Assembly (NCBI RefSeq): GCF_001280505.1
Contig: NZ_LBIO01000028.1
Location: forward strand, 1-64,000
Length of the DNA: 64,000 nt
Origin: Mangrovimonas sp. TPBH4
GTDB lineage: Bacteria; Bacteroidota; Bacteroidia; Flavobacteriales; Flavobacteriaceae
Reading direction: 5' to 3'
In this document: one piece after another, positions 1-64,000 of the stretch
Layout of the letters: each line of letters starts with the position of its first letter
Position numbering within the stretch: position 1 is the first letter of the stretch
The notes under the pieces: model-generated
What the model was told of the DNA's origin: nothing
What the model saw: only the letters and a program-made list of their open reading frames with translations
The model's database searches: none
Position numbers and translations under genes: made by a program

Positions 1-107
1 CTTCTAAAGTATTTACATTTATCATTTAATATGGCAACCAACCTTATGCTAGGCCTTGGTTTAAGTTGAAGTATAATGTTATGAGTTGTAAATAAAAAAT
101 CTTAAAC

Positions 108-1055
108 ATGAAAATTAACATTTTAATTCTACTTCTAATATTTTCTGTGAATTAGGTCTTGAAGTCTCAAACTACTTATATCCCTGATAACAATTTTGAA
201 CAGGCTTTAATTGAATTGGGCTTTGATGATATAATGGATAACCAAGTCCTAACGGAGAATATTTCTTCTATTACTTTTTTGAGTGTACAAAATAAATCAA
301 TATCGGATTTAACGGGGATAGAAGATTTCACAAGCTTTGTAGAATTTATGTGTAGTAATAATAATTTGGAAAGTTTAGACTTGAGCCAAAACACAGCAAT
401 AAAATATTTATATTTTACCGGGAATTCTCTTATAACTGAATTTGACGCTAGTCAATTACCTTTATTGAGACATTTATTTTGCTCTTATACAGGACTTACC
501 TCTTTGGATCTATCCCAAAATCCAGATTTTCAACAACTCATTTGTTCAAACACAGGTATTACTAGTCTAGACTTGTCTAATAATCTCGATTTAGTTTCTA
601 TTTATGCCAAGAACAATAATCTTCAATTTGTAGATTTAAGAAATAATAATAATAGTAGTATTTGGGAATTTAATTTTATTAATAACCCCATTCTGCCATA
701 TATTTATTTAGATAATTGTGTTTTTAGTAGTGCTAATTGGGCGAATGTTGGAACTAATACGGTATTTGTAGAAAACGAAGGAGAAACCGAGTGCATTTCT
801 CTATCTGTTAGTGAGTATGCAGTTGACAAAGAAATAATTATTTATCCTAATCCTACAGAAAGCATTATTAATATTGATTATGTTAACAGTGTAAATATTG
901 AAAACGTTTTTTTCTTTAGTATTGATGGAAAGCTAATTGATAAATTTGAGAATGATATTAAACAGATTGATTTATCCAATCTTGATTCAGGGGTTTATCT
1001 TTTAAAATTCAATACAGGAAGTGGCATTTTATTTAAAAGAATTATTAAAAGCTAA
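108..1055 (+). pseudogene. LRR surface protein with type IX sorting domain; signal peptide interrupted by a stop
   Basis: An ATG at 108 starts a typical signal peptide (MKINILILLLIFSVN) that ends at an in-frame TAG at 153-155. The same frame then runs on to 1055 and reads as the expected mature protein: an N-terminal YIPDNNFEQALIELG segment common in flavobacterial LRR proteins, several LRRs with the LxSLDLSxN pattern (about residues 70-160), and a C-terminal type IX secretion sorting domain (IIIYPNPTESIINI to the end). The only start after the stop is a TTG at 159, which would give a 298-residue protein with no export signal, useless to a protein carrying a type IX sorting domain. I therefore read it as a recent nonsense mutation or a sequencing error. 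The family consists of exported or surface-attached proteins, and the ligand is unknown. Confidence 0.75.
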
Positions 1056-1165
1056 ACTAAGGTTTAATTGTTAACAAGAATTTTGTTCAACTTCTGAAGA
1101 ACTGTTTTGATTTTTAATTAAATCAAATTGAATAGGTGGTGTTAATTTGGAAATTATTTTATTAG

Positions 1166-2368
1166 ATGCCCAAGTTTATTAATAAAGAAGAGCTTTCAGC
1201 AATAACTATACTGGTTTTTTTTACAACCTTTACTTTACCCATGTATATGGGGATTAATAACCTGTTGTTGGGTTTGTTTGTAGGAGTCTCAATAATCAAA
1301 AATTTAAGAAACAACTACAGAGATTTTCAATCGTCGTTGAGAGTTTATATCCCTTTATTTTTGTTTTTTATTTTGGCCTTAATTGCTTCAGTAAATAACA
1401 CAGACCATTTTTTTATCAAACACTTAGAAAAGTATTGGTCGTTTTTATTATTGCCGATTGCTTTTGCATTAAATGGAAGTGATATCAAAAAATTATTCAA
1501 ATATGCCTTTAATGGACTAGTCTATGGTTGTGCCATAACGCTATTAATTTGTTATAGTAATATTTTTTATGAAATGGTCACTAATAGTGAGCCTTTAAGC
1601 TATTTTTTGAGATGGCGGCATTTAAGTCATGACTTTACGAGTATTGCAGATACACATCCCGCTTATCTAGGATTGTTTATATGCTTTTCAACCTATTACT
1701 TACTTTTTCAGGAAACTGGAATTAATAAGGGTGTTAAAATAAGTTTAATCGTTTTATTTACTCTGGGGATGTTACAGTTGGTAAGTAGGATGGCATTGTT
1801 TATTTATACCATAACCCTTGGATTTTATTTTGTAAGAAATTTATTAAAATATATAAAGCAATTTGCGGTTGTTGGTGCTTTGATTAGCGTAGCGATTGCC
1901 TTATTTTATTTTTATGGAAGCGATTATTTACAGAATCGTATATTTTCATCAGAATCAGTTGAAAAAGATGGCAGATTTGAAAGGTTGCAAATATCGTATG
2001 ATATTTTTAAGGAGTACCCCATTTTTGGAGTTGGTTTGGATAAAATTGAGGAAGAAAGAGTGGATCGTTATACCGATTATGGTTATATAGTGGCAGCCCA
2101 CCATAAGTATAATGCTCATAATCAATTTATGGAATACTTAAGTTCTAATGGAATTATCGGGGGTGTTATTTATATTGGTGTTTTATTGTATGTGATTGGA
2201 GTTGCTATTAAACGCAAGAACTACTTTTTTTTGTTTTTTATTATGTCCTTTATTTTGGCAAACCTTACCGAATCAATGATGGTTAGAATAAAAGGAATTG
2301 AATATTTTACAATTTTTTCTGTATTATTTTTATCGAAATATAAAACTGGATTAATTAAACTTACATAG
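1166..2368 (+). CDS. O-antigen ligase / polymerase-like membrane protein (Wzy_C family)
   Basis: A 400-residue, highly hydrophobic protein with about ten predicted membrane segments. A larger loop near residues 265-330 contains HNQFMEYLSSNGIIGG, the His-Asn and Gly-rich pattern seen before the last helices of O-antigen ligase/Wzy_C (PF04932) proteins. Such proteins polymerise surface polysaccharide or ligate it onto a lipid carrier at the periplasmic face of the inner membrane. The neighbouring sugar-1-phosphate transferase supports a role in surface glycan synthesis. Ligase, Wzy polymerase and protein O-glycosylation ligase cannot be told apart from sequence alone. The AT-richness is usual for such genes. 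The start is an ATG with no clear ribosome binding site. Confidence 0.8.
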   Translation: MPKFINKEELSAITILVFFTTFTLPMYMGINNLLLGLFVGVSIIKNLRNNYRDFQSSLRVYIPLFLFFILALIASVNNTDHFFIKHLEKYWSFLLLPIAFALNGSDIKKLFKYAFNGLVYGCAITLLICYSNIFYEMVTNSEPLSYFLRWRHLSHDFTSIADTHPAYLGLFICFSTYYLLFQETGINKGVKISLIVLFTLGMLQLVSRMALFIYTITLGFYFVRNLLKYIKQFAVVGALISVAIALFYFYGSDYLQNRIFSSESVEKDGRFERLQISYDIFKEYPIFGVGLDKIEEERVDRYTDYGYIVAAHHKYNAHNQFMEYLSSNGIIGGVIYIGVLLYVIGVAIKRKNYFFLFFIMSFILANLTESMMVRIKGIEYFTIFSVLFLSKYKTGLIKLT

Positions 2369-2370
2369 AC

Positions 2371-2397
2371 TTGTTATAAAATTGTTGACTATTTTTG
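2371..2397 (+). promoter_or_regulatory. Bacteroidota-type promoter for the sugar transferase gene
   Basis: TTG at 2371-2373, a 16-base spacer, and TATTTTTG at 2390-2397, a full match to the TAnnTTTG -7 box of Bacteroidota. It lies in the 57-bp gap before the sugar transferase, so that gene may be transcribed separately from the ligase. The spacer is slightly shorter than usual. Confidence 0.5.
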
Positions 2398-2425
2398 TGC
2401 AGTAAATATGTTATAAAGAAATAAT

Positions 2426-3784
2426 TTGAACACATTTAAACAAGGTAGATATTCTGGTTATTTGAGGCCGATATCCTATATGATAGATTTGAGTATTGTT
2501 AATGGATTGGCCATATTTTTCTTTTTTAGGCACTTAGATCCATATTTTTTTGTAATTATTATTTCTCTTTCTTGGCTAATTTTATCTGTAGCTTCAAAGT
2601 TTTATGAAGTATATCGTTATACAAGGGAAGTAACCATCTTATCCATGATTATCAAACAATTGGTATTATTTGCTTTGGTGATGTTTGCTTTTTCTGGTTA
2701 TAATTTTGAGTTCAATCTCCATCCAAAAACAATTATATATTACGTTTTTACAGTATTTTTACTGATTTCTGTTTTTAAGTTCACGGTTTATTACCTGCTT
2801 CAAAAGTACCGGGCTTCATTTGGGGGGAATTTTAGAAACACTGTTATTTTTGGAGCCAATAAAAAAACGCATGCGTTGAAGAATTTTTTCAACCAGAATC
2901 CCGAATATGGTTATAAACATAAAAAAACCTTTTCTTTTAAAGAGAAAAATGCAGGTGTATTGGAAGAAAGTTTCCAATATATTCTGGATGAAGGTATTGA
3001 TGAAATCTATTGTTCCATATCTGAACTAAGTAACAGTCAAATCAATGAAGTGGTTGATTTTGCTGATAACAATCTTAAAATCCTTAAGTTTTTACCAGAC
3101 AATAAAGAGATTTATTCCAAAAAATTGAAATACGAATATTATGATTACATCCCTATTTTGTCCTTACGGAATATCCCTTTAGAAGAGTCTATAAATATGT
3201 TTGTTAAACGTGGGTTTGATATTCTATTTTCAAGTTTGGTGATTGTCTTTATCCTTTCTTGGCTAACCCCATTAATAGCTATTTTGATAAAGTTAGAGTC
3301 TAAAGGTCCAGTGTTTTTTAAGCAGTCTAGAAATGGATTCAACTATAGAGAATTTGACTGTTATAAGTTTAGGTCTATGATGCCAAATCCAGATGCAAAT
3401 TTGCATCAAGCTACTAAGGGAGATCAAAGGGTGACTAAGGTAGGAAGGTTTATCCGTAAAACAAGTATTGATGAATTGCCTCAATTTTTTAATGTATTGT
3501 TTGGAGATATGTCTGTCGTTGGACCAAGGCCTCATATGGTTAGCCATACGAATATGTACGCGAAAAGAATTGACAAATTCATGGTTCGCCATTTTGTAAA
3601 GCCTGGGATCACAGGACTTGCCCAAATCAGTGGATATAGGGGTGAAGTGGAAACAGACAAGGATATCATAGGTCGTGTTAAATACGATATCTTTTATATT
3701 GAAAACTGGTCTATTTTCTTGGATTTAAAAATCATCTTCAGAACGTTCTTAAATGCTATACAGGGAGAAGAAAAGGCTTATTAA
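2426..3784 (+). CDS. Undecaprenyl-phosphate sugar-1-phosphate transferase (WcaJ-like)
   Basis: A 452-residue polyprenyl glycosylphosphotransferase that moves a sugar-1-phosphate from a nucleotide sugar to undecaprenyl phosphate, the first membrane step of exopolysaccharide or O-antigen repeat synthesis. The N-terminus has four or five membrane helices (residues 15-125), followed by a CoA-binding-like domain and the C-terminal catalytic domain (from about 255). The catalytic domain has a KRGFDI entry, a re-entrant hydrophobic segment, YKFRSM, the DELPQFFNVLFGDMSVVGPRP signature and PGITGLAQISGYRG. The start is TTG: the in-frame codon four positions upstream is a stop (TAA at 2414), and the N-terminus fits the family. 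Its stop overlaps, tail to tail, that of the converging glycosyltransferase. Confidence 0.9.
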   Translation: MNTFKQGRYSGYLRPISYMIDLSIVNGLAIFFFFRHLDPYFFVIIISLSWLILSVASKFYEVYRYTREVTILSMIIKQLVLFALVMFAFSGYNFEFNLHPKTIIYYVFTVFLLISVFKFTVYYLLQKYRASFGGNFRNTVIFGANKKTHALKNFFNQNPEYGYKHKKTFSFKEKNAGVLEESFQYILDEGIDEIYCSISELSNSQINEVVDFADNNLKILKFLPDNKEIYSKKLKYEYYDYIPILSLRNIPLEESINMFVKRGFDILFSSLVIVFILSWLTPLIAILIKLESKGPVFFKQSRNGFNYREFDCYKFRSMMPNPDANLHQATKGDQRVTKVGRFIRKTSIDELPQFFNVLFGDMSVVGPRPHMVSHTNMYAKRIDKFMVRHFVKPGITGLAQISGYRGEVETDKDIIGRVKYDIFYIENWSIFLDLKIIFRTFLNAIQGEEKAY

Positions 3785-4947
3785 AGTATCTTGCTTAATT
3801 CCTCTAATTGCCTGTTAAAATCAAAAGCAATTACAGCTTTTTGTTGAATCTCGACCTTATTATCTCGTGTAAGATTGTTTTTATTTAGTTCTGAAAGAAT
3901 TTTGTTTAAGGATTTATAGTCTGCCGCTGCAGCAATCCAGCCCAAGTTGTTTTGACTTATTACTTTTTCGCCTTCACCTCCACCAAAATATAGCATTGGG
4001 AGCCCTAATCGTGCATATTCGAAGATTTTTGAAGGAACAGAGCCATAAATTCTGTTGAGAAGCGGAATAATGGTGATATCGTATTTCAATAGTTCTTGAT
4101 GCAAAAGACTGCGCTCAATTTCTCCGTGGAATGTAATGGGTAATTGGGGTTTGTTTTTAATGAAATCTTCAATGGCTTTTTGTTCGGCTCCAGCCCCATA
4201 GATATGAAACTCAATATTGGTATAATCCAGGTTGTTGCAAAGTTTATGGATGCCTTGAGCAATTCCCAATAAACCAGCATAGACCATTTTTATTTTTGAA
4301 TTTTTTTGATTGTTGTGTGGTATTTCAGGAGGGATAAAATCAGGGTAGTTTCTATAGAGAAAAGTTTTTTTATTTGGATGTATAGAAGTAACATGTGTTA
4401 AAATTTCATTGCTCTGTCCCAATACTAAATTGGCATTTCTATAATTAAATCGCTCTATCCATTCCAGTAATCTGTAGCTCCAATTATTTTTAAAAGCCCC
4501 AAGTTCCAAGCCTGCAATAGGCCACAAATCACTAACGTTTAAAATCAATTGCCTTTTTTTGTTCCGAAGAAAAAACATGCAAGTGAAGGCTACTAATAAT
4601 GGAGGCGATTGTACAATGACCTTCTTGGGAATCTTGTTCCAAATGAAAAACCATATCAAACTAAAGCTGTAGGATAGCATGGCAAACAAGCGCAAGAGTT
4701 TATTCTTGGAATTGCTGGCGTAAATCCACAGTCTGTGCACTGTTATTCCGTTTTCTTTTGAAGTGTGCTTAAAATGGCCTTTATACCCTTCAAATATCTT
4801 CCCTTTGGGGTAGTTGGGTAGCGGGGTTAAAACTGATATATGAAATCCTCTTTTTTGAAGTCCTTCTGCCAAATGAAAAATTCTGTTTGAAGCGGCTCCA
4901 GTTTCAGGAGGAAAGTAGTTGGTAATAATTAAAATCTCTTTGCTCAA
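3781..4947 (-). CDS. Glycosyltransferase family 4 (WbuB-like)
   Basis: A 388-residue GT-B enzyme of family GT4. The N-terminal domain opens with ITNYFPPETGAASNRIFHLAEG, the acceptor-side motif of WbuB-like transferases. The C-terminal nucleotide-sugar domain has the E-x7-E-like region near SKIFEYARLGLPMLYFGGGEG. A hydrophobic stretch near residues 85-125 probably mediates membrane association. It overlaps wecB by ATGA (4944-4947), so it is translationally coupled as the last gene of a three-gene minus-strand operon. WbuB relatives often transfer N-acetylated amino sugars, which would fit the upstream UDP-GlcNAc 2-epimerase, but the substrate is an inference. Confidence 0.88.
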   Translation of the reverse strand: MSKEILIITNYFPPETGAASNRIFHLAEGLQKRGFHISVLTPLPNYPKGKIFEGYKGHFKHTSKENGITVHRLWIYASNSKNKLLRLFAMLSYSFSLIWFFIWNKIPKKVIVQSPPLLVAFTCMFFLRNKKRQLILNVSDLWPIAGLELGAFKNNWSYRLLEWIERFNYRNANLVLGQSNEILTHVTSIHPNKKTFLYRNYPDFIPPEIPHNNQKNSKIKMVYAGLLGIAQGIHKLCNNLDYTNIEFHIYGAGAEQKAIEDFIKNKPQLPITFHGEIERSLLHQELLKYDITIIPLLNRIYGSVPSKIFEYARLGLPMLYFGGGEGEKVISQNNLGWIAAAADYKSLNKILSELNKNNLTRDNKVEIQQKAVIAFDFNRQLEELSKIL

Positions 4948-6038
4948 AGCTGGTAAATATTGATGAGGTGCTCGATGATGCGTTCAGCGGTTTTGCCATC
5001 CCACAGTTCAGGAATGGTTGTGTTTTTCCATTTGCCGGAAAGAAGAGTTTGGAAAGCAGTTTCAATTTTTTCAGGATCTTTTCCCGCTAAAACGTTGGTG
5101 CCAAGTTCACAGGTTTCTGGACGTTCGGTATTTTCTCGTAAGGTGATGCAAGGTACATTCATTACGGTGGTTTCTTCAGTAATCCCTCCTGAATCGGTTA
5201 AAACGGCCAAAGCATGTTTCACCAAAAAATTAAATTCCAAATATCCCAAGGGTTCCACAAAGTGAAGGTTGGGAGCCTTAATGTGCATGGCTTCCAAAAC
5301 TTGTTTTGTCCTTGGGTGTACTGGAAATATAATATGGTAATCTTTTCCCAAATTCGTAATAAGAGATAGCATGCTGCTGAGTTGTTTCTGTTCATCAACA
5401 TTGCTCGGTCTGTGAAGGGTTAAAACCAAATACTTTTTAGCTTCTAGATGTAATTGGTCCCATAACTCTGGCTTTTGAAATCGAGATTCATTTTTTAGAA
5501 GCGTGTCGATCATGACATTCCCTACAAAATAGATTTTGCTATCGGGAACTCCTAATTGTGTTAGGTTATTGTTTGCGTATTCAGAAGTAGTAAAAAAGTA
5601 ATCCGTTAAACTGTCGGTGACAATACGATTGATTTCCTCTGGCATGGTCATGTCTCCAGAGCGGATGCCTGCCTCTACATGGGCCACTTTAATATGTGCT
5701 TTTTTGGCCACAATGGTACAGGCCATGGTTGAGGTGACGTCTCCAACTACTAAGACCAAATCACAAGGGTGTTGTTGGAGTTCCTTTTCAAAACCAATCA
5801 TGATGGCTGCGGTTTGCTCTGCTTGGGTACCACTTTTCACTTCCAAATTACTGTCTGGAAAAGGTATGTTGAGCGATTCAAAAAAAGTGTCGCTCAAGTT
5901 TTTGTCGTAGTGTTGCCCAGTATGTACCAAACGGTAATGGATGTCTTTTCCTGATTGGTTGCTCTTTTGAATAGCCTCAATAATAGGGGCTATTTTCATA
6001 AAATTAGGGCGGGCTCCCGCCACTATAGTAATGGTCAT
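4944..6038 (-). CDS. wecB: UDP-N-acetylglucosamine 2-epimerase (non-hydrolysing)
   Basis: A 364-residue enzyme interconverting UDP-GlcNAc and UDP-ManNAc in the cytoplasm. It shows the family landmarks in order: GARPNFMKIAP at the N-terminus, HTGQHYD, the HVEAGIRSGDMTMPEEINR segment with catalytic acidic residues, HPRTK, and DSGGITEE, which binds the UDP moiety. The length is standard. It is coupled by 4-bp overlaps to both neighbours, the CapK-like gene upstream and the glycosyltransferase downstream. UDP-ManNAc or a derivative is thus a plausible precursor for the surface glycan of this locus. In related loci similar enzymes also act on modified substrates such as UDP-FucNAc precursors. Confidence 0.93.
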   Translation of the reverse strand: MTITIVAGARPNFMKIAPIIEAIQKSNQSGKDIHYRLVHTGQHYDKNLSDTFFESLNIPFPDSNLEVKSGTQAEQTAAIMIGFEKELQQHPCDLVLVVGDVTSTMACTIVAKKAHIKVAHVEAGIRSGDMTMPEEINRIVTDSLTDYFFTTSEYANNNLTQLGVPDSKIYFVGNVMIDTLLKNESRFQKPELWDQLHLEAKKYLVLTLHRPSNVDEQKQLSSMLSLITNLGKDYHIIFPVHPRTKQVLEAMHIKAPNLHFVEPLGYLEFNFLVKHALAVLTDSGGITEETTVMNVPCITLRENTERPETCELGTNVLAGKDPEKIETAFQTLLSGKWKNTTIPELWDGKTAERIIEHLINIYQL

Positions 6039-7354
6039 GAATGTTGCTTTACTTGTGATGTAAATTGTTTGAGTTTGCCGCTTTTGGAACGCTCTAAGCC
6101 TTCTTTTCTTTCAAATTGGATTTGGAGTCCTTGTTCCAAATAACGTTCCATTTGCGTTGTGATAATTTTCGTTTTTTCAGTAGACAATGGGTCTTGACTT
6201 ACATAAAATATTTTGAAAGTATCGGGACATGTTTGTTCGATAACAAATTCCTTGACATTGCCATCATCCTCGATAATACTTTTAGTGATATAATAAAAAG
6301 TCAAGCCTGCTGCGACTTTACCACTAGGCAAAATGGCAAAATCATTTGTTCTTCCTGTCAACTGTTTTAAAATGGGTTTTTGAATGTTGGATTCGGGAGA
6401 AAGCGTTCCAATATCGCCAATATCGTATCTGATAAAGGGATGTGCTTTGTTGTAAAGAGAGGTGATGACGATGCGCCCTTCTTCACCCAAAGGAACATTC
6501 TGGTTGTTTTCATCTAGGATTTCAACAAAAAGGGTTTCGCCATTCACTTGCCATTCTCCTTTTGGATTTTGAAAGGCAATTAAATCCAATTCCGAAGCCC
6601 CATATTCGTTGACCACTGGAACACCAAATTGTGTTTCCAACAAGGTCTTGTCTGAATCAAATAGCATTTCTGAAGTAACCACACAAGCTTTTAATGTTGG
6701 ACAAACAGATTTCAAATTGATGTTTTTTCTCTCAAGAAACTTCGCGAATTGTACAATAGGGCTGGTGTAGCCGTTGATGTATTCAAATTTGCTTTGCTCA
6801 AATTTTCTCAGACATTCTTCGAGAGCCTGATCACTCATGTCGAAAACCGAAAATCGGTAGCGATTTCCAAGATAATCCTTAAAGCGTTCTTTGTAATAAT
6901 TTTTTTTGTCCAAAGGAATACCATAAAACCTAGCTTGTTTCGAAGAGTTGAAATCCAGTCCATGCCATCCAAATCTATTTTGAATTACCGCCCAAGTCAG
7001 GGCATGACAGAATTTGTCCTTGGCAAAAATGAAGGGATCTCCCGAAGATCCTGAGGTCTTATTCACATAAACATCTTTTATGGCAAATCCTTTAGATAAG
7101 CGTTCTTCCAAAGGTTGTTGCAGATCCCTTTTGGTCATGATTGGCACGGTGTTCCAATAATTACCAGAAGTACTTTTGGCAAATGAACTGTAAAATGGAT
7201 TGTGCTTTAAATGATATTCAAAAATGGCCTGCTTTCTATGGTCTAAATAGGCTTCGAATTCAGGTTCGCTATACTGCTGAATTTTCTTTAGGGTCATACG
7301 CGCCCTATGAATGGGAAATCCGTTAAGTTGCAGGGAAAGATCAAATAAATTCAA
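6035..7354 (-). CDS. CapK/PaaK-like adenylate-forming enzyme
   Basis: A 439-residue member of the phenylacetate-CoA ligase/CapK branch of the adenylate-forming superfamily. It has the ATP-binding loop KTSGSSGDPF (about residue 100), the NEYGASE motif and a C-terminal domain with RTNDFAILPSG. CapK-like proteins in polysaccharide loci are thought to activate an acyl or amino-acid group for sugar decoration, though the substrate is unknown here. It is the first gene of the operon with wecB and the GT4 gene. The start is a TTG at 7354; the only later candidate is the ATG of MTLKKIQQYSE, 19 codons in, which would drop a conserved-looking NGFPI segment. Confidence 0.85.
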   Translation of the reverse strand: MNLFDLSLQLNGFPIHRARMTLKKIQQYSEPEFEAYLDHRKQAIFEYHLKHNPFYSSFAKSTSGNYWNTVPIMTKRDLQQPLEERLSKGFAIKDVYVNKTSGSSGDPFIFAKDKFCHALTWAVIQNRFGWHGLDFNSSKQARFYGIPLDKKNYYKERFKDYLGNRYRFSVFDMSDQALEECLRKFEQSKFEYINGYTSPIVQFAKFLERKNINLKSVCPTLKACVVTSEMLFDSDKTLLETQFGVPVVNEYGASELDLIAFQNPKGEWQVNGETLFVEILDENNQNVPLGEEGRIVITSLYNKAHPFIRYDIGDIGTLSPESNIQKPILKQLTGRTNDFAILPSGKVAAGLTFYYITKSIIEDDGNVKEFVIEQTCPDTFKIFYVSQDPLSTEKTKIITTQMERYLEQGLQIQFERKEGLERSKSGKLKQFTSQVKQHS

Positions 7355-7411
7355 ACGAAAGGCGCCTTAGATGTTTTTGTAAAATAATTATTTTTTAAGC
7401 GCAAAAGCAAT

Positions 7412-7419
7412 TATTTTTG
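7412..7419 (+). promoter_or_regulatory. -7 box of the purD promoter
   Basis: TATTTTTG matches the TAnnTTTG consensus and predicts a transcript starting about 12 bases before the purD ATG. It lies in a short divergent gap with the CapK-like operon, inside a near-palindrome (GCAAAAGCAATTATTTTTGC at 7401-7420). No clear -33 TTG is visible. Confidence 0.4.
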
Positions 7420-7437
7420 CGGCAAACAACAAAGATC

Positions 7438-8709
7438 ATGACTATTTTAATTCTCGGTTCAGGCGGGAGAGAACATACCTTTGCCTGGAAAACAGCCCAA
7501 AGCCCTTTATGTACAAAACTTTATGTAGCGCCAGGTAACTCTGGAACGGTCGATATTGCAGAAAACGTAAACATTGGTGTAACCGATTTTCCAGCGATAA
7601 AGGAATTAGTGGTTTCCAAAGGAATCGAAATGGTAGTTGTAGGTCCAGAAGACCCATTGGTACAAGGTGTCCATGATTTCTTTTTAAATGATGAGGAACT
7701 TAAAAATGTGCCAGTAATTGGTCCTGAAAAGGCGGCAGCAGAATTGGAAGGCAGTAAGGAATTCGCCAAGGAGTTTATGATGCGCCACAACATCCCAACG
7801 GCAGCTTACCAAAGTTTTGATGCCAATACTGTAGAGGAAGGTTTCAAGTTTTTGGAATCCTTGCAAGCTCCTTATGTATTGAAAGCTGATGGATTGGCAG
7901 CCGGAAAAGGCGTATTGATTTTAAACGATCTAGAAGAAGCCAAAGCCGAATTGAAAAGCATGTTGGTAGATGCCAAATTTGGAAATGCCAGTGCTAAGGT
8001 CGTGATTGAGGAATTTTTGGATGGCATAGAATTGAGCTGTTTTGTTTTGACCGATGGAAAGAACTACAAAATTCTTCCAACGGCAAAAGATTACAAGCGT
8101 ATTGGGGAAGGGGATACCGGACTTAATACTGGTGGAATGGGAGCTGTGTCCCCAGTACCTTTTGCTACCGAGGAATTTTTAGCCAAGATAGAAAAACGAA
8201 TTGTTAAGCCAACAGTAGAAGGTCTTCAAAAGGATAACTTGCCATATAAAGGTTTTATCTTTATCGGTTTGATAAAGGTTGGTGACGATCCTAAAGTGAT
8301 TGAGTATAATGTACGAATGGGAGATCCTGAAACCGAAGTGGTGTTGCCTAGACTTAAAAATGATATGGTTGAAATTTTCAATGCCATAGCCAACCAAACC
8401 TTAAATGAAATTACCATCGAGATTGATGATCGTGCAGCTACTACCGTAATGTTGGTGTCTGGTGGTTATCCGGAAGGCTATGAAAAAGGAAAGGAAATTA
8501 CTGGGTTAGATCAAATAAATGGATCTATTCCGTTTCATGCAGGAGCAGACTATAAAGATGGAAAAGTAGTGACTACAGGAGGGCGTGTGATGGCTATTAC
8601 CAGCTATGGAAATACGTACAGTGAGGCACTAAAAAAATCTTATCAAAATATAGATAAACTACATTTTGATAAGATGAACTATCGTAAAGATATTGGTTTT
8701 GATCTATAG
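7438..8709 (+). CDS. purD: Phosphoribosylamine--glycine ligase
   Basis: A 423-residue GAR synthetase, joining phosphoribosylamine and glycine with ATP in purine synthesis. The N-terminus MTILILGSGGREHTF is the diagnostic start of PurD, followed by an ATP-grasp domain (LKADGLAAGKGV at about residue 145; GDTGLNTGGMGAVSP; NVRMGDPETEVVLPR) and the C-terminal B domain. I start at the ATG at 7438; an upstream open frame of seven codons overlaps the promoter and is not family-like. The stop lies against the stop of the small gene on the other strand (CTATAG, 8704-8709). Confidence 0.97.
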   Translation: MTILILGSGGREHTFAWKTAQSPLCTKLYVAPGNSGTVDIAENVNIGVTDFPAIKELVVSKGIEMVVVGPEDPLVQGVHDFFLNDEELKNVPVIGPEKAAAELEGSKEFAKEFMMRHNIPTAAYQSFDANTVEEGFKFLESLQAPYVLKADGLAAGKGVLILNDLEEAKAELKSMLVDAKFGNASAKVVIEEFLDGIELSCFVLTDGKNYKILPTAKDYKRIGEGDTGLNTGGMGAVSPVPFATEEFLAKIEKRIVKPTVEGLQKDNLPYKGFIFIGLIKVGDDPKVIEYNVRMGDPETEVVLPRLKNDMVEIFNAIANQTLNEITIEIDDRAATTVMLVSGGYPEGYEKGKEITGLDQINGSIPFHAGADYKDGKVVTTGGRVMAITSYGNTYSEALKKSYQNIDKLHFDKMNYRKDIGFDL

Positions 8710-8931
8710 GAAGGAGTGAGAGCTTATGCTCTTATCTTCTTCGTTGTTGTCGTTAAAGGATTTCAATTGTTTCATCCAGTAACCAAAAGCAACAAAACCA
8801 ATAAGGATAAAAATCCAGGAAAACGCGTTTGCTGCGAACCAGTTATCCAATTCTAAAGCTCTTAAGGCATCTAATGGCTTGAAAAGCACATTAACGAATA
8901 AATCCTGAATTGCGTAAAAAAAGTCTTTCAT
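8704..8931 (-). CDS. Small membrane protein, DUF6341-like
   Basis: A 75-residue protein with an amphipathic N-terminus (MKDFFYAIQDLFVNVLFKPL), one strong membrane helix near residues 37-53 and a charged Asp/Glu/Asn tail. From memory of flavobacterial genomes, small proteins of this type (DUF6341) sit between purD and the DUF6427 membrane protein; the function is unknown. A possible -7 box (TAATTTTG on the minus strand, 8994-8987) lies about 56 bases upstream. It is a short gene but with conserved-looking context and a clean ATG. Confidence 0.7.
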   Translation of the reverse strand: MKDFFYAIQDLFVNVLFKPLDALRALELDNWFAANAFSWIFILIGFVAFGYWMKQLKSFNDNNEEDKSISSHSFL

Positions 8932-9088
8932 GTGGTATAGTTTAAAACTCGTGAGAGCTTAAAAGATTATCAATATATTTACGGGACAAAATTACATTTT
9001 TTTCATTTTAATTTTAAAAAATACGAAAAGAATGTTGAAATGGTAGCCCTAAGCAACATTAGGACAAAAGAAAACATTAAGCTTTTTG

Positions 9089-10015
9089 ATGGTATCCAGT
9101 TTTTTTAGCAAAGCAAAACCTATACATTTTGTGGTGGTAAGTACAGCACTGTGTATTGCTTTTGTAATGACAAAACTGTTCATGGTTCATGAGCCTTTTG
9201 GTATTTTGGACGTCTTTAAGCAAGTACTCCTTTTTGGTGTGTGCTTGTTCTCTATTTTTATATTCGATTTTTTATCAGGTAAGAACGATTTGACCAAAAA
9301 GAACAGTTTTAAAATCTTGTTTTTTACACTGTTCTTTATGATGTTGCCCCAAACGTTTTTGAATTCAAAAATTCTTCTAGCAAACCTCTTTATTCTGTTG
9401 GCTATGAGGCGCATTATTAGTTTGCGTTCTAAGAAGGACGTCAAAAAGAAGTTGTTTGATGGAGCCTTTTGGATTAGTTTGGCTACGCTTTTGTACTTCT
9501 GGTCTTCTCTATTTTATATTTTAATATTGGCAGCTTTGCTTTTGTATTCCATAGCTGATATCAAGGATTGGATTGTGCCTTTGGTGGCTGTAATTGCTGT
9601 GGCAATTATCGCTGGTGGGGTGTTGGTGTTGTTCAATACAGATTTGGCTAGCTATGTGGCTAATATGGACATGTCGGTAAGTTTTGATTTTTCAAGCCTG
9701 AATGCAACAAATATTATTGTTGCGGCTACTATGATGTTTTCCTGTTTTATTTGGGGATCGGTATACTATCTTAAGAATATTGCTTCAAAGGCTAAAAGCT
9801 ATAAGTCGGCTTATATATTGGTTTTTATTGCTACCATCATTGCTTTAACAATTCTAATTATCGCTCCAAAGAAGACGGGGGCTGAGTTTATTTTCCTGTT
9901 TGCACCCTTGTCCATTATCCTTTCTAACTATATGGATGTAGTAACCGAAAAATGGTTTAAGGAAGTGTTTATCTGGGTTTTAATATTGACGCCTGTTGTA
10001 GGTTTAATTCTGTAA
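9089..10015 (+). CDS. Integral membrane protein, DUF6427-like
   Basis: A 308-residue protein with about nine or ten membrane helices over its whole length and no large soluble domain. It resembles the flavobacterial family DUF6427, which sits beside purD and upp; no biochemical role is known. The ATG at 9089 is preferred over the in-frame TTG just before it. A hairpin with 7-bp arms (AATGTTG at 9031-9037, CAACATT at 9054-9060) lies in the leader. Its 3' end overlaps the converging upp gene by 12 bp. Confidence 0.7.
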   Translation: MVSSFFSKAKPIHFVVVSTALCIAFVMTKLFMVHEPFGILDVFKQVLLFGVCLFSIFIFDFLSGKNDLTKKNSFKILFFTLFFMMLPQTFLNSKILLANLFILLAMRRIISLRSKKDVKKKLFDGAFWISLATLLYFWSSLFYILILAALLLYSIADIKDWIVPLVAVIAVAIIAGGVLVLFNTDLASYVANMDMSVSFDFSSLNATNIIVAATMMFSCFIWGSVYYLKNIASKAKSYKSAYILVFIATIIALTILIIAPKKTGAEFIFLFAPLSIILSNYMDVVTEKWFKEVFIWVLILTPVVGLIL

Positions 10016-10663
10016 TTTCTGTCCAAAAGCCAAATCTCCCGCATCGCCTAATCCAGGTACTATATATCCATGACTGTTTAGCTGAGAATCAATGGCAGCA
10101 ATCCATAAATGTGTGTTTTTGGGGAAGTGTTTTGAGACGTAATCAACACCTTCTTTAGCGCCAATAACACTTACCAGATGTACTTCCTTAGGTGTTCCAA
10201 AAGGTTTTAAGGCCTCAAAAGTAGCGACCATGGATTGGCCTGTAGCTAACATGGGGTCAGCAAGTATCAATGTTTTGTTATTCAGGTCTGGGCATGCCAA
10301 ATATTCCACTATAATCTCGAAGCTTTCGGGGTGGGCTTTGTGATGTCTATAAGCAGAAATAAAGGCATTTTCAGATTGGTCAAAATAGTTTAAAAGGCCA
10401 TTGTGTAGTGGAACTCCAGCACGAAGCACGGAACACAAAACAATGTCATTACTAAGCAGATTGCTTGGGCAAGTTCCCAAAGGGGTGGTAATGGCTTTGG
10501 TTTCGTAGTCCAGAACTTTGCTCAATTCATATCCCAAAATCTCTCCAGTACGTTCAATATTACGTCTAAATCGCATTGGATCTTTTTGAACGTTTACATT
10601 CCTCATTTCGGCAATGAAACTGTTCAAAATGGAATTCTCTTTTGAAAAATCGTGAATTTGCAT
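10004..10663 (-). CDS. upp: Uracil phosphoribosyltransferase
   Basis: A 219-residue pyrimidine-salvage enzyme making UMP from uracil and PRPP. It has VLRAGVPLHNGLLNYF for the uracil-side loop, the PRPP-binding motif LILADPMLATGQSMVATFEAL (about residue 135) and the GLGDAGDLAFG C-terminal motif. The length and order are typical of the Bacteroidota form. It converges on the DUF6427-like gene with a 12-bp tail-to-tail overlap, leaving no room for a separate terminator. Confidence 0.95.
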   Translation of the reverse strand: MQIHDFSKENSILNSFIAEMRNVNVQKDPMRFRRNIERTGEILGYELSKVLDYETKAITTPLGTCPSNLLSNDIVLCSVLRAGVPLHNGLLNYFDQSENAFISAYRHHKAHPESFEIIVEYLACPDLNNKTLILADPMLATGQSMVATFEALKPFGTPKEVHLVSVIGAKEGVDYVSKHFPKNTHLWIAAIDSQLNSHGYIVPGLGDAGDLAFGQKLQN

Positions 10664-10790
10664 AAGGAAGGTATTTAGGTTTGTCTAGTAAATGTAGCTA
10701 TTTCCAAGCAAATAGTTGTTGAAAACAATGCAATGCTCTTATGTAGGAATTTCTGCAGCGTGTTTGGAATCGGGTTCTCTTAAAATTGCG

Positions 10791-10798
10791 TAACTTTG
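10791..10798 (+). promoter_or_regulatory. -7 box before the DUF4254 gene
   Basis: TAACTTTG fits TAnnTTTG and lies 18 bases before the ATG at 10817, giving a leader of roughly a dozen bases. No well-spaced -33 element is evident. Confidence 0.4.
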
Positions 10799-10816
10799 TG
10801 CCCTAAATTTAAGATC

Positions 10817-11425
10817 ATGTTTACAAGCAAAGCCAATAAAATTTTTCAAGAAGTAATTGAAAAATATCACGTTATAAATACAGTTGATCAACCTTTTAGC
10901 AATCCGTACGCTCAGGAAACGAACTTGATTGAACATTTGCTATACAGAAAATGCTGGATTGATACGGTTCAGTGGCACTATGAAGATATTATCCGTGATC
11001 CACAAATTGATCCGGTGGCAGCTTTGACCTTGAAACGTCAAATTGATGCTTCCAATCAGGACAGAACGGATATGGTAGAATACATCGATAGCTATTTTTT
11101 AGAGCAATACAAGGATGTGACGGCTAAAGCAGATGCGACTATTAATACCGAAAGCCCAGCTTGGGGAGTTGACCGTCTGTCTATTTTGGCTCTTAAGATT
11201 TACCATATGAACGAGGAGGCTACAAGAACAGATGCCACAGAAGCGCATAGAGAGGCTTGCCAAAAGAAATTGGACATTTTGTTGGAGCAACGTGTTGACC
11301 TTTCTACCGCTATCGATACTTTATTGGAAGATATTTCCAAAGGCGATAAGTACATGAAAGTGTACAAGCAAATGAAGATGTACAACGACGATGAGTTGAA
11401 CCCTGTGTTGCGTTCGCAAAAGTAG
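10817..11425 (+). CDS. DUF4254 family protein
   Basis: A 202-residue soluble, largely helical protein with no signal peptide. It resembles DUF4254, a Bacteroidota family often encoded next to heptosyltransferase-like GT9 genes, as it is here (29 bp upstream of one). Visible features are a His/Trp/Glu-rich start (LIEHLLYRKCWIDTVQWHYED) and the conserved-looking segment SPAWGVDRLSILALKIYHM. The catalytic role is unknown; the linkage suggests a part in LPS core or related glycan assembly. The start is the ATG at 10817 just after the promoter; the open frame before it lies in promoter sequence. Confidence 0.75.
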   Translation: MFTSKANKIFQEVIEKYHVINTVDQPFSNPYAQETNLIEHLLYRKCWIDTVQWHYEDIIRDPQIDPVAALTLKRQIDASNQDRTDMVEYIDSYFLEQYKDVTAKADATINTESPAWGVDRLSILALKIYHMNEEATRTDATEAHREACQKKLDILLEQRVDLSTAIDTLLEDISKGDKYMKVYKQMKMYNDDELNPVLRSQK

Positions 11426-11454
11426 AAGCTCATACATTCCGTTTGTTCACATAG

Positions 11455-12483
11455 ATGAAGTCTAAAAAAGCACCCAAACATATTTTGGTCATCCGTCTTT
11501 CGGCCATGGGAGATGTAGCGATGACCGTTCCTGTGTTAAGAGCCTTTGTGAAGCAATATCCCGATGTAAAACTTACTGTGCTTACACGCGGTTTTTTTGC
11601 ACCCTTTTTTAGAGGTGTTGACAATGTTGAGGTGTTTCCTGTAGATGTTAAAGGCAGACATAAAGGAATTTTTGGGCTGTTTAGATTGTCTAGGGAATTA
11701 AAGCAATTGGGCATCGATGCTATTGTTGATTTACACAATGTCCTGCGTTCCAAAATTCTGAGATTTTTCCTTTTGGGAACACCAACCAAGCAATTGGATA
11801 AAGGACGTTCTGAAAAGAAAGCCTTGGTAAGTGGTGAAGTGTTTCAACAATTGAAAACCACCCATGAACGCTATGCTGATGTGTTTAGAAACATGGGGTT
11901 TTCCATGGAGCTTTCCAATCCTAACTTTCCGGAAAGAACACCTTTAAATCCTAAGGTTTTGGAACTCTTGGGTGCAGACACCCAAAAATGGATTGGGATT
12001 GCACCTTTTGCTGCACATAAAGGAAAAATGTATCCTTTGGATTTGATGGAAGAGGTGATTCAAGCCTTGTCTAAAGATTATATGGTTATACTATTTGGTG
12101 GCGGTGCTTCGGAGATTGAACAATTACAGCGTATCCAGGATGCTCATAAAAATGTGGTAAGTATTGCGGGAAAACTCACTTTGGAAGAGGAGTTGGATGT
12201 GGTTTCCAATTTAGATGTAATGGTTTCTATGGACTCTGGGAATGGGCATATGGCAGCCATGTTGGGAGTGAAAACAATTAGCATTTGGGGAGTGACCCAT
12301 CCTTTTGCTGGTTTTGCGCCTTTCAATCAACCAGAAGACTATCTGTTGTTGGCAGACCGATCACAATTTCCTTTAATCCCAACATCTGTTTATGGGAACA
12401 AATATCCAGAAGCTTATGAAGAGGCGGCCAGTAGTATTTCGCCTCAAGAAGTGATACATAAAATAAAAGCGGTTACTCAGTAA
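11455..12483 (+). CDS. Glycosyltransferase family 9 (heptosyltransferase-like)
   Basis: A 342-residue GT-B enzyme like ADP-heptose:LPS heptosyltransferases. It opens with HILVIRLSAMGDVAMTVPVL, the GT9 N-terminal motif, has IDLHNVLRSKILRFF in the acceptor domain, and a C-terminal donor domain with IAPFAAHKGKMYPL, VILFGGG and the VSMDSGNGHMAAMLG motif. It should add a sugar to the LPS core at the cytoplasmic face of the inner membrane. The true donor in Flavobacteriaceae is uncertain. It follows DUF4254 closely. Its last codons form one arm of the terminator at 12465-12491. Confidence 0.9.
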   Translation: MKSKKAPKHILVIRLSAMGDVAMTVPVLRAFVKQYPDVKLTVLTRGFFAPFFRGVDNVEVFPVDVKGRHKGIFGLFRLSRELKQLGIDAIVDLHNVLRSKILRFFLLGTPTKQLDKGRSEKKALVSGEVFQQLKTTHERYADVFRNMGFSMELSNPNFPERTPLNPKVLELLGADTQKWIGIAPFAAHKGKMYPLDLMEEVIQALSKDYMVILFGGGASEIEQLQRIQDAHKNVVSIAGKLTLEEELDVVSNLDVMVSMDSGNGHMAAMLGVKTISIWGVTHPFAGFAPFNQPEDYLLLADRSQFPLIPTSVYGNKYPEAYEEAASSISPQEVIHKIKAVTQ

Positions 12484-12491
12484 CCGCTTTT
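12465..12491. terminator. Bidirectional terminator between GT9 and PaaE-like genes
   Basis: A perfect 11-bp stem (AAAAGCGGTTA / TAACCGCTTTT) with loop CTCAG, followed by a T-rich run and, on the other strand, preceded by A-rich sequence. The right arm begins with the TAA stop codon of the GT9 gene, so coding sequence and terminator overlap. It can serve both converging genes. Confidence 0.85.
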
Positions 12492-12496
12492 ATTTT

Positions 12497-13552
12497 TTAA
12501 ATATCGTCGTAATCGACTTTTATGGTAGGTGTGGTTGGCTGTGCCTGACAGGTCAATATCAAGCCTTCGGCAACCTCGTTATCGGTTAAAATATTATTTT
12601 GGCGCATGGTAGCTTCGCCTTCAGTGATACGGGCCAAACAGCTACTGCAAATACCTCCTTGACAGGAATAAGGGGCGTCGACATCTTCATCTAGAGCAGC
12701 TTCCAAAATGGTCTGTTTTTGGGACATTTCAAAGGTGGTTTCCTCTTCGTCAACCACGATTGTAATTTGTGTTTTACCACTCGCAACGGCTGTATCCACA
12801 ATTTCTGTAGGCTTTGCTGCTTTGAATAATTCATAGTGAATACGGTCTTCTGCAATGTCATGACCTGTAAGTACATCTTTTACAGTGTGGATCATGCCTT
12901 CTGGCCCACATAGATAGTATGCGTCTACTTCTACGTGCTTGTATTTGTTTTTCATCACGTAGTTTACGGTGCTCTTTTCGATACGTCCAAAAATAGCATC
13001 GTCCTCATCGGCTTGACTGAACACAAACTGAAGTGACAAGCGTTTGCTGTATTGGTGTTGCAGTTCCAATAATTCATCAAGGAACATAGTATCCTTTGTG
13101 GTCTTGTTACCATAAACCAAAATGATTTCACTATGGATTTCCTCTTCCAAAGCGCATTTTACAATACTCAAGATTGGGGTAATCCCACTTCCTGCAGCAA
13201 ATAAGGCTATGTTTTTGGTCTTTTTGTCATTCGGTTCGAATACAAAACGTCCTTTTGGAGGTGCCACGTCTAAAACATCTCCAGCTTTTAGTTCTTTGTT
13301 AGCATAAGAAGAAAACGTACCGTCTTCCACCTCTTTAACGGCTACTTTAAGCTCGCCACTTTTTGGAGACGAACAGATGGAATAGTCTCGTCGTATTTCA
13401 TTTCCGTCAATGGTGGTTTTTAGGGTGATGTATTGTCCTGCTTTAAAGGTGTATTCTGCTTTTAGGTCTTCGGGAACAATAAAACTTATGGCTACCGAGG
13501 CGTCTGTGACGCGCTGCACCTCTTTGATGGTGAGTTTATGAAATTGAGACAT
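12497..13552 (-). CDS. PaaE-like ferredoxin-type oxidoreductase (FAD / NADPH / 2Fe-2S)
   Basis: A 351-residue electron-transfer protein. It has an N-terminal FAD domain (RDYSICSSP, about residue 55), an NAD(P)-binding domain (AAGSGITPILSIVK near 115; YYLCGPEGMI near 215) and a C-terminal plant-type 2Fe-2S domain with CQGGICSSC and a fourth Cys in LILTCQAQ. This order matches PaaE, the reductase of phenylacetyl-CoA epoxidase, but no paaABCD genes are present, so it more likely serves as a general reductase for another oxygenase or desaturase. It is divergent from padR across a 115-bp region with a large dyad operator. Confidence 0.88.
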   Translation of the reverse strand: MSQFHKLTIKEVQRVTDASVAISFIVPEDLKAEYTFKAGQYITLKTTIDGNEIRRDYSICSSPKSGELKVAVKEVEDGTFSSYANKELKAGDVLDVAPPKGRFVFEPNDKKTKNIALFAAGSGITPILSIVKCALEEEIHSEIILVYGNKTTKDTMFLDELLELQHQYSKRLSLQFVFSQADEDDAIFGRIEKSTVNYVMKNKYKHVEVDAYYLCGPEGMIHTVKDVLTGHDIAEDRIHYELFKAAKPTEIVDTAVASGKTQITIVVDEEETTFEMSQKQTILEAALDEDVDAPYSCQGGICSSCLARITEGEATMRQNNILTDNEVAEGLILTCQAQPTTPTIKVDYDDI

Positions 13553-13611
13553 GAATTTTGTTTTTTACAAAAATAGTGAAGCCGCTACACTTTAAAATGT
13601 AATTCAACAAA

Positions 13612-13659
13612 AAATATATACCTATAAAACTTATGCATAAGAAATTTATGTATATATTT
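13612..13659. promoter_or_regulatory. Nested dyad operator overlapping the padR -7 box
   Basis: Two concentric inverted repeats share one centre (between 13635 and 13636). The inner is the perfect palindrome CTTATGCATAAG (13630-13641). The outer arms are AAATATATAC (13612-13621) and GTATATATTT (13650-13659), a perfect 10-bp match. The right outer arm covers TATATTTG (13653-13660), a consensus -7 box ending only seven bases before the padR ATG at 13668. PadR proteins commonly repress their own promoters through AT-rich dyads, so autoregulation is likely. The divergent PaaE-like gene may also respond. Confidence 0.6.
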
Positions 13660-13667
13660 GAAATGTT

Positions 13668-14006
13668 ATGAGCAATTCAAAATTATATAAAGGGAGTTTG
13701 ACCACCATCATTTTAAAATTGTTGAGTGAAAATGATAAGATGTATGGTTACGAAATAACCCAAAAGGTGAAGGAGTTGACCAATGGCGAACTTAAAATTA
13801 CCGAAGGAGCTTTGTATCCATCGCTTCATAAATTGGAAGCGGATGGTTTGTTGGATGTTGAGGTGGCAAAAGTGGACAACCGTATGCGAAAGTACTATAA
13901 GCTTACGGAGTCTGGCACTAAGGAAACAGCCAATAAATTATCGGAATTGGAAAACTACATTAAAACCATGCAGGCTTTGGTAAATCCTAAATTTAGTTTG
14001 GAGTAA
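13668..14006 (+). CDS. PadR family transcriptional regulator
   Basis: A 112-residue winged-helix repressor of the small PadR-s2 type. It shows the family pattern LYKGSLTTIILKLLSENDKMYGYEI, the recognition-helix region ITEGALYPSLHKLEADGLL, and the wing RKYYKLTESG, followed by a short dimerisation helix. It heads an operon with three membrane proteins and an ABC transporter; PadR proteins controlling adjacent exporters is a common layout. The -7 box sits so close to the ATG that the mRNA may be leaderless. Its stop shares TAATG with the next gene. Confidence 0.92.
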   Translation: MSNSKLYKGSLTTIILKLLSENDKMYGYEITQKVKELTNGELKITEGALYPSLHKLEADGLLDVEVAKVDNRMRKYYKLTESGTKETANKLSELENYIKTMQALVNPKFSLE

Positions 14007-14629
14007 TGGAAGTGTTATCTAAAGAAGAGATTCAGTTTATTGATACCTATCTGAAAACCTCCGATGTGCGCTTTGCAGATATCCGTATGGAAATGGTAGA
14101 CCATGTGGCTTCAGAGGTGGAGGTAAGAATGTCTGAAGATGGGATTGATTTTTACAACGCTTTTAAATGGTATATGGCCGAAAACAAATTGAGTCTGTTA
14201 AAACAGAACAGAAATTATTTGATGGAATCGGAGAAAAAACTGTTCAAGCAAATGTTGAGGAATCTGTATTCCTTGCAAGGCTCGTTGCTTGTAATTGTGG
14301 TGTTGGGGCTGGTAGGAATTCTTTTTGAATTTATGAGTTCTAAATATGTTCTAATGTTTCCCGTGTCGATATGCATATTGGCGATGACAGTTTATTTCGG
14401 TTTAACTAGAAAGACGCGTCTTCGATTCTCATCGTTGGAACGCGTTGGTTTTTACTTAATATTTTTACCTCAGTATATTGGTATTGCACTTAATTATTTT
14501 GTTGACGGGCCTTTGGGAGGTTATTCTTATATATTCGTTGTGCTAAGTGTTTTGATTCCAGTTTTATTACTTCAATTAGGGTTTCAGAACTTCCAGTTTT
14601 ACAAAAACAAATACCAGGCAATTTCATGA
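14006..14629 (+). CDS. PadR-associated membrane protein, paralogue 1
   Basis: A 207-residue protein with a soluble helical N-terminal domain (residues 1-75; motif FADIRMEMVDHVASEVEVRM) and four predicted membrane helices in the C-terminal half. The N-terminal part looks analogous to the HAAS/DUF1700 domains found beside PadR regulators: acidic, helical and joined to membrane segments. That is inference, not a proven match. It is translationally coupled to padR (TAATG) and to the next paralogue (ATGA). A 69-bp block (14120-14188) is identical to one in the next gene. Confidence 0.75.
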   Translation: MEVLSKEEIQFIDTYLKTSDVRFADIRMEMVDHVASEVEVRMSEDGIDFYNAFKWYMAENKLSLLKQNRNYLMESEKKLFKQMLRNLYSLQGSLLVIVVLGLVGILFEFMSSKYVLMFPVSICILAMTVYFGLTRKTRLRFSSLERVGFYLIFLPQYIGIALNYFVDGPLGGYSYIFVVLSVLIPVLLLQLGFQNFQFYKNKYQAIS

Positions 14630-15258
14630 AACCAACCTTATCAATAGAAGAAATACAATTTATAGACACCTATTTAAAGAATTCTGATGTGCGTTTTGCC
14701 GACATCCGGTTGGAAATGGTGGACCATGTGGCTTCAGAAATAGAGGTAAGAATGTCTGAAGATGGGATTGATTTTTACAACGCTTTTAAATGGTATATGG
14801 CCGAAAACAAAAAGAGCTTGATAAAGGAGGGTAGGAGATATTACCGAAGTGCTGATAAAAAATTATTGAAGCAACTTGCGAAAAATATTTGTTCTTGGCG
14901 AGGGGTGTTGGTTGTTTTGGGGAGTTACTTTTTAGTTAAAATAATGTGGGCGTTCAGTGGTTCAAATTATCTAAGGCATTTTCCCATTTTCTTGACAGTG
15001 TCTTTGCCATTATTGTATTTGATAGATTATAAGGTTTATAAACGTCGCTATTCTTATTTGGAAAGAATTGGTTTATATATTGTAATTTACTATCAAATTG
15101 CAAATCCATTTTTTCTTTCTTTTACTAGGTGTTTAGCTTGTGAAGGTGATATGGCAATATTTAAGATTTCCCTAGGGGTTGCAGTTCCTTTCTTGTTGCT
15201 TCAATTGGGCTTCCAGAATTATCAGTTTTATAAAAAGAAATACGAAACAATTTCATGA
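14626..15258 (+). CDS. PadR-associated membrane protein, paralogue 2
   Basis: A 210-residue tandem paralogue of the preceding gene. Residues 5-60 are nearly identical (EEIQFIDTYLK, SDVRFADIR, EMVDHVASE), while the four-helix membrane half has diverged strongly, keeping only the tail motif LLLQLGFQNxQFYKxKYxxIS. This pattern suggests an invariant soluble interface and variable membrane parts. It overlaps both neighbours by ATGA. No known function; a sensor or accessory of the downstream ABC exporter is possible. Confidence 0.72.
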   Translation: MKPTLSIEEIQFIDTYLKNSDVRFADIRLEMVDHVASEIEVRMSEDGIDFYNAFKWYMAENKKSLIKEGRRYYRSADKKLLKQLAKNICSWRGVLVVLGSYFLVKIMWAFSGSNYLRHFPIFLTVSLPLLYLIDYKVYKRRYSYLERIGLYIVIYYQIANPFFLSFTRCLACEGDMAIFKISLGVAVPFLLLQLGFQNYQFYKKKYETIS

Positions 15259-15962
15259 AACCAATCATTACAGAAGATAGAATCCAAGAGCTTTACGCTT
15301 TCACACGGAAGCACTTTGTTGAACACTACGACATACAAACTGAGTTGGTAGATCATTTGGCTAATGGCATTGAGGCGCAGTGGGAAGAACATCCCCAAAG
15401 AACATTTGAAGATGCTTTGCACATAGAGTTTAAAAAGTTTGGAGTCTTTGGCTTTCAGGATGTGGTGGAACAACGAACCAATGCCTTGACAAAATATTAT
15501 TGGAAAGAAGTATGGAAGCTGTTCAAACAGTATTTTAGGTTGCCTAAAATCATCATGACGATTGCTTTGGTGCTGATGCTTCAAATGCTGTTAAGGTTTT
15601 CTGCGTTTAGCAATATTATAGTTTTTGGCTTGGTTTGTTTAATGTTTTTATTACCTGCGGTTCAGATGTGTCGATTTAGGTTACAGGTTAAAAAGCGCTC
15701 CAAAATAAGTGGTAAACAATATTTGTTGGAGGATATTATTACTGGTCTGGGAACGGGAGGTATTATGTTTCAAATACCCTTACAGTTTTTGATTAATTTT
15801 AATAATCACAGTGAATTAAATGTTGATAATCCATGGGTGCTTTGGATTGTCTCTTCGTTTTTGGTGTTTTATGGTTTGGTGGCGTATTTGGTAGCGTTTT
15901 ATATTCCTAAGCATATGGAAGAAAACATGAAAAAAATGTACCCGGAATATGCTCTGGTGTAA
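15255..15962 (+). CDS. PadR-associated membrane protein, paralogue 3 (divergent)
   Basis: A 235-residue, more distant relative of the two preceding proteins. The N-terminal domain keeps the DIQTELVDHLANGIE motif and continues into an extended amphipathic helix (residues 40-80). Four membrane helices follow. It starts within the ATGA overlap at 15255 and is followed 48 bp later by the DUF5687 permease gene, so the whole set probably forms one transcript. The role is unknown. Confidence 0.7.
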   Translation: MKPIITEDRIQELYAFTRKHFVEHYDIQTELVDHLANGIEAQWEEHPQRTFEDALHIEFKKFGVFGFQDVVEQRTNALTKYYWKEVWKLFKQYFRLPKIIMTIALVLMLQMLLRFSAFSNIIVFGLVCLMFLLPAVQMCRFRLQVKKRSKISGKQYLLEDIITGLGTGGIMFQIPLQFLINFNNHSELNVDNPWVLWIVSSFLVFYGLVAYLVAFYIPKHMEENMKKMYPEYALV

Positions 15963-16010
15963 CATTTTAGGTATATTGGTTACTAATGAAGCGCTAACCC
16001 AATCAAATAG

Positions 16011-17489
16011 ATGCTAAAACATTTTGTTTCCCTAGAAATTAAATCTTTTTTCAGATCGGCGAGTTTTGGAAAAGGAATGGTGCTTAAAATATTCATGGTG
16101 CTTTTGGCATTGTGGATGGTTTTCGGGCTTTTAGTTACAGGCTTGGCATTATATCCAGGCTTAAAACAAATGTTTCCAGATCAGGATCCATTTGTAATCG
16201 TGAACAATTTTGTGTTTTATTGGTTTTTGATGGATCTGTTCCTTCGATTCTTTTTTCAAAAGTTGCCGGTTATGGCAGTGAAACCCTTATTGTTGTTGCC
16301 TGTCAAGCGGCGTCAAGTAGTCAACTATGTGTTGGGGAAATCGGCGTTGTCGTTTTTCAATTTTCTGCATTTGTTTATTGTAGTGCCTTTTGGGTTTATG
16401 TTGGTAAGAAGTGGGCATGACTTGGGTTCGGTAATTGTTTGGGGCTTTGCTTTATTGCTTTTGACCCTCATCGTGAATTTTTTAAATTTTATCGTTGAAA
16501 GCCTTTCTTCTGAAACCGAATTGTCATATCTACCAATATTGGTGCTGGTAGGAGGCTTGTTTGCCCTAAATTATTTCAATATTGTATCGATAAGCAGCCT
16601 TATGGCTTCATTTTTAACGGCGGTGGGATCTAATCCACTTTGGTTGGTAGTGCCGCTGTTGATTTTGGCTTTGGTGTATGCTTATAATTTTAAGCTGCTC
16701 AAAGCACAGTTGTATTTAGATCATTCTTTAAAAACCAAAGTGCAGCAGGTGGAGGCTTCAACGATGGCTTGGACCAGACATTTTGGAGATACCGCCCCCT
16801 TCATTCAAATGGATTTAAAGTTGATTTGGAGGAATAAACGTCCGCGTTCCTCGGTATTCATTTTGGTAATAGGTTTGTTGTATGGCTTGTTTTTCTACCC
16901 CAATCCAACTTATGCCAATATGCCTTGGTTCTATGCCTTTATCGGGATTTTTGTGACGGGAATCTTCCTTATTAATTTTGGACAGTTTATCCCTGCTTGG
17001 GATAGTGGTTATTACAAAATGTTGATGGCTCAAAATATTAAATACGAACAATATTTACGGTCTAAATATGTGTTGATGACGGCTAGTGTGATTATGCTGT
17101 TTGTATTGAGTATTCCTTACGTATATTTTGGATGGAAGATTTTGTTGGCACATTTTGCGGCTGCAGTTTACAATATAGGGGTTAACACACATGTCATTTT
17201 GTTTGGTGGTTCCTTCAACCGAAAGAAAATAGATTTAAACCAAAGGGCGGCATTTAATTACCAAGGAACGGGCGCTGTGCAGTGGATCATTGGAATTCCT
17301 CTTATGTTAATTCCTTTGGCTCTTTTTGGGCTGGTCTACGCTGTAGCCAATTTTGAAATAGCTTGTGCGGTGTTAATTGTGTTGGGCTTGATAGGAATTG
17401 TGTTCCACCAGAAATTAATGAGCCTGATTACTGAAAAATATTTAGAGTCGAAGTATAAAATGATTGACGCCTTTAGTCAAGACAGTTAA
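16011..17489 (+). CDS. DUF5687-like ABC transporter permease
   Basis: A 492-residue polytopic protein with about twelve membrane helices, resembling the Bacteroidota family DUF5687, which is paired with an ABC ATPase. Here the ATPase follows 11 bp downstream. The N-terminal soluble segment (LKHFVSLEIKSFFRSASFGKG) resembles the elbow helix of ABC-2-type exporters. The cargo is unknown. Being under a PadR regulator, it may export a toxic compound or lipid, which is inference. Confidence 0.78.
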   Translation: MLKHFVSLEIKSFFRSASFGKGMVLKIFMVLLALWMVFGLLVTGLALYPGLKQMFPDQDPFVIVNNFVFYWFLMDLFLRFFFQKLPVMAVKPLLLLPVKRRQVVNYVLGKSALSFFNFLHLFIVVPFGFMLVRSGHDLGSVIVWGFALLLLTLIVNFLNFIVESLSSETELSYLPILVLVGGLFALNYFNIVSISSLMASFLTAVGSNPLWLVVPLLILALVYAYNFKLLKAQLYLDHSLKTKVQQVEASTMAWTRHFGDTAPFIQMDLKLIWRNKRPRSSVFILVIGLLYGLFFYPNPTYANMPWFYAFIGIFVTGIFLINFGQFIPAWDSGYYKMLMAQNIKYEQYLRSKYVLMTASVIMLFVLSIPYVYFGWKILLAHFAAAVYNIGVNTHVILFGGSFNRKKIDLNQRAAFNYQGTGAVQWIIGIPLMLIPLALFGLVYAVANFEIACAVLIVLGLIGIVFHQKLMSLITEKYLESKYKMIDAFSQDS

Positions 17490-17500
17490 CATAAAGGATT

Positions 17501-18208
17501 ATGATTCAAACATCACAACTTACAAAATGTTACGGCGACAAAACCGTATTGAATATTGATAGCCTGAATATTTCCAAAGGCCAAAGTTTTGGTTTGGTAG
17601 GAAATAATGGGGCGGGTAAAACCACCTATTTTAGTCTGTTGTTGGATTTAATTCAGCCAACGACGGGTTATATCAAGAATAATAATATTCGCGTAAGCCA
17701 AAGTGAGGATTGGAAACCTTTTACGTCTGCCTTTATTGACGAAAGTTTCTTGATTGGGTATTTAACACCGGAAGAGTATTTCTATTTCATTGGTGAATTG
17801 AGAGGTCAAAACAAAGCAGATGTGGATACTTTTGTGAAGCAGTTTGAGGATTTTTTCCATGACGAAATTTTAAATCAGAAAAAGTATCTCAGGGATTTAA
17901 GTAAAGGAAACCAAAAGAAAGTGGGGATTGTAGCCGCTTTAATTGGCGATCCTAAAGTGGTTATTTTGGATGAGCCCTTTGCCAATTTGGATCCAACCAC
18001 GCAGATTAGATTAAAGGCCATTGTAAAAGATCTCGCCGAAACCAAAGATGTCACAGTGCTTATTTCCAGTCATGACCTTATGCATGTTACCGATGTGTGC
18101 GAACGTATTGTGGTACTGGAAAAAGGAGAAGTGATCAAGGACATGGCTACTAACACAGCAACCCTTAAGGAATTGGAAGGATATTTTGCAGGTTCGGCCA
18201 CCTTGTAG
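17501..18208 (+). CDS. ABC transporter ATP-binding protein
   Basis: A 235-residue nucleotide-binding subunit with Walker A GNNGAGKTT (about residue 35), the Q-loop region, signature LSKGNQKK, Walker B VVILDEP followed by FANLDP, and the switch His in SSHD. It resembles exporter ATPases of the CcmA/NatA class. It pairs with the DUF5687 permease immediately upstream and is the last gene of the PadR operon. A GC-containing hairpin without a T-run (18209-18226) follows the stop codon. Confidence 0.92.
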   Translation: MIQTSQLTKCYGDKTVLNIDSLNISKGQSFGLVGNNGAGKTTYFSLLLDLIQPTTGYIKNNNIRVSQSEDWKPFTSAFIDESFLIGYLTPEEYFYFIGELRGQNKADVDTFVKQFEDFFHDEILNQKKYLRDLSKGNQKKVGIVAALIGDPKVVILDEPFANLDPTTQIRLKAIVKDLAETKDVTVLISSHDLMHVTDVCERIVVLEKGEVIKDMATNTATLKELEGYFAGSATL

Positions 18209-18327
18209 GGAAAGTTTGGACTTTCCGTAGTTGAGGTCAGATTTCGCCTAAAGAGACTTCGATAATTCAAAAAGATGCTTATTTTTACAGCCAACACATA
18301 ATATGCAGGCTAGATTCCTGTTATGTT

Positions 18328-20916
18328 ATGAAGCAAATGTCGGCAAGGTTGAAAACAACTTCTAAAATCATAATAGCGTTACTAGGTGTTTCGGTAATTG
18401 CAACCTCATGTTCCCGTAAGAAGGATAAGTTCATGAACCGAAACTTTCATGCCATGGGCACCAAATACAATATTCTCTACAATGGGGAGATTGCTTTGGA
18501 ACAGGGCCGGGATGCTATCAATGATGCCTATACCGATGATTATTGGAATTTGCTTCCCGTAGAACGCATGGAGGTGTTTGGTGAGGTGATCATGCCTGGG
18601 GATTCCAAAAATCCAAGTTTTGAAAGAGCTGAAGAAAAAGCAATTAAGGCCATTCAAAAACACGGGATGAACATTCGGGGGAAAGAATACAATCCTCAAA
18701 TTGATGAAGCGTATTTGTTGCTTGGTCAGGCACGTTATTACGACCAGCGTTTTATTCCTGCATTGGAAGCCTTCAACTATATTCTCTACAAACATGCTGC
18801 TAGTGACAAAATCAATACGGCCAAAGTTTGGAGGGAAAAGACCAACATTAGGTTAGAGAATAATGAGTTGGCTATTAAAAATCTGAAGCGCCTTTTGGAG
18901 CAAACCGAATTGGAAGATCAGGATCTGGCGGATGCTACGTCGAGTTTAGCACAAGCATACATCAATACAAAATCGCCAGACAGCGCCATAACCCAACTGC
19001 AAATTGCAGCAGCGGTTACCAAAAAGAATACAGAACAGGCGCGTTTTAACTATATTATTGGGCAACTGTACAATTCGCTAGGTGAAGTGGATAGTGCCAA
19101 TATGGCTTTCGATAAGATTATCGATATGCACCGCAAAATTCCAAGACCTTATTATATCAATGCACATCTTGAGAAAATCAAGAATTCAAATGTAACGGAT
19201 TCTTTGAAAGTGGTTGAGTTTGAAGAGTATTTGGCCGACTTGGAAAAGAATCGTGAAAACCGTCCGTTTTTGGATAAAATCTATTACCGAATTGGAGAAT
19301 ATCACAGAGGAAAAGGTGAAGATAGTATGGCGATTGCCAATTACAACAAATCCTTACGAACCAATACGCCGGATAAACAATTAAGGGCTTTTGATTATTC
19401 CATTTTGGGAGACATGAACTTTGATATGGCGTTGTATAAAAATGCTGGGGCCTATTATGATAGTACCTTGATCAATTTGGAGCCAAGAACCAAACCGTAT
19501 CGCACTATCAAACGCAAGCGTGATAACTTGGATGATGTGATTCTTTATGAAGATATTGCCCAAACAAATGATAGTATTCTTAGCTTGGTAAATATGAGCG
19601 AAGCCGAACGCTTGGCGGTGTTCAGTGCTTATATAGAAGATTTGAAAAAGGCGGAAGAGGAGCGTGCCAAGCAAGAGGAAATTGCCAATCGGGTTAATAA
19701 TGCTGGTTTGGCAACAACCAATAATCCTAATAATCCAGCGTCAAGGAATTCCTTGATGCCTCCGGGAGGCAATGCCAATGGACAAAAACAAACCTTCTAT
19801 TTTTATAACCCTACAACGGTGTCCTATGGAAAAAATGAGTTTTCAAAAATATGGGGAGACCGCATGTTGCAGGATAATTGGCGGTTGTCTTCCAATAAGG
19901 TGACTAAAGTTGGTGGTGCTGCCGATGTGGCTCTGGAAGAAGGCGCAGGTGAATCTGAACTTTACGATCCAGAATTCTATATGGCTAAGGTGCCCACGGA
20001 ACAAAAGGTGATTGATAGCTTGATCAAGGAGCGGAACTTTGCATATTACCAATTGGGGGTTATTTATAAGGAGAAGTTTGATGAGAATGAATTGGCTAAA
20101 AATAAATTGGAAAGCTTGTTACAGAGCAATCCAGAAGAGCGTTTGATTCTGCCGTCCAAATACAACTTGTACAAAATTTATTTGGACTTGGGTATGAACT
20201 CGGAAGCTGAGGCTATGAAAAACGACATTGTAGCCAATCATCCAGATTCACGTTATGCCGAGATATTGCTGAATCCAAGATCGGAATTGGCGGGCGATGA
20301 AAATAGTCCAGAGAATCTTTATAAAAAGACCTACAAGGAGTTTGAGGCTGAAAACTATTTGGAGACTATCGCGCTCTGCGAAGAATATATTCGGGAGTTG
20401 GAAGGCGATGTTATGGTGCCTAAGTTTGAAATTTTAAAGGCTTCGGCCAAAGGGAGGCTATACGGTTTTGAGGCTTATAAAGAAGGAGTGAATTATACAG
20501 CGCTCAACTATCCAAATTCCGATGAAGGAAAACGTGCCCAGGAATTGATGGAAAAGGTGATTCCTGTTTTGTCCAATAAGCAGTTTGTGCCAAATGAGTC
20601 TGCAAATAACTTCAATTTAATTTATTCTTTTGAAACGAGTGAGCAAGAGGATATGGAGGAATTTGCCAAAAAATTGGAAGAGGCCATTGCAATAGTAAAC
20701 TATCTAAATTTATCCGTTTCAACAGACATGTATACTTTGGACACCAAATTTGTGGTAATCCACGGTTTAAAGAGTATAGATGGTGCGCTTGGTTTGGCGG
20801 AGATTTTGGAAGGCAAGAAATACAAAATAAAACGTGAGCATTTCGCGATTTCATCACCGAATTATGGAATTGTGCAGATGCATAAAAATGTGAACGAATA
20901 TTTACAATCCCAATAA
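18328..20916 (+). CDS. sprE: Type IX secretion / gliding lipoprotein SprE (PorW)
   Basis: An 862-residue TPR lipoprotein. The signal ends in a lipobox (VIATSC, Cys at about 28), followed by a conserved start of the mature protein (SRKKDKFMNRNFHAMGTKYN) characteristic of SprE/PorW. TPR-like helical repeats fill residues 100-400 and 560-700, separated by a low-complexity Ala/Glu/Asn/Pro stretch (440-500). SprE/PorW is required for type IX secretion and gliding, linking the outer-membrane translocon to the inner-membrane motor. It is followed 12 bp later by the bactofilin gene. ATGs at 18328 or 18337 are both possible. Confidence 0.9.
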   Translation: MKQMSARLKTTSKIIIALLGVSVIATSCSRKKDKFMNRNFHAMGTKYNILYNGEIALEQGRDAINDAYTDDYWNLLPVERMEVFGEVIMPGDSKNPSFERAEEKAIKAIQKHGMNIRGKEYNPQIDEAYLLLGQARYYDQRFIPALEAFNYILYKHAASDKINTAKVWREKTNIRLENNELAIKNLKRLLEQTELEDQDLADATSSLAQAYINTKSPDSAITQLQIAAAVTKKNTEQARFNYIIGQLYNSLGEVDSANMAFDKIIDMHRKIPRPYYINAHLEKIKNSNVTDSLKVVEFEEYLADLEKNRENRPFLDKIYYRIGEYHRGKGEDSMAIANYNKSLRTNTPDKQLRAFDYSILGDMNFDMALYKNAGAYYDSTLINLEPRTKPYRTIKRKRDNLDDVILYEDIAQTNDSILSLVNMSEAERLAVFSAYIEDLKKAEEERAKQEEIANRVNNAGLATTNNPNNPASRNSLMPPGGNANGQKQTFYFYNPTTVSYGKNEFSKIWGDRMLQDNWRLSSNKVTKVGGAADVALEEGAGESELYDPEFYMAKVPTEQKVIDSLIKERNFAYYQLGVIYKEKFDENELAKNKLESLLQSNPEERLILPSKYNLYKIYLDLGMNSEAEAMKNDIVANHPDSRYAEILLNPRSELAGDENSPENLYKKTYKEFEAENYLETIALCEEYIRELEGDVMVPKFEILKASAKGRLYGFEAYKEGVNYTALNYPNSDEGKRAQELMEKVIPVLSNKQFVPNESANNFNLIYSFETSEQEDMEEFAKKLEEAIAIVNYLNLSVSTDMYTLDTKFVVIHGLKSIDGALGLAEILEGKKYKIKREHFAISSPNYGIVQMHKNVNEYLQSQ

Positions 20917-20928
20917 AAACTTAACCCT

Positions 20929-21336
20929 ATGTTTTCGGAACAAAAAAAAGGAAGAATGGCAATAGAAGGTATATCACAGCAAAACACCATTGCTAAAGGC
21001 ACTACCATCACAGGTGATGTTGTTGGTGAAGGAGACTTCAGAATTGAAGGTACAGTAGAAGGTAATATCAAAACCCCAGGAAAAATTGTTATCGGTAGAA
21101 CCGGTGTTGTTAATGGTACTTTAAAGAGTGCCAACGCCGATATTGAAGGTAGCTTTTCTGGTAAATTGGTGTTGACTGATACCTTGTCGCTAAAATCGTC
21201 TGCAGTTGTAGAAGGTGAAGCGGAAGTTGGTAAGTTGGCTGTGGAACCTGGTGCTACGTTTAATGCGACTTGCGCAATGAAAGGTTCTAATAATGGAGAA
21301 CGAAAAAACACCCAAGAAACCCAAAAATCAGCTTAA
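20929..21336 (+). CDS. Bactofilin family cytoskeletal protein
   Basis: A 135-residue polymer-forming protein. The central domain (residues 15-110) shows the right-handed beta-helix pattern of bactofilins with short hydrophobic-Gly repeats: GTTITGDVVGEGDFRIEG, EGNIKTPGKIVIG, GVVNGTLKSANADIEG, GKLVLTDTL. The tails are charged and disordered. Bactofilins assemble into filaments without nucleotide and organise wall synthesis or polar complexes. It sits between sprE and the AtpZ-like gene and overlaps the latter by 44 bp, so the whole run is probably co-transcribed. Confidence 0.92.
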   Translation: MFSEQKKGRMAIEGISQQNTIAKGTTITGDVVGEGDFRIEGTVEGNIKTPGKIVIGRTGVVNGTLKSANADIEGSFSGKLVLTDTLSLKSSAVVEGEAEVGKLAVEPGATFNATCAMKGSNNGERKNTQETQKSA

Positions 21337-21526
21337 GAACCTTGCAGCTTTAAGCGGGGTTGCTTTTCAGATGGGAATTACTATCTATCTGTTTGTCATG
21401 TTGGGCAAATGGCTGGATACAAAATACACCGACGGAGGAAAACTGTTTTTAATAGTTGGAACACTGTTGGGGGTAGGGATTTCTTTGTATGTCGTGCTAA
21501 AGCAAATCAATAAATTAAATGAATAA
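21293..21526 (+). CDS. AtpZ/AtpI-like small membrane protein
   Basis: A 77-residue protein with a Lys/Pro-rich N-terminus and two membrane helices (AFQMGITIYLFVMLGKWLD and LFLIVGTLLGVGISLYVVL). This resembles AtpZ/AtpI-type proteins encoded ahead of ATP synthase genes, which assist c-ring assembly or Mg/Ca transport. The ATG at 21293 lies inside the bactofilin coding region in another frame (44-bp overlap), and the whole AtpZ-like domain needs this start. It overlaps the next gene by 8 bp. Confidence 0.82.
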   Translation: MENEKTPKKPKNQLKNLAALSGVAFQMGITIYLFVMLGKWLDTKYTDGGKLFLIVGTLLGVGISLYVVLKQINKLNE

Positions 21527-21908
21527 GGACATTCTGGTAAAATCTACAATACAAATAACAATTGCTTCGGCAATTGTTTTTTTTATACATACCATGTTAT
21601 TGCGGCAACTGGATTATGTGGTCTTTGCCAATCATATTGTTTTGGCCTATGTGGTGAATGTCCTTTTGGCTCTGGCCATTTTATATGGGCTCTATTTTTT
21701 TAGGAAAAAACTTAAAGACCAAATGGGGTTTTTGTTCATGGCAGGTAGCTTATTGAAGTTTGCCGTGTTTTTTATTGTCTTTTATCCAAAATATTCCGTG
21801 GACGGACAAATTACCAGAGTGGAATTTGTCACTTTTTTCGTGCCTTATGTAACTTGTTTGGTTACAGAAGCTTTTGGTGTGTTAAAGCTTCTTAAAAATT
21901 TGGATTAA
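21519..21908 (+). CDS. Four-helix membrane protein (DUF6168-like, AtpI-like position)
   Basis: A 129-residue protein with four membrane helices and little else; Lys/Arg residues between helices 2 and 3 (FFRKKLKDQ) set the topology. It occupies the place of atpI, directly before atpB, and resembles the Bacteroidota family DUF6168. A role in ATP synthase assembly is inferred from position only. It overlaps the AtpZ-like gene. The atp operon promoter lies in the gap downstream, so it belongs to the preceding transcript. Confidence 0.68.
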   Translation: MNKDILVKSTIQITIASAIVFFIHTMLLRQLDYVVFANHIVLAYVVNVLLALAILYGLYFFRKKLKDQMGFLFMAGSLLKFAVFFIVFYPKYSVDGQITRVEFVTFFVPYVTCLVTEAFGVLKLLKNLD

Positions 21909-21960
21909 CCCCTTTTTTTACTTCTTCAAATTAATTCAAAAATATTGTGAAATTTTGTTT

Positions 21961-21989
21961 TTTGCTTTTGAATGAAAAGCATACCTTTG
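21961..21989 (+). promoter_or_regulatory. Promoter of the atp operon
   Basis: TTTG (21961-21964), a 17-base spacer and TACCTTTG (21982-21989) form a good Bacteroidota promoter. Transcription should start near 21996, leaving about 27 bases of leader before the atpB ATG at 22023. Confidence 0.65.
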
Positions 21990-22022
21990 CACCAATTTTT
22001 AGGCCACTATTAATTAAGTGAT

Positions 22023-23099
22023 ATGCAAAACGTAATTTCGTTAAAAACAATTTGTTTACTGTTCTTTTTTGTAACCGCATTTTCTTTTGCTAAAGAAGAA
22101 GGACATCATGAGGAAGGAAAAGATTTAAAAACGGAGATCAAGGAGTATATTGATCACCACTTGTTGGACTCTCATGATTTTAGTTTGTTCTCCTATACCA
22201 ATGACGCTGGAGAGCACAAATATGTTGGGTTTCCACTTCCTGTAATTTTATTTGACAACGGTTTGAAGGTGTTTTCGTCTTCAAAGTTGCACCATGGTGA
22301 ATCTGTTGCCGAAGTAGGAGGTGAGTATTACAAATTATACCACGGTAAAATTTACAAGACAGATGCTGAAGGTACGATTTCTTATGACGAGCATCACCAC
22401 GCAACCAATGTAAAACCGTTGGATTTCTCTATCACTAAAAACGTATTTACTGTATTTCTTGTTGGGTTGTTGATGTTTTTCGTCTTCGGAAGAATGGCAA
22501 AGACTTACAAAAATGGTCAAATGACAAAAGGAATAGGTCGTTTCTTAGAGCCTATCATTATATATGTAAGAGATGAAATTGCAATTCCTAACATTGGGAA
22601 AAAGCATTACAAGCGTTACATGAGTTACTTGTTGACCATCTTCTTCTTTATCTGGATCATCAACTTATTGGGATTAACGCCACTTGGGGTGAACGTAACC
22701 AACAACATTGCGGTAACTTTTGCTTTGGCTTTGATTACCTATTTAATTACAACTTTTTCAGGAAACAAAAATTACTGGAAACACATTTTCTGGATGCCAG
22801 GGGTGCCTGTGCCAATGAAAATCATTTTAGCGCCAATTGAATTGTTGGGAACTTTCATCAAGCCGTTTTCATTGTTGATTCGTTTGTATGCCAACATTAC
22901 TGCTGGTCACATTGTATTGATGAGTATCATCGGGTTGATGTTCATCTTCAAAAATTGGGTAGGTAGCACCTTGTCATTTGGTTTGGCATTTGTGTTGTCG
23001 TTGTTGGAGTTGTTGGTAGCAGCATTACAAGCGTACATCTTTACAATGTTATCAGCATTGTATTTCGGTTCGGCTGTAGAAGAGCACCACGACCACTAA
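22023..23099 (+). CDS. atpB: ATP synthase F0 subunit a
   Basis: A 358-residue proton-channel subunit. A predicted signal peptide (residues 1-23) and a His/Glu-rich periplasmic extension of about 110 residues precede the membrane domain, as usual in Bacteroidota. The core has five to six helices including the essential Arg in FSLLIRLYANITAGH (about residue 288) and the terminal helix pair LLELLVAALQAYIFTMLSALYF. It forms the half-channels facing the c-ring. First gene of the atpBEFHAG operon. Confidence 0.95.
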   Translation: MQNVISLKTICLLFFFVTAFSFAKEEGHHEEGKDLKTEIKEYIDHHLLDSHDFSLFSYTNDAGEHKYVGFPLPVILFDNGLKVFSSSKLHHGESVAEVGGEYYKLYHGKIYKTDAEGTISYDEHHHATNVKPLDFSITKNVFTVFLVGLLMFFVFGRMAKTYKNGQMTKGIGRFLEPIIIYVRDEIAIPNIGKKHYKRYMSYLLTIFFFIWIINLLGLTPLGVNVTNNIAVTFALALITYLITTFSGNKNYWKHIFWMPGVPVPMKIILAPIELLGTFIKPFSLLIRLYANITAGHIVLMSIIGLMFIFKNWVGSTLSFGLAFVLSLLELLVAALQAYIFTMLSALYFGSAVEEHHDH

Positions 23100-23132
23100 A
23101 ATTTGAATGTTTAATTATTTAATATATATACT

Positions 23133-23324
23133 ATGACTATTCCAAACATTGTAGGAGCTGGATTGATCGTTATCGGTGCTGCTTTAGGTATCGGTAGAAT
23201 CGGTGGACAAGCTATGGACGCTATCGCTCGTCAACCAGAAGCTTCTGGAAAAATCCAAACAGCTATGCTTATTGCTGCTGCCCTTATTGAAGGTATTGGA
23301 TTTGCTGCTCTTTTCGCGGCATAA
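23133..23324 (+). CDS. atpE: ATP synthase F0 subunit c
   Basis: A 63-residue hairpin of two membrane helices joined by the polar loop ARQPEA. The ion-carrying carboxylate is the Glu in AAALIEGIGFAALF. The residues that make Na+-binding c-rings (a Gln in helix 1 and a Ser-Thr pair after the Glu) are absent (Ile in helix 1, Gly-Ile after the Glu), so the ring should carry protons. It forms a homo-oligomeric rotor ring, so more copies are needed than of neighbouring subunits. A stable hairpin follows it. Confidence 0.96.
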   Translation: MTIPNIVGAGLIVIGAALGIGRIGGQAMDAIARQPEASGKIQTAMLIAAALIEGIGFAALFAA

Positions 23325-23334
23325 CAACAAAACT

Positions 23335-23363
23335 AACAGCTGTAACGGTTGGTTGCAGCTGTT
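23335..23363 (+). promoter_or_regulatory. Intercistronic hairpin between atpE and atpF
   Basis: AACAGCTG (23335-23342) pairs with CAGCTGTT (23356-23363), with a further AAC/GTT pairing inside the loop after a one-base bulge on each side. No T-run follows, so it is not an intrinsic terminator. Such hairpins downstream of atpE could stabilise the upstream message and help over-produce subunit c. Confidence 0.5.
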
Positions 23364-23403
23364 GTTTAATTATTAAAAGAATTAGATTATAACATAAATA
23401 TAA

Positions 23404-23904
23404 ATGGAGAAGTTAATTAGTGAATTTTCAGTAGGTCTGTTTTTCTGGCAATTGTTATTGTTTGTTGGATTAGTGTTTTTATTAAAGAAGTTTGCTTGGA
23501 AACCAATTTTGGATGCTGTTGAAAAGCGTGAAACTGGAATTAAAGACGCCTTATTTGCAGCAGACAATGCCCGTAAGGAAATGGAAAACCTTAAGGCTGA
23601 CAATGAGCGTATCCTTAACGAAGCTCGTGCAGAGCGCGAAGCTATGTTGAAAGATGCTCGCGACATGAAAACGAAGATGATTAATGATGCCAAAGACGAG
23701 GCTCAAGCGCAAGCAACAAAAATTATCGAGCAAGCTCAAACTGCTATTGAAAGCGAAAAGAAAGCCGCTATGGAAGAGTTGAAAAACCAAGTAGCTGGTT
23801 TGTCTATTGAAATCGCAGAAAAAGTGGTGCGTAAGGAATTATCTAGCAATGACAACCAATTGCAATTGGTTGAGTCTATGTTGGGTGAAGCAACATTAAA
23901 CTAA
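23404..23904 (+). CDS. atpF: ATP synthase F0 subunit b
   Basis: A 166-residue peripheral-stalk subunit with one N-terminal membrane helix (FFWQLLLFVGLVFLLKKFAW) followed by a long coiled coil rich in Ala, Glu, Lys and Arg (residues 40-140) and a short C-terminal segment that binds delta. It dimerises to hold the F1 head against rotation. ATG at 23404 in a clear AT-rich leader; the atpH gene starts 8 bp after its stop. Confidence 0.95.
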   Translation: MEKLISEFSVGLFFWQLLLFVGLVFLLKKFAWKPILDAVEKRETGIKDALFAADNARKEMENLKADNERILNEARAEREAMLKDARDMKTKMINDAKDEAQAQATKIIEQAQTAIESEKKAAMEELKNQVAGLSIEIAEKVVRKELSSNDNQLQLVESMLGEATLN

Positions 23905-23911
23905 GATTACA

Positions 23912-24451
23912 ATGGCAGGAGAGAGAGCAGCAGTACGTTACGCCAAGGCAGCTTTAAGTTTAGCATCAGATAACAACAATGCCGATGCGGTAAACAACGA
24001 CATGAAATTGATTGCTACTACTATTGCGGGAAGCAAGGACTTAAGCGAAATGCTTCTTAGCCCTGTGGTAAGATCATCTGTTAAAAAAGCTGTATTGTCT
24101 GAAGTGTTCAAAAGCACTAATGCGATTACAACAAACTTAATAGAGACGTTGATTGCCAATAAAAGGATTGCACTTTTAGAGGCTGTTTCAGTAAAATATA
24201 CGCATTTGTTTGATGCGTTAAAAGGGACTCAAGTTGCAAAAGTAACTACAGCAGTGCCTTTAACCGATGCCTTAAAGGCCCAAGTGTTGGCTAAAGTAAA
24301 AGAGCTTACCGGAGGGACAGAAGTTGAGGTTCAAAACATCATCGATGAAGATATCATTGGTGGTTTCATATTACGAGTTGGAGACATGCAGTACAATGCT
24401 AGCATTGCCAACAACTTGAACAAACTAAAAAGAGAATTTACATTAAATTAA
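23912..24451 (+). CDS. atpH: ATP synthase F1 subunit delta
   Basis: A 179-residue stator subunit linking the F1 head to subunit b. It has the N-terminal helical domain (RAAVRYAKAALSLA) and the C-terminal domain with the family-typical VEVQNIIDEDIIGGFILRVGDMQYNASIANNLNKLK. Standard length and position between atpF and atpA. Confidence 0.94.
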   Translation: MAGERAAVRYAKAALSLASDNNNADAVNNDMKLIATTIAGSKDLSEMLLSPVVRSSVKKAVLSEVFKSTNAITTNLIETLIANKRIALLEAVSVKYTHLFDALKGTQVAKVTTAVPLTDALKAQVLAKVKELTGGTEVEVQNIIDEDIIGGFILRVGDMQYNASIANNLNKLKREFTLN

Positions 24452-24483
24452 GATATACTATATCTATTTACAAATAAATAAAG

Positions 24484-26064
24484 ATGGCAGAAGTAAATCC
24501 AGCTGAAGTATCAGCAATCTTAAAACAGCAACTATCAGGTTTCGAAGCGGGAGCTTCGTTAGACGAAGTAGGAACAGTATTAACTGTGGGTGATGGTATT
24601 GTACGTGCTTACGGTCTTTCAAACGCTCAATACGGAGAGTTGGTAGAATTTGAAGGCGGATTGGAAGGTATCGTACTGAACCTTGAAGAAGATAACGTAG
24701 GTATTGTATTGTTAGGCCCTTCTAAAGAAATTAAAGAAGGTTCTACTGTAAAGCGTACAGGACGTATCGCATCTATCAATGTAGGTGAAGGTATTGTTGG
24801 TCGTGTTGTAGATACATTGGGTAACCCAATCGATGGTAAAGGTGCTATCTCTGGTGAGACCTACCAAATGCCATTAGAGCGTAAAGCTCCTGGAGTTATT
24901 TACCGTGAGCCTGTAACCGAGCCGTTGCAAACTGGTATCAAGTCTATCGATGCCATGATTCCTGTAGGAAGAGGACAACGTGAGTTGGTAATTGGTGACC
25001 GTCAAACTGGTAAAACTACCGTTTGTATTGATGCCATCTTGAATCAAAAAGAATTTTACGATGCAGGAAACCCAGTTTACTGTATCTACGTAGCGGTAGG
25101 ACAAAAAGCCTCTACTGTTGCGAATATTGCTAAAACATTGGAAGAAAAGGGAGCTTTGGCCTACACTACTATCGTAGCAGCCAACGCATCAGATCCTGCT
25201 CCAATGCAAGTTTACGCTCCTATGGCAGGTGCTGCTATTGGTGAGTACTTTAGAGACACTGGTCGTCCTGCTTTAATTGTATTTGATGACTTGTCTAAGC
25301 AAGCGGTAGCTTACCGTGAGGTGTCATTGTTGTTACGTCGTCCACCAGGACGTGAGGCGTATCCGGGGGACGTATTCTACTTACACTCCCGTTTATTGGA
25401 GCGTTCTGCAAAAATCATCAACAACGATGCAATTGCTAAAGAAATGAACGACCTTCCAGAGAGCTTGAAATCTGTAGTAAAAGGAGGAGGATCTTTAACA
25501 GCCCTTCCAATTATTGAAACTCAAGCGGGAGACGTTTCTGCATATATCCCTACTAACGTAATCTCTATTACAGACGGACAGATCTTCTTGGATGGTGATT
25601 TATTCAACTCTGGGGTACGTCCAGCAATTAACGTAGGTATCTCTGTATCTCGTGTTGGTGGTAACGCTCAGATTAAGTCTATGAAGAAGGTATCTGGTAC
25701 TCTTAAATTGGATCAAGCTCAGTTCCGTGAATTGGAAGCTTTTGCTAAGTTTGGATCAGACCTTGATGCCGTTACTTTAAACGTAATTGAAAAAGGTAAG
25801 CGTAACGTAGAAATCTTGAAGCAAGCACAAAACGATCCTTACACTGTAGAAGATCAAATCGCGATCATCTATGCTGGATCTAAGAACTTGTTGAAAGACG
25901 TGCCTGTAGACCAAGTTAAGGTATTCGAAAGAGATTACCTTGAGTTCTTAAGAGCTAAGCACAGCGATGTATTGGCTACTTTGAAAGCAGGTAAATTGAC
26001 AGACGAAGTTACAGATGTTTTGACGGCTGTAGCTAAAGATCTTTCAGCAAAATTTAGAGCATAA
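24484..26064 (+). CDS. atpA: ATP synthase F1 subunit alpha
   Basis: A 526-residue non-catalytic nucleotide-binding subunit. It has the N-terminal beta-barrel, Walker A GDRQTGKT (about residue 172), the conserved [24 protein letters not shown] segment, and the C-terminal helical domain. Codon use is strongly biased toward preferred codons, as expected of a highly expressed gene. A perfect 15-bp inverted repeat follows the stop codon. Confidence 0.97.
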
Positions 26065-26073
26065 TTAGATTTT

Positions 26074-26111
26074 AGTATTGAGTAGTGAGGTTGACTTCAC
26101 TACTCAATACT
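26074..26111 (+). promoter_or_regulatory. Large hairpin between atpA and atpG
   Basis: AGTATTGAGTAGTGA (26074-26088) and its perfect reverse complement (26097-26111) enclose the 8-base loop GGTTGACT. It lies 21 bases before the atpG ATG, inside the operon and without a T-run. Possible roles are mRNA processing or stabilisation, partial attenuation of atpG, or a small mobile palindromic repeat. Confidence 0.65.
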
Positions 26112-26132
26112 CATACTTTATTCTAGCATAGA

Positions 26133-26996
26133 ATGGCAAACTTAAAAGAAATACGTAACAGAATATCATCGGTGTCTTCAACGATGCAGATTACCAGTGC
26201 CATGAAAATGGTATCTGCTGCAAAGTTGAAAAAGGCACAGGATGCAATTACGGCTATGCGCCCTTATGCAGACAAATTGACGGAGCTTTTACAAAGCTTA
26301 AGTGCCACTTTGGATGCAGATTCAGGAAGTAAATTTTCAGAACAACGTGAGGTAAACAAAGTACTTATCGTTGTGGTTACATCCAACAGAGGTTTGTGTG
26401 GTGCATTCAATTCAAACATCATTAAGGCGGTGAATGGTTTGGCGGCAGAGAAATATGCTGGCAAAGAGGTGTCTTATTTGGCCATTGGTAAAAAGGCGAA
26501 TGATGCATTTAAAAAGACCAATAAGATAATTGCCAATGAAAGTGATGTTTTTGATGATTTAACATTCGAAAATATTGCCCAGATTGCGCAAACATTAATG
26601 GATAAGTTTGTGGCTGGAGAGTACGATAAAATTGAAGTTGTTTATAATAGTTTTAAAAATGCCGCAACGCAAATTGTAACTACAGAACAATTTTTACCAA
26701 TTGTACCTATCGAAACTACAGAGGCAAACGCCAATTTGGATTACATTTTCGAGCCTTCAAAAGTTGAAATCGTGGAGCAATTGATTCCTAAATCTTTGAA
26801 AACACAGCTTTACAAAGCTGTTAGAGATTCATTTGCCAGCGAGCACGGTGCACGTATGACCGCAATGCACAAGGCTACCGATAACGCTACTGAGTTAAGA
26901 GACCAATTGAAATTGACTTATAACAAAGCACGTCAAGCAGCTATTACCAACGAAATTTTGGAAATTGTTGGTGGAGCAGAAGCTTTGAACAACTAA
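26133..26996 (+). CDS. atpG: ATP synthase F1 subunit gamma
   Basis: A 287-residue central-shaft subunit. The N-terminal helix MANLKEIRNRISSVSSTMQITSAMKMVSAAKLKKA and the C-terminal helix with ARMTAMHKATDNA and the final ITNEILEIVGGAEAL motif are the two strands of the shaft coiled coil; a Rossmann-like domain with VTSNRGLCGAFN lies between. Last gene of the operon: atpD and atpC are not in this window, as is common in Bacteroidota. A strong terminator follows. Confidence 0.96.
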   Translation: MANLKEIRNRISSVSSTMQITSAMKMVSAAKLKKAQDAITAMRPYADKLTELLQSLSATLDADSGSKFSEQREVNKVLIVVVTSNRGLCGAFNSNIIKAVNGLAAEKYAGKEVSYLAIGKKANDAFKKTNKIIANESDVFDDLTFENIAQIAQTLMDKFVAGEYDKIEVVYNSFKNAATQIVTTEQFLPIVPIETTEANANLDYIFEPSKVEIVEQLIPKSLKTQLYKAVRDSFASEHGARMTAMHKATDNATELRDQLKLTYNKARQAAITNEILEIVGGAEALNN

Positions 26997-27025
26997 GCAA
27001 AGTAGTTTTTAATATATATTTTAGT

Positions 27026-27058
27026 AAAAGCCTCACGTTTGTGGGGCTTTTGTTTTTT
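27026..27058 (+). terminator. Terminator of the atp operon
   Basis: An 11-bp stem (AAAAGCCTCAC / GTGGGGCTTTT, one G-U pair) with a GTTT loop, followed by GTTTTTT. It lies 29 bases after the atpG stop. Confidence 0.85.
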
Positions 27059-27074
27059 GCGCTATATTTACTTT

Positions 27075-27533
27075 ATGAAACTACCAACCTATCTTCTCAT
27101 TTTGTCTTTTTTTGCTATCGCCTGTTCTGGCTCAAGGCCATCTTCTAAACTTGATAAACCTGTTCAAAGGGAATCCTTAAAACTTTTTTCTGCAAGGTAT
27201 AATATTGTTGGAAATGATTATCATATGAAGCTTCGATTTCGTAAACAATACGATCATCTGGATAGCATCTATTTTAAGGGGCAAATGCTTAGGTTAGATA
27301 GTATAAATTCGGTAAAACAACATTATTATTTCAGTACAGCAAAACCATATGCGGGTATGTCTATGAAGGATTCTGAAATTGCCGATACCAATTATTATCT
27401 ATATTTCTCTGTGGAATACCAAGATTCCATTTTTGATAATACACTAAAGTTCTATAGTACATATGAAGGAAGGTTTCATGAGGGTACTGTAGAAGTGAAA
27501 CATGATTCCATTTTTGAGTTGATTATAAACTAG
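27075..27533 (+). CDS. Small lipoprotein, unknown function (pair member 1)
   Basis: A 152-residue predicted lipoprotein: signal peptide MKLPTYLLILSFFAIAC with the lipobox Cys at 17, then a beta-rich mature part with LDSIYFKGQMLRLDSI and DTNYYLYFSVEYQDSIFDN. I use the ATG at 27075 rather than frames reaching back into the terminator, because it gives a proper signal. It is followed 16 bp later by a gene with a similar layout, suggesting an old duplication. No known domain recognised. Confidence 0.7.
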   Translation: MKLPTYLLILSFFAIACSGSRPSSKLDKPVQRESLKLFSARYNIVGNDYHMKLRFRKQYDHLDSIYFKGQMLRLDSINSVKQHYYFSTAKPYAGMSMKDSEIADTNYYLYFSVEYQDSIFDNTLKFYSTYEGRFHEGTVEVKHDSIFELIIN

Positions 27534-27549
27534 GTTAATTGTATAGAAT

Positions 27550-28068
27550 ATGTTAATCCGTAACGTTTTTGCCTTATTGGTAATAGTTTTCTTAGGATGC
27601 TCAGGTAGTAAAACTACCTCCTATGAGGTTAGCAAAAAATCGCCTATTGAAATCATTAGGGCAACATTTATTCAGAATGATGATTCTTATAATGTGGAGA
27701 TTGTACTTAATGATGAAGACAATTTGGAAGTCGATTCTTTGTACCTAAGTACAGGTGTCTTTAAACCAAAAGTTATTCATTTCAATGTGTTTAGTGAAGA
27801 AGTTAAGAGATCCTTGGATTCTGTGGCGCAAGCTAGGGGACCTGTGAGTGCTCAACTAGGTTCTCATCAGACAAGTTATCCAGATGAACTTTTAAGGACC
27901 GTTATTTCTTTGGATATTGAAGAAAATAGGTTGCAGGCCGATACCAATTATTCCAATCCATTTCAACTAAAGGATTACGAGGTGGTTATTGCTATAAGAA
28001 AGCGAAAGTCACTGTATCATGTTAAAACGGACCTTGTGGAATTCACGGAGTACTTAAAGAGCTATTAA
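27550..28068 (+). CDS. Small lipoprotein, unknown function (pair member 2)
   Basis: A 172-residue predicted lipoprotein with signal MLIRNVFALLVIVFLGC and the same CSGS start of the mature part as its upstream neighbour. A shared pattern of an early strand, then LEVDSLYLSTG matching LDSIYFKG, supports distant paralogy. The rest is acidic and beta-rich. Function unknown; probably anchored to the outer membrane. Confidence 0.7.
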   Translation: MLIRNVFALLVIVFLGCSGSKTTSYEVSKKSPIEIIRATFIQNDDSYNVEIVLNDEDNLEVDSLYLSTGVFKPKVIHFNVFSEEVKRSLDSVAQARGPVSAQLGSHQTSYPDELLRTVISLDIEENRLQADTNYSNPFQLKDYEVVIAIRKRKSLYHVKTDLVEFTEYLKSY

Positions 28069-28106
28069 ATATAGAATGTGAGTCTTTTTAGCGGGATTTA
28101 TGCACA

Positions 28107-28137
28107 TTGTATATCCACCATGAAAACTGTATATTTA
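28107..28137 (+). promoter_or_regulatory. Promoter before the flippase gene
   Basis: TTG (28107-28109), a 20-base spacer and TATATTTA (28130-28137; seven of eight bases of TAnnTTTG). It predicts a short leader of about a dozen bases before the TTG start at 28157. Confidence 0.45.
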
Positions 28138-28156
28138 GCCGAACAAAATCTAACCC

Positions 28157-29617
28157 TTGAGCGGACTTAAATCACTTTTTAAACAAACATTTGTCTATGG
28201 CATTGCGACGGTTTTGCCTCGAATGTTAAGCTTCATCTTAGTTCCTTTATATACAAGTGAGGGGGTATTATCCTCGGTGGCAGAGTACGGTAAAGTAAAC
28301 ATCATCTTTTCCTATTTTGTACTCTTCAATGTTATTTTGGCCTATGGTATGGAAACCGCTTTTTTCAGGTTTTTCAACAAAGAAGAAGACCGGGAAACGG
28401 TAACAGGAACCTCGAGCATTGCTTTAGTGATATCTTCTTTTATGTTTTTTGCTCTGGCCATGTTGTTTCAAAATCAAATCGCCAGTTTGATAGACATTGA
28501 TGTCACCTACATTAATTTGGTGATTTGGATTTTGCTTTTGGATGCCTTGGTCATTATTCCATTTGCATGGTTAAGGGCCAACCAAAAACCTATGCGCTAC
28601 GCGATAATTAAAATTTTGAATGTAGCCATTAATTTGGGGTTGAATGTGTTTTTCCTTTTAGGTTTGAAAGAGTTGGCTGTACAAGGTTCGATGTTTGAGG
28701 GCATTTACAAACCCAATTTTGAAATCAACTATATATTTACGGCCAATTTAATCGCCAGTGGGGTGACCTTGTTGTTTATGCTGCCGTTTTACTTTCGTGT
28801 AAAATTCAACTTCAACAAAGGCTTGTTAAAGCAAATGCTGAAATATGCTTTTCCTGTCCTTGTTGCCGGAATTGCATTTTCCATTAACGAAACCTTCGAC
28901 CGTATTTTATTGGACAAACTGTTGCCAAGTAACGTTGCCGAAACGGATATTGGAATGTATTCGGCGTGTTATAAATTGGCCTTGTTCATGACCCTTTTTG
29001 CAACGGCTTACCGATTGGGAATTGAACCCTTCTTTTTCAGCCATGCCAAAACCGAAAACCCACAAAAGAACTACGCTTTGATATTGGAGTTTTTCGTTGC
29101 TTTTGGATCTGTAATTCTGTTGGGTGTTGTGGTTTTTGCCGATGTACTGAAAGTCATTGTCATCAGAAGTGAAGATTATTGGGAGGCCATGTGGATTGTA
29201 CCAATCATTTTGTTGGCCAATTTCTGTTTGGGGATTTACCATAACCTATCGGTTTGGTACAAAATAACCGATAGGACCAAATTCGGCGCTTATGTGTCCA
29301 TTATAGGGGCTGTCATTACCTTAGTATTGAACTTTGCTCTAATTCCGAGTATGAGTTATAAAGGTTCTGCAATTGCAACCTTATCTGCTTATGCCGTAAT
29401 GATGCTCTTGTCCTATGCCTTCGGAAGAAAGTACTATCCAATTCCGTACAATCTCAAAAAAATTGGGCTGTATATGTCGGTGTCTATTCTGTTTGCATTT
29501 GTGTCCTTCTACCGATTTAGAGGGAATTATTTTGTTGGAATTGCTCTGTTAATTGTATTTTTGGGCATTGTGGTTATATCCGAAAAAAATCAAATCAAAC
29601 AATTTCTTAAAAAATAA
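28157..29617 (+). CDS. Polysaccharide flippase (MATE/Wzx-like, MVF superfamily)
   Basis: A 486-residue integral membrane protein with about fourteen helices. The N-terminus (LKSLFKQTFVYGIATVLPRMLSFILVPLY) is typical of the oligosaccharide flippase family, which moves lipid-linked sugars across the inner membrane. The start is TTG: a TAA stop lies two codons upstream, and the next Met is about 20 residues in, inside the first helix. It heads a cluster with dut, a sugar nucleotidyltransferase, a TPR protein, a DUF4292 lipoprotein and an EnvC-like protein. Confidence 0.88.
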   Translation: MSGLKSLFKQTFVYGIATVLPRMLSFILVPLYTSEGVLSSVAEYGKVNIIFSYFVLFNVILAYGMETAFFRFFNKEEDRETVTGTSSIALVISSFMFFALAMLFQNQIASLIDIDVTYINLVIWILLLDALVIIPFAWLRANQKPMRYAIIKILNVAINLGLNVFFLLGLKELAVQGSMFEGIYKPNFEINYIFTANLIASGVTLLFMLPFYFRVKFNFNKGLLKQMLKYAFPVLVAGIAFSINETFDRILLDKLLPSNVAETDIGMYSACYKLALFMTLFATAYRLGIEPFFFSHAKTENPQKNYALILEFFVAFGSVILLGVVVFADVLKVIVIRSEDYWEAMWIVPIILLANFCLGIYHNLSVWYKITDRTKFGAYVSIIGAVITLVLNFALIPSMSYKGSAIATLSAYAVMMLLSYAFGRKYYPIPYNLKKIGLYMSVSILFAFVSFYRFRGNYFVGIALLIVFLGIVVISEKNQIKQFLKK

Positions 29618-29664
29618 ATGAGATGCTGAGCTAGTGGCGGCATCCCAACGTATATATTGTAATT

Positions 29665-30099
29665 ATGACTATTAAAATCATCAATAAATCCAGCCATGAC
29701 TTGCCAAGCTACGAAACCATAGCCTCGGCAGGAATGGATTTGAGAGCCAATTTATCAGAGCCAAGGACTTTAAAACCTTTGGAGCGTACCATTGTTGGAA
29801 CCGGTTTGTTTATAGAGTTGCCGATTGGTTATGAAGCTCAAGTAAGACCAAGAAGTGGTTTGGCGGCCAAAAAAGGAATTACTGTATTGAATGCACCTGG
29901 AACCGTAGATGCCGATTATAGAGGTGAAGTGGGAGTGATTTTGGTGAATCTTTCCAATGAAGAGTTTACCATAGAAAATGGTGAGCGCATCGCCCAGATG
30001 GTGATTGCAAAACACGAACGCGCCGAATGGATTCAAGTAGAGACGCTTTCTGAAACAGCTCGTGGAGAAGGTGGTTTTGGAAGTACCGGAACCAAATAA
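29665..30099 (+). CDS. dut: dUTP diphosphatase
   Basis: A 144-residue trimeric dUTPase converting dUTP to dUMP and pyrophosphate, keeping uracil out of DNA. All five motifs appear in order: AGMDLRA (1), [11 protein letters not shown] (2), [14 protein letters not shown] (3), [10 protein letters not shown] (4) and the C-terminal arm [10 protein letters not shown] (5). Standard length and the usual flavobacterial neighbourhood between the flippase and a nucleotidyltransferase. Confidence 0.97.
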
Positions 30100-30132
30100 A
30101 AATTAATAAAAAAATCCCCGCTTAGACGGGCA

Positions 30133-31158
30133 ATGCATATGAAAATTATTGTACCAATGGCGGGACGCGGCTCCCGATTAAGACCTCATACATTAACCGT
30201 TCCAAAACCTTTGATACCTGTAGCGGGACAGCCTATTGTACATCGCTTGGTTAAGGACATTGCCAAAGTATTGGGAGAACCAATTGAAGAGATTGCCTTT
30301 GTATTGGGAGACCCAGCCTTTTTTGGGGATGATGTTGTTGAAAGCTTGACTAAATTGGCTGAGGGCCTTGGGGCTAAAGCGTCTATTTACAGACAGGATC
30401 AGCCTTTAGGAACTGGCCATGCCATCATGAGTGCCGAACCTTCACTTTCGGGGCCGGCCGTGATTGCCTATGCCGATACTTTGATTCGCGCCAATTTCAA
30501 TTTAGACCCAGAAGCGGATGCTGTAATCTGGACCAAAAAGGTGGAGAATCCAGAAGCGTATGGCGTAGTAAACCTTAATGACAAGGAAGAAATTGTAGAG
30601 TTGGTTGAAAAGCCGAAAACTTTTGTAAGCGATCAAGCCGTAATTGGTATTTATTACTTTAAGGATGTGGCTGTGTTAAAACAGAAGCTGCAGGAAGTAT
30701 TGGATGAAAATATCATGAATGGAGGCGAGTACCAAATCAATGATGGTATCAAGCGTATGATGGTCGATGGCAAGATATTCAAAACTGGAACGGTAGACGA
30801 GTGGATGGATTGTGGAAACAAGGCCGTAACTGTAGAGACCAATGGTAAAATGTTGGGGTTCTTGGCCAAGGATGTGGAGGAGCAATTGGTATCCGATTCT
30901 GTGATCAATAAAAATTCAACCATAATCGAACCTTGTTTTATAGGAGAAAATGTGGTGCTTAACAATACAACCGTTGGGCCATACGTTTCTATTGGAAATG
31001 ATTGTGTGCTTGAGAATGTAAGCGTTAAAAATAGTTTAATTCAGAATGCATCAATCATTAAAAATGCTACCTTAGACCAAGCCATGATAGGAAATCATGT
31101 TGTATACGATGGCAATTTCAAGGCAATTAGCATTGGCGACTATTCAGTATTGGAATAG
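30133..31158 (+). CDS. Sugar-phosphate nucleotidyltransferase with beta-helix tail
   Basis: A 341-residue enzyme. The N-terminal Rossmann domain opens with IIVPMAGRGSRLRPHTLTVPKPLIPV, the nucleotide-binding motif of glucose-1-phosphate thymidylyltransferase-like enzymes, with DEWMDCGN further on. The C-terminal 90 residues are Ile/Val/Asn-rich hexapeptide-like repeats of a left-handed beta-helix. It makes an NDP-sugar, probably for surface glycan; the sugar and nucleotide cannot be read from sequence. A small hairpin (CCCG/CGGG, 30117-30130) sits just before the ATG. ATGs at 30133 and 30139 are both possible. Confidence 0.88.
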   Translation: MHMKIIVPMAGRGSRLRPHTLTVPKPLIPVAGQPIVHRLVKDIAKVLGEPIEEIAFVLGDPAFFGDDVVESLTKLAEGLGAKASIYRQDQPLGTGHAIMSAEPSLSGPAVIAYADTLIRANFNLDPEADAVIWTKKVENPEAYGVVNLNDKEEIVELVEKPKTFVSDQAVIGIYYFKDVAVLKQKLQEVLDENIMNGGEYQINDGIKRMMVDGKIFKTGTVDEWMDCGNKAVTVETNGKMLGFLAKDVEEQLVSDSVINKNSTIIEPCFIGENVVLNNTTVGPYVSIGNDCVLENVSVKNSLIQNASIIKNATLDQAMIGNHVVYDGNFKAISIGDYSVLE

Positions 31159-31195
31159 TCATGAAAGTATACCCAAATTGTAAACAGTATTTGTT

Positions 31196-32563
31196 ATGAA
31201 AATTAAAATCTACGGTTGCTTACTTGTTTTTGGAATGGCGCTATGCATTCCTCAAGAGACGTATGCCCAAGTAGATTTTAACAAACGTCCAGACGATGAT
31301 TTGGGCAATGTAGAGGATGCCTACCAAGAGTACTTTTTTGAAGCTTTAAAACAAAAAGGAATTGAAAATTACCAACGCTCGGTTGAGGCATTGCAGCAAT
31401 GCCTAAAAATAGACGATTCCGATGCTGTGCTCTACTTTGAATTGGGTAAGAACTACAACAAGCTCAAAAACTTTGGAGCCGCCGAGGATGCGCTTAAAAA
31501 AGCGGTGTCCAAGGAACCTGACAATGAATGGTATTTAGATGAGTTGTACGATGTGTACATTCAGCAGAATGAAGTGGACAAGGCAATTAAAACCGTCAAG
31601 CAATTGGTGAAATATCACCCCACTTATAGCGATGACCTTGTGGGGCTTTACATAAAGGCCAAGAAGTATAAAAATGCTTTACAGCTACTCGATGAGTTGG
31701 ATGAAAAGTATGGCGTGAGTGCCGATAGGGATTATATGCGTAATGAAATCTATAACATCACTGGTGATGACGACGAGCGCATTGAGAACCTTGAGGAACG
31801 TTTGGAATTGAATCCTGAAGACGAGAACAATTACCTAAAATTGGTGTATCGTTATAGCGAGAACGGTGAGAAAGAAAAGGCTTTTAAAACGGCCAAAAAA
31901 CTCTTGGAAGTGAATCCAAATTCCCAATTGGTACACTTGGCACTTTATAAGTTCTATTTGGATGACAATGATGTGGACAATGCTGTGAATTCAATGAAAA
32001 TAGTTTTAACGAGTTCCTCTATAAACGCCGATGCCAAGGCTAAGGTTTTAAATGATTTTGTGGGCTTTGTTGGAACGCATCCAGAATATGAAGGAGAGCT
32101 GTTGGAGGTGGTAACTTTAATCGATAATGATAAAAGCACCAAGACCCTTAAAGAATTGGGACAGTATTATCTTAAAACAGAAGATAAGGCCAAAGCTTTG
32201 ACCTATTATGAAGAGGCACTGAAGGAGGAGCCTAACGACTATAAGCTTCTTAAGGATGTGCTCTTGTTGCAGTTGGATTTGAACCAAAATGAAAAGGCGA
32301 TCATTAAAAGTAACGAGGCTTTGGAGTTATATCCGGCCCAACCTATTTTTTATCTCATCAATGGGGTTGCCAATAACAATTTGAAGTATTCTAAACAGGC
32401 TATAGAAATCTTGGAAGCGGGCTTGGATTATGTGATTGAAGACCCAAAGATGGAGTCTGATTTCTATGCTCAGTTGAGTGTTGCTTATAGACAACAAGGG
32501 AATACCCAAAAGGCTCAAACTTTTGCTCAAAAAGCGGAAGCCCTAAAAAAAGGGCAAAATTAA
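31196..32563 (+). CDS. Exported TPR-repeat protein
   Basis: A 455-residue protein with a signal peptide ending near TYAQ (residue 25). Tetratricopeptide repeats then fill almost the whole mature part, with clear units such as DAVLYFELGKNYNKLKNFGAAEDALKK (about residue 75) and KALTYYEEALKEEPNDYKLL (about 340). It is probably periplasmic and acts as a scaffold. It lies between the nucleotidyltransferase and a DUF4292 lipoprotein in what looks like one envelope-biogenesis operon. The partner is unknown. Confidence 0.8.
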   Translation: MKIKIYGCLLVFGMALCIPQETYAQVDFNKRPDDDLGNVEDAYQEYFFEALKQKGIENYQRSVEALQQCLKIDDSDAVLYFELGKNYNKLKNFGAAEDALKKAVSKEPDNEWYLDELYDVYIQQNEVDKAIKTVKQLVKYHPTYSDDLVGLYIKAKKYKNALQLLDELDEKYGVSADRDYMRNEIYNITGDDDERIENLEERLELNPEDENNYLKLVYRYSENGEKEKAFKTAKKLLEVNPNSQLVHLALYKFYLDDNDVDNAVNSMKIVLTSSSINADAKAKVLNDFVGFVGTHPEYEGELLEVVTLIDNDKSTKTLKELGQYYLKTEDKAKALTYYEEALKEEPNDYKLLKDVLLLQLDLNQNEKAIIKSNEALELYPAQPIFYLINGVANNNLKYSKQAIEILEAGLDYVIEDPKMESDFYAQLSVAYRQQGNTQKAQTFAQKAEALKKGQN

Positions 32564-32574
32564 ATGCCCACTAA

Positions 32575-33369
32575 ATGCGAACTATGATAAAAGTTATAAA
32601 ACCTCTTGTGTTAACTCTTCTGTTAAGTCTTGCGCTAGGCTGTAAATCGGCTTTAAAGGTTAGTAGCACTGGAGAATTGAATAAAGAGGTTACGGCCAAA
32701 CAGCTGATAAAGGAAAACTCAAAGCAGGAATTAAAATTCAAGACCTTTCAATCCAAGGTGAAAATAGACTATATAGAGGGAACAACAACACAATCTTATG
32801 GTGTGAATCTCCGGATGGAGAAGGATAAGGTTATCTGGATCAATGCCACTTTGGGACTTGCAAGGGCTATGATTACGCCTAATGAGGTAAAGTATTACGA
32901 TAAAATCAATAATCAATTCTTCGAAGGTGATTATCGTTTGTTAAGTGACTTGCTGGGCATTGAACTCGATTTTCAAAAAGTGCAGAACCTTCTGTTGGCA
33001 GAGCCTATCTTTGGTTATAAAACCAATAAATATGTAGCCTCAACACATGAAAATTCCTATGTACTGCAACCAGAAGAGCAGAGTGCTATTTTTGAACTGT
33101 TTTATTTGTTGAATCCTGGTCATTTCAAAATGGATTCCCAGCAGTTGTATCAGCCTATGACTAGGAGAATGCTACAAATAGATTATCAAGCCTATCAGGA
33201 AGTATCTAAACAAATTGTACCCGAAAAGATACACATCAATGCCGTAGAAGAAAATGATGAAGTTACCATAGATTTGGAATATAAATCGGTTTCCTTTAAC
33301 GAAGAGCTTCGATTTCCATTTAAGATACCTACCGGATTTAAAGAGATTGTGATTAATGAGGCAAACTAA
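32575..33369 (+). CDS. DUF4292 lipoprotein (LolA/LolB-like fold possible)
   Basis: A 264-residue lipoprotein: the signal ends in LALGC (Cys about 23), followed by a beta-rich domain with SKVKIDYIEG, VNLRMEKDKVIWINATLGLARAMI and a long C-terminal strand region. This matches DUF4292, whose strand pattern resembles LolA/LolB lipoprotein carriers; that fold is inferred from memory, not shown. It overlaps the EnvC-like gene by 14 bp. Confidence 0.8.
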   Translation: MRTMIKVIKPLVLTLLLSLALGCKSALKVSSTGELNKEVTAKQLIKENSKQELKFKTFQSKVKIDYIEGTTTQSYGVNLRMEKDKVIWINATLGLARAMITPNEVKYYDKINNQFFEGDYRLLSDLLGIELDFQKVQNLLLAEPIFGYKTNKYVASTHENSYVLQPEEQSAIFELFYLLNPGHFKMDSQQLYQPMTRRMLQIDYQAYQEVSKQIVPEKIHINAVEENDEVTIDLEYKSVSFNEELRFPFKIPTGFKEIVINEAN

Positions 33370-34582
33370 ACCAACCTACCTAATTTTTATTCTTTGTGTA
33401 TTTATGGGCACGGTGTTTGCCCAAGCCCAAAGCGATAAACAAAAACAATTGGAGGCGAGGCGCCTGCAGCTCAAAAAGGAAATGGAACAGCTGAACAGCC
33501 TGTTGTTTGCCAATAAAAAGAAAGAAAAGAATGTTATTACCTTGGTCGAGGATTTAAACTACAAGGTTAGTGTTCGCAAAAATCTCATCAAGGTCACTAA
33601 TGATCAAGCCAATTTATTGACACGGGATATCAATAACAACCAAAAACAAATTTCTGATTTAAGGGAGCAGCTGAAAGAGCTCAAAGAGCAATATGCAGCC
33701 ATGATTGTAAAGTCTTACAAAAATAAATCCCAATTGAGCCGTATAATGTTTTTGATGTCCTCGACGAATTTCAAACAGGCGTACAAACGTTTGCAATACA
33801 TAAAGCAATACACCGATTATCAAAGGCAGCAAGGAGAAGAAATCAAGGCGAAAACCTTTAAGCTTCAAGAGCTGAATACAGCGTTGCTGAAACAGAAAGA
33901 TGAGAAGCAGAAATTGGTAGAGGAAAATAGGATTGCCAAAAGGGAACTCGAAACAGAGCTTAAGGAGCATGAAACCTTAATGGCTTCCATCCGCAACAAT
34001 ATGAGCAAGTATAATGCCCAATTAAAGCAAAAACAGAAGGAATCCGACAGAATTGATAAAGAGATTGATCGATTGATTAAGGAAGCTATTGCAGCATCCA
34101 ACAAAAAGGCAGGAAAATCCAAAAGCTCCTCTTCATTTGCCTTGACTCCAGAAGCAAAAGCATTAGCGGCTAGTTTTGAAGCTAATAAAGGGAAATTACC
34201 TTGGCCAGTGGAGCGCGGTGTTGTAAAAATGCGTTTTGGTAAACAACCTTCTGCGATAGACAAGACCGTTACTGTGAACAGTAAAGGAGTTAGGATTGCT
34301 ACGGAAAAAGGTGCTAAAGCTAGGGCGGTGTTTGAAGGGGAAGTATCGCAAATCATCGAAATTCCTAATGCAAATCCCGTAATAATACTAAGACATGGAA
34401 ATTACATGACGGTATATAAAAACCTTTCCAAAATCAAGGTGAAGAAGGGAGATAAGGTTACAACCAAACAGGAACTAGGGGAGGTTTTTACAAACAAGTC
34501 TTCAGGGGAAACATTACTGTATTTTAGGGTGTATAAGGATTCTAAATTGCAAAATCCTGCTTATTGGATCAATAAGTTGTAG
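33356..34582 (+). CDS. EnvC-like murein hydrolase activator with degenerate LytM domain
   Basis: A 408-residue exported protein: signal peptide (ending at about residue 23 near FAQAQS), a long coiled coil (25-250) rich in Lys, Gln, Glu and Leu, and a C-terminal M23/LytM domain (from PWPVERGVVKMRFG). The zinc ligands of active M23 peptidases are missing: the HxGxD motif reads NSKGVRI and the final HxH motif is absent around LLYFRVYKD. EnvC of E. coli is degenerate in the same way and activates amidases instead of cutting peptidoglycan, so this is probably an amidase activator for cell separation. Confidence 0.88.
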   Translation: MRQTKPTYLIFILCVFMGTVFAQAQSDKQKQLEARRLQLKKEMEQLNSLLFANKKKEKNVITLVEDLNYKVSVRKNLIKVTNDQANLLTRDINNNQKQISDLREQLKELKEQYAAMIVKSYKNKSQLSRIMFLMSSTNFKQAYKRLQYIKQYTDYQRQQGEEIKAKTFKLQELNTALLKQKDEKQKLVEENRIAKRELETELKEHETLMASIRNNMSKYNAQLKQKQKESDRIDKEIDRLIKEAIAASNKKAGKSKSSSSFALTPEAKALAASFEANKGKLPWPVERGVVKMRFGKQPSAIDKTVTVNSKGVRIATEKGAKARAVFEGEVSQIIEIPNANPVIILRHGNYMTVYKNLSKIKVKKGDKVTTKQELGEVFTNKSSGETLLYFRVYKDSKLQNPAYWINKL

Positions 34583-34612
34583 AAGAAAAATGAGATCTAA
34601 TTTCTAATAAAC

Positions 34613-34648
34613 AAAAAGCCCTGTTTTTAATCTAAAACAGGGCTTTTT
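34613..34648. terminator. Bidirectional terminator between EnvC-like and CsgG-like genes
   Basis: A perfect 15-bp stem (AAAAAGCCCTGTTTT and its complement) with loop TAATCT, with A/T runs on both sides, placed between converging genes. Confidence 0.9.
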
Positions 34649-34664
34649 TTATGATGAAAAAGGA

Positions 34665-36068
34665 TTAATAATCCTCCAATATTTTAATGGTATTGATAAG
34701 GTCTAGAGTAACAATTCTCAATAATTCTTTACGGTGTTTAAGTAACTCTTGACCATTTTGAAAGTTTGGTGTCAATTCTGGTTGGCTAATTTTGTATACA
34801 TATTCCCAATCGCTGGCACCAATACTAGGAGGGTTGTTGATTAGGGTTTTGTATTCGTTCAATTTAGCAGCATACGAAGCCTCTGCTGTAGCAATATTGC
34901 GTTTTAAGTTGTTGGTGTAGTTTTCTAGCTCACGTTTGTTGCCAAGTTTGGTTTTCTTCATTGCCAAATTGTAGTAAGTATCCAAATCTGCTTCCAGGTT
35001 GGTAAGGTCGTAGTTAAGACTGTATAATTTGGTGTTGTAACTATTGAATACACCTTCAATGTCCTGTTCGTTTTTCACAGACTTTTTAATGTCGAAGGAT
35101 AGCTGTAGCCCATCGGCAGCAGAGGATTCAATTTCATAAGTTCCTAACCATACAATACTTCCTGTGTTAATGTCAATTAGTTTGGCATTAAAGAGTACTT
35201 TCATCCATTTAAGGGAAACCGTTTCTGGTAATTGCTTAGGAATGCTTCCATAAGTAAGCCCTGAATGTTGGTTTACAAATTCCTGTACACTTTCATAATC
35301 CTTTAGGGAAAGCGATTTGTTTTTAGGCTCAAAAGTCAAATTGATCTGGAAGAGATAATCGGCTTGGTCAGCGCCATTTTGAGCTGCTCTGATAACCTCG
35401 GCAATATCCGTCATTTCCTGGTTGTCCTTTTCACGGTTTTTACCAGGCAATCCACGTTGACTAATCTTGTCTATTTCGTTAATGACTTCTGTGTATTGTT
35501 GTGGCGAAATTTTACCTTCATTAAGTTGCTTTTTGTATTGTTGCTTTACGGCGTCATATTCGCCGTTCTCAAGAAGTTGTTCCGACCAATTGGCATACCA
35601 CCAAGGGCGTTCGTTGGCGCGGTCTCTTAAGTCTCTTAATTTGGCCTCAAATTTGGAACGGTCCAAAACGTTAAAGCCTACACGGAGCAATGCCTGCTCG
35701 ATGGCACGCTCAGCTTGATTGTAGTAACCGTCAGTTTTAAAATCGTTGGTGTTGTTGTCGGCCATTGAGGTATCTTGCTGATCATTGGTTTGAGGGACAG
35801 CAATGATTACTGAAGGAGCCTTACCATTTTTATTCTTTTTGGCTCCAGGGTTATTATAGTAATCTTCCGATTTTACTGGATATTCTTTTTTAAGATCAAC
35901 ATTTAGAACAAGCTCTTTAGTGTCTGGAACTTGGTTGACCTCTGCATTATTGTAACTCGGGATGTGTTCTAATTGCGGTTTGGTACTGTAAAAAGGTTCG
36001 AAGGTTTTTTTTCCGCAACTGGAGAGAACCAGCAATAAAGAACAATAGAGTAAAGTGTTTTGTTTCAT
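34665..36068 (-). CDS. Lipoprotein with CsgG/TolB-N-like region, unknown function
   Basis: A 467-residue lipoprotein: signal MKQNTLLYCSLLLVLSSC with the lipobox Cys at 18. An alternative start 11 codons upstream would place charged residues before the signal, so I prefer the ATG at 36068. The middle (residues 80-320) has elements like the CsgG/TolB-N class: a strand VIIAVPQ, a helix YYNQAERAIEQALLRVGFNVLDR, and the late strand FNAKLIDINTGSIVWLGTYE. A Gln/Asn-rich helical C-terminus follows (330-467). No csgA/B-like partners are nearby. Single gene with terminator. Confidence 0.65.
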   Translation of the reverse strand: MKQNTLLYCSLLLVLSSCGKKTFEPFYSTKPQLEHIPSYNNAEVNQVPDTKELVLNVDLKKEYPVKSEDYYNNPGAKKNKNGKAPSVIIAVPQTNDQQDTSMADNNTNDFKTDGYYNQAERAIEQALLRVGFNVLDRSKFEAKLRDLRDRANERPWWYANWSEQLLENGEYDAVKQQYKKQLNEGKISPQQYTEVINEIDKISQRGLPGKNREKDNQEMTDIAEVIRAAQNGADQADYLFQINLTFEPKNKSLSLKDYESVQEFVNQHSGLTYGSIPKQLPETVSLKWMKVLFNAKLIDINTGSIVWLGTYEIESSAADGLQLSFDIKKSVKNEQDIEGVFNSYNTKLYSLNYDLTNLEADLDTYYNLAMKKTKLGNKRELENYTNNLKRNIATAEASYAAKLNEYKTLINNPPSIGASDWEYVYKISQPELTPNFQNGQELLKHRKELLRIVTLDLINTIKILEDY

Positions 36069-36329
36069 GTTGGTATAGTTTTTTAGAAGTTGATCAAACA
36101 TATAAAAAATACCTTACAGGATGTAGAAATATCTGTATTCCAACAAGTTTTATCGATAAACTGTAAAGGGCTCATATTGTTGCCTTAATTTGCTTCTGCA
36201 AAATCCTTTAGCTAGGCGAAACAAGGGTGCACAATGAGGTGATTCCGGTTTTAAAAATGGAAATGGAGAGCGAGGTAAGCAATAGAAGTATTGTGACCGA
36301 AATGAAAAAGTGTATATTCTAGAAGGAAT

Positions 36330-36842
36330 TTATTCCTCAAAAAGCGCTTTAAGTTCTGTAGCGTCCTTTGGTTTCATCTTTTTGGCAAGAACCAAGCTTA
36401 GTTGCTTTCTACGAAGAGCAGCGGCATAACGTTCTTTTTCAAGATCGGTTTCTGGGGTTACCTGAGGTACTTTTACGGGTCTTCCCGTTTCGTCGACAGC
36501 TACAAAGGTGTAAATGGCTTCATTGGCCTTAGTGCGCTCACCAGATTCGCGGTCCTCAATCCAAACGTCTATAAACACTTCCATAGAGCTTTTAAATGCT
36601 CTGGAAACATTGGCCTCTACGGTTACAACACTTCCAAGGGGAATAGCTCTGTTGAATGCGACATGGTTTACCGAAGCTGTTACCACAATTCTTCTGGAAT
36701 GACGCCTGGCAGAAATACTGGCGGCACGGTCCATTCGGGCCAATAGTTCACCTCCAAAAAGATTGTTTAAAGGGTTGGTTTCACTGGGTAAAACCAGGTC
36801 GGTCATGATGGTTCTTGTAGAGCTCGGTGTTTTTGCTTCCAT
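36330..36842 (-). CDS. Acyl-CoA thioesterase (hotdog fold)
   Basis: A 170-residue single-hotdog thioesterase of the YciA/BACH group. It shows NPLNNLFGGELLARMDRAASISARRH (catalytic-side helix), VTASVNHVAFNRAI and the beta strand VEVFIDVWIEDR-like region. It hydrolyses fatty acyl-CoAs in the cytoplasm. The 228-bp gap downstream (36102-36329) holds no convincing gene; a short plus-strand open stretch is noted among the rejected items. Confidence 0.9.
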   Translation of the reverse strand: MEAKTPSSTRTIMTDLVLPSETNPLNNLFGGELLARMDRAASISARRHSRRIVVTASVNHVAFNRAIPLGSVVTVEANVSRAFKSSMEVFIDVWIEDRESGERTKANEAIYTFVAVDETGRPVKVPQVTPETDLEKERYAAALRRKQLSLVLAKKMKPKDATELKALFEE

Positions 36843-36994
36843 GGGTTTTGTTTACAGTGGTGCAAAGGTAAAGCGATTTTGGGCAATCACCCAAAATTTG
36901 GATGAATTATCCACAAAGCAATACGCACATCCATGTGCTCTGAAACTCAGAAGTATTTATTTAAAATCGAAATGGAATTAATGAAACTAGGAAA

Positions 36995-37933
36995 TTAGTC
37001 TAATTGTTTTACCAGCAACCAAGCATCTTGACTGTGTTCGCTCTTAATTTTTTGTAACATTTGTAAGGCTTCCAAACGGTTGTTGTAGCTAGAATACACT
37101 ACTTCATGCAATCCATATTTGTTAACGCCAATTTTGCGAGCATTGTAGCCCAAGTTTTGCAGTTGCTCTACTTTCTTGTCGGAGTTAGCTTCAACTCTAA
37201 AAGCTCCTGCTACAATATGGTAATTCCCAGATTGCTTGGCAACATTTAAGGTTACAGAAGGAAGTGGGTTATCAATTACAAACGTAGCTTCCTGAACTTT
37301 ATGATCCAATTGCTCATTGGCTTGTTCTTGGGCCAATTGGTTGTGGGCTTCCACATCTTTCATATAATAATTGGATATGGCAAAACTCCCCGCTGTAAGG
37401 GCGATAAGTGCCACTGCGGCATAACGCAAATAAGGTCTTGCCTTACGCGTTTCAGGAGTGACAGCAATAGGAATGACTTTTTCAATGGCTTCAACCTCTT
37501 CTTTGTATACTTCTCTAGTAATACTAGTAGAATTGAATTGAGACAAGCCAAAGGCATCTGTTAAATAGTTTACATGGAAGGAAGGATCGAAAACAATTTT
37601 ACCTTCAGAATTCAACACCAAATCCCCAATGTTATGGAAGGTTAAAGTTTCACCTTGTACCAAGTAGGATTTGATGGATTTTACATGTTTACTCAATTTT
37701 TGAGCCGCAACTTCATAAGGGATTTTTTCAACCTCCGAGATGTAATTGGCAAGCAAACCATCGTTGCTTTGCAATTGCTCGTTGAAAGACAATACTTTTT
37801 TAGGAGGGAAAAACGCATTGGTATCTGCATCGATCTTGGCAGAAACGCGGTTTGTTAAAAAGGCTCCAAATTCAGGGATGATCACGCAGTCATACCTGTA
37901 AAGTAAATCGCTTATGTAGGTTTCTATATGCAT
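36995..37933 (-). CDS. HU-domain / SPOR-domain membrane protein
   Basis: A 312-residue protein with three parts. The N-terminal 140 residues are two HU-like domains of the CCDC81-HU type (MHIETYISDLLYRYDCVIIPEFGAFLTNR; LTFHNIGDLVLNSEGKIVFDP). A single membrane helix lies near 170-190 (LRYAAVALIALTAGSFAISNYY). The last 80 residues form a SPOR domain (YHIVAGAFRVEANSDKKVEQLQNLGYNARKI). SPOR binds denuded peptidoglycan, and the HU part should face the cytoplasm, so the protein may tie DNA or another ligand to the division site. The architecture is known in Bacteroidota; the function is predicted only. Confidence 0.85.
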   Translation of the reverse strand: MHIETYISDLLYRYDCVIIPEFGAFLTNRVSAKIDADTNAFFPPKKVLSFNEQLQSNDGLLANYISEVEKIPYEVAAQKLSKHVKSIKSYLVQGETLTFHNIGDLVLNSEGKIVFDPSFHVNYLTDAFGLSQFNSTSITREVYKEEVEAIEKVIPIAVTPETRKARPYLRYAAVALIALTAGSFAISNYYMKDVEAHNQLAQEQANEQLDHKVQEATFVIDNPLPSVTLNVAKQSGNYHIVAGAFRVEANSDKKVEQLQNLGYNARKIGVNKYGLHEVVYSSYNNRLEALQMLQKIKSEHSQDAWLLVKQLD

Positions 37934-38038
37934 AAAAACAAAGTTATAAATTTTTTAAGACGAATAAAAAATGGCTTTAAGTATTTATTAACAGCCTAAA
38001 AATGCCGTTCTTTAAGTTTACAATCAGGAAATTATAGC

Positions 38039-39139
38039 ATGACAGACGACCAATTGCTCTATACTTTGGCCTTGCAGCATATTCCGAAAATAGGGGATAT
38101 CACGGCGAAAAAATTTATTCAGCACTGCGGAACTGCCGAAATGGTGCTCAAGGAGAAACCCGAAAAACTGCTCCTGATTGATGGCGTTGGAAAATTGACC
38201 ATAGACGAATTTAAGAATCCAAAATATATAAAGGAAGCCGAGACGGAAATGCAATTTATCAAAGATAATGGAATTGCTTGTTTGTATTTTATGAACGACG
38301 GCTATCCCGAAAAATTGAAGCATTGTATAGACGGGCCGGTGCTTTTGTTTCAGGTTGGGAATATCGATTTGAAGGATCGGCATATCGTTAGTATTGTAGG
38401 GGCAAGAAAGATTACAAGCCATGGTATTGCTTTCTGCGAACGCTTGGTGGAAGAACTGTCAATCTTCAATCCCGTAATTGTTTCTGGCTTTGCCTACGGA
38501 ACCGATATTACCGCCCAAAAGGCTGCTATTGAAAACAATTTACAAACTATTGGTTGTTTGGCTCATGGACTCAATCAAATATATCCTAAAACCCATAAAC
38601 GCTATATGGCAAGTGTGGAGAGCAATGGTGGGTTCTTCACCGATTTTTGGAGCACCGATGCTTTTGATAGAAATAATTTTTTAAAACGCAACAGAGTTAT
38701 TGCAGGGTTAAGCGAGGCAACCATTGTCATCGAGTCGGCTGAAAAGGGAGGTAGTTTGGTAACCGCCGATATTGCCAATTCCTATAACCGGGAGGTCTTT
38801 GCGGTGCCTGGGCGCTCAACGGATCTACAGAGTGTGGGCTGCAACAATCTTATCAAGCAGCAAAAGGCGCATTTACTGTCTACCCCTATGGACGTGCCAT
38901 ATATTCTAAACTGGTCCATGAATCAGCAACCTGCAGCTGTTCAAAAGCAGTTGTTTGTGGAATTGGATTCCGATGAAAAAAAAGTGTATAACTATTTGAG
39001 GGAGCACGACAAGCAGTTATTGGATAGCATTGCTTTGGCTTGCCAGCTTCCGATCTTCAAAATCGCAGGCATCCTTTTAAATATGGAATTGAAAGGTGTG
39101 GTGAGGCCGCTTCCTGGGAAATTGTTTGAGGTGGTTTGA
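38039..39139 (+). CDS. dprA: DNA-processing protein DprA
   Basis: A 366-residue DprA that loads RecA on incoming single-stranded DNA in natural transformation. An N-terminal SAM/HhH-like region (residues 1-70) is followed by the Rossmann-like DprA domain with SIVGARKITSHG, VSGFAYGTDITAQKAA, GCLAHGLNQIYP, and the KGGSLVTADIANSYNREVFAVPG segment. The C-terminal winged helix (290-366) is present, so it is full length. It lies divergently from the HU-SPOR gene. The presence of recA at 43.9 kb is compatible with competence but not evidence of it. Confidence 0.95.
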   Translation: MTDDQLLYTLALQHIPKIGDITAKKFIQHCGTAEMVLKEKPEKLLLIDGVGKLTIDEFKNPKYIKEAETEMQFIKDNGIACLYFMNDGYPEKLKHCIDGPVLLFQVGNIDLKDRHIVSIVGARKITSHGIAFCERLVEELSIFNPVIVSGFAYGTDITAQKAAIENNLQTIGCLAHGLNQIYPKTHKRYMASVESNGGFFTDFWSTDAFDRNNFLKRNRVIAGLSEATIVIESAEKGGSLVTADIANSYNREVFAVPGRSTDLQSVGCNNLIKQQKAHLLSTPMDVPYILNWSMNQQPAAVQKQLFVELDSDEKKVYNYLREHDKQLLDSIALACQLPIFKIAGILLNMELKGVVRPLPGKLFEVV

Positions 39140-39170
39140 ATTTAGTCATTAAAATAAATTGGGTGTATAA

Positions 39171-39201
39171 AAAAAGCCTCCATTTTAAATGGAGGCTTTT
39201 T
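39171..39201. terminator. Bidirectional terminator between dprA and trpS
   Basis: A near-perfect palindrome: AAAAAGCCTCCATTT pairs with AAATGGAGGCTTTTT around a single T, realistically a 12-bp stem with a 7-base loop. It has A and T runs for both converging genes. Confidence 0.9.
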
Positions 39202-39221
39202 ATTTATAAGGGTTTTTGGAA

Positions 39222-40190
39222 TTAATATCCAGCTTTTTCTCTTACGCGTTTTAAGACATCATTGGCTACCAATCTTGCTTTTTCGGCACCTAGCGCCAAT
39301 GCTTTATCAAGTTCTTCCAAGTTGTTCATGTAGTACTGATACTTTTCTCTTGGTTCTGCAAATCTTTCAACAATCAGTTCAAATAGGGCTTGTTTGGCAT
39401 GTCCGTAGCCATAATTGCCGTTTTCATAGTTGGCTTTCATGATTGCTATTTGAGCGTCATCTGCCAACAGACTATAAATGGCGAAACAGTTACAAGTGGA
39501 CCAATCCTTAGGCTCTTCCAATGGGGTGCTATCGGTTTTGATTCCCATAATTTGCTTACGAAGCTTTTTATCCGTTTCAAAAATATTGATAAAGTTGTTG
39601 CGGGACTTGCTCATTTTCTCTCCATCAGTCCCTGGAATAAGCATCGTGTTCTCCTGAATTTTTCCTTCCGGTAACACAAAAACATCTCCCATTTTTGCAT
39701 GAAAACGGGAAGCGACATCTCTTGTCATTTCAATATGTTGCAATTGGTCTTTTCCTACGGGAATAATTTCTGCATCATACAACAAAATGTCAGCAGCCAT
39801 TAACATAGGATATGTAAATAAACCTGCATTGACATCCTCCAAACGGTCTGCTTTGTCCTTAAAACTATGCGCCAAGGTAAGACGTTGGTATGGGAAAAAG
39901 CAGCTTAGGTACCATGACAATTCAGTAGTTTGTGGGATATCGCTTTGTCGGTAAAACACCGTTTTTTCAATGTCCAAGCCAAAGGCCAGCCAAGTGGCAG
40001 CTACAGAATAGGTATTGTATCGCAACTCTTCAGCATCTTTAATCTGTGTTAAGGTGTGAAGGTTGGCGATAAACAAAAACGAATCGTTTGCTTCATTTTT
40101 AGACATCTCAATGGCCGGTAAAATGGCGCCCAAAATATTCCCTAAATGTGGTGTTCCTGTACTCTGTATTCCTGTAAGTATTCTTGCCAT
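39222..40190 (-). CDS. trpS: Tryptophan--tRNA ligase
   Basis: A 322-residue class I aminoacyl-tRNA synthetase. The HIGH-like motif is TPHLGN in GIQSTGTPHLGN (residue 10-16), the KMSKS motif is GEKMSKS (about 190), with AADILLYDAEIIPVGKDQLQHIEMTRD between them. Length and motifs are those of bacterial TrpRS. A consensus -7 box lies about 57 bases upstream on the minus strand. Confidence 0.96.
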   Translation of the reverse strand: MARILTGIQSTGTPHLGNILGAILPAIEMSKNEANDSFLFIANLHTLTQIKDAEELRYNTYSVAATWLAFGLDIEKTVFYRQSDIPQTTELSWYLSCFFPYQRLTLAHSFKDKADRLEDVNAGLFTYPMLMAADILLYDAEIIPVGKDQLQHIEMTRDVASRFHAKMGDVFVLPEGKIQENTMLIPGTDGEKMSKSRNNFINIFETDKKLRKQIMGIKTDSTPLEEPKDWSTCNCFAIYSLLADDAQIAIMKANYENGNYGYGHAKQALFELIVERFAEPREKYQYYMNNLEELDKALALGAEKARLVANDVLKRVREKAGY

Positions 40191-40246
40191 GTGTAGTTTC
40201 CCTTAAATAAAAATTATTTAAAATTCGACTTTTCTATTTTGAAGGA

Positions 40247-40254
40247 CAAAGGTA
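40247..40254 (-). promoter_or_regulatory. -7 box before trpS
   Basis: TACCTTTG read on the minus strand, a full TAnnTTTG match, with a predicted leader of about 50 bases. No T-box-like structure is seen; no -33 element is clear. Confidence 0.4.
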
Positions 40255-40370
40255 CTTTTTTTGCGCGATAATCGAGATTTAAATGCTCCGAGGCTTCCTT
40301 CCAAATTAAAAAATTGTTCATTTTAAGACCTCGCGGGTTTGCTCCGTGGTAATTTACTACAATAGCTCAA

Positions 40371-40378
40371 TAAATTTG
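40371..40378 (+). promoter_or_regulatory. -7 box before the acyltransferase
   Basis: TAAATTTG fits TAnnTTTG and lies 16 bases before the ATG at 40395, predicting a leader of about ten bases. The rest of the roughly 200-bp gap from trpS holds nothing else recognisable. Confidence 0.35.
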
Positions 40379-40394
40379 ACTAGTTTTGGTCGCA

Positions 40395-41135
40395 ATGAAG
40401 ATATTCAAATATATATTTTGGCTGTTATACCGCATTTGGTTTTATATTTTGGTTGCGGTTCCTATTATAGTTTTATTTCCATTTTTAATCATTTCCATTC
40501 TTAAGGAAAGCTGGTATCCTTTTTTCTTTAGGCTGGCGCGAATATGGGCTAGGTTCATTTTAATTGGGATGGGCTTTAGGGTGAAAATTGAACGCGAAGC
40601 AGTACCCGAAAGGAGCGAGAGCTATATGTTTGTGGCTAACCATACGTCGATGACGGATATTATGTTGATGCTATTAAGTGTTAAGAATCCGTTTGTATTT
40701 GTAGGGAAACAGGAATTGGCCAAAATCCCGTTGTTTGGGTTTTTCTATAAGCGGACTTGTATTTTGGTAGATCGCAGTTCGGAAAAGAGCAGAAAAGCGG
40801 TGTTTTTAAGGGCTCAAAAACGTTTGAAGCAGGGCTTGAGCATCTGTATCTTTCCTGAAGGTGGCGTGCCAGATGAGTCCATTGTGTTGGATGAATTTAA
40901 GGACGGAGCCTTCCGATTGGCTATCAACCATCAAATTCCTGTGGTACCTTTGACCTTTGCCGATAACAAAAAGCGATTTTCCTATACTTTTTTTAGTGGC
41001 AGTCCAGGGAGAATGAGAGCGAAAGTGCATAAGTTTATCCCAACCGATGGTTTGACCATTGCCGATACTAAAACCTTAAATGCAGAAACTAAGGCGGTTA
41101 TTCTAAAACAATTAACCGAATTCCATAACACATAA
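40395..41135 (+). CDS. 1-acyl-glycerol-3-phosphate acyltransferase (PlsC-like)
   Basis: A 246-residue membrane-bound acyltransferase with an N-terminal hydrophobic helix (residues 5-35) and the four PlsC blocks: NHTSMTD (HX4D catalytic motif, about residue 80), the KRTCILVDRSS block, FPEGGVPDE and VVPLTF. It makes phosphatidic acid or acylates a related lipid. The start is the ATG at 40395. The stop is followed by an imperfect 11-bp hairpin (41135-41162) lacking a T-run. Confidence 0.9.
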   Translation: MKIFKYIFWLLYRIWFYILVAVPIIVLFPFLIISILKESWYPFFFRLARIWARFILIGMGFRVKIEREAVPERSESYMFVANHTSMTDIMLMLLSVKNPFVFVGKQELAKIPLFGFFYKRTCILVDRSSEKSRKAVFLRAQKRLKQGLSICIFPEGGVPDESIVLDEFKDGAFRLAINHQIPVVPLTFADNKKRFSYTFFSGSPGRMRAKVHKFIPTDGLTIADTKTLNAETKAVILKQLTEFHNT

Positions 41136-41162
41136 AAGCTACCCTTGGCAGAGGGCAGCTTT
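41135..41162 (+). terminator. Weak hairpin after the acyltransferase gene
   Basis: AAAGCTACCCT pairs with AGGGCAGCTTT with one A-C mismatch around the loop TGGCAG. There is only a short T run after it, so termination may be partial; a palindrome CAGTAATTACTG follows at 41164-41175. Confidence 0.4.
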
Positions 41163-41210
41163 CAGTAATTACTGCGGATTTAAGCAATAATTCATCTAAC
41201 CAACTAAAAA

Positions 41211-42752
41211 CTAAAATTTATAACTCAACCCGGTATACACGCCAATAAAGTATGGCTGAAAATCGCCAGAGGTATTATTGAAGGTATTGAGCTGGTACTT
41301 GAACATAGGTTCAAGGTTTACTTTTATTTTTCGCGATACATTGTAATTCATTCCTAATCCAAAATTGGCACTATAACTCATGTCGTTGATGTTTGTGGCT
41401 TCTCCAATATGGATTCTATAGCCATCGCCAGTAGCATATACATCATTGTGATTGGTAAAAAGGGTACTAAAGCCTCCAATAAGGTTAAGGCCCAGTTTTT
41501 TGCTCACCAGAGCGTATTCCAATTCTACAGGAACTTCTATAAAACCAAATTGTTGTTCCAATGCTCCGTAAGTTTTTAGGTTCATAACCTCAGGGGAGCT
41601 ACTGTTAATGTTTTGAGTGCTCATAACGGAATTGTTGGCAGCGCTGTTGCTCATTCGTAAATTTTGGATTTGCGAATTATTGTTATTAGCACTGTTGTAG
41701 GCAATCACATTTTTGGTACTGTATCCAAGGTCTACTTTGTTTACGCCAACGCGTACTTTTATTTTATCGTTAAAGGCATAGCTTCCACTTACCCCATAAC
41801 TTGTATTGATTTCACCACTTTTGGAATTGTTAACAAACTGTTCGTCTATTGGAGATCCTTTGCCTAATGTGTTGAAATAAACAGGTGCCACATTTGGAGA
41901 AATGTTCCACCTGCTTAGTTTCTCTTCTTTTTCCTTTTCATTGGTCTGTTCATTGGCTTCTGCAATAGCCTCTTCTATTGTGGTGTCTTCTTTTTCGGTT
42001 GTTTGTGCTACTTCTTCCGAATCCTCGTTGGCTTCATCTAAGACATCTTGAGAAGTTTTGGTGTTATCATTAGAAGTAGGGAGCTTGGTTGTTGTTTCGG
42101 CAACCCTTATTTGTTCGTCTTTCAGTAAGGTATTGATTTGAGTACTCTTATCTGAGATTTTTGAGCTCTTGGAGTTGGATTCAGGTAGATTTGGAGCGCT
42201 GTGGGTTACGGCTCGATTGCTATTAGGTAAAAGAGCATCTTTTTGTTTTTGAGCCTCTTTTTTAGGCGTATTGTTTTGTGTGTATGAGGTGTTTTCTTCG
42301 GAAGAAATTGCAACCGTAGAGGAATTATTTGAATTTGAAGAGGTTTTGTTTGGTTGAAGTAATTCGTTTTTCGAACCATTTAAAGCGTCTTCACTTTGGT
42401 TGTTTTCAGTGACAGTATTTTGGGTACTTGTATTGAAATCCATAGTGGAATCTATTGTGGATTTCTGAGAAGTACTATCGTTATTTTCACTATTGGTGTG
42501 CTCTTCAACCAAAGGTGTCGAATTCTCTTGAATAATATCCGAAGGGCTAAAAATGAATTTCCCTGTCGTAAACAGTAATGCCAATAGTGCGGCAACACCG
42601 GCAAATTGCCACCAAATACCAATGACTCTACGTTTGCGTTTATTGCCGTGCAAGCGCTGTTCTATGTTGTTCCAGACTTCTTCATTTGGAGTGGCTTCAA
42701 AATTTTTGAACTGCTCCTGAAATAGCCTGTCAATATGTTTTTTATCACTCAT
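41211..42752 (-). CDS. Trans-envelope anti-sigma / outer-membrane beta-barrel protein (Dma-like)
   Basis: A 513-residue protein with four zones. Residues 1-42 are a soluble charged segment with FKNFEATPNEEVWNNIEQRL ending in the basic patch NKRKRR. Residues 43-66 are one membrane helix (IWWQFAGVAALLALLFTTG). Residues 68-280 are a low-complexity Ser/Asn/Thr/Glu/Lys linker. Residues 281-513 are a beta-barrel domain of alternating strands ending in Phe, the outer-membrane insertion signal. There is no signal peptide, and the basic patch puts the N-terminus inside. The ECF sigma gene directly upstream shares TAATG with it. This matches the dual membrane-spanning anti-sigma factors described in Bacteroides thetaiotaomicron. 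The anti-sigma role is inferred. Confidence 0.78.
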   Translation of the reverse strand: MSDKKHIDRLFQEQFKNFEATPNEEVWNNIEQRLHGNKRKRRVIGIWWQFAGVAALLALLFTTGKFIFSPSDIIQENSTPLVEEHTNSENNDSTSQKSTIDSTMDFNTSTQNTVTENNQSEDALNGSKNELLQPNKTSSNSNNSSTVAISSEENTSYTQNNTPKKEAQKQKDALLPNSNRAVTHSAPNLPESNSKSSKISDKSTQINTLLKDEQIRVAETTTKLPTSNDNTKTSQDVLDEANEDSEEVAQTTEKEDTTIEEAIAEANEQTNEKEKEEKLSRWNISPNVAPVYFNTLGKGSPIDEQFVNNSKSGEINTSYGVSGSYAFNDKIKVRVGVNKVDLGYSTKNVIAYNSANNNNSQIQNLRMSNSAANNSVMSTQNINSSSPEVMNLKTYGALEQQFGFIEVPVELEYALVSKKLGLNLIGGFSTLFTNHNDVYATGDGYRIHIGEATNINDMSYSANFGLGMNYNVSRKIKVNLEPMFKYQLNTFNNTSGDFQPYFIGVYTGLSYKF

Positions 42753-43294
42753 TATAACGATTGGGAATTGGATCCCGTTTTATGCATTTCAATTTTTTCT
42801 TTTAATATCAATCGTGCCCTTGCCAGATTGGATTTTGAGGTGCCCGTGGATATCTCCAACATTTTGGCAATTTCCTTATGCGAATACCCATCCAATACAT
42901 AAAGGTTGAACACCAACCTGTAGCGGTCCGGCAACTGTTGGATGATGCCCAATAGGAAATCGAGGGAGATTTGTTCTTCGTCAATTTCCAGGGAAACATC
43001 TTCTATTTGGCCTTCGTTTACAATGTCAAACACACCTGCGCTGCGATAGCGCTGTAAGGCCGTGTTAATGGCAATGCGTTTCATCCAGCCTTCCAAAGAA
43101 CCTTTGCCTTGATATTGTGAGATTTTACCAAAAATGGTAAGAAATGCGTCTTGCAGGTTGTCTTCTGCTTCGGCATAGTTTCTAGAATACTTCAGACAAA
43201 GCGAGAATAGTTTGCTCGCGTAGAGCTTGTATATCTGGCTTTGTGCTTTCGCATCATTTTTTTTACAACTTTCTATAAGTTGCTCTAGGCTCAC
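42752..43294 (-). CDS. ECF RNA polymerase sigma factor
   Basis: A 180-residue sigma-70 family protein with region 2 (IYKLYASKLFSLCLKYSRNYAEAEDNLQDAFLTIFGKI and GWMKRIAINTAL) and region 4 (LPDRYRLVFNLYVLDGYSHKEIAKMLEISTGTSKSNLARARLILKEKI). The start is a GTG at 43294; the overlapping ATG two bases away is in another frame. It is translationally coupled to the beta-barrel anti-sigma candidate and preceded, 31 bp away, by a small lipoprotein gene. There is no FecR or TonB-dependent receptor nearby, so this is not the usual iron-type system. Confidence 0.92.
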   Translation of the reverse strand: MSLEQLIESCKKNDAKAQSQIYKLYASKLFSLCLKYSRNYAEAEDNLQDAFLTIFGKISQYQGKGSLEGWMKRIAINTALQRYRSAGVFDIVNEGQIEDVSLEIDEEQISLDFLLGIIQQLPDRYRLVFNLYVLDGYSHKEIAKMLEISTGTSKSNLARARLILKEKIEMHKTGSNSQSL

Positions 43295-43325
43295 ATTATC
43301 GCGGTATTTGGTTAGGTAACACTGT

Positions 43326-43742
43326 TTATTCTGCTACGGGAACTTCAACAATATAGTACAAATCATTTCCGTTCTCATCTTCACCTTGCCAAAATTTGAA
43401 TATATAAGTTCCGTTGCTAACTACTTTAAAGTTAAAGGATACTTCCTCAATTACTTCGGGTTCATAATCTTCGCAATCATTTTCATATACCTTGTCAACA
43501 ACGGCTATAGTTCTTTGGTTGAGTTCACTTTCAAAATAATGATCATAAAAGACATAGCAGCTTGAAGGCTTTAGGTAACTAGTATAAATAGTGTAAGTTT
43601 CGCCAAGAACAAACTCTTCGGGCATATCCACACTCTCTATTGGAAGTATTTCTAAGTGGTAAGAATTTGATCTACCGTCGTCATCAAGGCTACAGGACAT
43701 GACCGTAAGTAGGAACGTACATAAAAATAAGATCTTTTTCAT
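43326..43742 (-). CDS. Small lipoprotein upstream of the ECF sigma factor
   Basis: A 138-residue predicted lipoprotein with signal MKKILFLCTFLLTVMSC (lipobox Cys at 17) and an acidic, beta-rich mature part (EEFVLGETYTIYTSYLKPSSCYVFYDHYFES; FNFKVVSNGTYIFKFWQGE), which reads like one Ig-like beta-sandwich. A start three codons upstream is also possible. It is followed 31 bp later by the sigma gene, so it could be a signal input or target of that system. Function unknown. Confidence 0.7.
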   Translation of the reverse strand: MKKILFLCTFLLTVMSCSLDDDGRSNSYHLEILPIESVDMPEEFVLGETYTIYTSYLKPSSCYVFYDHYFESELNQRTIAVVDKVYENDCEDYEPEVIEEVSFNFKVVSNGTYIFKFWQGEDENGNDLYYIVEVPVAE

Positions 43743-43826
43743 TTTCAACATTATTTGGGATTAAAGAGTAATACCTTTTCAAGGTAAAGATGCTAAAACC
43801 GTTGAAAGGTTGCGTTAAAAACAAAA

Positions 43827-43858
43827 AAAATCCCGTTTTAACGGGATTTTAATTTTGA
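43827..43858. terminator. Terminator downstream of recA
   Basis: AAAATCCCGTT (43827-43837) pairs with AACGGGATTTT (43840-43850). Read on the minus strand it ends in a T-run, right after the recA stop. Confidence 0.85.
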
Positions 43859-43860
43859 GA

Positions 43861-44871
43861 TTATGATAGAGCAGCTTCTTTTGCCACTTGCCTAACCTTT
43901 CCTTCTAGCTCATCCATGAGCTCTGGATTGTCTTTTATCAAGGCTTTTACGGCGTCTCGACCTTGTCCTAGTTTGGTGTCTTCGTAGCTAAACCAAGAAC
44001 CACTTTTCTTAACAATATCGTGTTCTACAGCTATGTCTAAGACCTCTCCAACTTTAGAGATACCTTCTCCATACATGATGTCAAACTCTGCAGTTTTAAA
44101 TGGAGGGGCTACTTTGTTTTTAACTACTTTAACTCTGGTTTTGCTTCCGGCAACATTTCCGTCACTTTCCTTAATTTGAGTAGAGCGTCTAATGTCCAAA
44201 CGTACCGAAGCGTAGAATTTAAGGGCGTTACCACCAGTAGTTGTTTCTGGGTTTCCAAACATGACCCCAATTTTTTCACGTAATTGGTTAATGAAAATCA
44301 TGGTACAGTTAGTCTTGCTGATGGATCCTGTTAATTTTCTAAGGGCTTGGGACATCAATCGTGCGTGAAGACCCATTTTGGAATCTCCCATTTCGCCTTC
44401 AATTTCACTTTTTGGTGTCAAGGCAGCTACGGAGTCCACTACAATAATATCGATAGCTCCAGAACGTACTAGGTTGTCGGCAATTTCCAAGGCTTGCTCC
44501 CCGTTATCCGGTTGTGATATGATAAGGTTCTCCAAGTCCACTCCTAATTTTTCGGCATAAAATCTATCGAAGGCGTGTTCGGCATCGATAAAAGCGGCGA
44601 TCCCGCCAGATTTTTGTGCTTCAGCAATAGCGTGCAGAGTAAGGGTGGTTTTACCTGAAGATTCAGGACCGTATATTTCAATGATTCGTCCTCTTGGATA
44701 CCCGCCTACGCCAAGGGCAATGTCTAAACCAAGGGACCCTGAGGAAATGGCTTCAACATCAGAGATTGCCTGGTCGCTCATCTTCATCACTGTTCCTTTT
44801 CCATAAGCCTTGTCCAATTTGTCCAAGGTGAGCTTTAAGGCCTTTAATTTCGCATCTTTTTCAGTACTCAT
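43861..44871 (-). CDS. recA: Recombinase A
   Basis: A 336-residue strand-exchange ATPase. It has Walker [10 protein letters not shown], the [20 protein letters not shown] segment, Walker B region [22 protein letters not shown], loop L2 [35 protein letters not shown], and the C-terminal domain. Full length. No LexA-type (SOS) operator can be identified with confidence upstream; promoter-like TATTTTAG sequences occur on the minus strand near 44905-44915. Confidence 0.97.
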
Positions 44872-44994
44872 TATTCAGTCGTTTTCTAAAATTAAATTCA
44901 GGCTAAAATACGATAACTTTTGATTTTTTTCAATCTTATCACGCAACCTTTTTGAGCTTTTCACATCTACCTAATAATTAAGGGAAATCTTGCT

Positions 44995-45087
44995 ATGAAA
45001 TTCTTTAAGAAAACAATTGTCCACAAGGCATTAGGTGTTTCGGTTGCAATTACTTTTAATAGCAGCTGTAAAGCCGATGGAGGCTAA
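44995..45087 (+). CDS. Possible 30-residue secreted or lipoprotein-like peptide
   Basis: An ATG at 44995 opens 30 codons to a TAA. The product begins MKFFKKTIVHKALGVSV with a basic N-terminus and hydrophobic core, reaches a Cys after NSS, and ends KADGG. This looks like a miniature lipoprotein signal with only seven residues from the Cys onward. AGGGAAA lies 13 bases before the ATG, and a strong terminator (45148-45180) closes the unit. It is the only coding candidate in the 391-bp gap between recA and trhO. It could also be a chance ORF. Confidence 0.4.
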   Translation: MKFFKKTIVHKALGVSVAITFNSSCKADGG

Positions 45088-45147
45088 CGTCGGTATGTAT
45101 TTTGAGTTTAAATAATAAATAAAAAGTATAATATCGAGTTAGTCCAC

Positions 45148-45183
45148 AAAAAGCACTTTAGTCTTTCTAAAGTGCTTTTTTGT
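45148..45183 (+). terminator. Terminator before trhO
   Basis: A perfect 14-bp stem (AAAAAGCACTTTAG / CTAAAGTGCTTTTT) with loop TCTTT and a following T-run. No larger gene precedes it on the plus strand, so it implies a short transcript from the recA-trhO gap. Confidence 0.88.
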
Positions 45184-45211
45184 TTGTCATGGTGTAATGG
45201 TTTAAAAATAG

Positions 45212-45219
45212 TACCTTTG
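45212..45219 (+). promoter_or_regulatory. -7 box of the trhO promoter
   Basis: TACCTTTG, identical to the atpB -7 box, lies 43 bases before the trhO ATG. Its best upstream TTTG is 25 bases away, somewhat long. Confidence 0.5.
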
Positions 45220-45262
45220 CGGCATTAAAAAATAATCTTTAACCTTAAATCATTAGTATAGC

Positions 45263-46336
45263 ATGCAACTGTACAATAAATTAAGTGCTAAAGAGCGAGC
45301 GGAATTAATCGATCAAGCTGGAAAAAATCGATTAACGCTTTCTTTTTACCAATACGCGAAAATTCAAAATCCTCAAGAATTTAGAAATCAATTGTTTATC
45401 GTCTGGGACCGATTAGAGGTCTTGGGCCGAATTTATGTGGCTCATGAAGGCATCAACGGACAGTTATCTTTGCCGGCCGATCGTTTCAACGAGTTCAAAT
45501 CACATTTGGATACCATTGATTTCTTAAAAGATATCCGTTTAAATGTCGCTGTAGAACAAGACAACAAATCGTTCCTGAAACTGAAAGTAAAAGTACGTGA
45601 TAAAATTGTTGCCGACGGATTGAACGATGATACCTTCGATGTAACAAACAAAGGAATTCACTTAAAAGCGGAAGATTTCAATCGCTTTATTGAAGACGAA
45701 AATACCGTGTTGGTGGATATGCGTAACCATTACGAAAGCGAAATTGGTCATTTTAAAAATGCTGTGACGCCGGATGTAGATACTTTTAGAGAATCGTTGG
45801 ATATTATTGAAGACGATTTAAAAGATCATAAAGAAGATAAAAACCTAGTGATGTATTGTACGGGTGGTATTCGTTGCGAAAAGGCGAGTGCTTACTTCAA
45901 GCATAAAGGGTTTAAAAATGTATACCAGCTTGAGGGTGGAATTATAGAATATACCCGTCAGGTGAAAGAACAAAACTTAGAAAATAAGTTTTTAGGTCAG
46001 AATTTCGTGTTCGACGAGCGTCGTGCCGAACGTATTAGTGATGATGTAATTGCACAATGTCACCAGTGTGGCGAGCCGTTTGATGTGCATACCAATTGTG
46101 CAAACGATGCGTGTCACTTGTTGTTTATTCAATGTCCGAAATGTCAGGAAGAAATGGAAAACTGTTGTTCTACTGCGTGTATGGAGATTAACAGGTTGCC
46201 ATACGAAGAGCAAAAAGCTTTGCGTAAGGGGCAGGGAAATAGCAACGATATCTTCAAAAAAGGTCGTGCCGACCACTTACCTTATAAAAAGGACTTAAGA
46301 AACATTTTCGAGCATTTTAAACAAGAAAAAGCCTAA
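45263..46336 (+). CDS. trhO: tRNA U34 hydroxylase, rhodanese family (TrhO)
   Basis: A 357-residue protein with the N-terminal acylphosphatase-like/UPF0176 domain (HEGINGQLSLPADRF) and a central rhodanese domain with the active-site loop YCTGGIRCEKAS (catalytic Cys, about residue 200). A Cys-rich C-terminal region follows (CHQCGEPFDVHTNC and CPKCQEEMENCC, about 260-310), probably a zinc site. TrhO makes 5-hydroxyuridine at tRNA position 34 with O2. It lies 7 bp before trhP, which makes the same modification by an O2-independent route. Confidence 0.95.
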   Translation: MQLYNKLSAKERAELIDQAGKNRLTLSFYQYAKIQNPQEFRNQLFIVWDRLEVLGRIYVAHEGINGQLSLPADRFNEFKSHLDTIDFLKDIRLNVAVEQDNKSFLKLKVKVRDKIVADGLNDDTFDVTNKGIHLKAEDFNRFIEDENTVLVDMRNHYESEIGHFKNAVTPDVDTFRESLDIIEDDLKDHKEDKNLVMYCTGGIRCEKASAYFKHKGFKNVYQLEGGIIEYTRQVKEQNLENKFLGQNFVFDERRAERISDDVIAQCHQCGEPFDVHTNCANDACHLLFIQCPKCQEEMENCCSTACMEINRLPYEEQKALRKGQGNSNDIFKKGRADHLPYKKDLRNIFEHFKQEKA

Positions 46337-46343
46337 GGATATT

Positions 46344-47588
46344 ATGCAAAAGATTGAATTAATGGCGCCTGCAGGGAATTTTGAATCGTTGCAAGCAGCC
46401 CTGGATAATGGTGCAGATTCTGTTTATTTTGGTGTGGAGCAGCTTAACATGCGTGCCAGAGCATCCATCAACTTCACTTTGGATGACCTTCCGGAAATTT
46501 CCAGAAGATGTCAAGAAAAAGGAGTAAGAAGCTATTTGACTTTAAATACCATTATTTACGATCACGATTTATCTATTGTAAAAACCTTAGTAAAATGTGC
46601 CAAAGAAGCGAACATTACGGCTGTGATTGCTATGGATCAAGCCGTGATAATGGTTGCTCGTGAGTTGGGGATGGAAGTGCATATTTCCACGCAAATCAAC
46701 ATTACCAATATTGAAACGGTGAAGTTCTATGCCATGTTTGCTGATACCATGGTAATGAGTAGGGAGTTGAGTTTGCGTCAGGTGAAAAAGATTTCAGAGC
46801 AAATTGAAAGGGACCAAATCAAAGGCCCTTCAGGAAAATTGGTGGAGATAGAAATTTTTGGTCACGGTGCACTGTGTATGGCAGTTTCTGGAAAATGCTA
46901 CTTGAGTTTGCATTCGCATAATTCTTCTGCCAATCGTGGAGCTTGTAAGCAAAATTGCAGAAAGAAATATACAGTAATCGACCAAGATTCTGGTTTTGAA
47001 ATGGAATTGGACAATGAGTACATCATGTCTCCCAAGGATTTGTGTACCATCGATTTTCTGGAGGAAGTGATTGATGCCGGAATTACGGTTTTAAAAATAG
47101 AAGGTCGCGGAAGAGCACCGGAATATGTGGCCAATGTAATTAAATGTTACCGTCAGGCCATTGACAGTATTGAAAATGGAACCTATTCCAAAGAAAAGGT
47201 AATCGGTTGGATGCAGGAATTGGAGAAGGTGTATAACCGCGGTTTTTGGAGTGGTTACTATTTAGGTCAGAAATTAGGGGAGTGGAGTAAAGGCTCCGGA
47301 TCTCATGCGACTCAGAAAAAGGTGTACATAGGTAAGGGAGTTCACTATTATCCAAAAAGTGGTATTGGTGAATTTAAAATTGAGGCCTATGACTTGTCGT
47401 TGGGCGATACTATTTTAATTACTGGGCCAACTACAGGCTCCAAAGAAATGACGGTGGACACTATGTTGGTGAATGATGAGCAGTTGGAAAAAGGTGCAAA
47501 AGGAGATTCGGTAACTATCCCAATTCCTTTTAGAGTGCGTCCTTCGGATAAACTTTATAAGATTGTTGAAAATAAAGTTGAGGTTTAA
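46344..47588 (+). CDS. trhP: Peptidase U32 family tRNA hydroxylation protein (TrhP)
   Basis: A 414-residue U32-family protein. It begins KIELMAPAGNFESLQAALDNGADSVYFG and contains the U32 signature EIFGHGALCMAVSGKCYLS (about residue 170), followed by ACKQNCRKK. These Cys residues are the likely Fe-S ligands in TrhP. TrhP uses prephenate for 5-hydroxyuridine formation at U34 independently of oxygen. It shares TAATG with the ferredoxin gene that follows. The length and full C-terminal beta domain favour TrhP over short U32 paralogues. Confidence 0.88.
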   Translation: MQKIELMAPAGNFESLQAALDNGADSVYFGVEQLNMRARASINFTLDDLPEISRRCQEKGVRSYLTLNTIIYDHDLSIVKTLVKCAKEANITAVIAMDQAVIMVARELGMEVHISTQINITNIETVKFYAMFADTMVMSRELSLRQVKKISEQIERDQIKGPSGKLVEIEIFGHGALCMAVSGKCYLSLHSHNSSANRGACKQNCRKKYTVIDQDSGFEMELDNEYIMSPKDLCTIDFLEEVIDAGITVLKIEGRGRAPEYVANVIKCYRQAIDSIENGTYSKEKVIGWMQELEKVYNRGFWSGYYLGQKLGEWSKGSGSHATQKKVYIGKGVHYYPKSGIGEFKIEAYDLSLGDTILITGPTTGSKEMTVDTMLVNDEQLEKGAKGDSVTIPIPFRVRPSDKLYKIVENKVEV

Positions 47589-47818
47589 TGGTTGTTGTAA
47601 CCCTGCAGAGGAATAAATGTATCGGTTGTAATTATTGCGTAGAATTGGCTCCTGAGCAGTTTCAAATGTCCAAAAAGGATGGGAAATCTGTACTGTTGAG
47701 AAGTCAGGAGAAAAAAGGTTTTTTTACTTTGAAATCTCCAGACGAAGCCATTTTGGAGCCTTGCGACCAAGCTGCAAAAGCTTGTCCTGTTAAAATAATT
47801 TCGGTAAAAAGCGTTTAA
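47588..47818 (+). CDS. Single-cluster 4Fe-4S ferredoxin
   Basis: A 76-residue ferredoxin with CIGCNYC (Cys 11, 14, 17) and the closing CPVKI motif, with one further Cys in EPCDQ. One [4Fe-4S] (or [3Fe-4S]) cluster is expected. Its start overlaps the trhP stop (TAATG), so the two are translationally coupled, and it may be the electron donor or acceptor for TrhP or for the downstream radical SAM enzyme. That link is inference from position. Confidence 0.9.
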   Translation: MVVVTLQRNKCIGCNYCVELAPEQFQMSKKDGKSVLLRSQEKKGFFTLKSPDEAILEPCDQAAKACPVKIISVKSV

Positions 47819-47847
47819 GAGTTTAGAGCATTACTATATTGCACTGC

Positions 47848-48849
47848 ATGAATATTTATAGATTATTACAGCTAAATAGAAAGATAAAAAGTCATAGGGT
47901 AAAGTTTTTTGGACTTTACCTGTTGCATAAATTCAATAAGCGGTATTTGGCTGTAAATCTGGACCCTGTTATGGCCTGTAACTTGCGTTGTAAGATGTGC
48001 TATTTTACCGATGCCGATTATGTGAAAACGCTTAAAGGGCAATTTAAGCCGGAGGAATTGAAGGATGTTGCCGAGGCTATTTTTGGAAGGGCCTTGAAGT
48101 TGCAGATTGGTTGTGGAACCGAGCCTACCTTGTATAAAAACCTAGTGGATCTTGTAGTTCTAGGCAAGGAATATAAAGTGCCCTATATTTCCTTGACCAC
48201 CAATGCCAATTTATTGACGAAGGAAAAAATTGAGGACCTGTTAAAGGCAGGCTTGAATGAGTTTACAATTTCCTTGCATGGCGTTACCAAGGAAACCTAT
48301 GAAGGCTTTATGAAAAAGGCCAGTTATGAAAAGTTTCACAATGCCTTTAAGGCTTTTGCAAAGCTGAAATCGAAGTATGACTTTAAGGTGCGTATCAATT
48401 ATACCTTCAACAAGGATAATTTTTACGAGTTACAAGAGTTTTTTGAACACTTCGATCCCAAGAGTTTTGATATTCTTCAAATACGGCCGATTCAAAAAAT
48501 AGGGAATACAGAGTATAACGATTTTGATATCTCGACTTTGGTTGGGGATTATCCAAGCATCATCCAAAAGATTAAAGAGACCTGCAAAGCCAATCAGATA
48601 ACCCTTTTGGCACCTGATGCATTATCTGTATTGGCAGGCGAGAACCAATCCAGTTTTATTTTCGACTACACATTTTGCTATATTTCCCCTAAGAAATTTT
48701 GGAAAGATGGCTTTAATTGGCGGGAAGTGAGTTTTAATGATTTTTCCCGTGAAATAGGTTGGAGTTCAACTTTGTTGTCCAATGTGTTTAAGTCGAAAAA
48801 AACTCTGAAATCCCTCTCCAATAGGCTTAATTACGAGATAGAGTTTTAA
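47848..48849 (+). CDS. Radical SAM protein
   Basis: A 333-residue radical SAM enzyme. The cluster-binding motif is CNLRCKMCYF (CxxxCxxC, about residue 50), preceded by the strand YLAVNLDPVMA. Later elements include GCGTEPTLYKN (GGE-like) and SLTTNANLL. The C-terminal 100 residues lack the Cys pattern of a SPASM or Twitch domain. The substrate is unknown. It follows the trhO-trhP-ferredoxin cluster by 29 bp and may share its transcript. The ATG at 47848 is preferred over a TTG three codons upstream. Confidence 0.85.
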   Translation: MNIYRLLQLNRKIKSHRVKFFGLYLLHKFNKRYLAVNLDPVMACNLRCKMCYFTDADYVKTLKGQFKPEELKDVAEAIFGRALKLQIGCGTEPTLYKNLVDLVVLGKEYKVPYISLTTNANLLTKEKIEDLLKAGLNEFTISLHGVTKETYEGFMKKASYEKFHNAFKAFAKLKSKYDFKVRINYTFNKDNFYELQEFFEHFDPKSFDILQIRPIQKIGNTEYNDFDISTLVGDYPSIIQKIKETCKANQITLLAPDALSVLAGENQSSFIFDYTFCYISPKKFWKDGFNWREVSFNDFSREIGWSSTLLSNVFKSKKTLKSLSNRLNYEIEF

Positions 48850-48971
48850 TTAATTCCCAATAAAAACAGTGATGTTTTTATGTCATTAGAATAATCTTAT
48901 CTTTACATTTTAGAAAACAAATTATTAATCTCCATTTGCTAGTCTAGATTAGCAAATTATATATAAAATTT

Positions 48972-50144
48972 ATGGGTTGTAACAGTTGCTCAACTGGTAA
49001 GGATGGTCAACCAAAAGGATGCAAGAACAATGGTACTTGCGGAACCGATAGCTGTAACAAGCTAACGGTTTTTGATTGGTTGTCCAATATGTCGTTGCCC
49101 CAGGGGCAGGAGCCTTTTAATGGGGTTGAGGTGCGTTTTAAAAACGGACGAAAACAATACTATCGAAATACAGAAAATCTATCATTAAATATTGGTGACA
49201 TTGTCGCTACTCAGGCGCAATCCGGTCATGATATTGGCATGGTAACGCTTACAGGTGAATTGGTGAGAATCCAAATGAAGCGTAAAAAAATTGATATCAA
49301 TAAGCATGATGAGGTTCTTAAAATATACAGAAAGGCCAATCAAAGAGATATCGATGTGTGGTCTAAAGCTAGGGATAAGGAAGAACCAATGAAGGTTAAG
49401 GCAAGACAGTTTGCTATTGACTTAAAATTAAAAATGAAAATCTCAGATATTGAGTATCAGGGGGATGCTAGTAAAGCGACCTTTTACTATACTGCCGAAG
49501 AGCGCGTAGATTTCAGGGAACTTATCAAAGTATTTGCTAAGGAGTTCAGAACTCGAATCGAAATGAAGCAAGTTGGATTCCGTCAGGAGGCCGCTAGGCT
49601 TGGTGGTATTGGGTCCTGCGGGCGTGAATTGTGCTGTTCCACTTGGCTGACAGATTTTAGGTCCGTGAGTACTTCTGCAGCTAGGTATCAGCAATTGTCG
49701 CTTAATCCACTTAAACTTGCAGGACAATGTGGAAAACTGAAGTGTTGTCTTAATTATGAATTGGATGCCTATTTGGATGCCTTAAAGGAGTTTCCGAAAA
49801 CGGAAATCAAACTATATACCGAGAAGGGCGTTGCTGTCTGTCAAAAGACCGATATTTTCAAAGGGGTTATGTGGTATGCTTATGAAGGAGAATGGATGAA
49901 TTGGCATAAACTTACCGTAGCTCAAGCCAATGAAATCATCGAAAAAAATAAGAAAAAACAAAAGGTTGCCAGTCTTGAGGAATACGCAGCAGAACTGACG
50001 GAAGACACTAAAGCAGAGTTTGAAAACGTTGTAGGACAAGATAGTTTAACAAGGTTTGATAGTCCAAAACGCAAAAGAAAACGTAAAAATAATAAGAGGA
50101 AACCTAGAAGAAACAATAAGTCTCAAAACAATGCCAAAAAATAG
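48972..50144 (+). CDS. RicT/PSP1-family protein (YaaT-like)
   Basis: A 390-residue protein related to RicT (YaaT) of Bacillus. The Cys-rich N-terminus (CNSCSTG ... CKNNGTCGTDSC) and the C-terminal PSP1 domain with SCGRELCCSTWLTDF and CGKLKCCLNYE can bind Fe-S clusters, as known for the Ric complex that affects RNase Y activity. A Lys/Arg/Asn-rich tail (365-390) may bind RNA. Its last 14 bases overlap the gldH start. RicA/RicF partners are not in the window. Confidence 0.85.
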   Translation: MGCNSCSTGKDGQPKGCKNNGTCGTDSCNKLTVFDWLSNMSLPQGQEPFNGVEVRFKNGRKQYYRNTENLSLNIGDIVATQAQSGHDIGMVTLTGELVRIQMKRKKIDINKHDEVLKIYRKANQRDIDVWSKARDKEEPMKVKARQFAIDLKLKMKISDIEYQGDASKATFYYTAEERVDFRELIKVFAKEFRTRIEMKQVGFRQEAARLGGIGSCGRELCCSTWLTDFRSVSTSAARYQQLSLNPLKLAGQCGKLKCCLNYELDAYLDALKEFPKTEIKLYTEKGVAVCQKTDIFKGVMWYAYEGEWMNWHKLTVAQANEIIEKNKKKQKVASLEEYAAELTEDTKAEFENVVGQDSLTRFDSPKRKRKRKNNKRKPRRNNKSQNNAKK

Positions 50145-50631
50145 TTATTGGTTAATTCTTTTAATGGGAGTGCTGTACTTGTCATGCGATTCCAACCAAG
50201 TTTTCGATGAATACCAAACGGTTCCCAATAAGTGGCATAAGGATTCGGTTCTTTCTTTTAAGGTAACGCCACCAGATTCGTTGAACAATTACAACTTATT
50301 TGTAAACCTTAGAAATACCAGTGCTTACAAATACAGTAATTTGTTTTTGATTGTAGAAATGGAATATCCCAACGGGAAAACTTCCAAGGATACTTTGGAG
50401 TATGTAATGGCCAAACCCAATGGAGAGTTTTTGGGAACAGGATTTTCCGATGTTAAGGAAAACAAGCTGTGGTACAAAGGGTATGAGAGTCCTTTTGTAT
50501 TTGACGAATCTGGAGAATATACCATCAACATTCAACAGGCCATGAGAGAAAATGGAAAGGTAGAAGGGGTCGAGGAGTTAGAAGGTATTACTGATATTGG
50601 TTTTAGAATTGAACAAGCAAACACAAAATAA
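50131..50631 (+). CDS. gldH: Gliding motility lipoprotein GldH
   Basis: A 166-residue lipoprotein: signal with lipobox LYLSC (Cys at about 19), mature part DSNQVFDEYQTVPNKWHKDSVLSF, and a central beta-rich domain with SNLFLIVEMEYPNGKTSKDTLEYVMA. These match GldH, needed for gliding and chitin use in Flavobacterium johnsoniae. I start at the ATG at 50131, which overlaps the RicT-like gene by 14 bp; a longer open frame upstream lies inside that gene. The class A PBP gene follows 2 bp later. Confidence 0.9.
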   Translation: MPKNSYWLILLMGVLYLSCDSNQVFDEYQTVPNKWHKDSVLSFKVTPPDSLNNYNLFVNLRNTSAYKYSNLFLIVEMEYPNGKTSKDTLEYVMAKPNGEFLGTGFSDVKENKLWYKGYESPFVFDESGEYTINIQQAMRENGKVEGVEELEGITDIGFRIEQANTK

Positions 50632-50633
50632 TT

Positions 50634-52967
50634 ATGGCAAAAAAGGGAACAAAGAATAAACAGGCAACACCTGATTTTTCCAAATACATTCGTTGGTTTT
50701 GGATCACCTTTACGGGAGGGTTGCTCTTTGTGATTCTATTGTTTTTATTGGCCTCTTTTGGGGTATTTGGAGAAATGCCAGATCATACCGAATTGGAAAA
50801 TCCAAAGAACAATTTGGCTACCGAAATCATTTCTTCTGATGGGAAAACCCTAGGTAAATTCTACTATAATGACAACAGGACTCCTGTAGATTATAGTGAG
50901 TTGCCTCCTTATTTGGTAGAAGCACTTTTGGCAACGGAGGATGCTAGGTTTAGAGAGCATTCTGGGATCGATGGAAGGGGAACGCTAAGAGCTATCGCCA
51001 AGCTTGGAAGTGGTGGTGGAGCAAGTACCATTTCCCAACAGTTGGCGAAACAATTATTCCATGGTGAAGGTTCAAAGAATATTGTGGAGAGAATTCTGCA
51101 AAAGATAAAGGAATGGGTAATTGCCATTCGTTTGGAGCGTCAGTATACCAAGGAAGAAATCATCGCAATGTACTTCAACATCTATGATTTTGGTAATAAT
51201 GCCGATGGTATCCGTAGTGCTTCGCGCATTTACTTTGGAAAGGAACCTTTGGAATTGGATGTTAAGGAGTCTGCCATGTTGGTGGGAATGTTTAAAAACT
51301 CGTCACTATACAATCCAAGAAGAAACCCAGAGGGAGTTACCAACCGCCGCAATGTAGTGTTAAATCAAATGGTAAAGTATGGCTATTTGGATGAAACTAT
51401 CAGCGATTCATTGAAGAAGACGGATCTAAGCCTTAACTATTCTCCTGAATCCCATAGAGAGGGAATTGCAACTTATTTTAGAGAGTACTTGAAGCAATTC
51501 ATGAAAGATTGGATTGCTGAAAACCCTAAGGCAGATGGTGAAAAGTACAGTCTTTACAATGACGGGCTTAAAATATTTACGACTATAGATTCCAGAATGC
51601 AGAAATATGCCGAGGATGCGGTGCAAAAACACATGCCACGATTGCAGGCGGAGTTTGATCACCAAAACACACCGGATCGTAATCCTACGGCGCCTTTCTT
51701 GGATTTAAGTCATAGCGAAATTGATGCCTTGATGAAACGTTCCATCAGACAGAGTGAGCGTTGGAGGCACATGAAGTACGATCTTAAAAAATCTAATGAT
51801 GAAATCATAGCGTCTTTCGACGTGCCAACAGAAATGAAAATTTTCTCTTGGAGTGGAGAAATCGACACTATTATGAAGCCAATCGATTCCATGAGATACT
51901 ACAAGTCATTTTTGCATACGGGAATGATGTCCATGGATCCTGAAACAGGTCACGTAAAGGCTTGGGTTGGGGGTATTAATTACAGGCATTTTCAATACGA
52001 TCACGTAAAGCAAGGAAAGCGTCAGGTAGGGTCTACATTTAAGCCCTTTGTATATGCAACGGCCATAGACCAACTGCATTTATCGCCTTGCGATACCTTG
52101 CCGAATACACAAATTACTATTGAAGCCAATAAATTTGGAAATCCAGAACCTTGGACAGCTAAAAACTCTGATGGTAAATATGGGGATTTCATGACCTTAA
52201 AACATGCTTTGGCAACCTCTACCAATACCGTTACGGCAAGACTGATGGATAAAATTGGACCACAACCTGTCATTGATATGGCTAAAAATTTAGGGGTTGA
52301 GGAAGATATTTTACCAGTTCCTGCCATTGCTTTGGGAACACCAGATTTAAGTGTATATGAAATGGTGGCAGCATATTCAACCTTTGCGAATAAAGGTGTG
52401 TATAACAAACCTGTTATGGTGACGCGCATCGAAGATAAAAATGGAACTGTGTTGTATCAGTTTACTCCAGAATCTAAAGATGTGTTGAGTGAAGAGGTAG
52501 CCTATGTAACCGTGAACTTATTGGAAGGGGTAACCCATGGAGGGTCTGGTACTCGCTTGAGAACGAAAGGAGCCGACAAATATAATGCTGCTTATCGTGA
52601 GATTATCACGGGATATCCATACGAGTTTACAAATCCAATTGCAGGTAAAACGGGAACTACCCAAAATCAAAGTGATGGTTGGTTTATGGGGATGGTGCCT
52701 AACTTGGTAACAGGTGTTTGGGTTGGTGCCGAAGATAGAGCGGCGCACTTTAAAACCATTACCTATGGACAGGGAGCTGCTATGGCTTTGCCTATTTGGG
52801 GACTGTACATGAAGAGCTGTTATGCCGATGAAGAGTTAGGCGTTTCCAAGGAAGATTTTGAAAGACCTGAAGAGTTGTCCATTCGTGTGGATTGTAACGC
52901 GAGTGAGGAAGATGAAGGGGCCGAGTTGCTTGTGGAAGAAGAGGAGGACCTTGATATCGGATTTTAA
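50634..52967 (+). CDS. Class A penicillin-binding protein (PBP1A-like)
   Basis: A 777-residue bifunctional peptidoglycan synthase with one N-terminal membrane helix (residues 20-45). The GT51 glycosyltransferase domain has EDARFREHSGID (catalytic Glu) and GGASTISQQLAKQLF. The transpeptidase domain has the SxxK motif GSTFKPF (about residue 465), SxN in STNT, and KTGT in GKTGTT. The C-terminal tail is strongly acidic (EEDEGAELLVEEEEDLD). It polymerises and cross-links wall in the periplasm. It follows gldH by 2 bp. Confidence 0.95.
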   Translation: MAKKGTKNKQATPDFSKYIRWFWITFTGGLLFVILLFLLASFGVFGEMPDHTELENPKNNLATEIISSDGKTLGKFYYNDNRTPVDYSELPPYLVEALLATEDARFREHSGIDGRGTLRAIAKLGSGGGASTISQQLAKQLFHGEGSKNIVERILQKIKEWVIAIRLERQYTKEEIIAMYFNIYDFGNNADGIRSASRIYFGKEPLELDVKESAMLVGMFKNSSLYNPRRNPEGVTNRRNVVLNQMVKYGYLDETISDSLKKTDLSLNYSPESHREGIATYFREYLKQFMKDWIAENPKADGEKYSLYNDGLKIFTTIDSRMQKYAEDAVQKHMPRLQAEFDHQNTPDRNPTAPFLDLSHSEIDALMKRSIRQSERWRHMKYDLKKSNDEIIASFDVPTEMKIFSWSGEIDTIMKPIDSMRYYKSFLHTGMMSMDPETGHVKAWVGGINYRHFQYDHVKQGKRQVGSTFKPFVYATAIDQLHLSPCDTLPNTQITIEANKFGNPEPWTAKNSDGKYGDFMTLKHALATSTNTVTARLMDKIGPQPVIDMAKNLGVEEDILPVPAIALGTPDLSVYEMVAAYSTFANKGVYNKPVMVTRIEDKNGTVLYQFTPESKDVLSEEVAYVTVNLLEGVTHGGSGTRLRTKGADKYNAAYREIITGYPYEFTNPIAGKTGTTQNQSDGWFMGMVPNLVTGVWVGAEDRAAHFKTITYGQGAAMALPIWGLYMKSCYADEELGVSKEDFERPEELSIRVDCNASEEDEGAELLVEEEEDLDIGF

Positions 52968-53046
52968 TATTTTTGGTATATTGACAGTAAAACATCTGGA
53001 TTATTGCTGATTAGTAAATATTAAATAGAAAATATTATTCTTATCA

Positions 53047-53089
53047 AAAAAACCGAAGTGATTCTTTTTAGAATCGCTTCGGTTTTTTG
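53047..53089 (+). terminator. Terminator after the class A PBP gene
   Basis: A 19-bp stem with one G-U pair (arms at 53047-53065 and 53070-53088, core AAAACCGAAG), a TTTT loop and a T-rich tail, 80 bases after the PBP stop. Confidence 0.9.
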
Positions 53090-53117
53090 TATTTTACCCC
53101 TATAAAATTCTTAGCAA

Positions 53118-53819
53118 ATGATTAATAAAAAAGTAGCAAATGTTTCGGAAGCACTGGAGGGTGTTTCGGATGATATGACCTTTATGCTCGGTGGTTTCGG
53201 ACTTTGCGGTATTCCTGAGAATACAATTGCAAAGTTGGTGGATATGGGTGTAAAAGGGCTTACGTGTATTTCCAATAACGCCGGGGTTGATGATTTTGGC
53301 CTTGGGCTTCTTCTTCAAAAAAAACAAATCAGAAAAATGGTGTCCTCTTATGTAGGTGAAAATGACGAGTTCGAGCGTCAGATGTTGAGTGGCGAATTGG
53401 AGGTGGAGTTAATTCCTCAAGGAACGCTTGCCGAGCGTTGCAGAGCTGCCCAAGCTGGGATTCCTGCTTTTTTTACACCTGCAGGATATGGTACTGAAGT
53501 CGCCGAAGGAAAGGAAACCCGTGAATTCAATGGTAAGATGCATGTGTTGGAAAATGCTTTTAAAGCCGATTTCTCGTTTGTTAAGGCTTGGAAGGGAGAT
53601 GAGGCCGGAAACTTAATTTTTAAAGGAACAGCACGCAATTTTAATCCTGCTATGTGTGGGGCTGCAAATATTACAGTAGCCGAGGTGGAGGAGTTGGTGC
53701 CAGTGGGTACTTTAGATCCTAATGAAATACATATCCCTGGTATTTTTGTACAGCGTATTTTCCAAGGGGAAGTATACGAAAAGAGAATTGAACAACGAAC
53801 CGTTAGACAAAGAGATTAA
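53118..53819 (+). CDS. scoA: 3-oxoacid CoA-transferase subunit A
   Basis: A 233-residue class I CoA-transferase alpha subunit. It has the glycine-rich [11 protein letters not shown] (about residue 25), [22 protein letters not shown] and the [10 protein letters not shown] segment. With the next gene it moves CoA between succinyl-CoA and acetoacetate or related acids, supporting ketone-body and amino-acid use. The two subunits are adjacent and coupled, with a two-base gap. Confidence 0.93.
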
Positions 53820-53821
53820 TT

Positions 53822-54475
53822 ATGTTAGATAAAACAGGAATAGCAAAACGAATTGCCAAAGAAGTTAAGGATGGCTATTACGTGAATCTTGGAATTGGAA
53901 TTCCAACGTTGGTGGCTAATTATGTACGACATGATATCCAAGTAGAATTTCAAAGTGAAAACGGTGTGTTGGGCATGGGGCCTTTTCCTTATGAAGGGGA
54001 AGAAGATGCCGATATTATCAATGCGGGTAAGCAAACAATCACAACATTGCCGGGAGCTAGTTTTTTTGACTCCTCAATGAGTTTTTCCATGATTCGTGGG
54101 CAGCATGTAGACCTGACTATTTTGGGAGCTATGGAGGTAGCTGAAAATGGCGACATTGCCAATTGGAAAATCCCGGGCAAAATGGTAAAAGGTATGGGAG
54201 GTGCTATGGACTTGGTAGCCAGTGCCGAAAATATTATTGTCGCAATGATGCATACCAATAAAGCAGGTGTATCCAAATTGCTTAAAGCATGCACATTACC
54301 GCTTACGGGTGTAGGTTGTGTTAAGAAGATTGTGACTAATCTGGCAGTTATAGAAGTTACCGATAAAGGTTTTAAACTTCTGGAACGTGCACCAGGTGTT
54401 TCGGTTGAAGAAATTCAAAATGCAACCGAAGGGCATTTAATTGTGGAGGGAGAGATTCCAGAAATGCAATTGTAG
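53822..54475 (+). CDS. scoB: 3-oxoacid CoA-transferase subunit B
   Basis: A 217-residue beta subunit with the catalytic Glu in SENGVLGMGPFP (about residue 45-50) and the CoA-interacting GKMVKGMGGAMDLVASA motif. It lies 2 bp after subunit A. Together they are the standard SCOT-type heterodimer. The strong terminator at 54495-54520 ends the transcript. Confidence 0.94.
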   Translation: MLDKTGIAKRIAKEVKDGYYVNLGIGIPTLVANYVRHDIQVEFQSENGVLGMGPFPYEGEEDADIINAGKQTITTLPGASFFDSSMSFSMIRGQHVDLTILGAMEVAENGDIANWKIPGKMVKGMGGAMDLVASAENIIVAMMHTNKAGVSKLLKACTLPLTGVGCVKKIVTNLAVIEVTDKGFKLLERAPGVSVEEIQNATEGHLIVEGEIPEMQL

Positions 54476-54494
54476 CATTTATAGATGTTTAGAG

Positions 54495-54522
54495 AAGCTA
54501 CTTTATAAAGTAGCTTTTTTTT
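54495..54522 (+). terminator. Terminator after scoB
   Basis: A perfect 22-base palindrome (AAGCTACTTT and complement) followed by a run of T, 20 bases after the scoB stop. Confidence 0.85.
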
Positions 54523-54648
54523 GATACATACATTAAATTTGTAGGAAAAGTATTTTTTTTTAGGTATAAATGTTAAAAAATAATGCGTTTTGTCGATTTT
54601 TAATGTATTTAAACTGATTTTTCAAAAAAATGTTTCATATTAGCTAAA

Positions 54649-54760
54649 CCAAATCGAGACAAGGTAATTTACCAAGTCTATCATAAACTTAATTTATGAT
54701 TTGCCCCAAATCTATCATGAATTTATGCTTATGGAAAATGTTGCCCCAAATCTACCAAGA
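54649..54760. repeat. Degenerate direct repeats in a 380-bp intergenic region
   Basis: CCAAGTCTATCATAAAC (54672), CCAAATCTATCATGAAT (54706) and CCAAATCTACCAAGACC (54746) are related copies, with a weaker one at 54649 (CCAAATCGAGACAAGG). Two units carry TTGCCCCAAATCTA exactly 40 bp apart (54701 and 54741). A small inverted repeat (CATAAA/TTTATG) lies between. It has no CRISPR-like regularity. Possible protein-binding sites or a remnant. Confidence 0.4.
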
Positions 54761-54859
54761 CCTACTTATTTTGAAAACAGGATCCTTCCTGTAATTCAAA
54801 ATACTTTAAACCTACTTAAAAATATTTTTGCCCTAATTAAAAAATTATTCATGCTATAA
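54731..54859 (+). CDS. Possible 42-residue small protein
   Basis: An ATG at 54731 opens 42 codons to a TAA that overlaps the end of the converging ABC gene by 6 bp. The product has a polar, Pro-rich start (MENVAPNLPRPTYFENR) and a hydrophobic, Lys-containing helix at the end (LLKNIFALIKKLFML), the look of a small membrane peptide. No clear ribosome binding site. It is the only coding candidate in the 380-bp gap. Confidence 0.25.
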   Translation: MENVAPNLPRPTYFENRILPVIQNTLNLLKNIFALIKKLFML

Positions 54860-56545
54860 CCCTTTCGGGATGGCATGAATTAATTTTTTGGTGTATTCCC
54901 TTTTTGGGTTGTTGTAAATTACATCGGCATCATCCAATTCTTCAATTTGTCCTTTGTTCATCACCAATAACTGATCGGACATATATTTTACGACAGCAAG
55001 ATCATGAGAAATGAATATATAGGTAAAGTTATAATTGGACTTCAATTCGTTAAGTAAATTCAGCACTTGTGCTTGCACCGAAATATCCAAGGCAGAAACC
55101 GATTCGTCACAAACAATCAATTTGGGCTGTAAAGCAATGGCTCTGGCAATCCCCACACGTTGACGTTGGCCTCCAGAAAATTCATGCGGGTATTTATAAA
55201 AGGATTCTTCTGTCAAGCCTACTTTTTCCAAAATTTCTAAAACCAATTGCTTTCTTTCCTTGTCTGAATTACCGATGTTATGTACTGTCATGGGTTCCAT
55301 GATGGCCTTTCCAATAGGCATTCTGGGATTGAGTGAAGCAAATGGGTCCTGGAAAATAATCTGTATGTCTTTTCTAAGGGCTCTAACCTGTGTCTTAGAT
55401 AGTTTGTTGATGTCCGTTCCTCTGTAGAAGATTTCTCCCGAAGAAGCTTTGTCCAATAATAAAATGGCGTTGCTTAAAGTTGATTTTCCGCAGCCGGATT
55501 CGCCAACTAGGCCAAGGGTTTCACCTTCGTAAAGTTGAAAGCTAACATTATTAACAGCTTCAAAGGCTTCAGGTTTTGAAAACCACCCCGATTTTGAAAC
55601 ATAGGTTTTGTTGAGGTTTTTAACTTCCAATAAGGGCGTCTTGGAGTAAAGCTCTTTATGGAATGCTTTTCGGTCTTCCGAAGAAATGATAGTGTTGTCT
55701 ATTGAATCATTGATGACATCCTTAATAGTTGGCAGCCGTTTAAGCCGAACATCCAAAGATGGCTTGGATTGTAACAGGGCTTTAGTGTAGGTGTCTTTAG
55801 GTGCTGTGAATATTTGGGTAGTGTTGCCTTGTTCCACAATATTTCCCTGATACATTACTAACAATCTATCTGCAATTTCGGAAACTAAGGACAAGTCGTG
55901 GGAAATGAAAATAATGCTCATTTTTTCTTCCTGCTGGAGTTGCTCCAACAAGAGAATAATCTCCTTCTGAACTGTCACGTCCAAGGCGGTTGTAGGTTCG
56001 TCCGCAATTAATATTTTGGGTTTGCAGGCAATGGCCATGGCAATCATTACCCGTTGCTTTTGTCCTCCTGAAATTTCATGAGGATAGGCATCGTAAATGC
56101 GTTCTGGGAGCGGTAATTTCACTTTCTCAAACAATGATAAGGTTTCAGTTTTGGCTTCGGTTTTGGAAAGCGAGGTGTGCTGCAATAAAATTTCCTGAAC
56201 CTGTTTGCCACATTTCATGGATGGATTCAAAGAACTCATAGGTTCCTGGAAAATCATGGCAATCTCATTTCCCCTGATGTCTTGAAACTGTTTTGCAGGG
56301 AGGGTTGTAAGATCCAGATCTTGAAATAAGATGTGTCCATTGGTAATTTTTGAAATCTTCGCGGGTAATAATCCCATAAGGGCCAATGAAGAAACGGACT
56401 TCCCAGATCCCGATTCTCCTACGATTCCTAAAATTTCATTCTCAAACAAATCATAACTGATATGATGGATGATTTCCTTTTCGGATTTATTGGATATAAA
56501 GGAAATGCTAAGCTCTTTTACAGATAAAAGGGGAGGTGTGGCCAT
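54854..56545 (-). CDS. Fused dipeptide/oligopeptide ABC transporter ATP-binding protein
   Basis: A 563-residue protein with two complete ATPase domains. The first has Walker A GESGSGKSV and signature SGGQKQR, the second Walker A GESGCGKST and signature SGGQRQR, each with Walker B and a switch His (ISHDL). This is a DppD-DppF or OppD-OppF fusion, the ATP-driving pair for peptide or nickel uptake. No permease or binding protein genes lie nearby, so the membrane partners must be elsewhere. It is the last gene of a minus-strand run and 3 bp after the exonuclease gene. Confidence 0.92.
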   Translation of the reverse strand: MATPPLLSVKELSISFISNKSEKEIIHHISYDLFENEILGIVGESGSGKSVSSLALMGLLPAKISKITNGHILFQDLDLTTLPAKQFQDIRGNEIAMIFQEPMSSLNPSMKCGKQVQEILLQHTSLSKTEAKTETLSLFEKVKLPLPERIYDAYPHEISGGQKQRVMIAMAIACKPKILIADEPTTALDVTVQKEIILLLEQLQQEEKMSIIFISHDLSLVSEIADRLLVMYQGNIVEQGNTTQIFTAPKDTYTKALLQSKPSLDVRLKRLPTIKDVINDSIDNTIISSEDRKAFHKELYSKTPLLEVKNLNKTYVSKSGWFSKPEAFEAVNNVSFQLYEGETLGLVGESGCGKSTLSNAILLLDKASSGEIFYRGTDINKLSKTQVRALRKDIQIIFQDPFASLNPRMPIGKAIMEPMTVHNIGNSDKERKQLVLEILEKVGLTEESFYKYPHEFSGGQRQRVGIARAIALQPKLIVCDESVSALDISVQAQVLNLLNELKSNYNFTYIFISHDLAVVKYMSDQLLVMNKGQIEELDDADVIYNNPKREYTKKLIHAIPKGL

Positions 56546-56548
56546 GTG

Positions 56549-57262
56549 CTAAACACTAATAATTTCATTGTCATGTAACAGTTCGTCGCCTCGCAGTCTT
56601 AAAAATATTTGGGCAACGGCCACCGTGTCTTTTTCGCAATAGGTGACAATCCTGTCAATATCATTTTCTTCGTAATACACTCTTCTCACTTCGCTACCAT
56701 CAATATCATCTTTTGGCGATGGAATACCGAGAACATTGGTGAGTAGCTTAAGAGAGGTAAAATGTTTGTAATCTCCAAATTTCCACAATTCCAAAGTGTC
56801 CAAATGAGGCACTTCCCAAGGCTTTTTGCCAAAAAGGTTGAGTTTGTATGGCAATTCTATGTTATGGATGATCATACGTCGCGCAATGTATGGAAAATCA
56901 AATTCCTTACCATTGTGGGCACACAATACATGTTTAGCCTGTCCAAAATGAGTGGTCAATAAGTTCTTGAAGTCCTGAAGAATTTTAATTTCATCACCAA
57001 AAAATGAGGTGACCCGAAACTGTCTCATATCGCCCTGAAAACTAAAATAACCCACGGAAATACAGACAATTTTCCCGAATTCGGCCCAAATACCTGCACG
57101 TTCATAGAATTCTTCGGCGGTATATTCGTCCCGTCTTTGGTATTGCGATTTGGCATCCCATAAATATTGTTTGGTGGTATCCAAATCTGAAAAATGTTCT
57201 GTTTCCGGAACGGTTTCAATGTCTAAAAATAAGATGTTTTCCAGTGGCAGTTTAGAGATCAT
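56549..57262 (-). CDS. 3'-5' exonuclease, PolB-exonuclease-like (DEDD)
   Basis: A 237-residue RNase H-fold exonuclease. Acidic motifs are ExoI FLDIETVPE (about residue 15), ExoII CAHNGKEFDFPYIARRM (about 125) and ExoIII YCEKDTVAVAQIFLR (about 210). This matches predicted exonucleases related to the proofreading domain of family B polymerases (PF10108). The substrate is unknown. It overlaps the serine hydrolase gene by 11 bp. Confidence 0.88.
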   Translation of the reverse strand: MISKLPLENILFLDIETVPETEHFSDLDTTKQYLWDAKSQYQRRDEYTAEEFYERAGIWAEFGKIVCISVGYFSFQGDMRQFRVTSFFGDEIKILQDFKNLLTTHFGQAKHVLCAHNGKEFDFPYIARRMIIHNIELPYKLNLFGKKPWEVPHLDTLELWKFGDYKHFTSLKLLTNVLGIPSPKDDIDGSEVRRVYYEENDIDRIVTYCEKDTVAVAQIFLRLRGDELLHDNEIISV

Positions 57263-58409
57263 ATCCTAACATGTTATAGGCTTCTTCTATGTAAATTGAA
57301 ATATCATCAGTAAAAGTGGCTACAGCCGATCCATTACCTTTTGAGTGTCCCAAGCGCACAATGATGATATTGTCATTTGGTTCTACAATAACGTACTGCC
57401 CAAGATGGCCTCGCATCATAAAAAAGTGCTTGTCCCCAACATCTTTGAGCCACCAACCATAACCATATTCAGGGCTTGCAGCAAATCTTGGGGTGATAGA
57501 CTTCGCAATAAAAGCGGAATCCAATACTTGTTGGCCATTCCATTTGCCATGGTCTTTATAAAGTTTTCCCATTCGGGCAAAATCCTTGGCGTTGGAGGCG
57601 ATACAACAATAGGCCTTAACTAAATTATGGTCTTCGCTGTCTACTTGCCAAAGGGCTTGGTTTTCACAACCTAAAGGTTGCCAAAAACTTTCGGTGAGAT
57701 AGTCGTACAGTTTCTTATTGGTGGCTCTTTCAATTACCATTGCCAACAATTGGGTATCGCCACTAGCATATTTATAAGCTTTTCCAGGTTCCTCGACCAC
57801 TTTAAGACCTGTAATCACTTTTTCCAAATCATCATCAAAATAGGCGCGTGTGGTGATCGAGAAAGGCGAGTAGTAAGCTTCGTCCCAATTGGTTCCGGAT
57901 GACATACTCGAGAGGTCTCCCACGGTAGTTTTTGCTGCCAATCCGTCGCAGAATTCTGGAACAAAATCGCAAACCGGTTGGTCTAAACTTTTAATGTGCC
58001 CTTCCATAATGGCCTTTCCCAACATTGCCGATACATAACTTTTGGCCATAGAAAACGAATTACTTTGCGAGTTACTGTCAAAACCATCAAAGTAATCTTC
58101 AAACCAAATGCTATCATTTTTAATGATCACATAAGCTACACTTCCATTTTCCTTATGGATGGTGCTTAGGAGTTCTGTGGCCTTTGCTGTGTTGTAATCT
58201 TTGTGGTTGGGCCAAGGTTGTGGCAAGCCGTGATCAATGACTTTATTGTCAAATTCTTTGTAATCGTTCAAATAAGCCGTAGTATGCCCATTTAAATAAA
58301 TGGTGCGAAACGCTTTAATCAAATAATCAGTGTCTGTGGCATATAATGCTATGACAAGGATACCAACTAATATAGCAGTCCATTTAAGGATATTTTTAAG
58401 GAATTTCAT
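57252..58409 (-). CDS. Serine hydrolase (beta-lactamase class C-like)
   Basis: A 385-residue protein with an N-terminal membrane helix or signal (WTAILVGILVIALYATD). The catalytic SxxK motif is FSMAK (about residue 143), the YxN position reads YASGD, and the third motif is HLG. It is a class C beta-lactamase/esterase-like fold with periplasmic location; antibiotic resistance is not implied. It is the middle gene of the minus-strand run, following ogt by 36 bp. Confidence 0.88.
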   Translation of the reverse strand: MKFLKNILKWTAILVGILVIALYATDTDYLIKAFRTIYLNGHTTAYLNDYKEFDNKVIDHGLPQPWPNHKDYNTAKATELLSTIHKENGSVAYVIIKNDSIWFEDYFDGFDSNSQSNSFSMAKSYVSAMLGKAIMEGHIKSLDQPVCDFVPEFCDGLAAKTTVGDLSSMSSGTNWDEAYYSPFSITTRAYFDDDLEKVITGLKVVEEPGKAYKYASGDTQLLAMVIERATNKKLYDYLTESFWQPLGCENQALWQVDSEDHNLVKAYCCIASNAKDFARMGKLYKDHGKWNGQQVLDSAFIAKSITPRFAASPEYGYGWWLKDVGDKHFFMMRGHLGQYVIVEPNDNIIIVRLGHSKGNGSAVATFTDDISIYIEEAYNMLGYDL

Positions 58410-58445
58410 GAGAATAGATTTAATAACTAAATATATGCGTTTTTT

Positions 58446-58919
58446 TTAAAAAAGACGCTGTTGTTTGTATGGGCTTTCATGTTCCAAAAGCCATTGTTTT
58501 CGGTGTAGGCCTCCCGCATATCCGGTTAGGCTGCCATCGCTTCCTATAATTCTATGACAGGGAATAATGATCCAAATAGGGTTTTTGCCATTGGCGTTGG
58601 CAACGGCTCTTATAGCTTTGATATCTCCCAACTGTTTGGAAAGCTCTAAATACGAAGTGGTTGTGCCGTGAGGAATTTTGGCTAATTGATTCCAAACTTT
58701 CTTTTGGAATTCCGTGCCTTCTGGATTTAGCTGAAGGGCGAATTGCTGGCGTTTGCCGTCAAAGTATTCCTGTAATTGATATACACAGTCTTCCAATACT
58801 TCAGGAATGATATCCGTTGGTGATTCTTCACTGTCTAAAACCGTAACGGAAGAAATACCATCTTGGTTTCCGGAAATTTTAGCATACCCTAGAGGAGTAT
58901 TGATAATGCAGGTGTCCAT
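58446..58919 (-). CDS. ogt: Methylated-DNA--[protein]-cysteine S-methyltransferase
   Basis: A 157-residue O6-alkylguanine repair protein. The active site IIPCHRIIG (acceptor Cys, about residue 123) and the downstream GYAGGLHRKQWLLEHE helix are intact; the helix-turn-helix DNA reader (GTTTSYLELSKQLGDIKAIRAVANANGKNP) precedes it. No Ada regulatory domain, so the constitutive Ogt type. It is 5 bp after the CNNM gene. Confidence 0.94.
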   Translation of the reverse strand: MDTCIINTPLGYAKISGNQDGISSVTVLDSEESPTDIIPEVLEDCVYQLQEYFDGKRQQFALQLNPEGTEFQKKVWNQLAKIPHGTTTSYLELSKQLGDIKAIRAVANANGKNPIWIIIPCHRIIGSDGSLTGYAGGLHRKQWLLEHESPYKQQRLF

Positions 58920-58924
58920 AGCGG

Positions 58925-59998
58925 TTAATCTTCAATAAGACCGAGGCGTTTGGCACGGTCTTCCCAACTTTTTCTGGCCAACATTTGTAAATCGGCAATG
59001 TTGTCGCTTTCATCCATGATTTCAAGTCCCAAAAGGGTTTCAATCACATCTTCCATAGTGACCAAACCACTAATGGATCCATATTCGTCTACCACCAGAG
59101 CCATATGGTTTTTGCTTTCCACCAAGAGTTCAAAAAGTTTGGGAATAGGCATGTTGCGGTTAACGATAATAATGTCCCGTTTGATTTCCGAAAGAATTTT
59201 AGCCCCATGTCCAAAGGCCATTTCCCTAAACGCTTCGTCCTTCAATACCAAGCCTGTAATATTATCTGATTCGCCTGAATAGACTGGGATTCTGGAAAAC
59301 CGAATATTGGAGTTTCTTTCAAAGAATTCGGCAATGGTTTCACTTTCATTTTCAATTTTCATCACAGTCCGCGGGGTCATGATATCCTTGGCTTGAACGT
59401 CTTTAAAGGTCAATAGGTTTTTGATAACCTTACTCTCCGATTCTAAAAAGACCCCTTCTTCTTCTGCTAAATTGGTCATGGCGTGGAAATCTTCACGACT
59501 CAACACGCTACCGTGATGTCCTTTACCACCAATAAGTTTCGTGGTAAGTTGCAGTAGCCATAAAAGGCCTGTCCATTTTAAAGGAAAGATTAGGATTGTA
59601 AGGGCTTTGGCCGTAAAATTGGCCAATTGTTTCCAATAGGTAGCACCAATGGTTTTGGGGATAATCTCAGAAACCACTAAAATTAAAAAGGTCATGATAG
59701 CTGAAACCACGCCTACCGTATTTATTCCAAAAACTTCAATTTTAAAGGGTAATTTTTCAGCTTGAATCCCTACCATCATAGCTCCTAAAGTATGGGCGAT
59801 AGTGTTGAGTGTCAAGATGGAAATAAGAGGTTTGTCGACGTCCTTTTTTAAATGCTCCAAAGTTTCTGCGTAGTGCTTCCCTTCCTGTTTTTTGATGTTA
59901 ATAAAGGTTGGCGTAACACTCAACAAGACGGCTTCCAGAATGGAACATAAAAAAGAGAAGAAAATGGATATGGTAGCCCAAAAAATTAATGCGCTCAT
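58925..59998 (-). CDS. CNNM/HlyC-CorC family protein (DUF21 + CBS)
   Basis: A 357-residue membrane protein with the DUF21/CNNM transmembrane domain (four helices; ILEAVLLSVTPTFI near the start, residues 1-175) and a tandem CBS domain (195-330; DIMTPRTVMKIE and VVDEYGSISGLVTMEDVIETLLG). It lacks the C-terminal CorC_HlyC domain. Related proteins transport magnesium or sodium. The upstream region is full of CTCGA palindromes. Confidence 0.9.
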   Translation of the reverse strand: MSALIFWATISIFFSFLCSILEAVLLSVTPTFINIKKQEGKHYAETLEHLKKDVDKPLISILTLNTIAHTLGAMMVGIQAEKLPFKIEVFGINTVGVVSAIMTFLILVVSEIIPKTIGATYWKQLANFTAKALTILIFPLKWTGLLWLLQLTTKLIGGKGHHGSVLSREDFHAMTNLAEEEGVFLESESKVIKNLLTFKDVQAKDIMTPRTVMKIENESETIAEFFERNSNIRFSRIPVYSGESDNITGLVLKDEAFREMAFGHGAKILSEIKRDIIIVNRNMPIPKLFELLVESKNHMALVVDEYGSISGLVTMEDVIETLLGLEIMDESDNIADLQMLARKSWEDRAKRLGLIED

Positions 59999-60017
59999 AA
60001 AATGGCTTTCGTTTTAC

Positions 60018-60089
60018 TCGAATTTCGAGATGAAAATACTCCGAGACGGGTCTCGAATACAAACTTTGTTTATCAAACCCTCGAATACT
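60018..60089. promoter_or_regulatory. Cluster of CTCGA palindromes upstream of the CNNM gene
   Basis: CTCGAATTTCGAG (60018-60030), CGAGACGGGTCTCG (60043-60056) and two copies of CTCGAATAC (60053 and 60081) lie within 72 bp, just before the CNNM gene on the minus strand. Such density suggests a regulator-binding region. The rest of this 260-bp gap contains only the hemB terminator. Confidence 0.35.
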
Positions 60090-60194
60090 TTTTCAAGGTA
60101 GTTCACTAATTTACGAAATCCATTGAGTTATGCATATAAATTCTGAATTTGAATCTTGACTTTAGTTTTGTGATCTGGAAAGGGAATGGCCAAA

Positions 60195-60237
60195 AAAAGA
60201 GCCTTATTCGTATTAAATGATTGAATAAGACTCTTTT
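60195..60237 (-). terminator. Terminator of hemB
   Basis: AAAAGAGCCTTATTC and GAATAAGACTCTTTT form a 15-bp stem with one mismatch around a 13-base loop; on the minus strand a T-run follows, 22 bases after the hemB stop. Confidence 0.75.
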
Positions 60238-60258
60238 GGTTTTTTTTGGGAGAAAAGA

Positions 60259-61251
60259 TTAGCTATTTAAAATCTTCACCACATCCTTGGCAAAATAGGA
60301 AGCGATAATGTCGGCGCCAGCGCGTTTGATGGCGGTAACCTGTTCCATCATCACGGCGTCGTGGTCCAACCAGCCTTTTTCGGCGGCGGCTTTTACCATG
60401 GCGTATTCACCCGAAACTTGATACACCGCGACAGGCACATCGACTTCATTTTTAATTTCGCGAACAATGTCCAAATAGCACAAGCCTGGTTTAACCATTA
60501 CGATATCTGCACCTTCATCGATGTCCATTTCGGTTTCGCGTATGGCTTCAAAGCGGTTGGCGTAATCCATTTGGTAAGATTTTTTGTCCTTTGGAATATC
60601 TATCATGTCCACTGGAGCGGAGTCTAAGGCATCCCTAAAAGGGCCATAAAAGGCCGAGGCATATTTCGCTGAATAGCTCATGATGCCTGTATTGGAATAG
60701 CCTTCGTCCTCCAAAGCTTCCCTAATGGAAAGGATCCGACCATCCATCATGTCGCTTGGAGCGACAAAGTTTGCGCCAGCCTCGGCATGCGAAAGGCTCA
60801 TTTCGGTAAGGATCTCTACCGTGTCATCATTCAGAATCAAACCATTTTCAACAATTCCATCATGCCCAAAAGAAGAATAGGGGTCCAAAGCCACATCGGT
60901 CATCACCAACATGTCCGGACAGGCATTTTTTACGGTTTTCACGGCGCGTTGCATCAGTCCGTTTGGGTTGATGGCTTCCGTACCTTTGTTGTCTTTTAGA
61001 TTGTCAGGCACTTTTACAAACAATAACACCGATTTCAATCCAAGTTTCCACAACTCTTTCACTTCGTTTTCCAAAAGGTCCAAGCTGTATCTAAAATAGT
61101 TGGGCATGGAAGGGATTTCTTCTTTCACGTTTTTGCCTTCCACGACAAACAATGGCACTAGAAAATCGTTGGGGGTAATTATGGTTTCACGAACCAAAGA
61201 GCGAATGGCTTCATTGGTGCGCAGTCTTCTATTTCGTCTTAATGGGTACAT
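60259..61251 (-). CDS. hemB: Porphobilinogen synthase (delta-aminolevulinate dehydratase)
   Basis: A 330-residue haem-pathway enzyme condensing two 5-aminolevulinate molecules. Visible motifs are FVVEGKNVKEEIPSMPNYFRYS near the start, VMTDVALDPYSSFGHDG, the SYSAKYASAFYGPFRDALDS loop with the active-site Lys, and the Schiff-base Lys in MVKPGLCYLDIVRE. The Cys-triad zinc site is replaced (DVALDPYSSFGHDG), so it is a magnesium-dependent type. A TAAATTTG -7 box (61282-61275, minus strand) lies 25 bases upstream. Confidence 0.95.
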   Translation of the reverse strand: MYPLRRNRRLRTNEAIRSLVRETIITPNDFLVPLFVVEGKNVKEEIPSMPNYFRYSLDLLENEVKELWKLGLKSVLLFVKVPDNLKDNKGTEAINPNGLMQRAVKTVKNACPDMLVMTDVALDPYSSFGHDGIVENGLILNDDTVEILTEMSLSHAEAGANFVAPSDMMDGRILSIREALEDEGYSNTGIMSYSAKYASAFYGPFRDALDSAPVDMIDIPKDKKSYQMDYANRFEAIRETEMDIDEGADIVMVKPGLCYLDIVREIKNEVDVPVAVYQVSGEYAMVKAAAEKGWLDHDAVMMEQVTAIKRAGADIIASYFAKDVVKILNS

Positions 61252-61274
61252 TATTATTTACTTAAATTACGTCA

Positions 61275-61282
61275 CAAATTTA
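61275..61282 (-). promoter_or_regulatory. -7 box of hemB
   Basis: TAAATTTG on the minus strand, a full TAnnTTTG match placed 23 bases before the hemB ATG. It lies in the short divergent region shared with the next gene. Confidence 0.45.
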
Positions 61283-61297
61283 ATGATTAAAAAAGTA

Positions 61298-61328
61298 TTG
61301 TAGATTCTTACATGTTAATATATCTTCG
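61298..61328 (+). promoter_or_regulatory. Promoter of the exported protein gene at 61360
   Basis: TTG (61298-61300), a 20-base spacer and TATCTTCG (61321-61328; one mismatch to TAnnTTTG). It leaves a leader of about 25 bases before the ATG at 61360. Confidence 0.45.
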
Positions 61329-61359
61329 CTCACTTTACAACCAATTAACTATTTTATTT

Positions 61360-62868
61360 ATGATTAAAAAAACAATTGCCCCGTTGTTATTATTAGGAGG
61401 GCTGTTATGCCAAGCACAGGTAAGTACTGTTGAATTTGCTTTAAACAAAAATCAAAAGGTGGCCAATAATTACATTACAGATGATGGGTATTCTTCTTTT
61501 GTAATTTTTGATAGAAATGCAAAAGCTGACAATCTTGAGATTTGCACTTACGACAAAAATCTAGAGTTGATATATAAAAGAAAGTTTGATACAGAGTTTA
61601 TGGATAATTCTCAGTTTTTTGGAGCAGGTAAAATACGACCTATAAAGTTTTATAGTAGTTTGATGGCTGAAAGTGGAGAATGTTTTTATTCAAATGAGGA
61701 TAAAATTTTGTTGGATAAAAATGGAAATAGCATTGACTATGGATTTAAGATTGATACAAGAAGGCCTTTCGATTTAGAGGGAAGTAACAGTCAATTTATA
61801 ACATTAAATCAATTTGTAACTAAAGAAAATACTTGTTGGTTCGGTGTTAAAGTAGTTGACAAGGATAAAAAAACTAAGGAGAGAGGTTATTATTTTATTA
61901 GAAAGAGTAATAGCAATGAGTCTGATAGAGATTTTCAATTTCCAATTAATGTTTATACTGGCGAGGAAAATAGAACTAATCTTAGATTAGCGGGGTTTAA
62001 TGATGAAGTGTTTTATACGGTAAGTAAGGATTTGAATAAGGGCCGAACTGAAAATACATATCATCTAGTAGGAATTAATTATGATGGGATTAAAGTGCTT
62101 GAAACTACAGTTCCAGTATCTTTAGACGGTAAATTTTTTATGGCTTCTAATAATGGAGGTGGAGATATGAGGGTTAACTCATCTTATTCTTTTCATCATG
62201 ATATGAGTACGACTACCCATATGTTAAATCATGAATCTACTGGGAATATCTATTTAGATTTTGACAACCAGGCTTTCTATATATATGGATTATATACTGA
62301 CTATAAGGATGATGATTTTTACAATGCAAGATTTGGTGGGTTTTATGTCTACAAATATGATTTTGATGGGGAGTCAATTTGGAAATTACAAGAAGCCATT
62401 GATGATAAAAATGATTTTAATAAAGCTGCGGTAGCGGCTTTTATGGAAATGGAGTTTTATGAGGAGATTAATGGGAGTATTGGGATTTCCGTCAGTAAAT
62501 GGAATACTATGAAGTTTTCTCATATGTTTGTGATAGACACTAAAGATGGGCATATTGTAAAATCAGATAAGATTGACTTCAAGGTTGATAAGGCGTTTCA
62601 TCAGGGATATAAAAAGGGGGTTAAAAAGGATAATGCTCTAGTTGCTGGGATTTCTATGAAAGATAATTATGGGGATAATTTATTGGATTTTGAAACAATT
62701 TTTGCGGCTTATGTAAATACAGGGTTGAAAGACTATTTGCAGACAAAAAAAGATGAAGAATTGAGGTTTAATTCCAGAATTACATCGGAGGGAATTTATC
62801 TTATTGAAGAAAATCTTGAGGATAAAATTTATAAGCTTATGAAGTTTGAGTGGGAACAAGCTTTCTAG
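61360..62868 (+). CDS. Exported protein of unknown function (502 residues)
   Basis: A 502-residue protein with a signal peptide (MIKKTIAPLLLLGGLLCQAQ). I chose the ATG at 61360 because it follows the promoter and gives a proper signal; an in-frame ATG 16 codons upstream overlaps the -7 box. The mature part is Asp/Asn/Lys/Tyr-rich and beta-rich, with repeated short segments like FVIFDRNAK, FYIYGLYTDYKDDDFYNARFGGFYVYKYDFDGE. There is no type IX sorting domain. Codons are more AT-rich than in neighbouring genes. It could be a surface or periplasmic beta-propeller-like protein, which is speculation. Confidence 0.65.
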   Translation: MIKKTIAPLLLLGGLLCQAQVSTVEFALNKNQKVANNYITDDGYSSFVIFDRNAKADNLEICTYDKNLELIYKRKFDTEFMDNSQFFGAGKIRPIKFYSSLMAESGECFYSNEDKILLDKNGNSIDYGFKIDTRRPFDLEGSNSQFITLNQFVTKENTCWFGVKVVDKDKKTKERGYYFIRKSNSNESDRDFQFPINVYTGEENRTNLRLAGFNDEVFYTVSKDLNKGRTENTYHLVGINYDGIKVLETTVPVSLDGKFFMASNNGGGDMRVNSSYSFHHDMSTTTHMLNHESTGNIYLDFDNQAFYIYGLYTDYKDDDFYNARFGGFYVYKYDFDGESIWKLQEAIDDKNDFNKAAVAAFMEMEFYEEINGSIGISVSKWNTMKFSHMFVIDTKDGHIVKSDKIDFKVDKAFHQGYKKGVKKDNALVAGISMKDNYGDNLLDFETIFAAYVNTGLKDYLQTKKDEELRFNSRITSEGIYLIEENLEDKIYKLMKFEWEQAF

Positions 62869-62899
62869 TTCCATTAAAAAGAAATCTTGAGATAATATT

Positions 62900-62933
62900 A
62901 AATAGCCCTTTTGATTAAGGGCTATTTTTTTGC
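62900..62933. terminator. Bidirectional terminator after the 502-residue gene
   Basis: AAATAGCCCTT (62900-62910) pairs with AAGGGCTATTT (62917-62927) around loop TTGATT, followed by a T-run; it lies between converging genes. Confidence 0.85.
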
Positions 62934-63971
62934 TTTTAGTTTTTCATTCATCTTGTTCTGCATGTTGTCAGCAAATCCTACTAGAGATTTAGGTGCTCTA
63001 AAGCGATAGCCTACAAATATTTGGAAATATGGGATGTTATCTGCCGCACGTGATGAGCTATCGGCAGAATGGTTCAGAATTAAATAACTATAATGAGCGC
63101 CTAAATAAAGGTTGTCAATATCGTAGGTGGCGGCGGCCCTGAAGTTCAATTCGGTCAATAAAGAGTTTAAGGCATCTTCTCCTTCAGATTTTGAGTGGTT
63201 TAATCCAATCCCGGCAGACACACCACCTGACAGAAGAAGGTTATTTGTGGGAACATAATTGTAATAATAGGAGGGCGCAAAAGCAATATCAAAGGAATAG
63301 TAACTGAAATCAATATAGTCGCCAGTTTCATTGCTATTGCCTTCCAAATTGAATTTTGAATAATAATAGATAATTCTAGGAATGAAACTCCCGGTGCTTT
63401 TCAGTTGTTTTTCGTCCTGTGAGGTAATGGCTCTAAACGAAAAATTCTCATTCCAAATGTAAGATGTCGCGCCTCCAATTTTAAAGTTTTTTGAATGTGG
63501 TAAGTAAACAGAAATGTCGTCACTATTATTAAACTTCAAGTAAAATCCTTTTTCCTTGAAGAGTTCAAAGGTTTGCATGAAATGATCTCCAAAAAAGGTT
63601 CTAAAACTTAAGGTGAACAGTTTGGAGTCTTCATTGTCCTTATTGGTTCCCATAAAATCGGGCGCAAAAGAGTAGGAGCCGGAAATACCTCGAAAAGAAA
63701 CAGAAGCTCCAATCCTGTTTTGTTTGTTGGGTTCGAGATTGAAGAAATCATCCGAGTTACGATCTTTGATTTTTAAATCGTTGGAGGTGTTTACATAAAA
63801 AGCACGTGCCGTAATCCTATTGGGGTAGGAGGCCTTGTATTCCGAAGCCTCTTTGTAAATAATGTTTGTGGCCGTGGTGTCCTGAACAATTTCTTCATGA
63901 GTAATTTGGGCCCAAACAGAGGCTCCTGTAAGACCTATTAAAAGGTTAAGTATACCTAATTTTAAACCCAT
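62922..63971 (-). CDS. Outer-membrane protein, DUF4421-like
   Basis: A 349-residue exported protein with a signal peptide ending near VWAQ (residue 22). The mature part is a series of amphipathic beta strands, e.g. YPNRITARAFYVNTSNDLKIKD, NRIGASVSFRGISGSYSFAP, LYLGAHYSYLI, and the closing FQIFVGYRFRAP, consistent with an outer-membrane beta-barrel of the DUF4421 type. A short basic tail (MQNKMNEKLKAKK) follows the last strand, where a terminal Phe would be expected. Function unknown. Its stop codon falls inside the terminator. Confidence 0.68.
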   Translation of the reverse strand: MGLKLGILNLLIGLTGASVWAQITHEEIVQDTTATNIIYKEASEYKASYPNRITARAFYVNTSNDLKIKDRNSDDFFNLEPNKQNRIGASVSFRGISGSYSFAPDFMGTNKDNEDSKLFTLSFRTFFGDHFMQTFELFKEKGFYLKFNNSDDISVYLPHSKNFKIGGATSYIWNENFSFRAITSQDEKQLKSTGSFIPRIIYYYSKFNLEGNSNETGDYIDFSYYSFDIAFAPSYYYNYVPTNNLLLSGGVSAGIGLNHSKSEGEDALNSLLTELNFRAAATYDIDNLYLGAHYSYLILNHSADSSSRAADNIPYFQIFVGYRFRAPKSLVGFADNMQNKMNEKLKAKK

Positions 63972-64000
63972 GTTTTTGGTTGTTTTAAAACGGAGAGCAA

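Follow-up and report, generated by a model that had tools for sequence, protein, structure and literature searches.

A predicted trans-envelope anti-sigma protein of the Dma/Reo kind, with its ECF sigma factor and a small lipoprotein, across the Flavobacteriaceae

Results and discussion

A three-gene operon in Mangrovimonas sp. TPBH4 encodes, in this order, a small lipoprotein, an ECF sigma factor and a 513-residue protein that, judged from its sequence, probably reaches from the cytoplasm to the outer membrane. We consider it likely that the operon as a whole is an outer-membrane stress switch of the Dma/Reo kind (Das-Dma, EcfO-Reo). New here is a family-wide lineage of such systems with its own lipoprotein partner, promoter, predicted targets and 30-codon gene. 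Genes, architecture by sequence, homology to Dma1, synteny, promoter and the co-occurrence of motif and system were computed for the window (the whole 64,000-nucleotide stretch of DNA that was analysed) and its relatives, and the features are collected in Table 1.

Table 1. Features of the operon and its surroundings, and predicted targets elsewhere in the genome (positions are those of the window unless a contig, C, is named).
Feature	Position	Strand	Basis
Predicted Dma/Reo-type trans-envelope anti-sigma protein, 513 aa	41211..42752	-	ORF, family relatives, profile match to Bacteroides Dma1 family
Residues 1-42, MSDKKHIDRLFQEQFKNFEATPNEEVWNNIEQRL, predicted anti-sigma segment in the cytoplasm, with basic patch KRKRR at its end	42627..42752	-	conservation and hhalign to Dma1
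Residues 43-68, single inner-membrane helix, predicted uncleaved, N-in	42549..42626	-	hydropathy, charge; low-confidence model
Residues 69-281, disordered periplasmic tether, conserved length, drifting sequence	41910..42548	-	alignment of 23 sequences
Residues 282-513, C-terminal outer-membrane beta-barrel-like domain, last residue Phe	41214..41909	-	sub-threshold Pfam, hhalign, beta-rich low-confidence models
ECF sigma factor, 180 aa, GTG start	42752..43294	-	Pfam regions 2 and 4
Small lipoprotein, 138 aa, predicted surface-exposed	43326..43742	-	alignment, acidic residues after lipid Cys
Predicted sigma-dependent operon promoter CGCAACCTTTCAACGGTTTTAGCATCTT	43787..43814	-	motif in relatives, controls
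Second promoter copy, beyond recA, pointing away	44942..44969	+	motif match; same place in 37 relatives
30-codon gene MKFFKKTIVHKALGVSVAITFNSSCKADGG, unannotated, predicted regulon member, ends CKADGG	44995..45087	+	conservation, promoter
Predicted target: 30-codon gene	site 44942		motif
Predicted target: 135-aa lipoprotein	C20:83027		motif
Predicted target: 170-aa lipoprotein	C56:16236		motif
Predicted target: 203-aa outer-membrane-like protein	C58:64242		motif

Architecture of the predicted anti-sigma/barrel protein

The only strong hydropathy peak of the 513-residue protein covers residues 43-69 (peak windows start at 42-51). It is preceded by 42 hydrophilic residues, with KRKRR at 38-42, and followed by 21 residues free of Lys and Arg, a distribution of charge that predicts an N-in orientation. 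The same pattern of hydropathy and charge recurred in 23 sequences of the protein family, in whose alignment K5, I7, D8, F11, E13, W27 and I30 of the N-terminal segment were invariant. Beyond the helix, a polar tether of about 215 residues, rich in Asn, Ser, Thr, Glu and Lys across the family, held its length (family mean 206, sd 13, range 169-230 in 23 sequences) while its sequence drifted, to 20% identity, where the N-terminus kept 63% and the barrel 58% in the same 23 sequences; this is as expected for a spacer that bridges a fixed distance. The layout proposed in a sequence-only reading of the window (cytoplasmic segment, basic patch, one inner-membrane helix and about 210 disordered residues) agrees with these features of the protein.

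Phe was the last residue in 22 of the 23 aligned sequences. The C-terminal domain matched Pfam OMP_b-brl_2 with E=4.7e-5 and 24 bits, under the 27-bit cut-off, and OmpA_membrane with E=0.004. AlphaFold2 models of the full protein and of the barrel alone, made with an alignment of Dma1 relatives only, were of low confidence (pLDDT 42-44) and had a helix at 41-67 and a beta-rich C-terminal domain; the barrel call therefore rests on the sub-threshold Pfam matches and on profile similarity. Searches of solved structures with the barrel profile and with the lipoprotein profile gave no credible match.

Relationship to the Das-Dma and other systems

Bacteroides loci of the das1-dma1 type were located via the NigD1/NigD2 family and recognised by their sigma/anti-sigma/NigD context, and were then found in 34 named contigs, nearly all from Bacteroides. 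By Dma1 we mean the family encoded beside das1-like and NigD genes in close relatives of B. thetaiotaomicron, itself absent from the set. When 23 flavobacterial and 26 Dma1-family sequences were compared using hhalign (200 column shuffles, gap columns removed), the N-terminus with its helix matched Dma1 with E=5.1e-11 (score 56.4, shuffle maximum 20.3), the soluble N-terminus alone with E=1.5e-5 (score 25.8, shuffle maximum 16.1), and the barrel matched the Dma1 barrel with E=4.5e-6 (score 46.3, shuffle maximum 26.8). Reversed controls for the N-terminus also scored far lower. In a tree of 63 ECF sigma sequences, the sigma factors with this type of partner formed one group apart from the FecI-like ones (SH-aLRT 97), inside which das1 and the lineage of the window's sigma factor made up separate groups. 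To judge from the clade that it shares with das1, the window's sigma factor is a possible member of ECF21.

With both ends homologous to Dma1 but the two sigma factors in separate groups, the profile and tree comparisons place the flavobacterial system as a relative of Das1-Dma1, not as its orthologue. The Dma architecture named in the sequence-only reading is supported by the homology at both ends and by the common sigma clade. The systems are further alike in their architecture, in the order of sigma and then anti-sigma gene and, together with EcfO-Reo, in an adjoining lipoprotein gene and in lipoproteins as predicted or demonstrated targets (PMC13088901, PMC9308784, PMC13114119). They differ in that the flavobacterial sigma factor is of a separate lineage and lies at a different locus, with other upstream sequence, a longer tether and the 30-codon peptide gene. 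Moreover, the gene adjoining das1-dma1 in Bacteroides is a divergent NigD lipoprotein gene, whereas a co-directional gene for a non-NigD, non-homologous lipoprotein forms part of the operon here. The flavobacterial-type promoter was not seen before das1. Upstream of das1 in the Bacteroides loci (L081-L112) we observed a strongly conserved stretch that contains TGCAGTATTT and then TATCTTTG and AAACACGTGT, unlike the flavobacterial promoter. Since the flavobacterial system has another promoter region and another lipoprotein than Das1, it may not share Das-Dma physiology in every detail.

Dma2-Das2 of B. thetaiotaomicron (BT_1558/BT_1559) has, by its published description, the same architecture (PMC13088901), the flavobacterial system differing from it in being family-wide. 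As in FecI-FecR-FecA, an outer membrane signal would be passed to an ECF sigma factor, but the flavobacterial locus has neither a FecR nor a TonB-dependent receptor, one chain takes the place of two proteins, and the sigma factor belongs to another clade.

Gene order and the small lipoprotein

The stop codon of the sigma gene (42754-42752) and the start codon of the anti-sigma/barrel gene (42752-42750) overlap as TAATG, and the two genes adjoined each other, without any separation, in every relative locus where the stretch was readable. The neighbours of the pair are recA, the lipoprotein gene, plsC (encoding a plsC-like acyltransferase) and trpS, and no gene for FecR or a TonB-dependent receptor lies next to the locus. 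The sequence-only reading had pointed to the TAATG overlap and to the missing FecR and TonB receptor, both as found here, and had named separation of the two genes in relatives as grounds for refutation.

The 513-residue protein occurred in 126 of 149 genomes of the family, mostly at full length, and among the approximately 30 best loci the order recA, lipoprotein, sigma, barrel, plsC, trpS was kept almost without exception. All but a few of 46 loci had the lipoprotein, some of the exceptions being incomplete loci. Conservation of the lipoprotein-sigma-barrel trio across Flavobacteriaceae, which had been put forward for checking, was thus evident in nearly all relatives examined; the lipoprotein had also been regarded as an extra component in this organism, and its place in the gene order of nearly all relatives means instead that it is not specific to it. 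The viral contigs that were searched gave no relative.

The lipobox of the lipoprotein, VMSC, is followed by SLDDDG (a longer ORF starts at 43751), and three Cys, the lipid Cys and two more, are invariant in the alignment. In 21 of 23 sequences the lipid Cys is closely followed by at least two acidic residues, similar to the signal by which Bacteroidota export lipoproteins to the cell surface (PMC5080379). Assignment of the lipoprotein to NigD was considered and rejected: it had no Pfam match, the NigD1/NigD2 NCBIfam model gave just E=0.034 over residues 5-56, and the hhalign comparison with NigD gave E=0.11 with a score inside the shuffle range.

Two-gene relatives

The same N-terminal module and helix also occur in shorter anti-sigmas, of about 250-280 aa, elsewhere in the class. 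All six two-gene operons examined (L002, L061-L065) continue with a gene whose product has an N-terminal signal and, in five of them, matches OMP_b-brl_2 (E 3e-5 to 1e-12). One of the six, L002, is in the TPBH4 genome itself (contig C50, 163717-167478) and comprises an ECF sigma factor, a 267-aa anti-sigma with the same N-terminal module and a signal-bearing protein of 364 aa, which has a barrel-like end but no barrel Pfam match. These relatives share with the fused protein the N-terminal module, the helix, the sigma clade and a barrel-type gene next in line, but their anti-sigma and barrel are two proteins, which would have to interact to be physically connected. It looks as if one pathway has been built in two ways, as a fused protein and as a two-gene operon, and this speaks for a functional tie of anti-sigma and barrel. 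At two loci from another family of the order (L060, L066), the N-terminal module and helix head open frames of ~750-775 aa.

A conserved promoter motif

Upstream of the lipoprotein gene, GCAACC(T/A/C)(T/A)(T/A)-N11-(G/T)(C/T)ATCT was present at fixed spacing in 38 of 46 loci, and a reversed-order control in none; the other eight were without it in the stretch examined, some stretches being incomplete. The consensus, ECF-type GCAACC-N14-NYATCT, is almost invariant. Its exact form CGCAACCWTT-N12-YATCTA was found in 90 of the 149 family genomes, and the reversed form in 0/149. Every one of these 90 genomes belongs to the 126 that have the barrel gene, and the motif is missing from all 23 that lack it (Fisher p=2e-11, to be taken as a guide, as the count includes the operon's own promoter, the genomes are related and small genomes lack both). 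We infer that the sigma factor reads the GCAACC-N14-NYATCT motif. The presence of this promoter before the operon hints that the sigma factor regulates its own synthesis and that the lipoprotein is made first.

Predicted regulon and a 30-codon gene

Besides the operon, the best sites in the TPBH4 genome lie 53-59 bases before the start of four genes (Table 1). In the other species of the genus, sites are again seen ahead of the operon, the peptide gene and the genes for the 135-aa lipoprotein and the 203-aa protein. Behind 31 sites in other genera, the first gene encoded a lipoprotein in 15 cases and a protein with another signal sequence in eight, counts that are descriptive as the method favours signal-bearing frames; the lipoprotein targets often have acidic residues after the Cys. 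The predicted regulon is small, consisting mostly of surface lipoproteins, with an outer-membrane protein and a 30-residue peptide. On contig C30 of the same genome, several matches were seen at mirror positions summing to 418881, in what seems an inverted duplication and is possibly an assembly artefact.

Beyond recA, and divergent from it, lies the 30-codon gene, with the second promoter before it and a terminator-like hairpin behind. Its 25 examples are all exactly 30 codons long, with a median dN/dS of 0.30, and in the last six codons differences amount to 6%, 3% and 32% at codon positions 1, 2 and 3. A profile of the gene found it in 38 of 149 genomes (E<1e-3), in 37 of the 38 within a few kilobases of the operon. 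The peptide belongs to no NCBIfam family, the string CKADGG was not found in the literature searched, and the residues before its Cys (NSS, NSN, NGN) form no classical lipobox. In two other genera (L167, L168), a 28-aa frame, MKIILIMSLLIIFNIILLVFSVNKRTDP, and a relative of it lie directly behind the same promoter. It is conceivable, though improbable, that the CKADGG peptide is cut to a very short lipid-linked or released messenger with a role at the outer membrane or in feedback on barrel or lipoprotein; anti-sigma systems would then have a kind of peptide output that is new.

Proposed mechanism and alternatives

In the switch that we favour, the N-terminal ~42 residues would tie the ECF sigma factor encoded next door to the inner membrane, the single helix would cross this membrane and the disordered tether would join it to the beta-barrel in the outer membrane. 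Damage to the outer membrane, or its mis-assembly, would be sensed by barrel or tether and would free the sigma factor, probably by proteolysis. The freed sigma factor would transcribe its own operon and the small regulon from the GCAACC-N14-NYATCT promoters and, as the operon includes its own anti-sigma, the switch would reset itself. Sigma binding, outer-membrane insertion, the signal, proteolysis and motif recognition are what we infer here, along with a possible effect on vesicles, the last carried over from Bacteroides by analogy. Such an effect has been published for Dma1 and Dma2 of B. thetaiotaomicron, where deletion of dma2 leads to sigma-dependent hypervesiculation (PMC13088901). In Dma/Reo relatives, loss of the anti-sigma turns the sigma factor on (PMC13088901, PMC9308784), and both a toxin acting on the envelope and a BamA inhibitor induce EcfO-Reo (PMC9308784, PMC13114119).

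The operon lipoprotein is most likely an output of the switch. It may alternatively be a sensor subunit on or in the barrel to which it relays the signal, and be fixed as first operon gene for that reason, a role that we regard as possible, if rather unlikely. It would resemble that of RcsF with OmpA in the Rcs system, where a lipoprotein and a beta-barrel report the state of the outer membrane, a likeness by analogy, without homology shown, and with a phosphorelay at its end instead of a sigma factor. The fixed gene order and single shared promoter in nearly all relatives speak for a sensor, as do the conserved Cys pair and core of the lipoprotein, but lipoproteins encoded away from the operon have the same promoter, and at least one locus (L047) seems to lack the operon lipoprotein. 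Furthermore, in Phocaeicola NigD surface lipoprotein genes are outputs of the EcfO regulon (PMC13114119), the NigD beside das1 being of another family.

A second doubt concerns the barrel. With Pfam matches below cut-off and models of low confidence, the C-terminal domain could be a beta-rich periplasmic sensor, and the protein an ordinary inner-membrane anti-sigma with a long stalk. We think this quite improbable in view of the homology to the Dma1 barrel, the almost constant terminal Phe, the conserved tether length and the related operons in which a separate OMP_b-brl_2 protein takes the corresponding place. There is a similarly small chance, if anything a slighter one, that another sigma factor reads the motif and the operon is just one of its targets: the TPBH4 genome has 21 matches to the sigma region-4 family, but in most genera the motif precedes the operon of this very sigma factor, family genomes without the system have no copy of it, and autoregulation is usual for ECF sigma factors. 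Finally, the hydrophobic helix near the N-terminus might recall a signal, making the protein wholly periplasmic or outer-membrane and its place after the sigma gene a chance of the operon, but this is scarcely credible given the adjacent sigma gene in all readable loci; nor did the normal signal peptide that the sequence-only reading had named as grounds for refutation emerge, the helix following 42 hydrophilic, highly conserved residues homologous to the anti-sigma segment of Dma1.

Altogether, if the favoured switch operates as outlined, one-chain signalling from cytoplasm to outer membrane extends from gut Bacteroides to a large, mostly environmental family, the Flavobacteriaceae, with a near-universal presence there and a constant lipoprotein partner. 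As the promoter is almost invariant, the regulon can be read directly from sequence, which makes the sensing and the outputs of such switches testable in genetically tractable flavobacteria, and the two-gene relatives provide a natural experiment on the importance of the physical tether.
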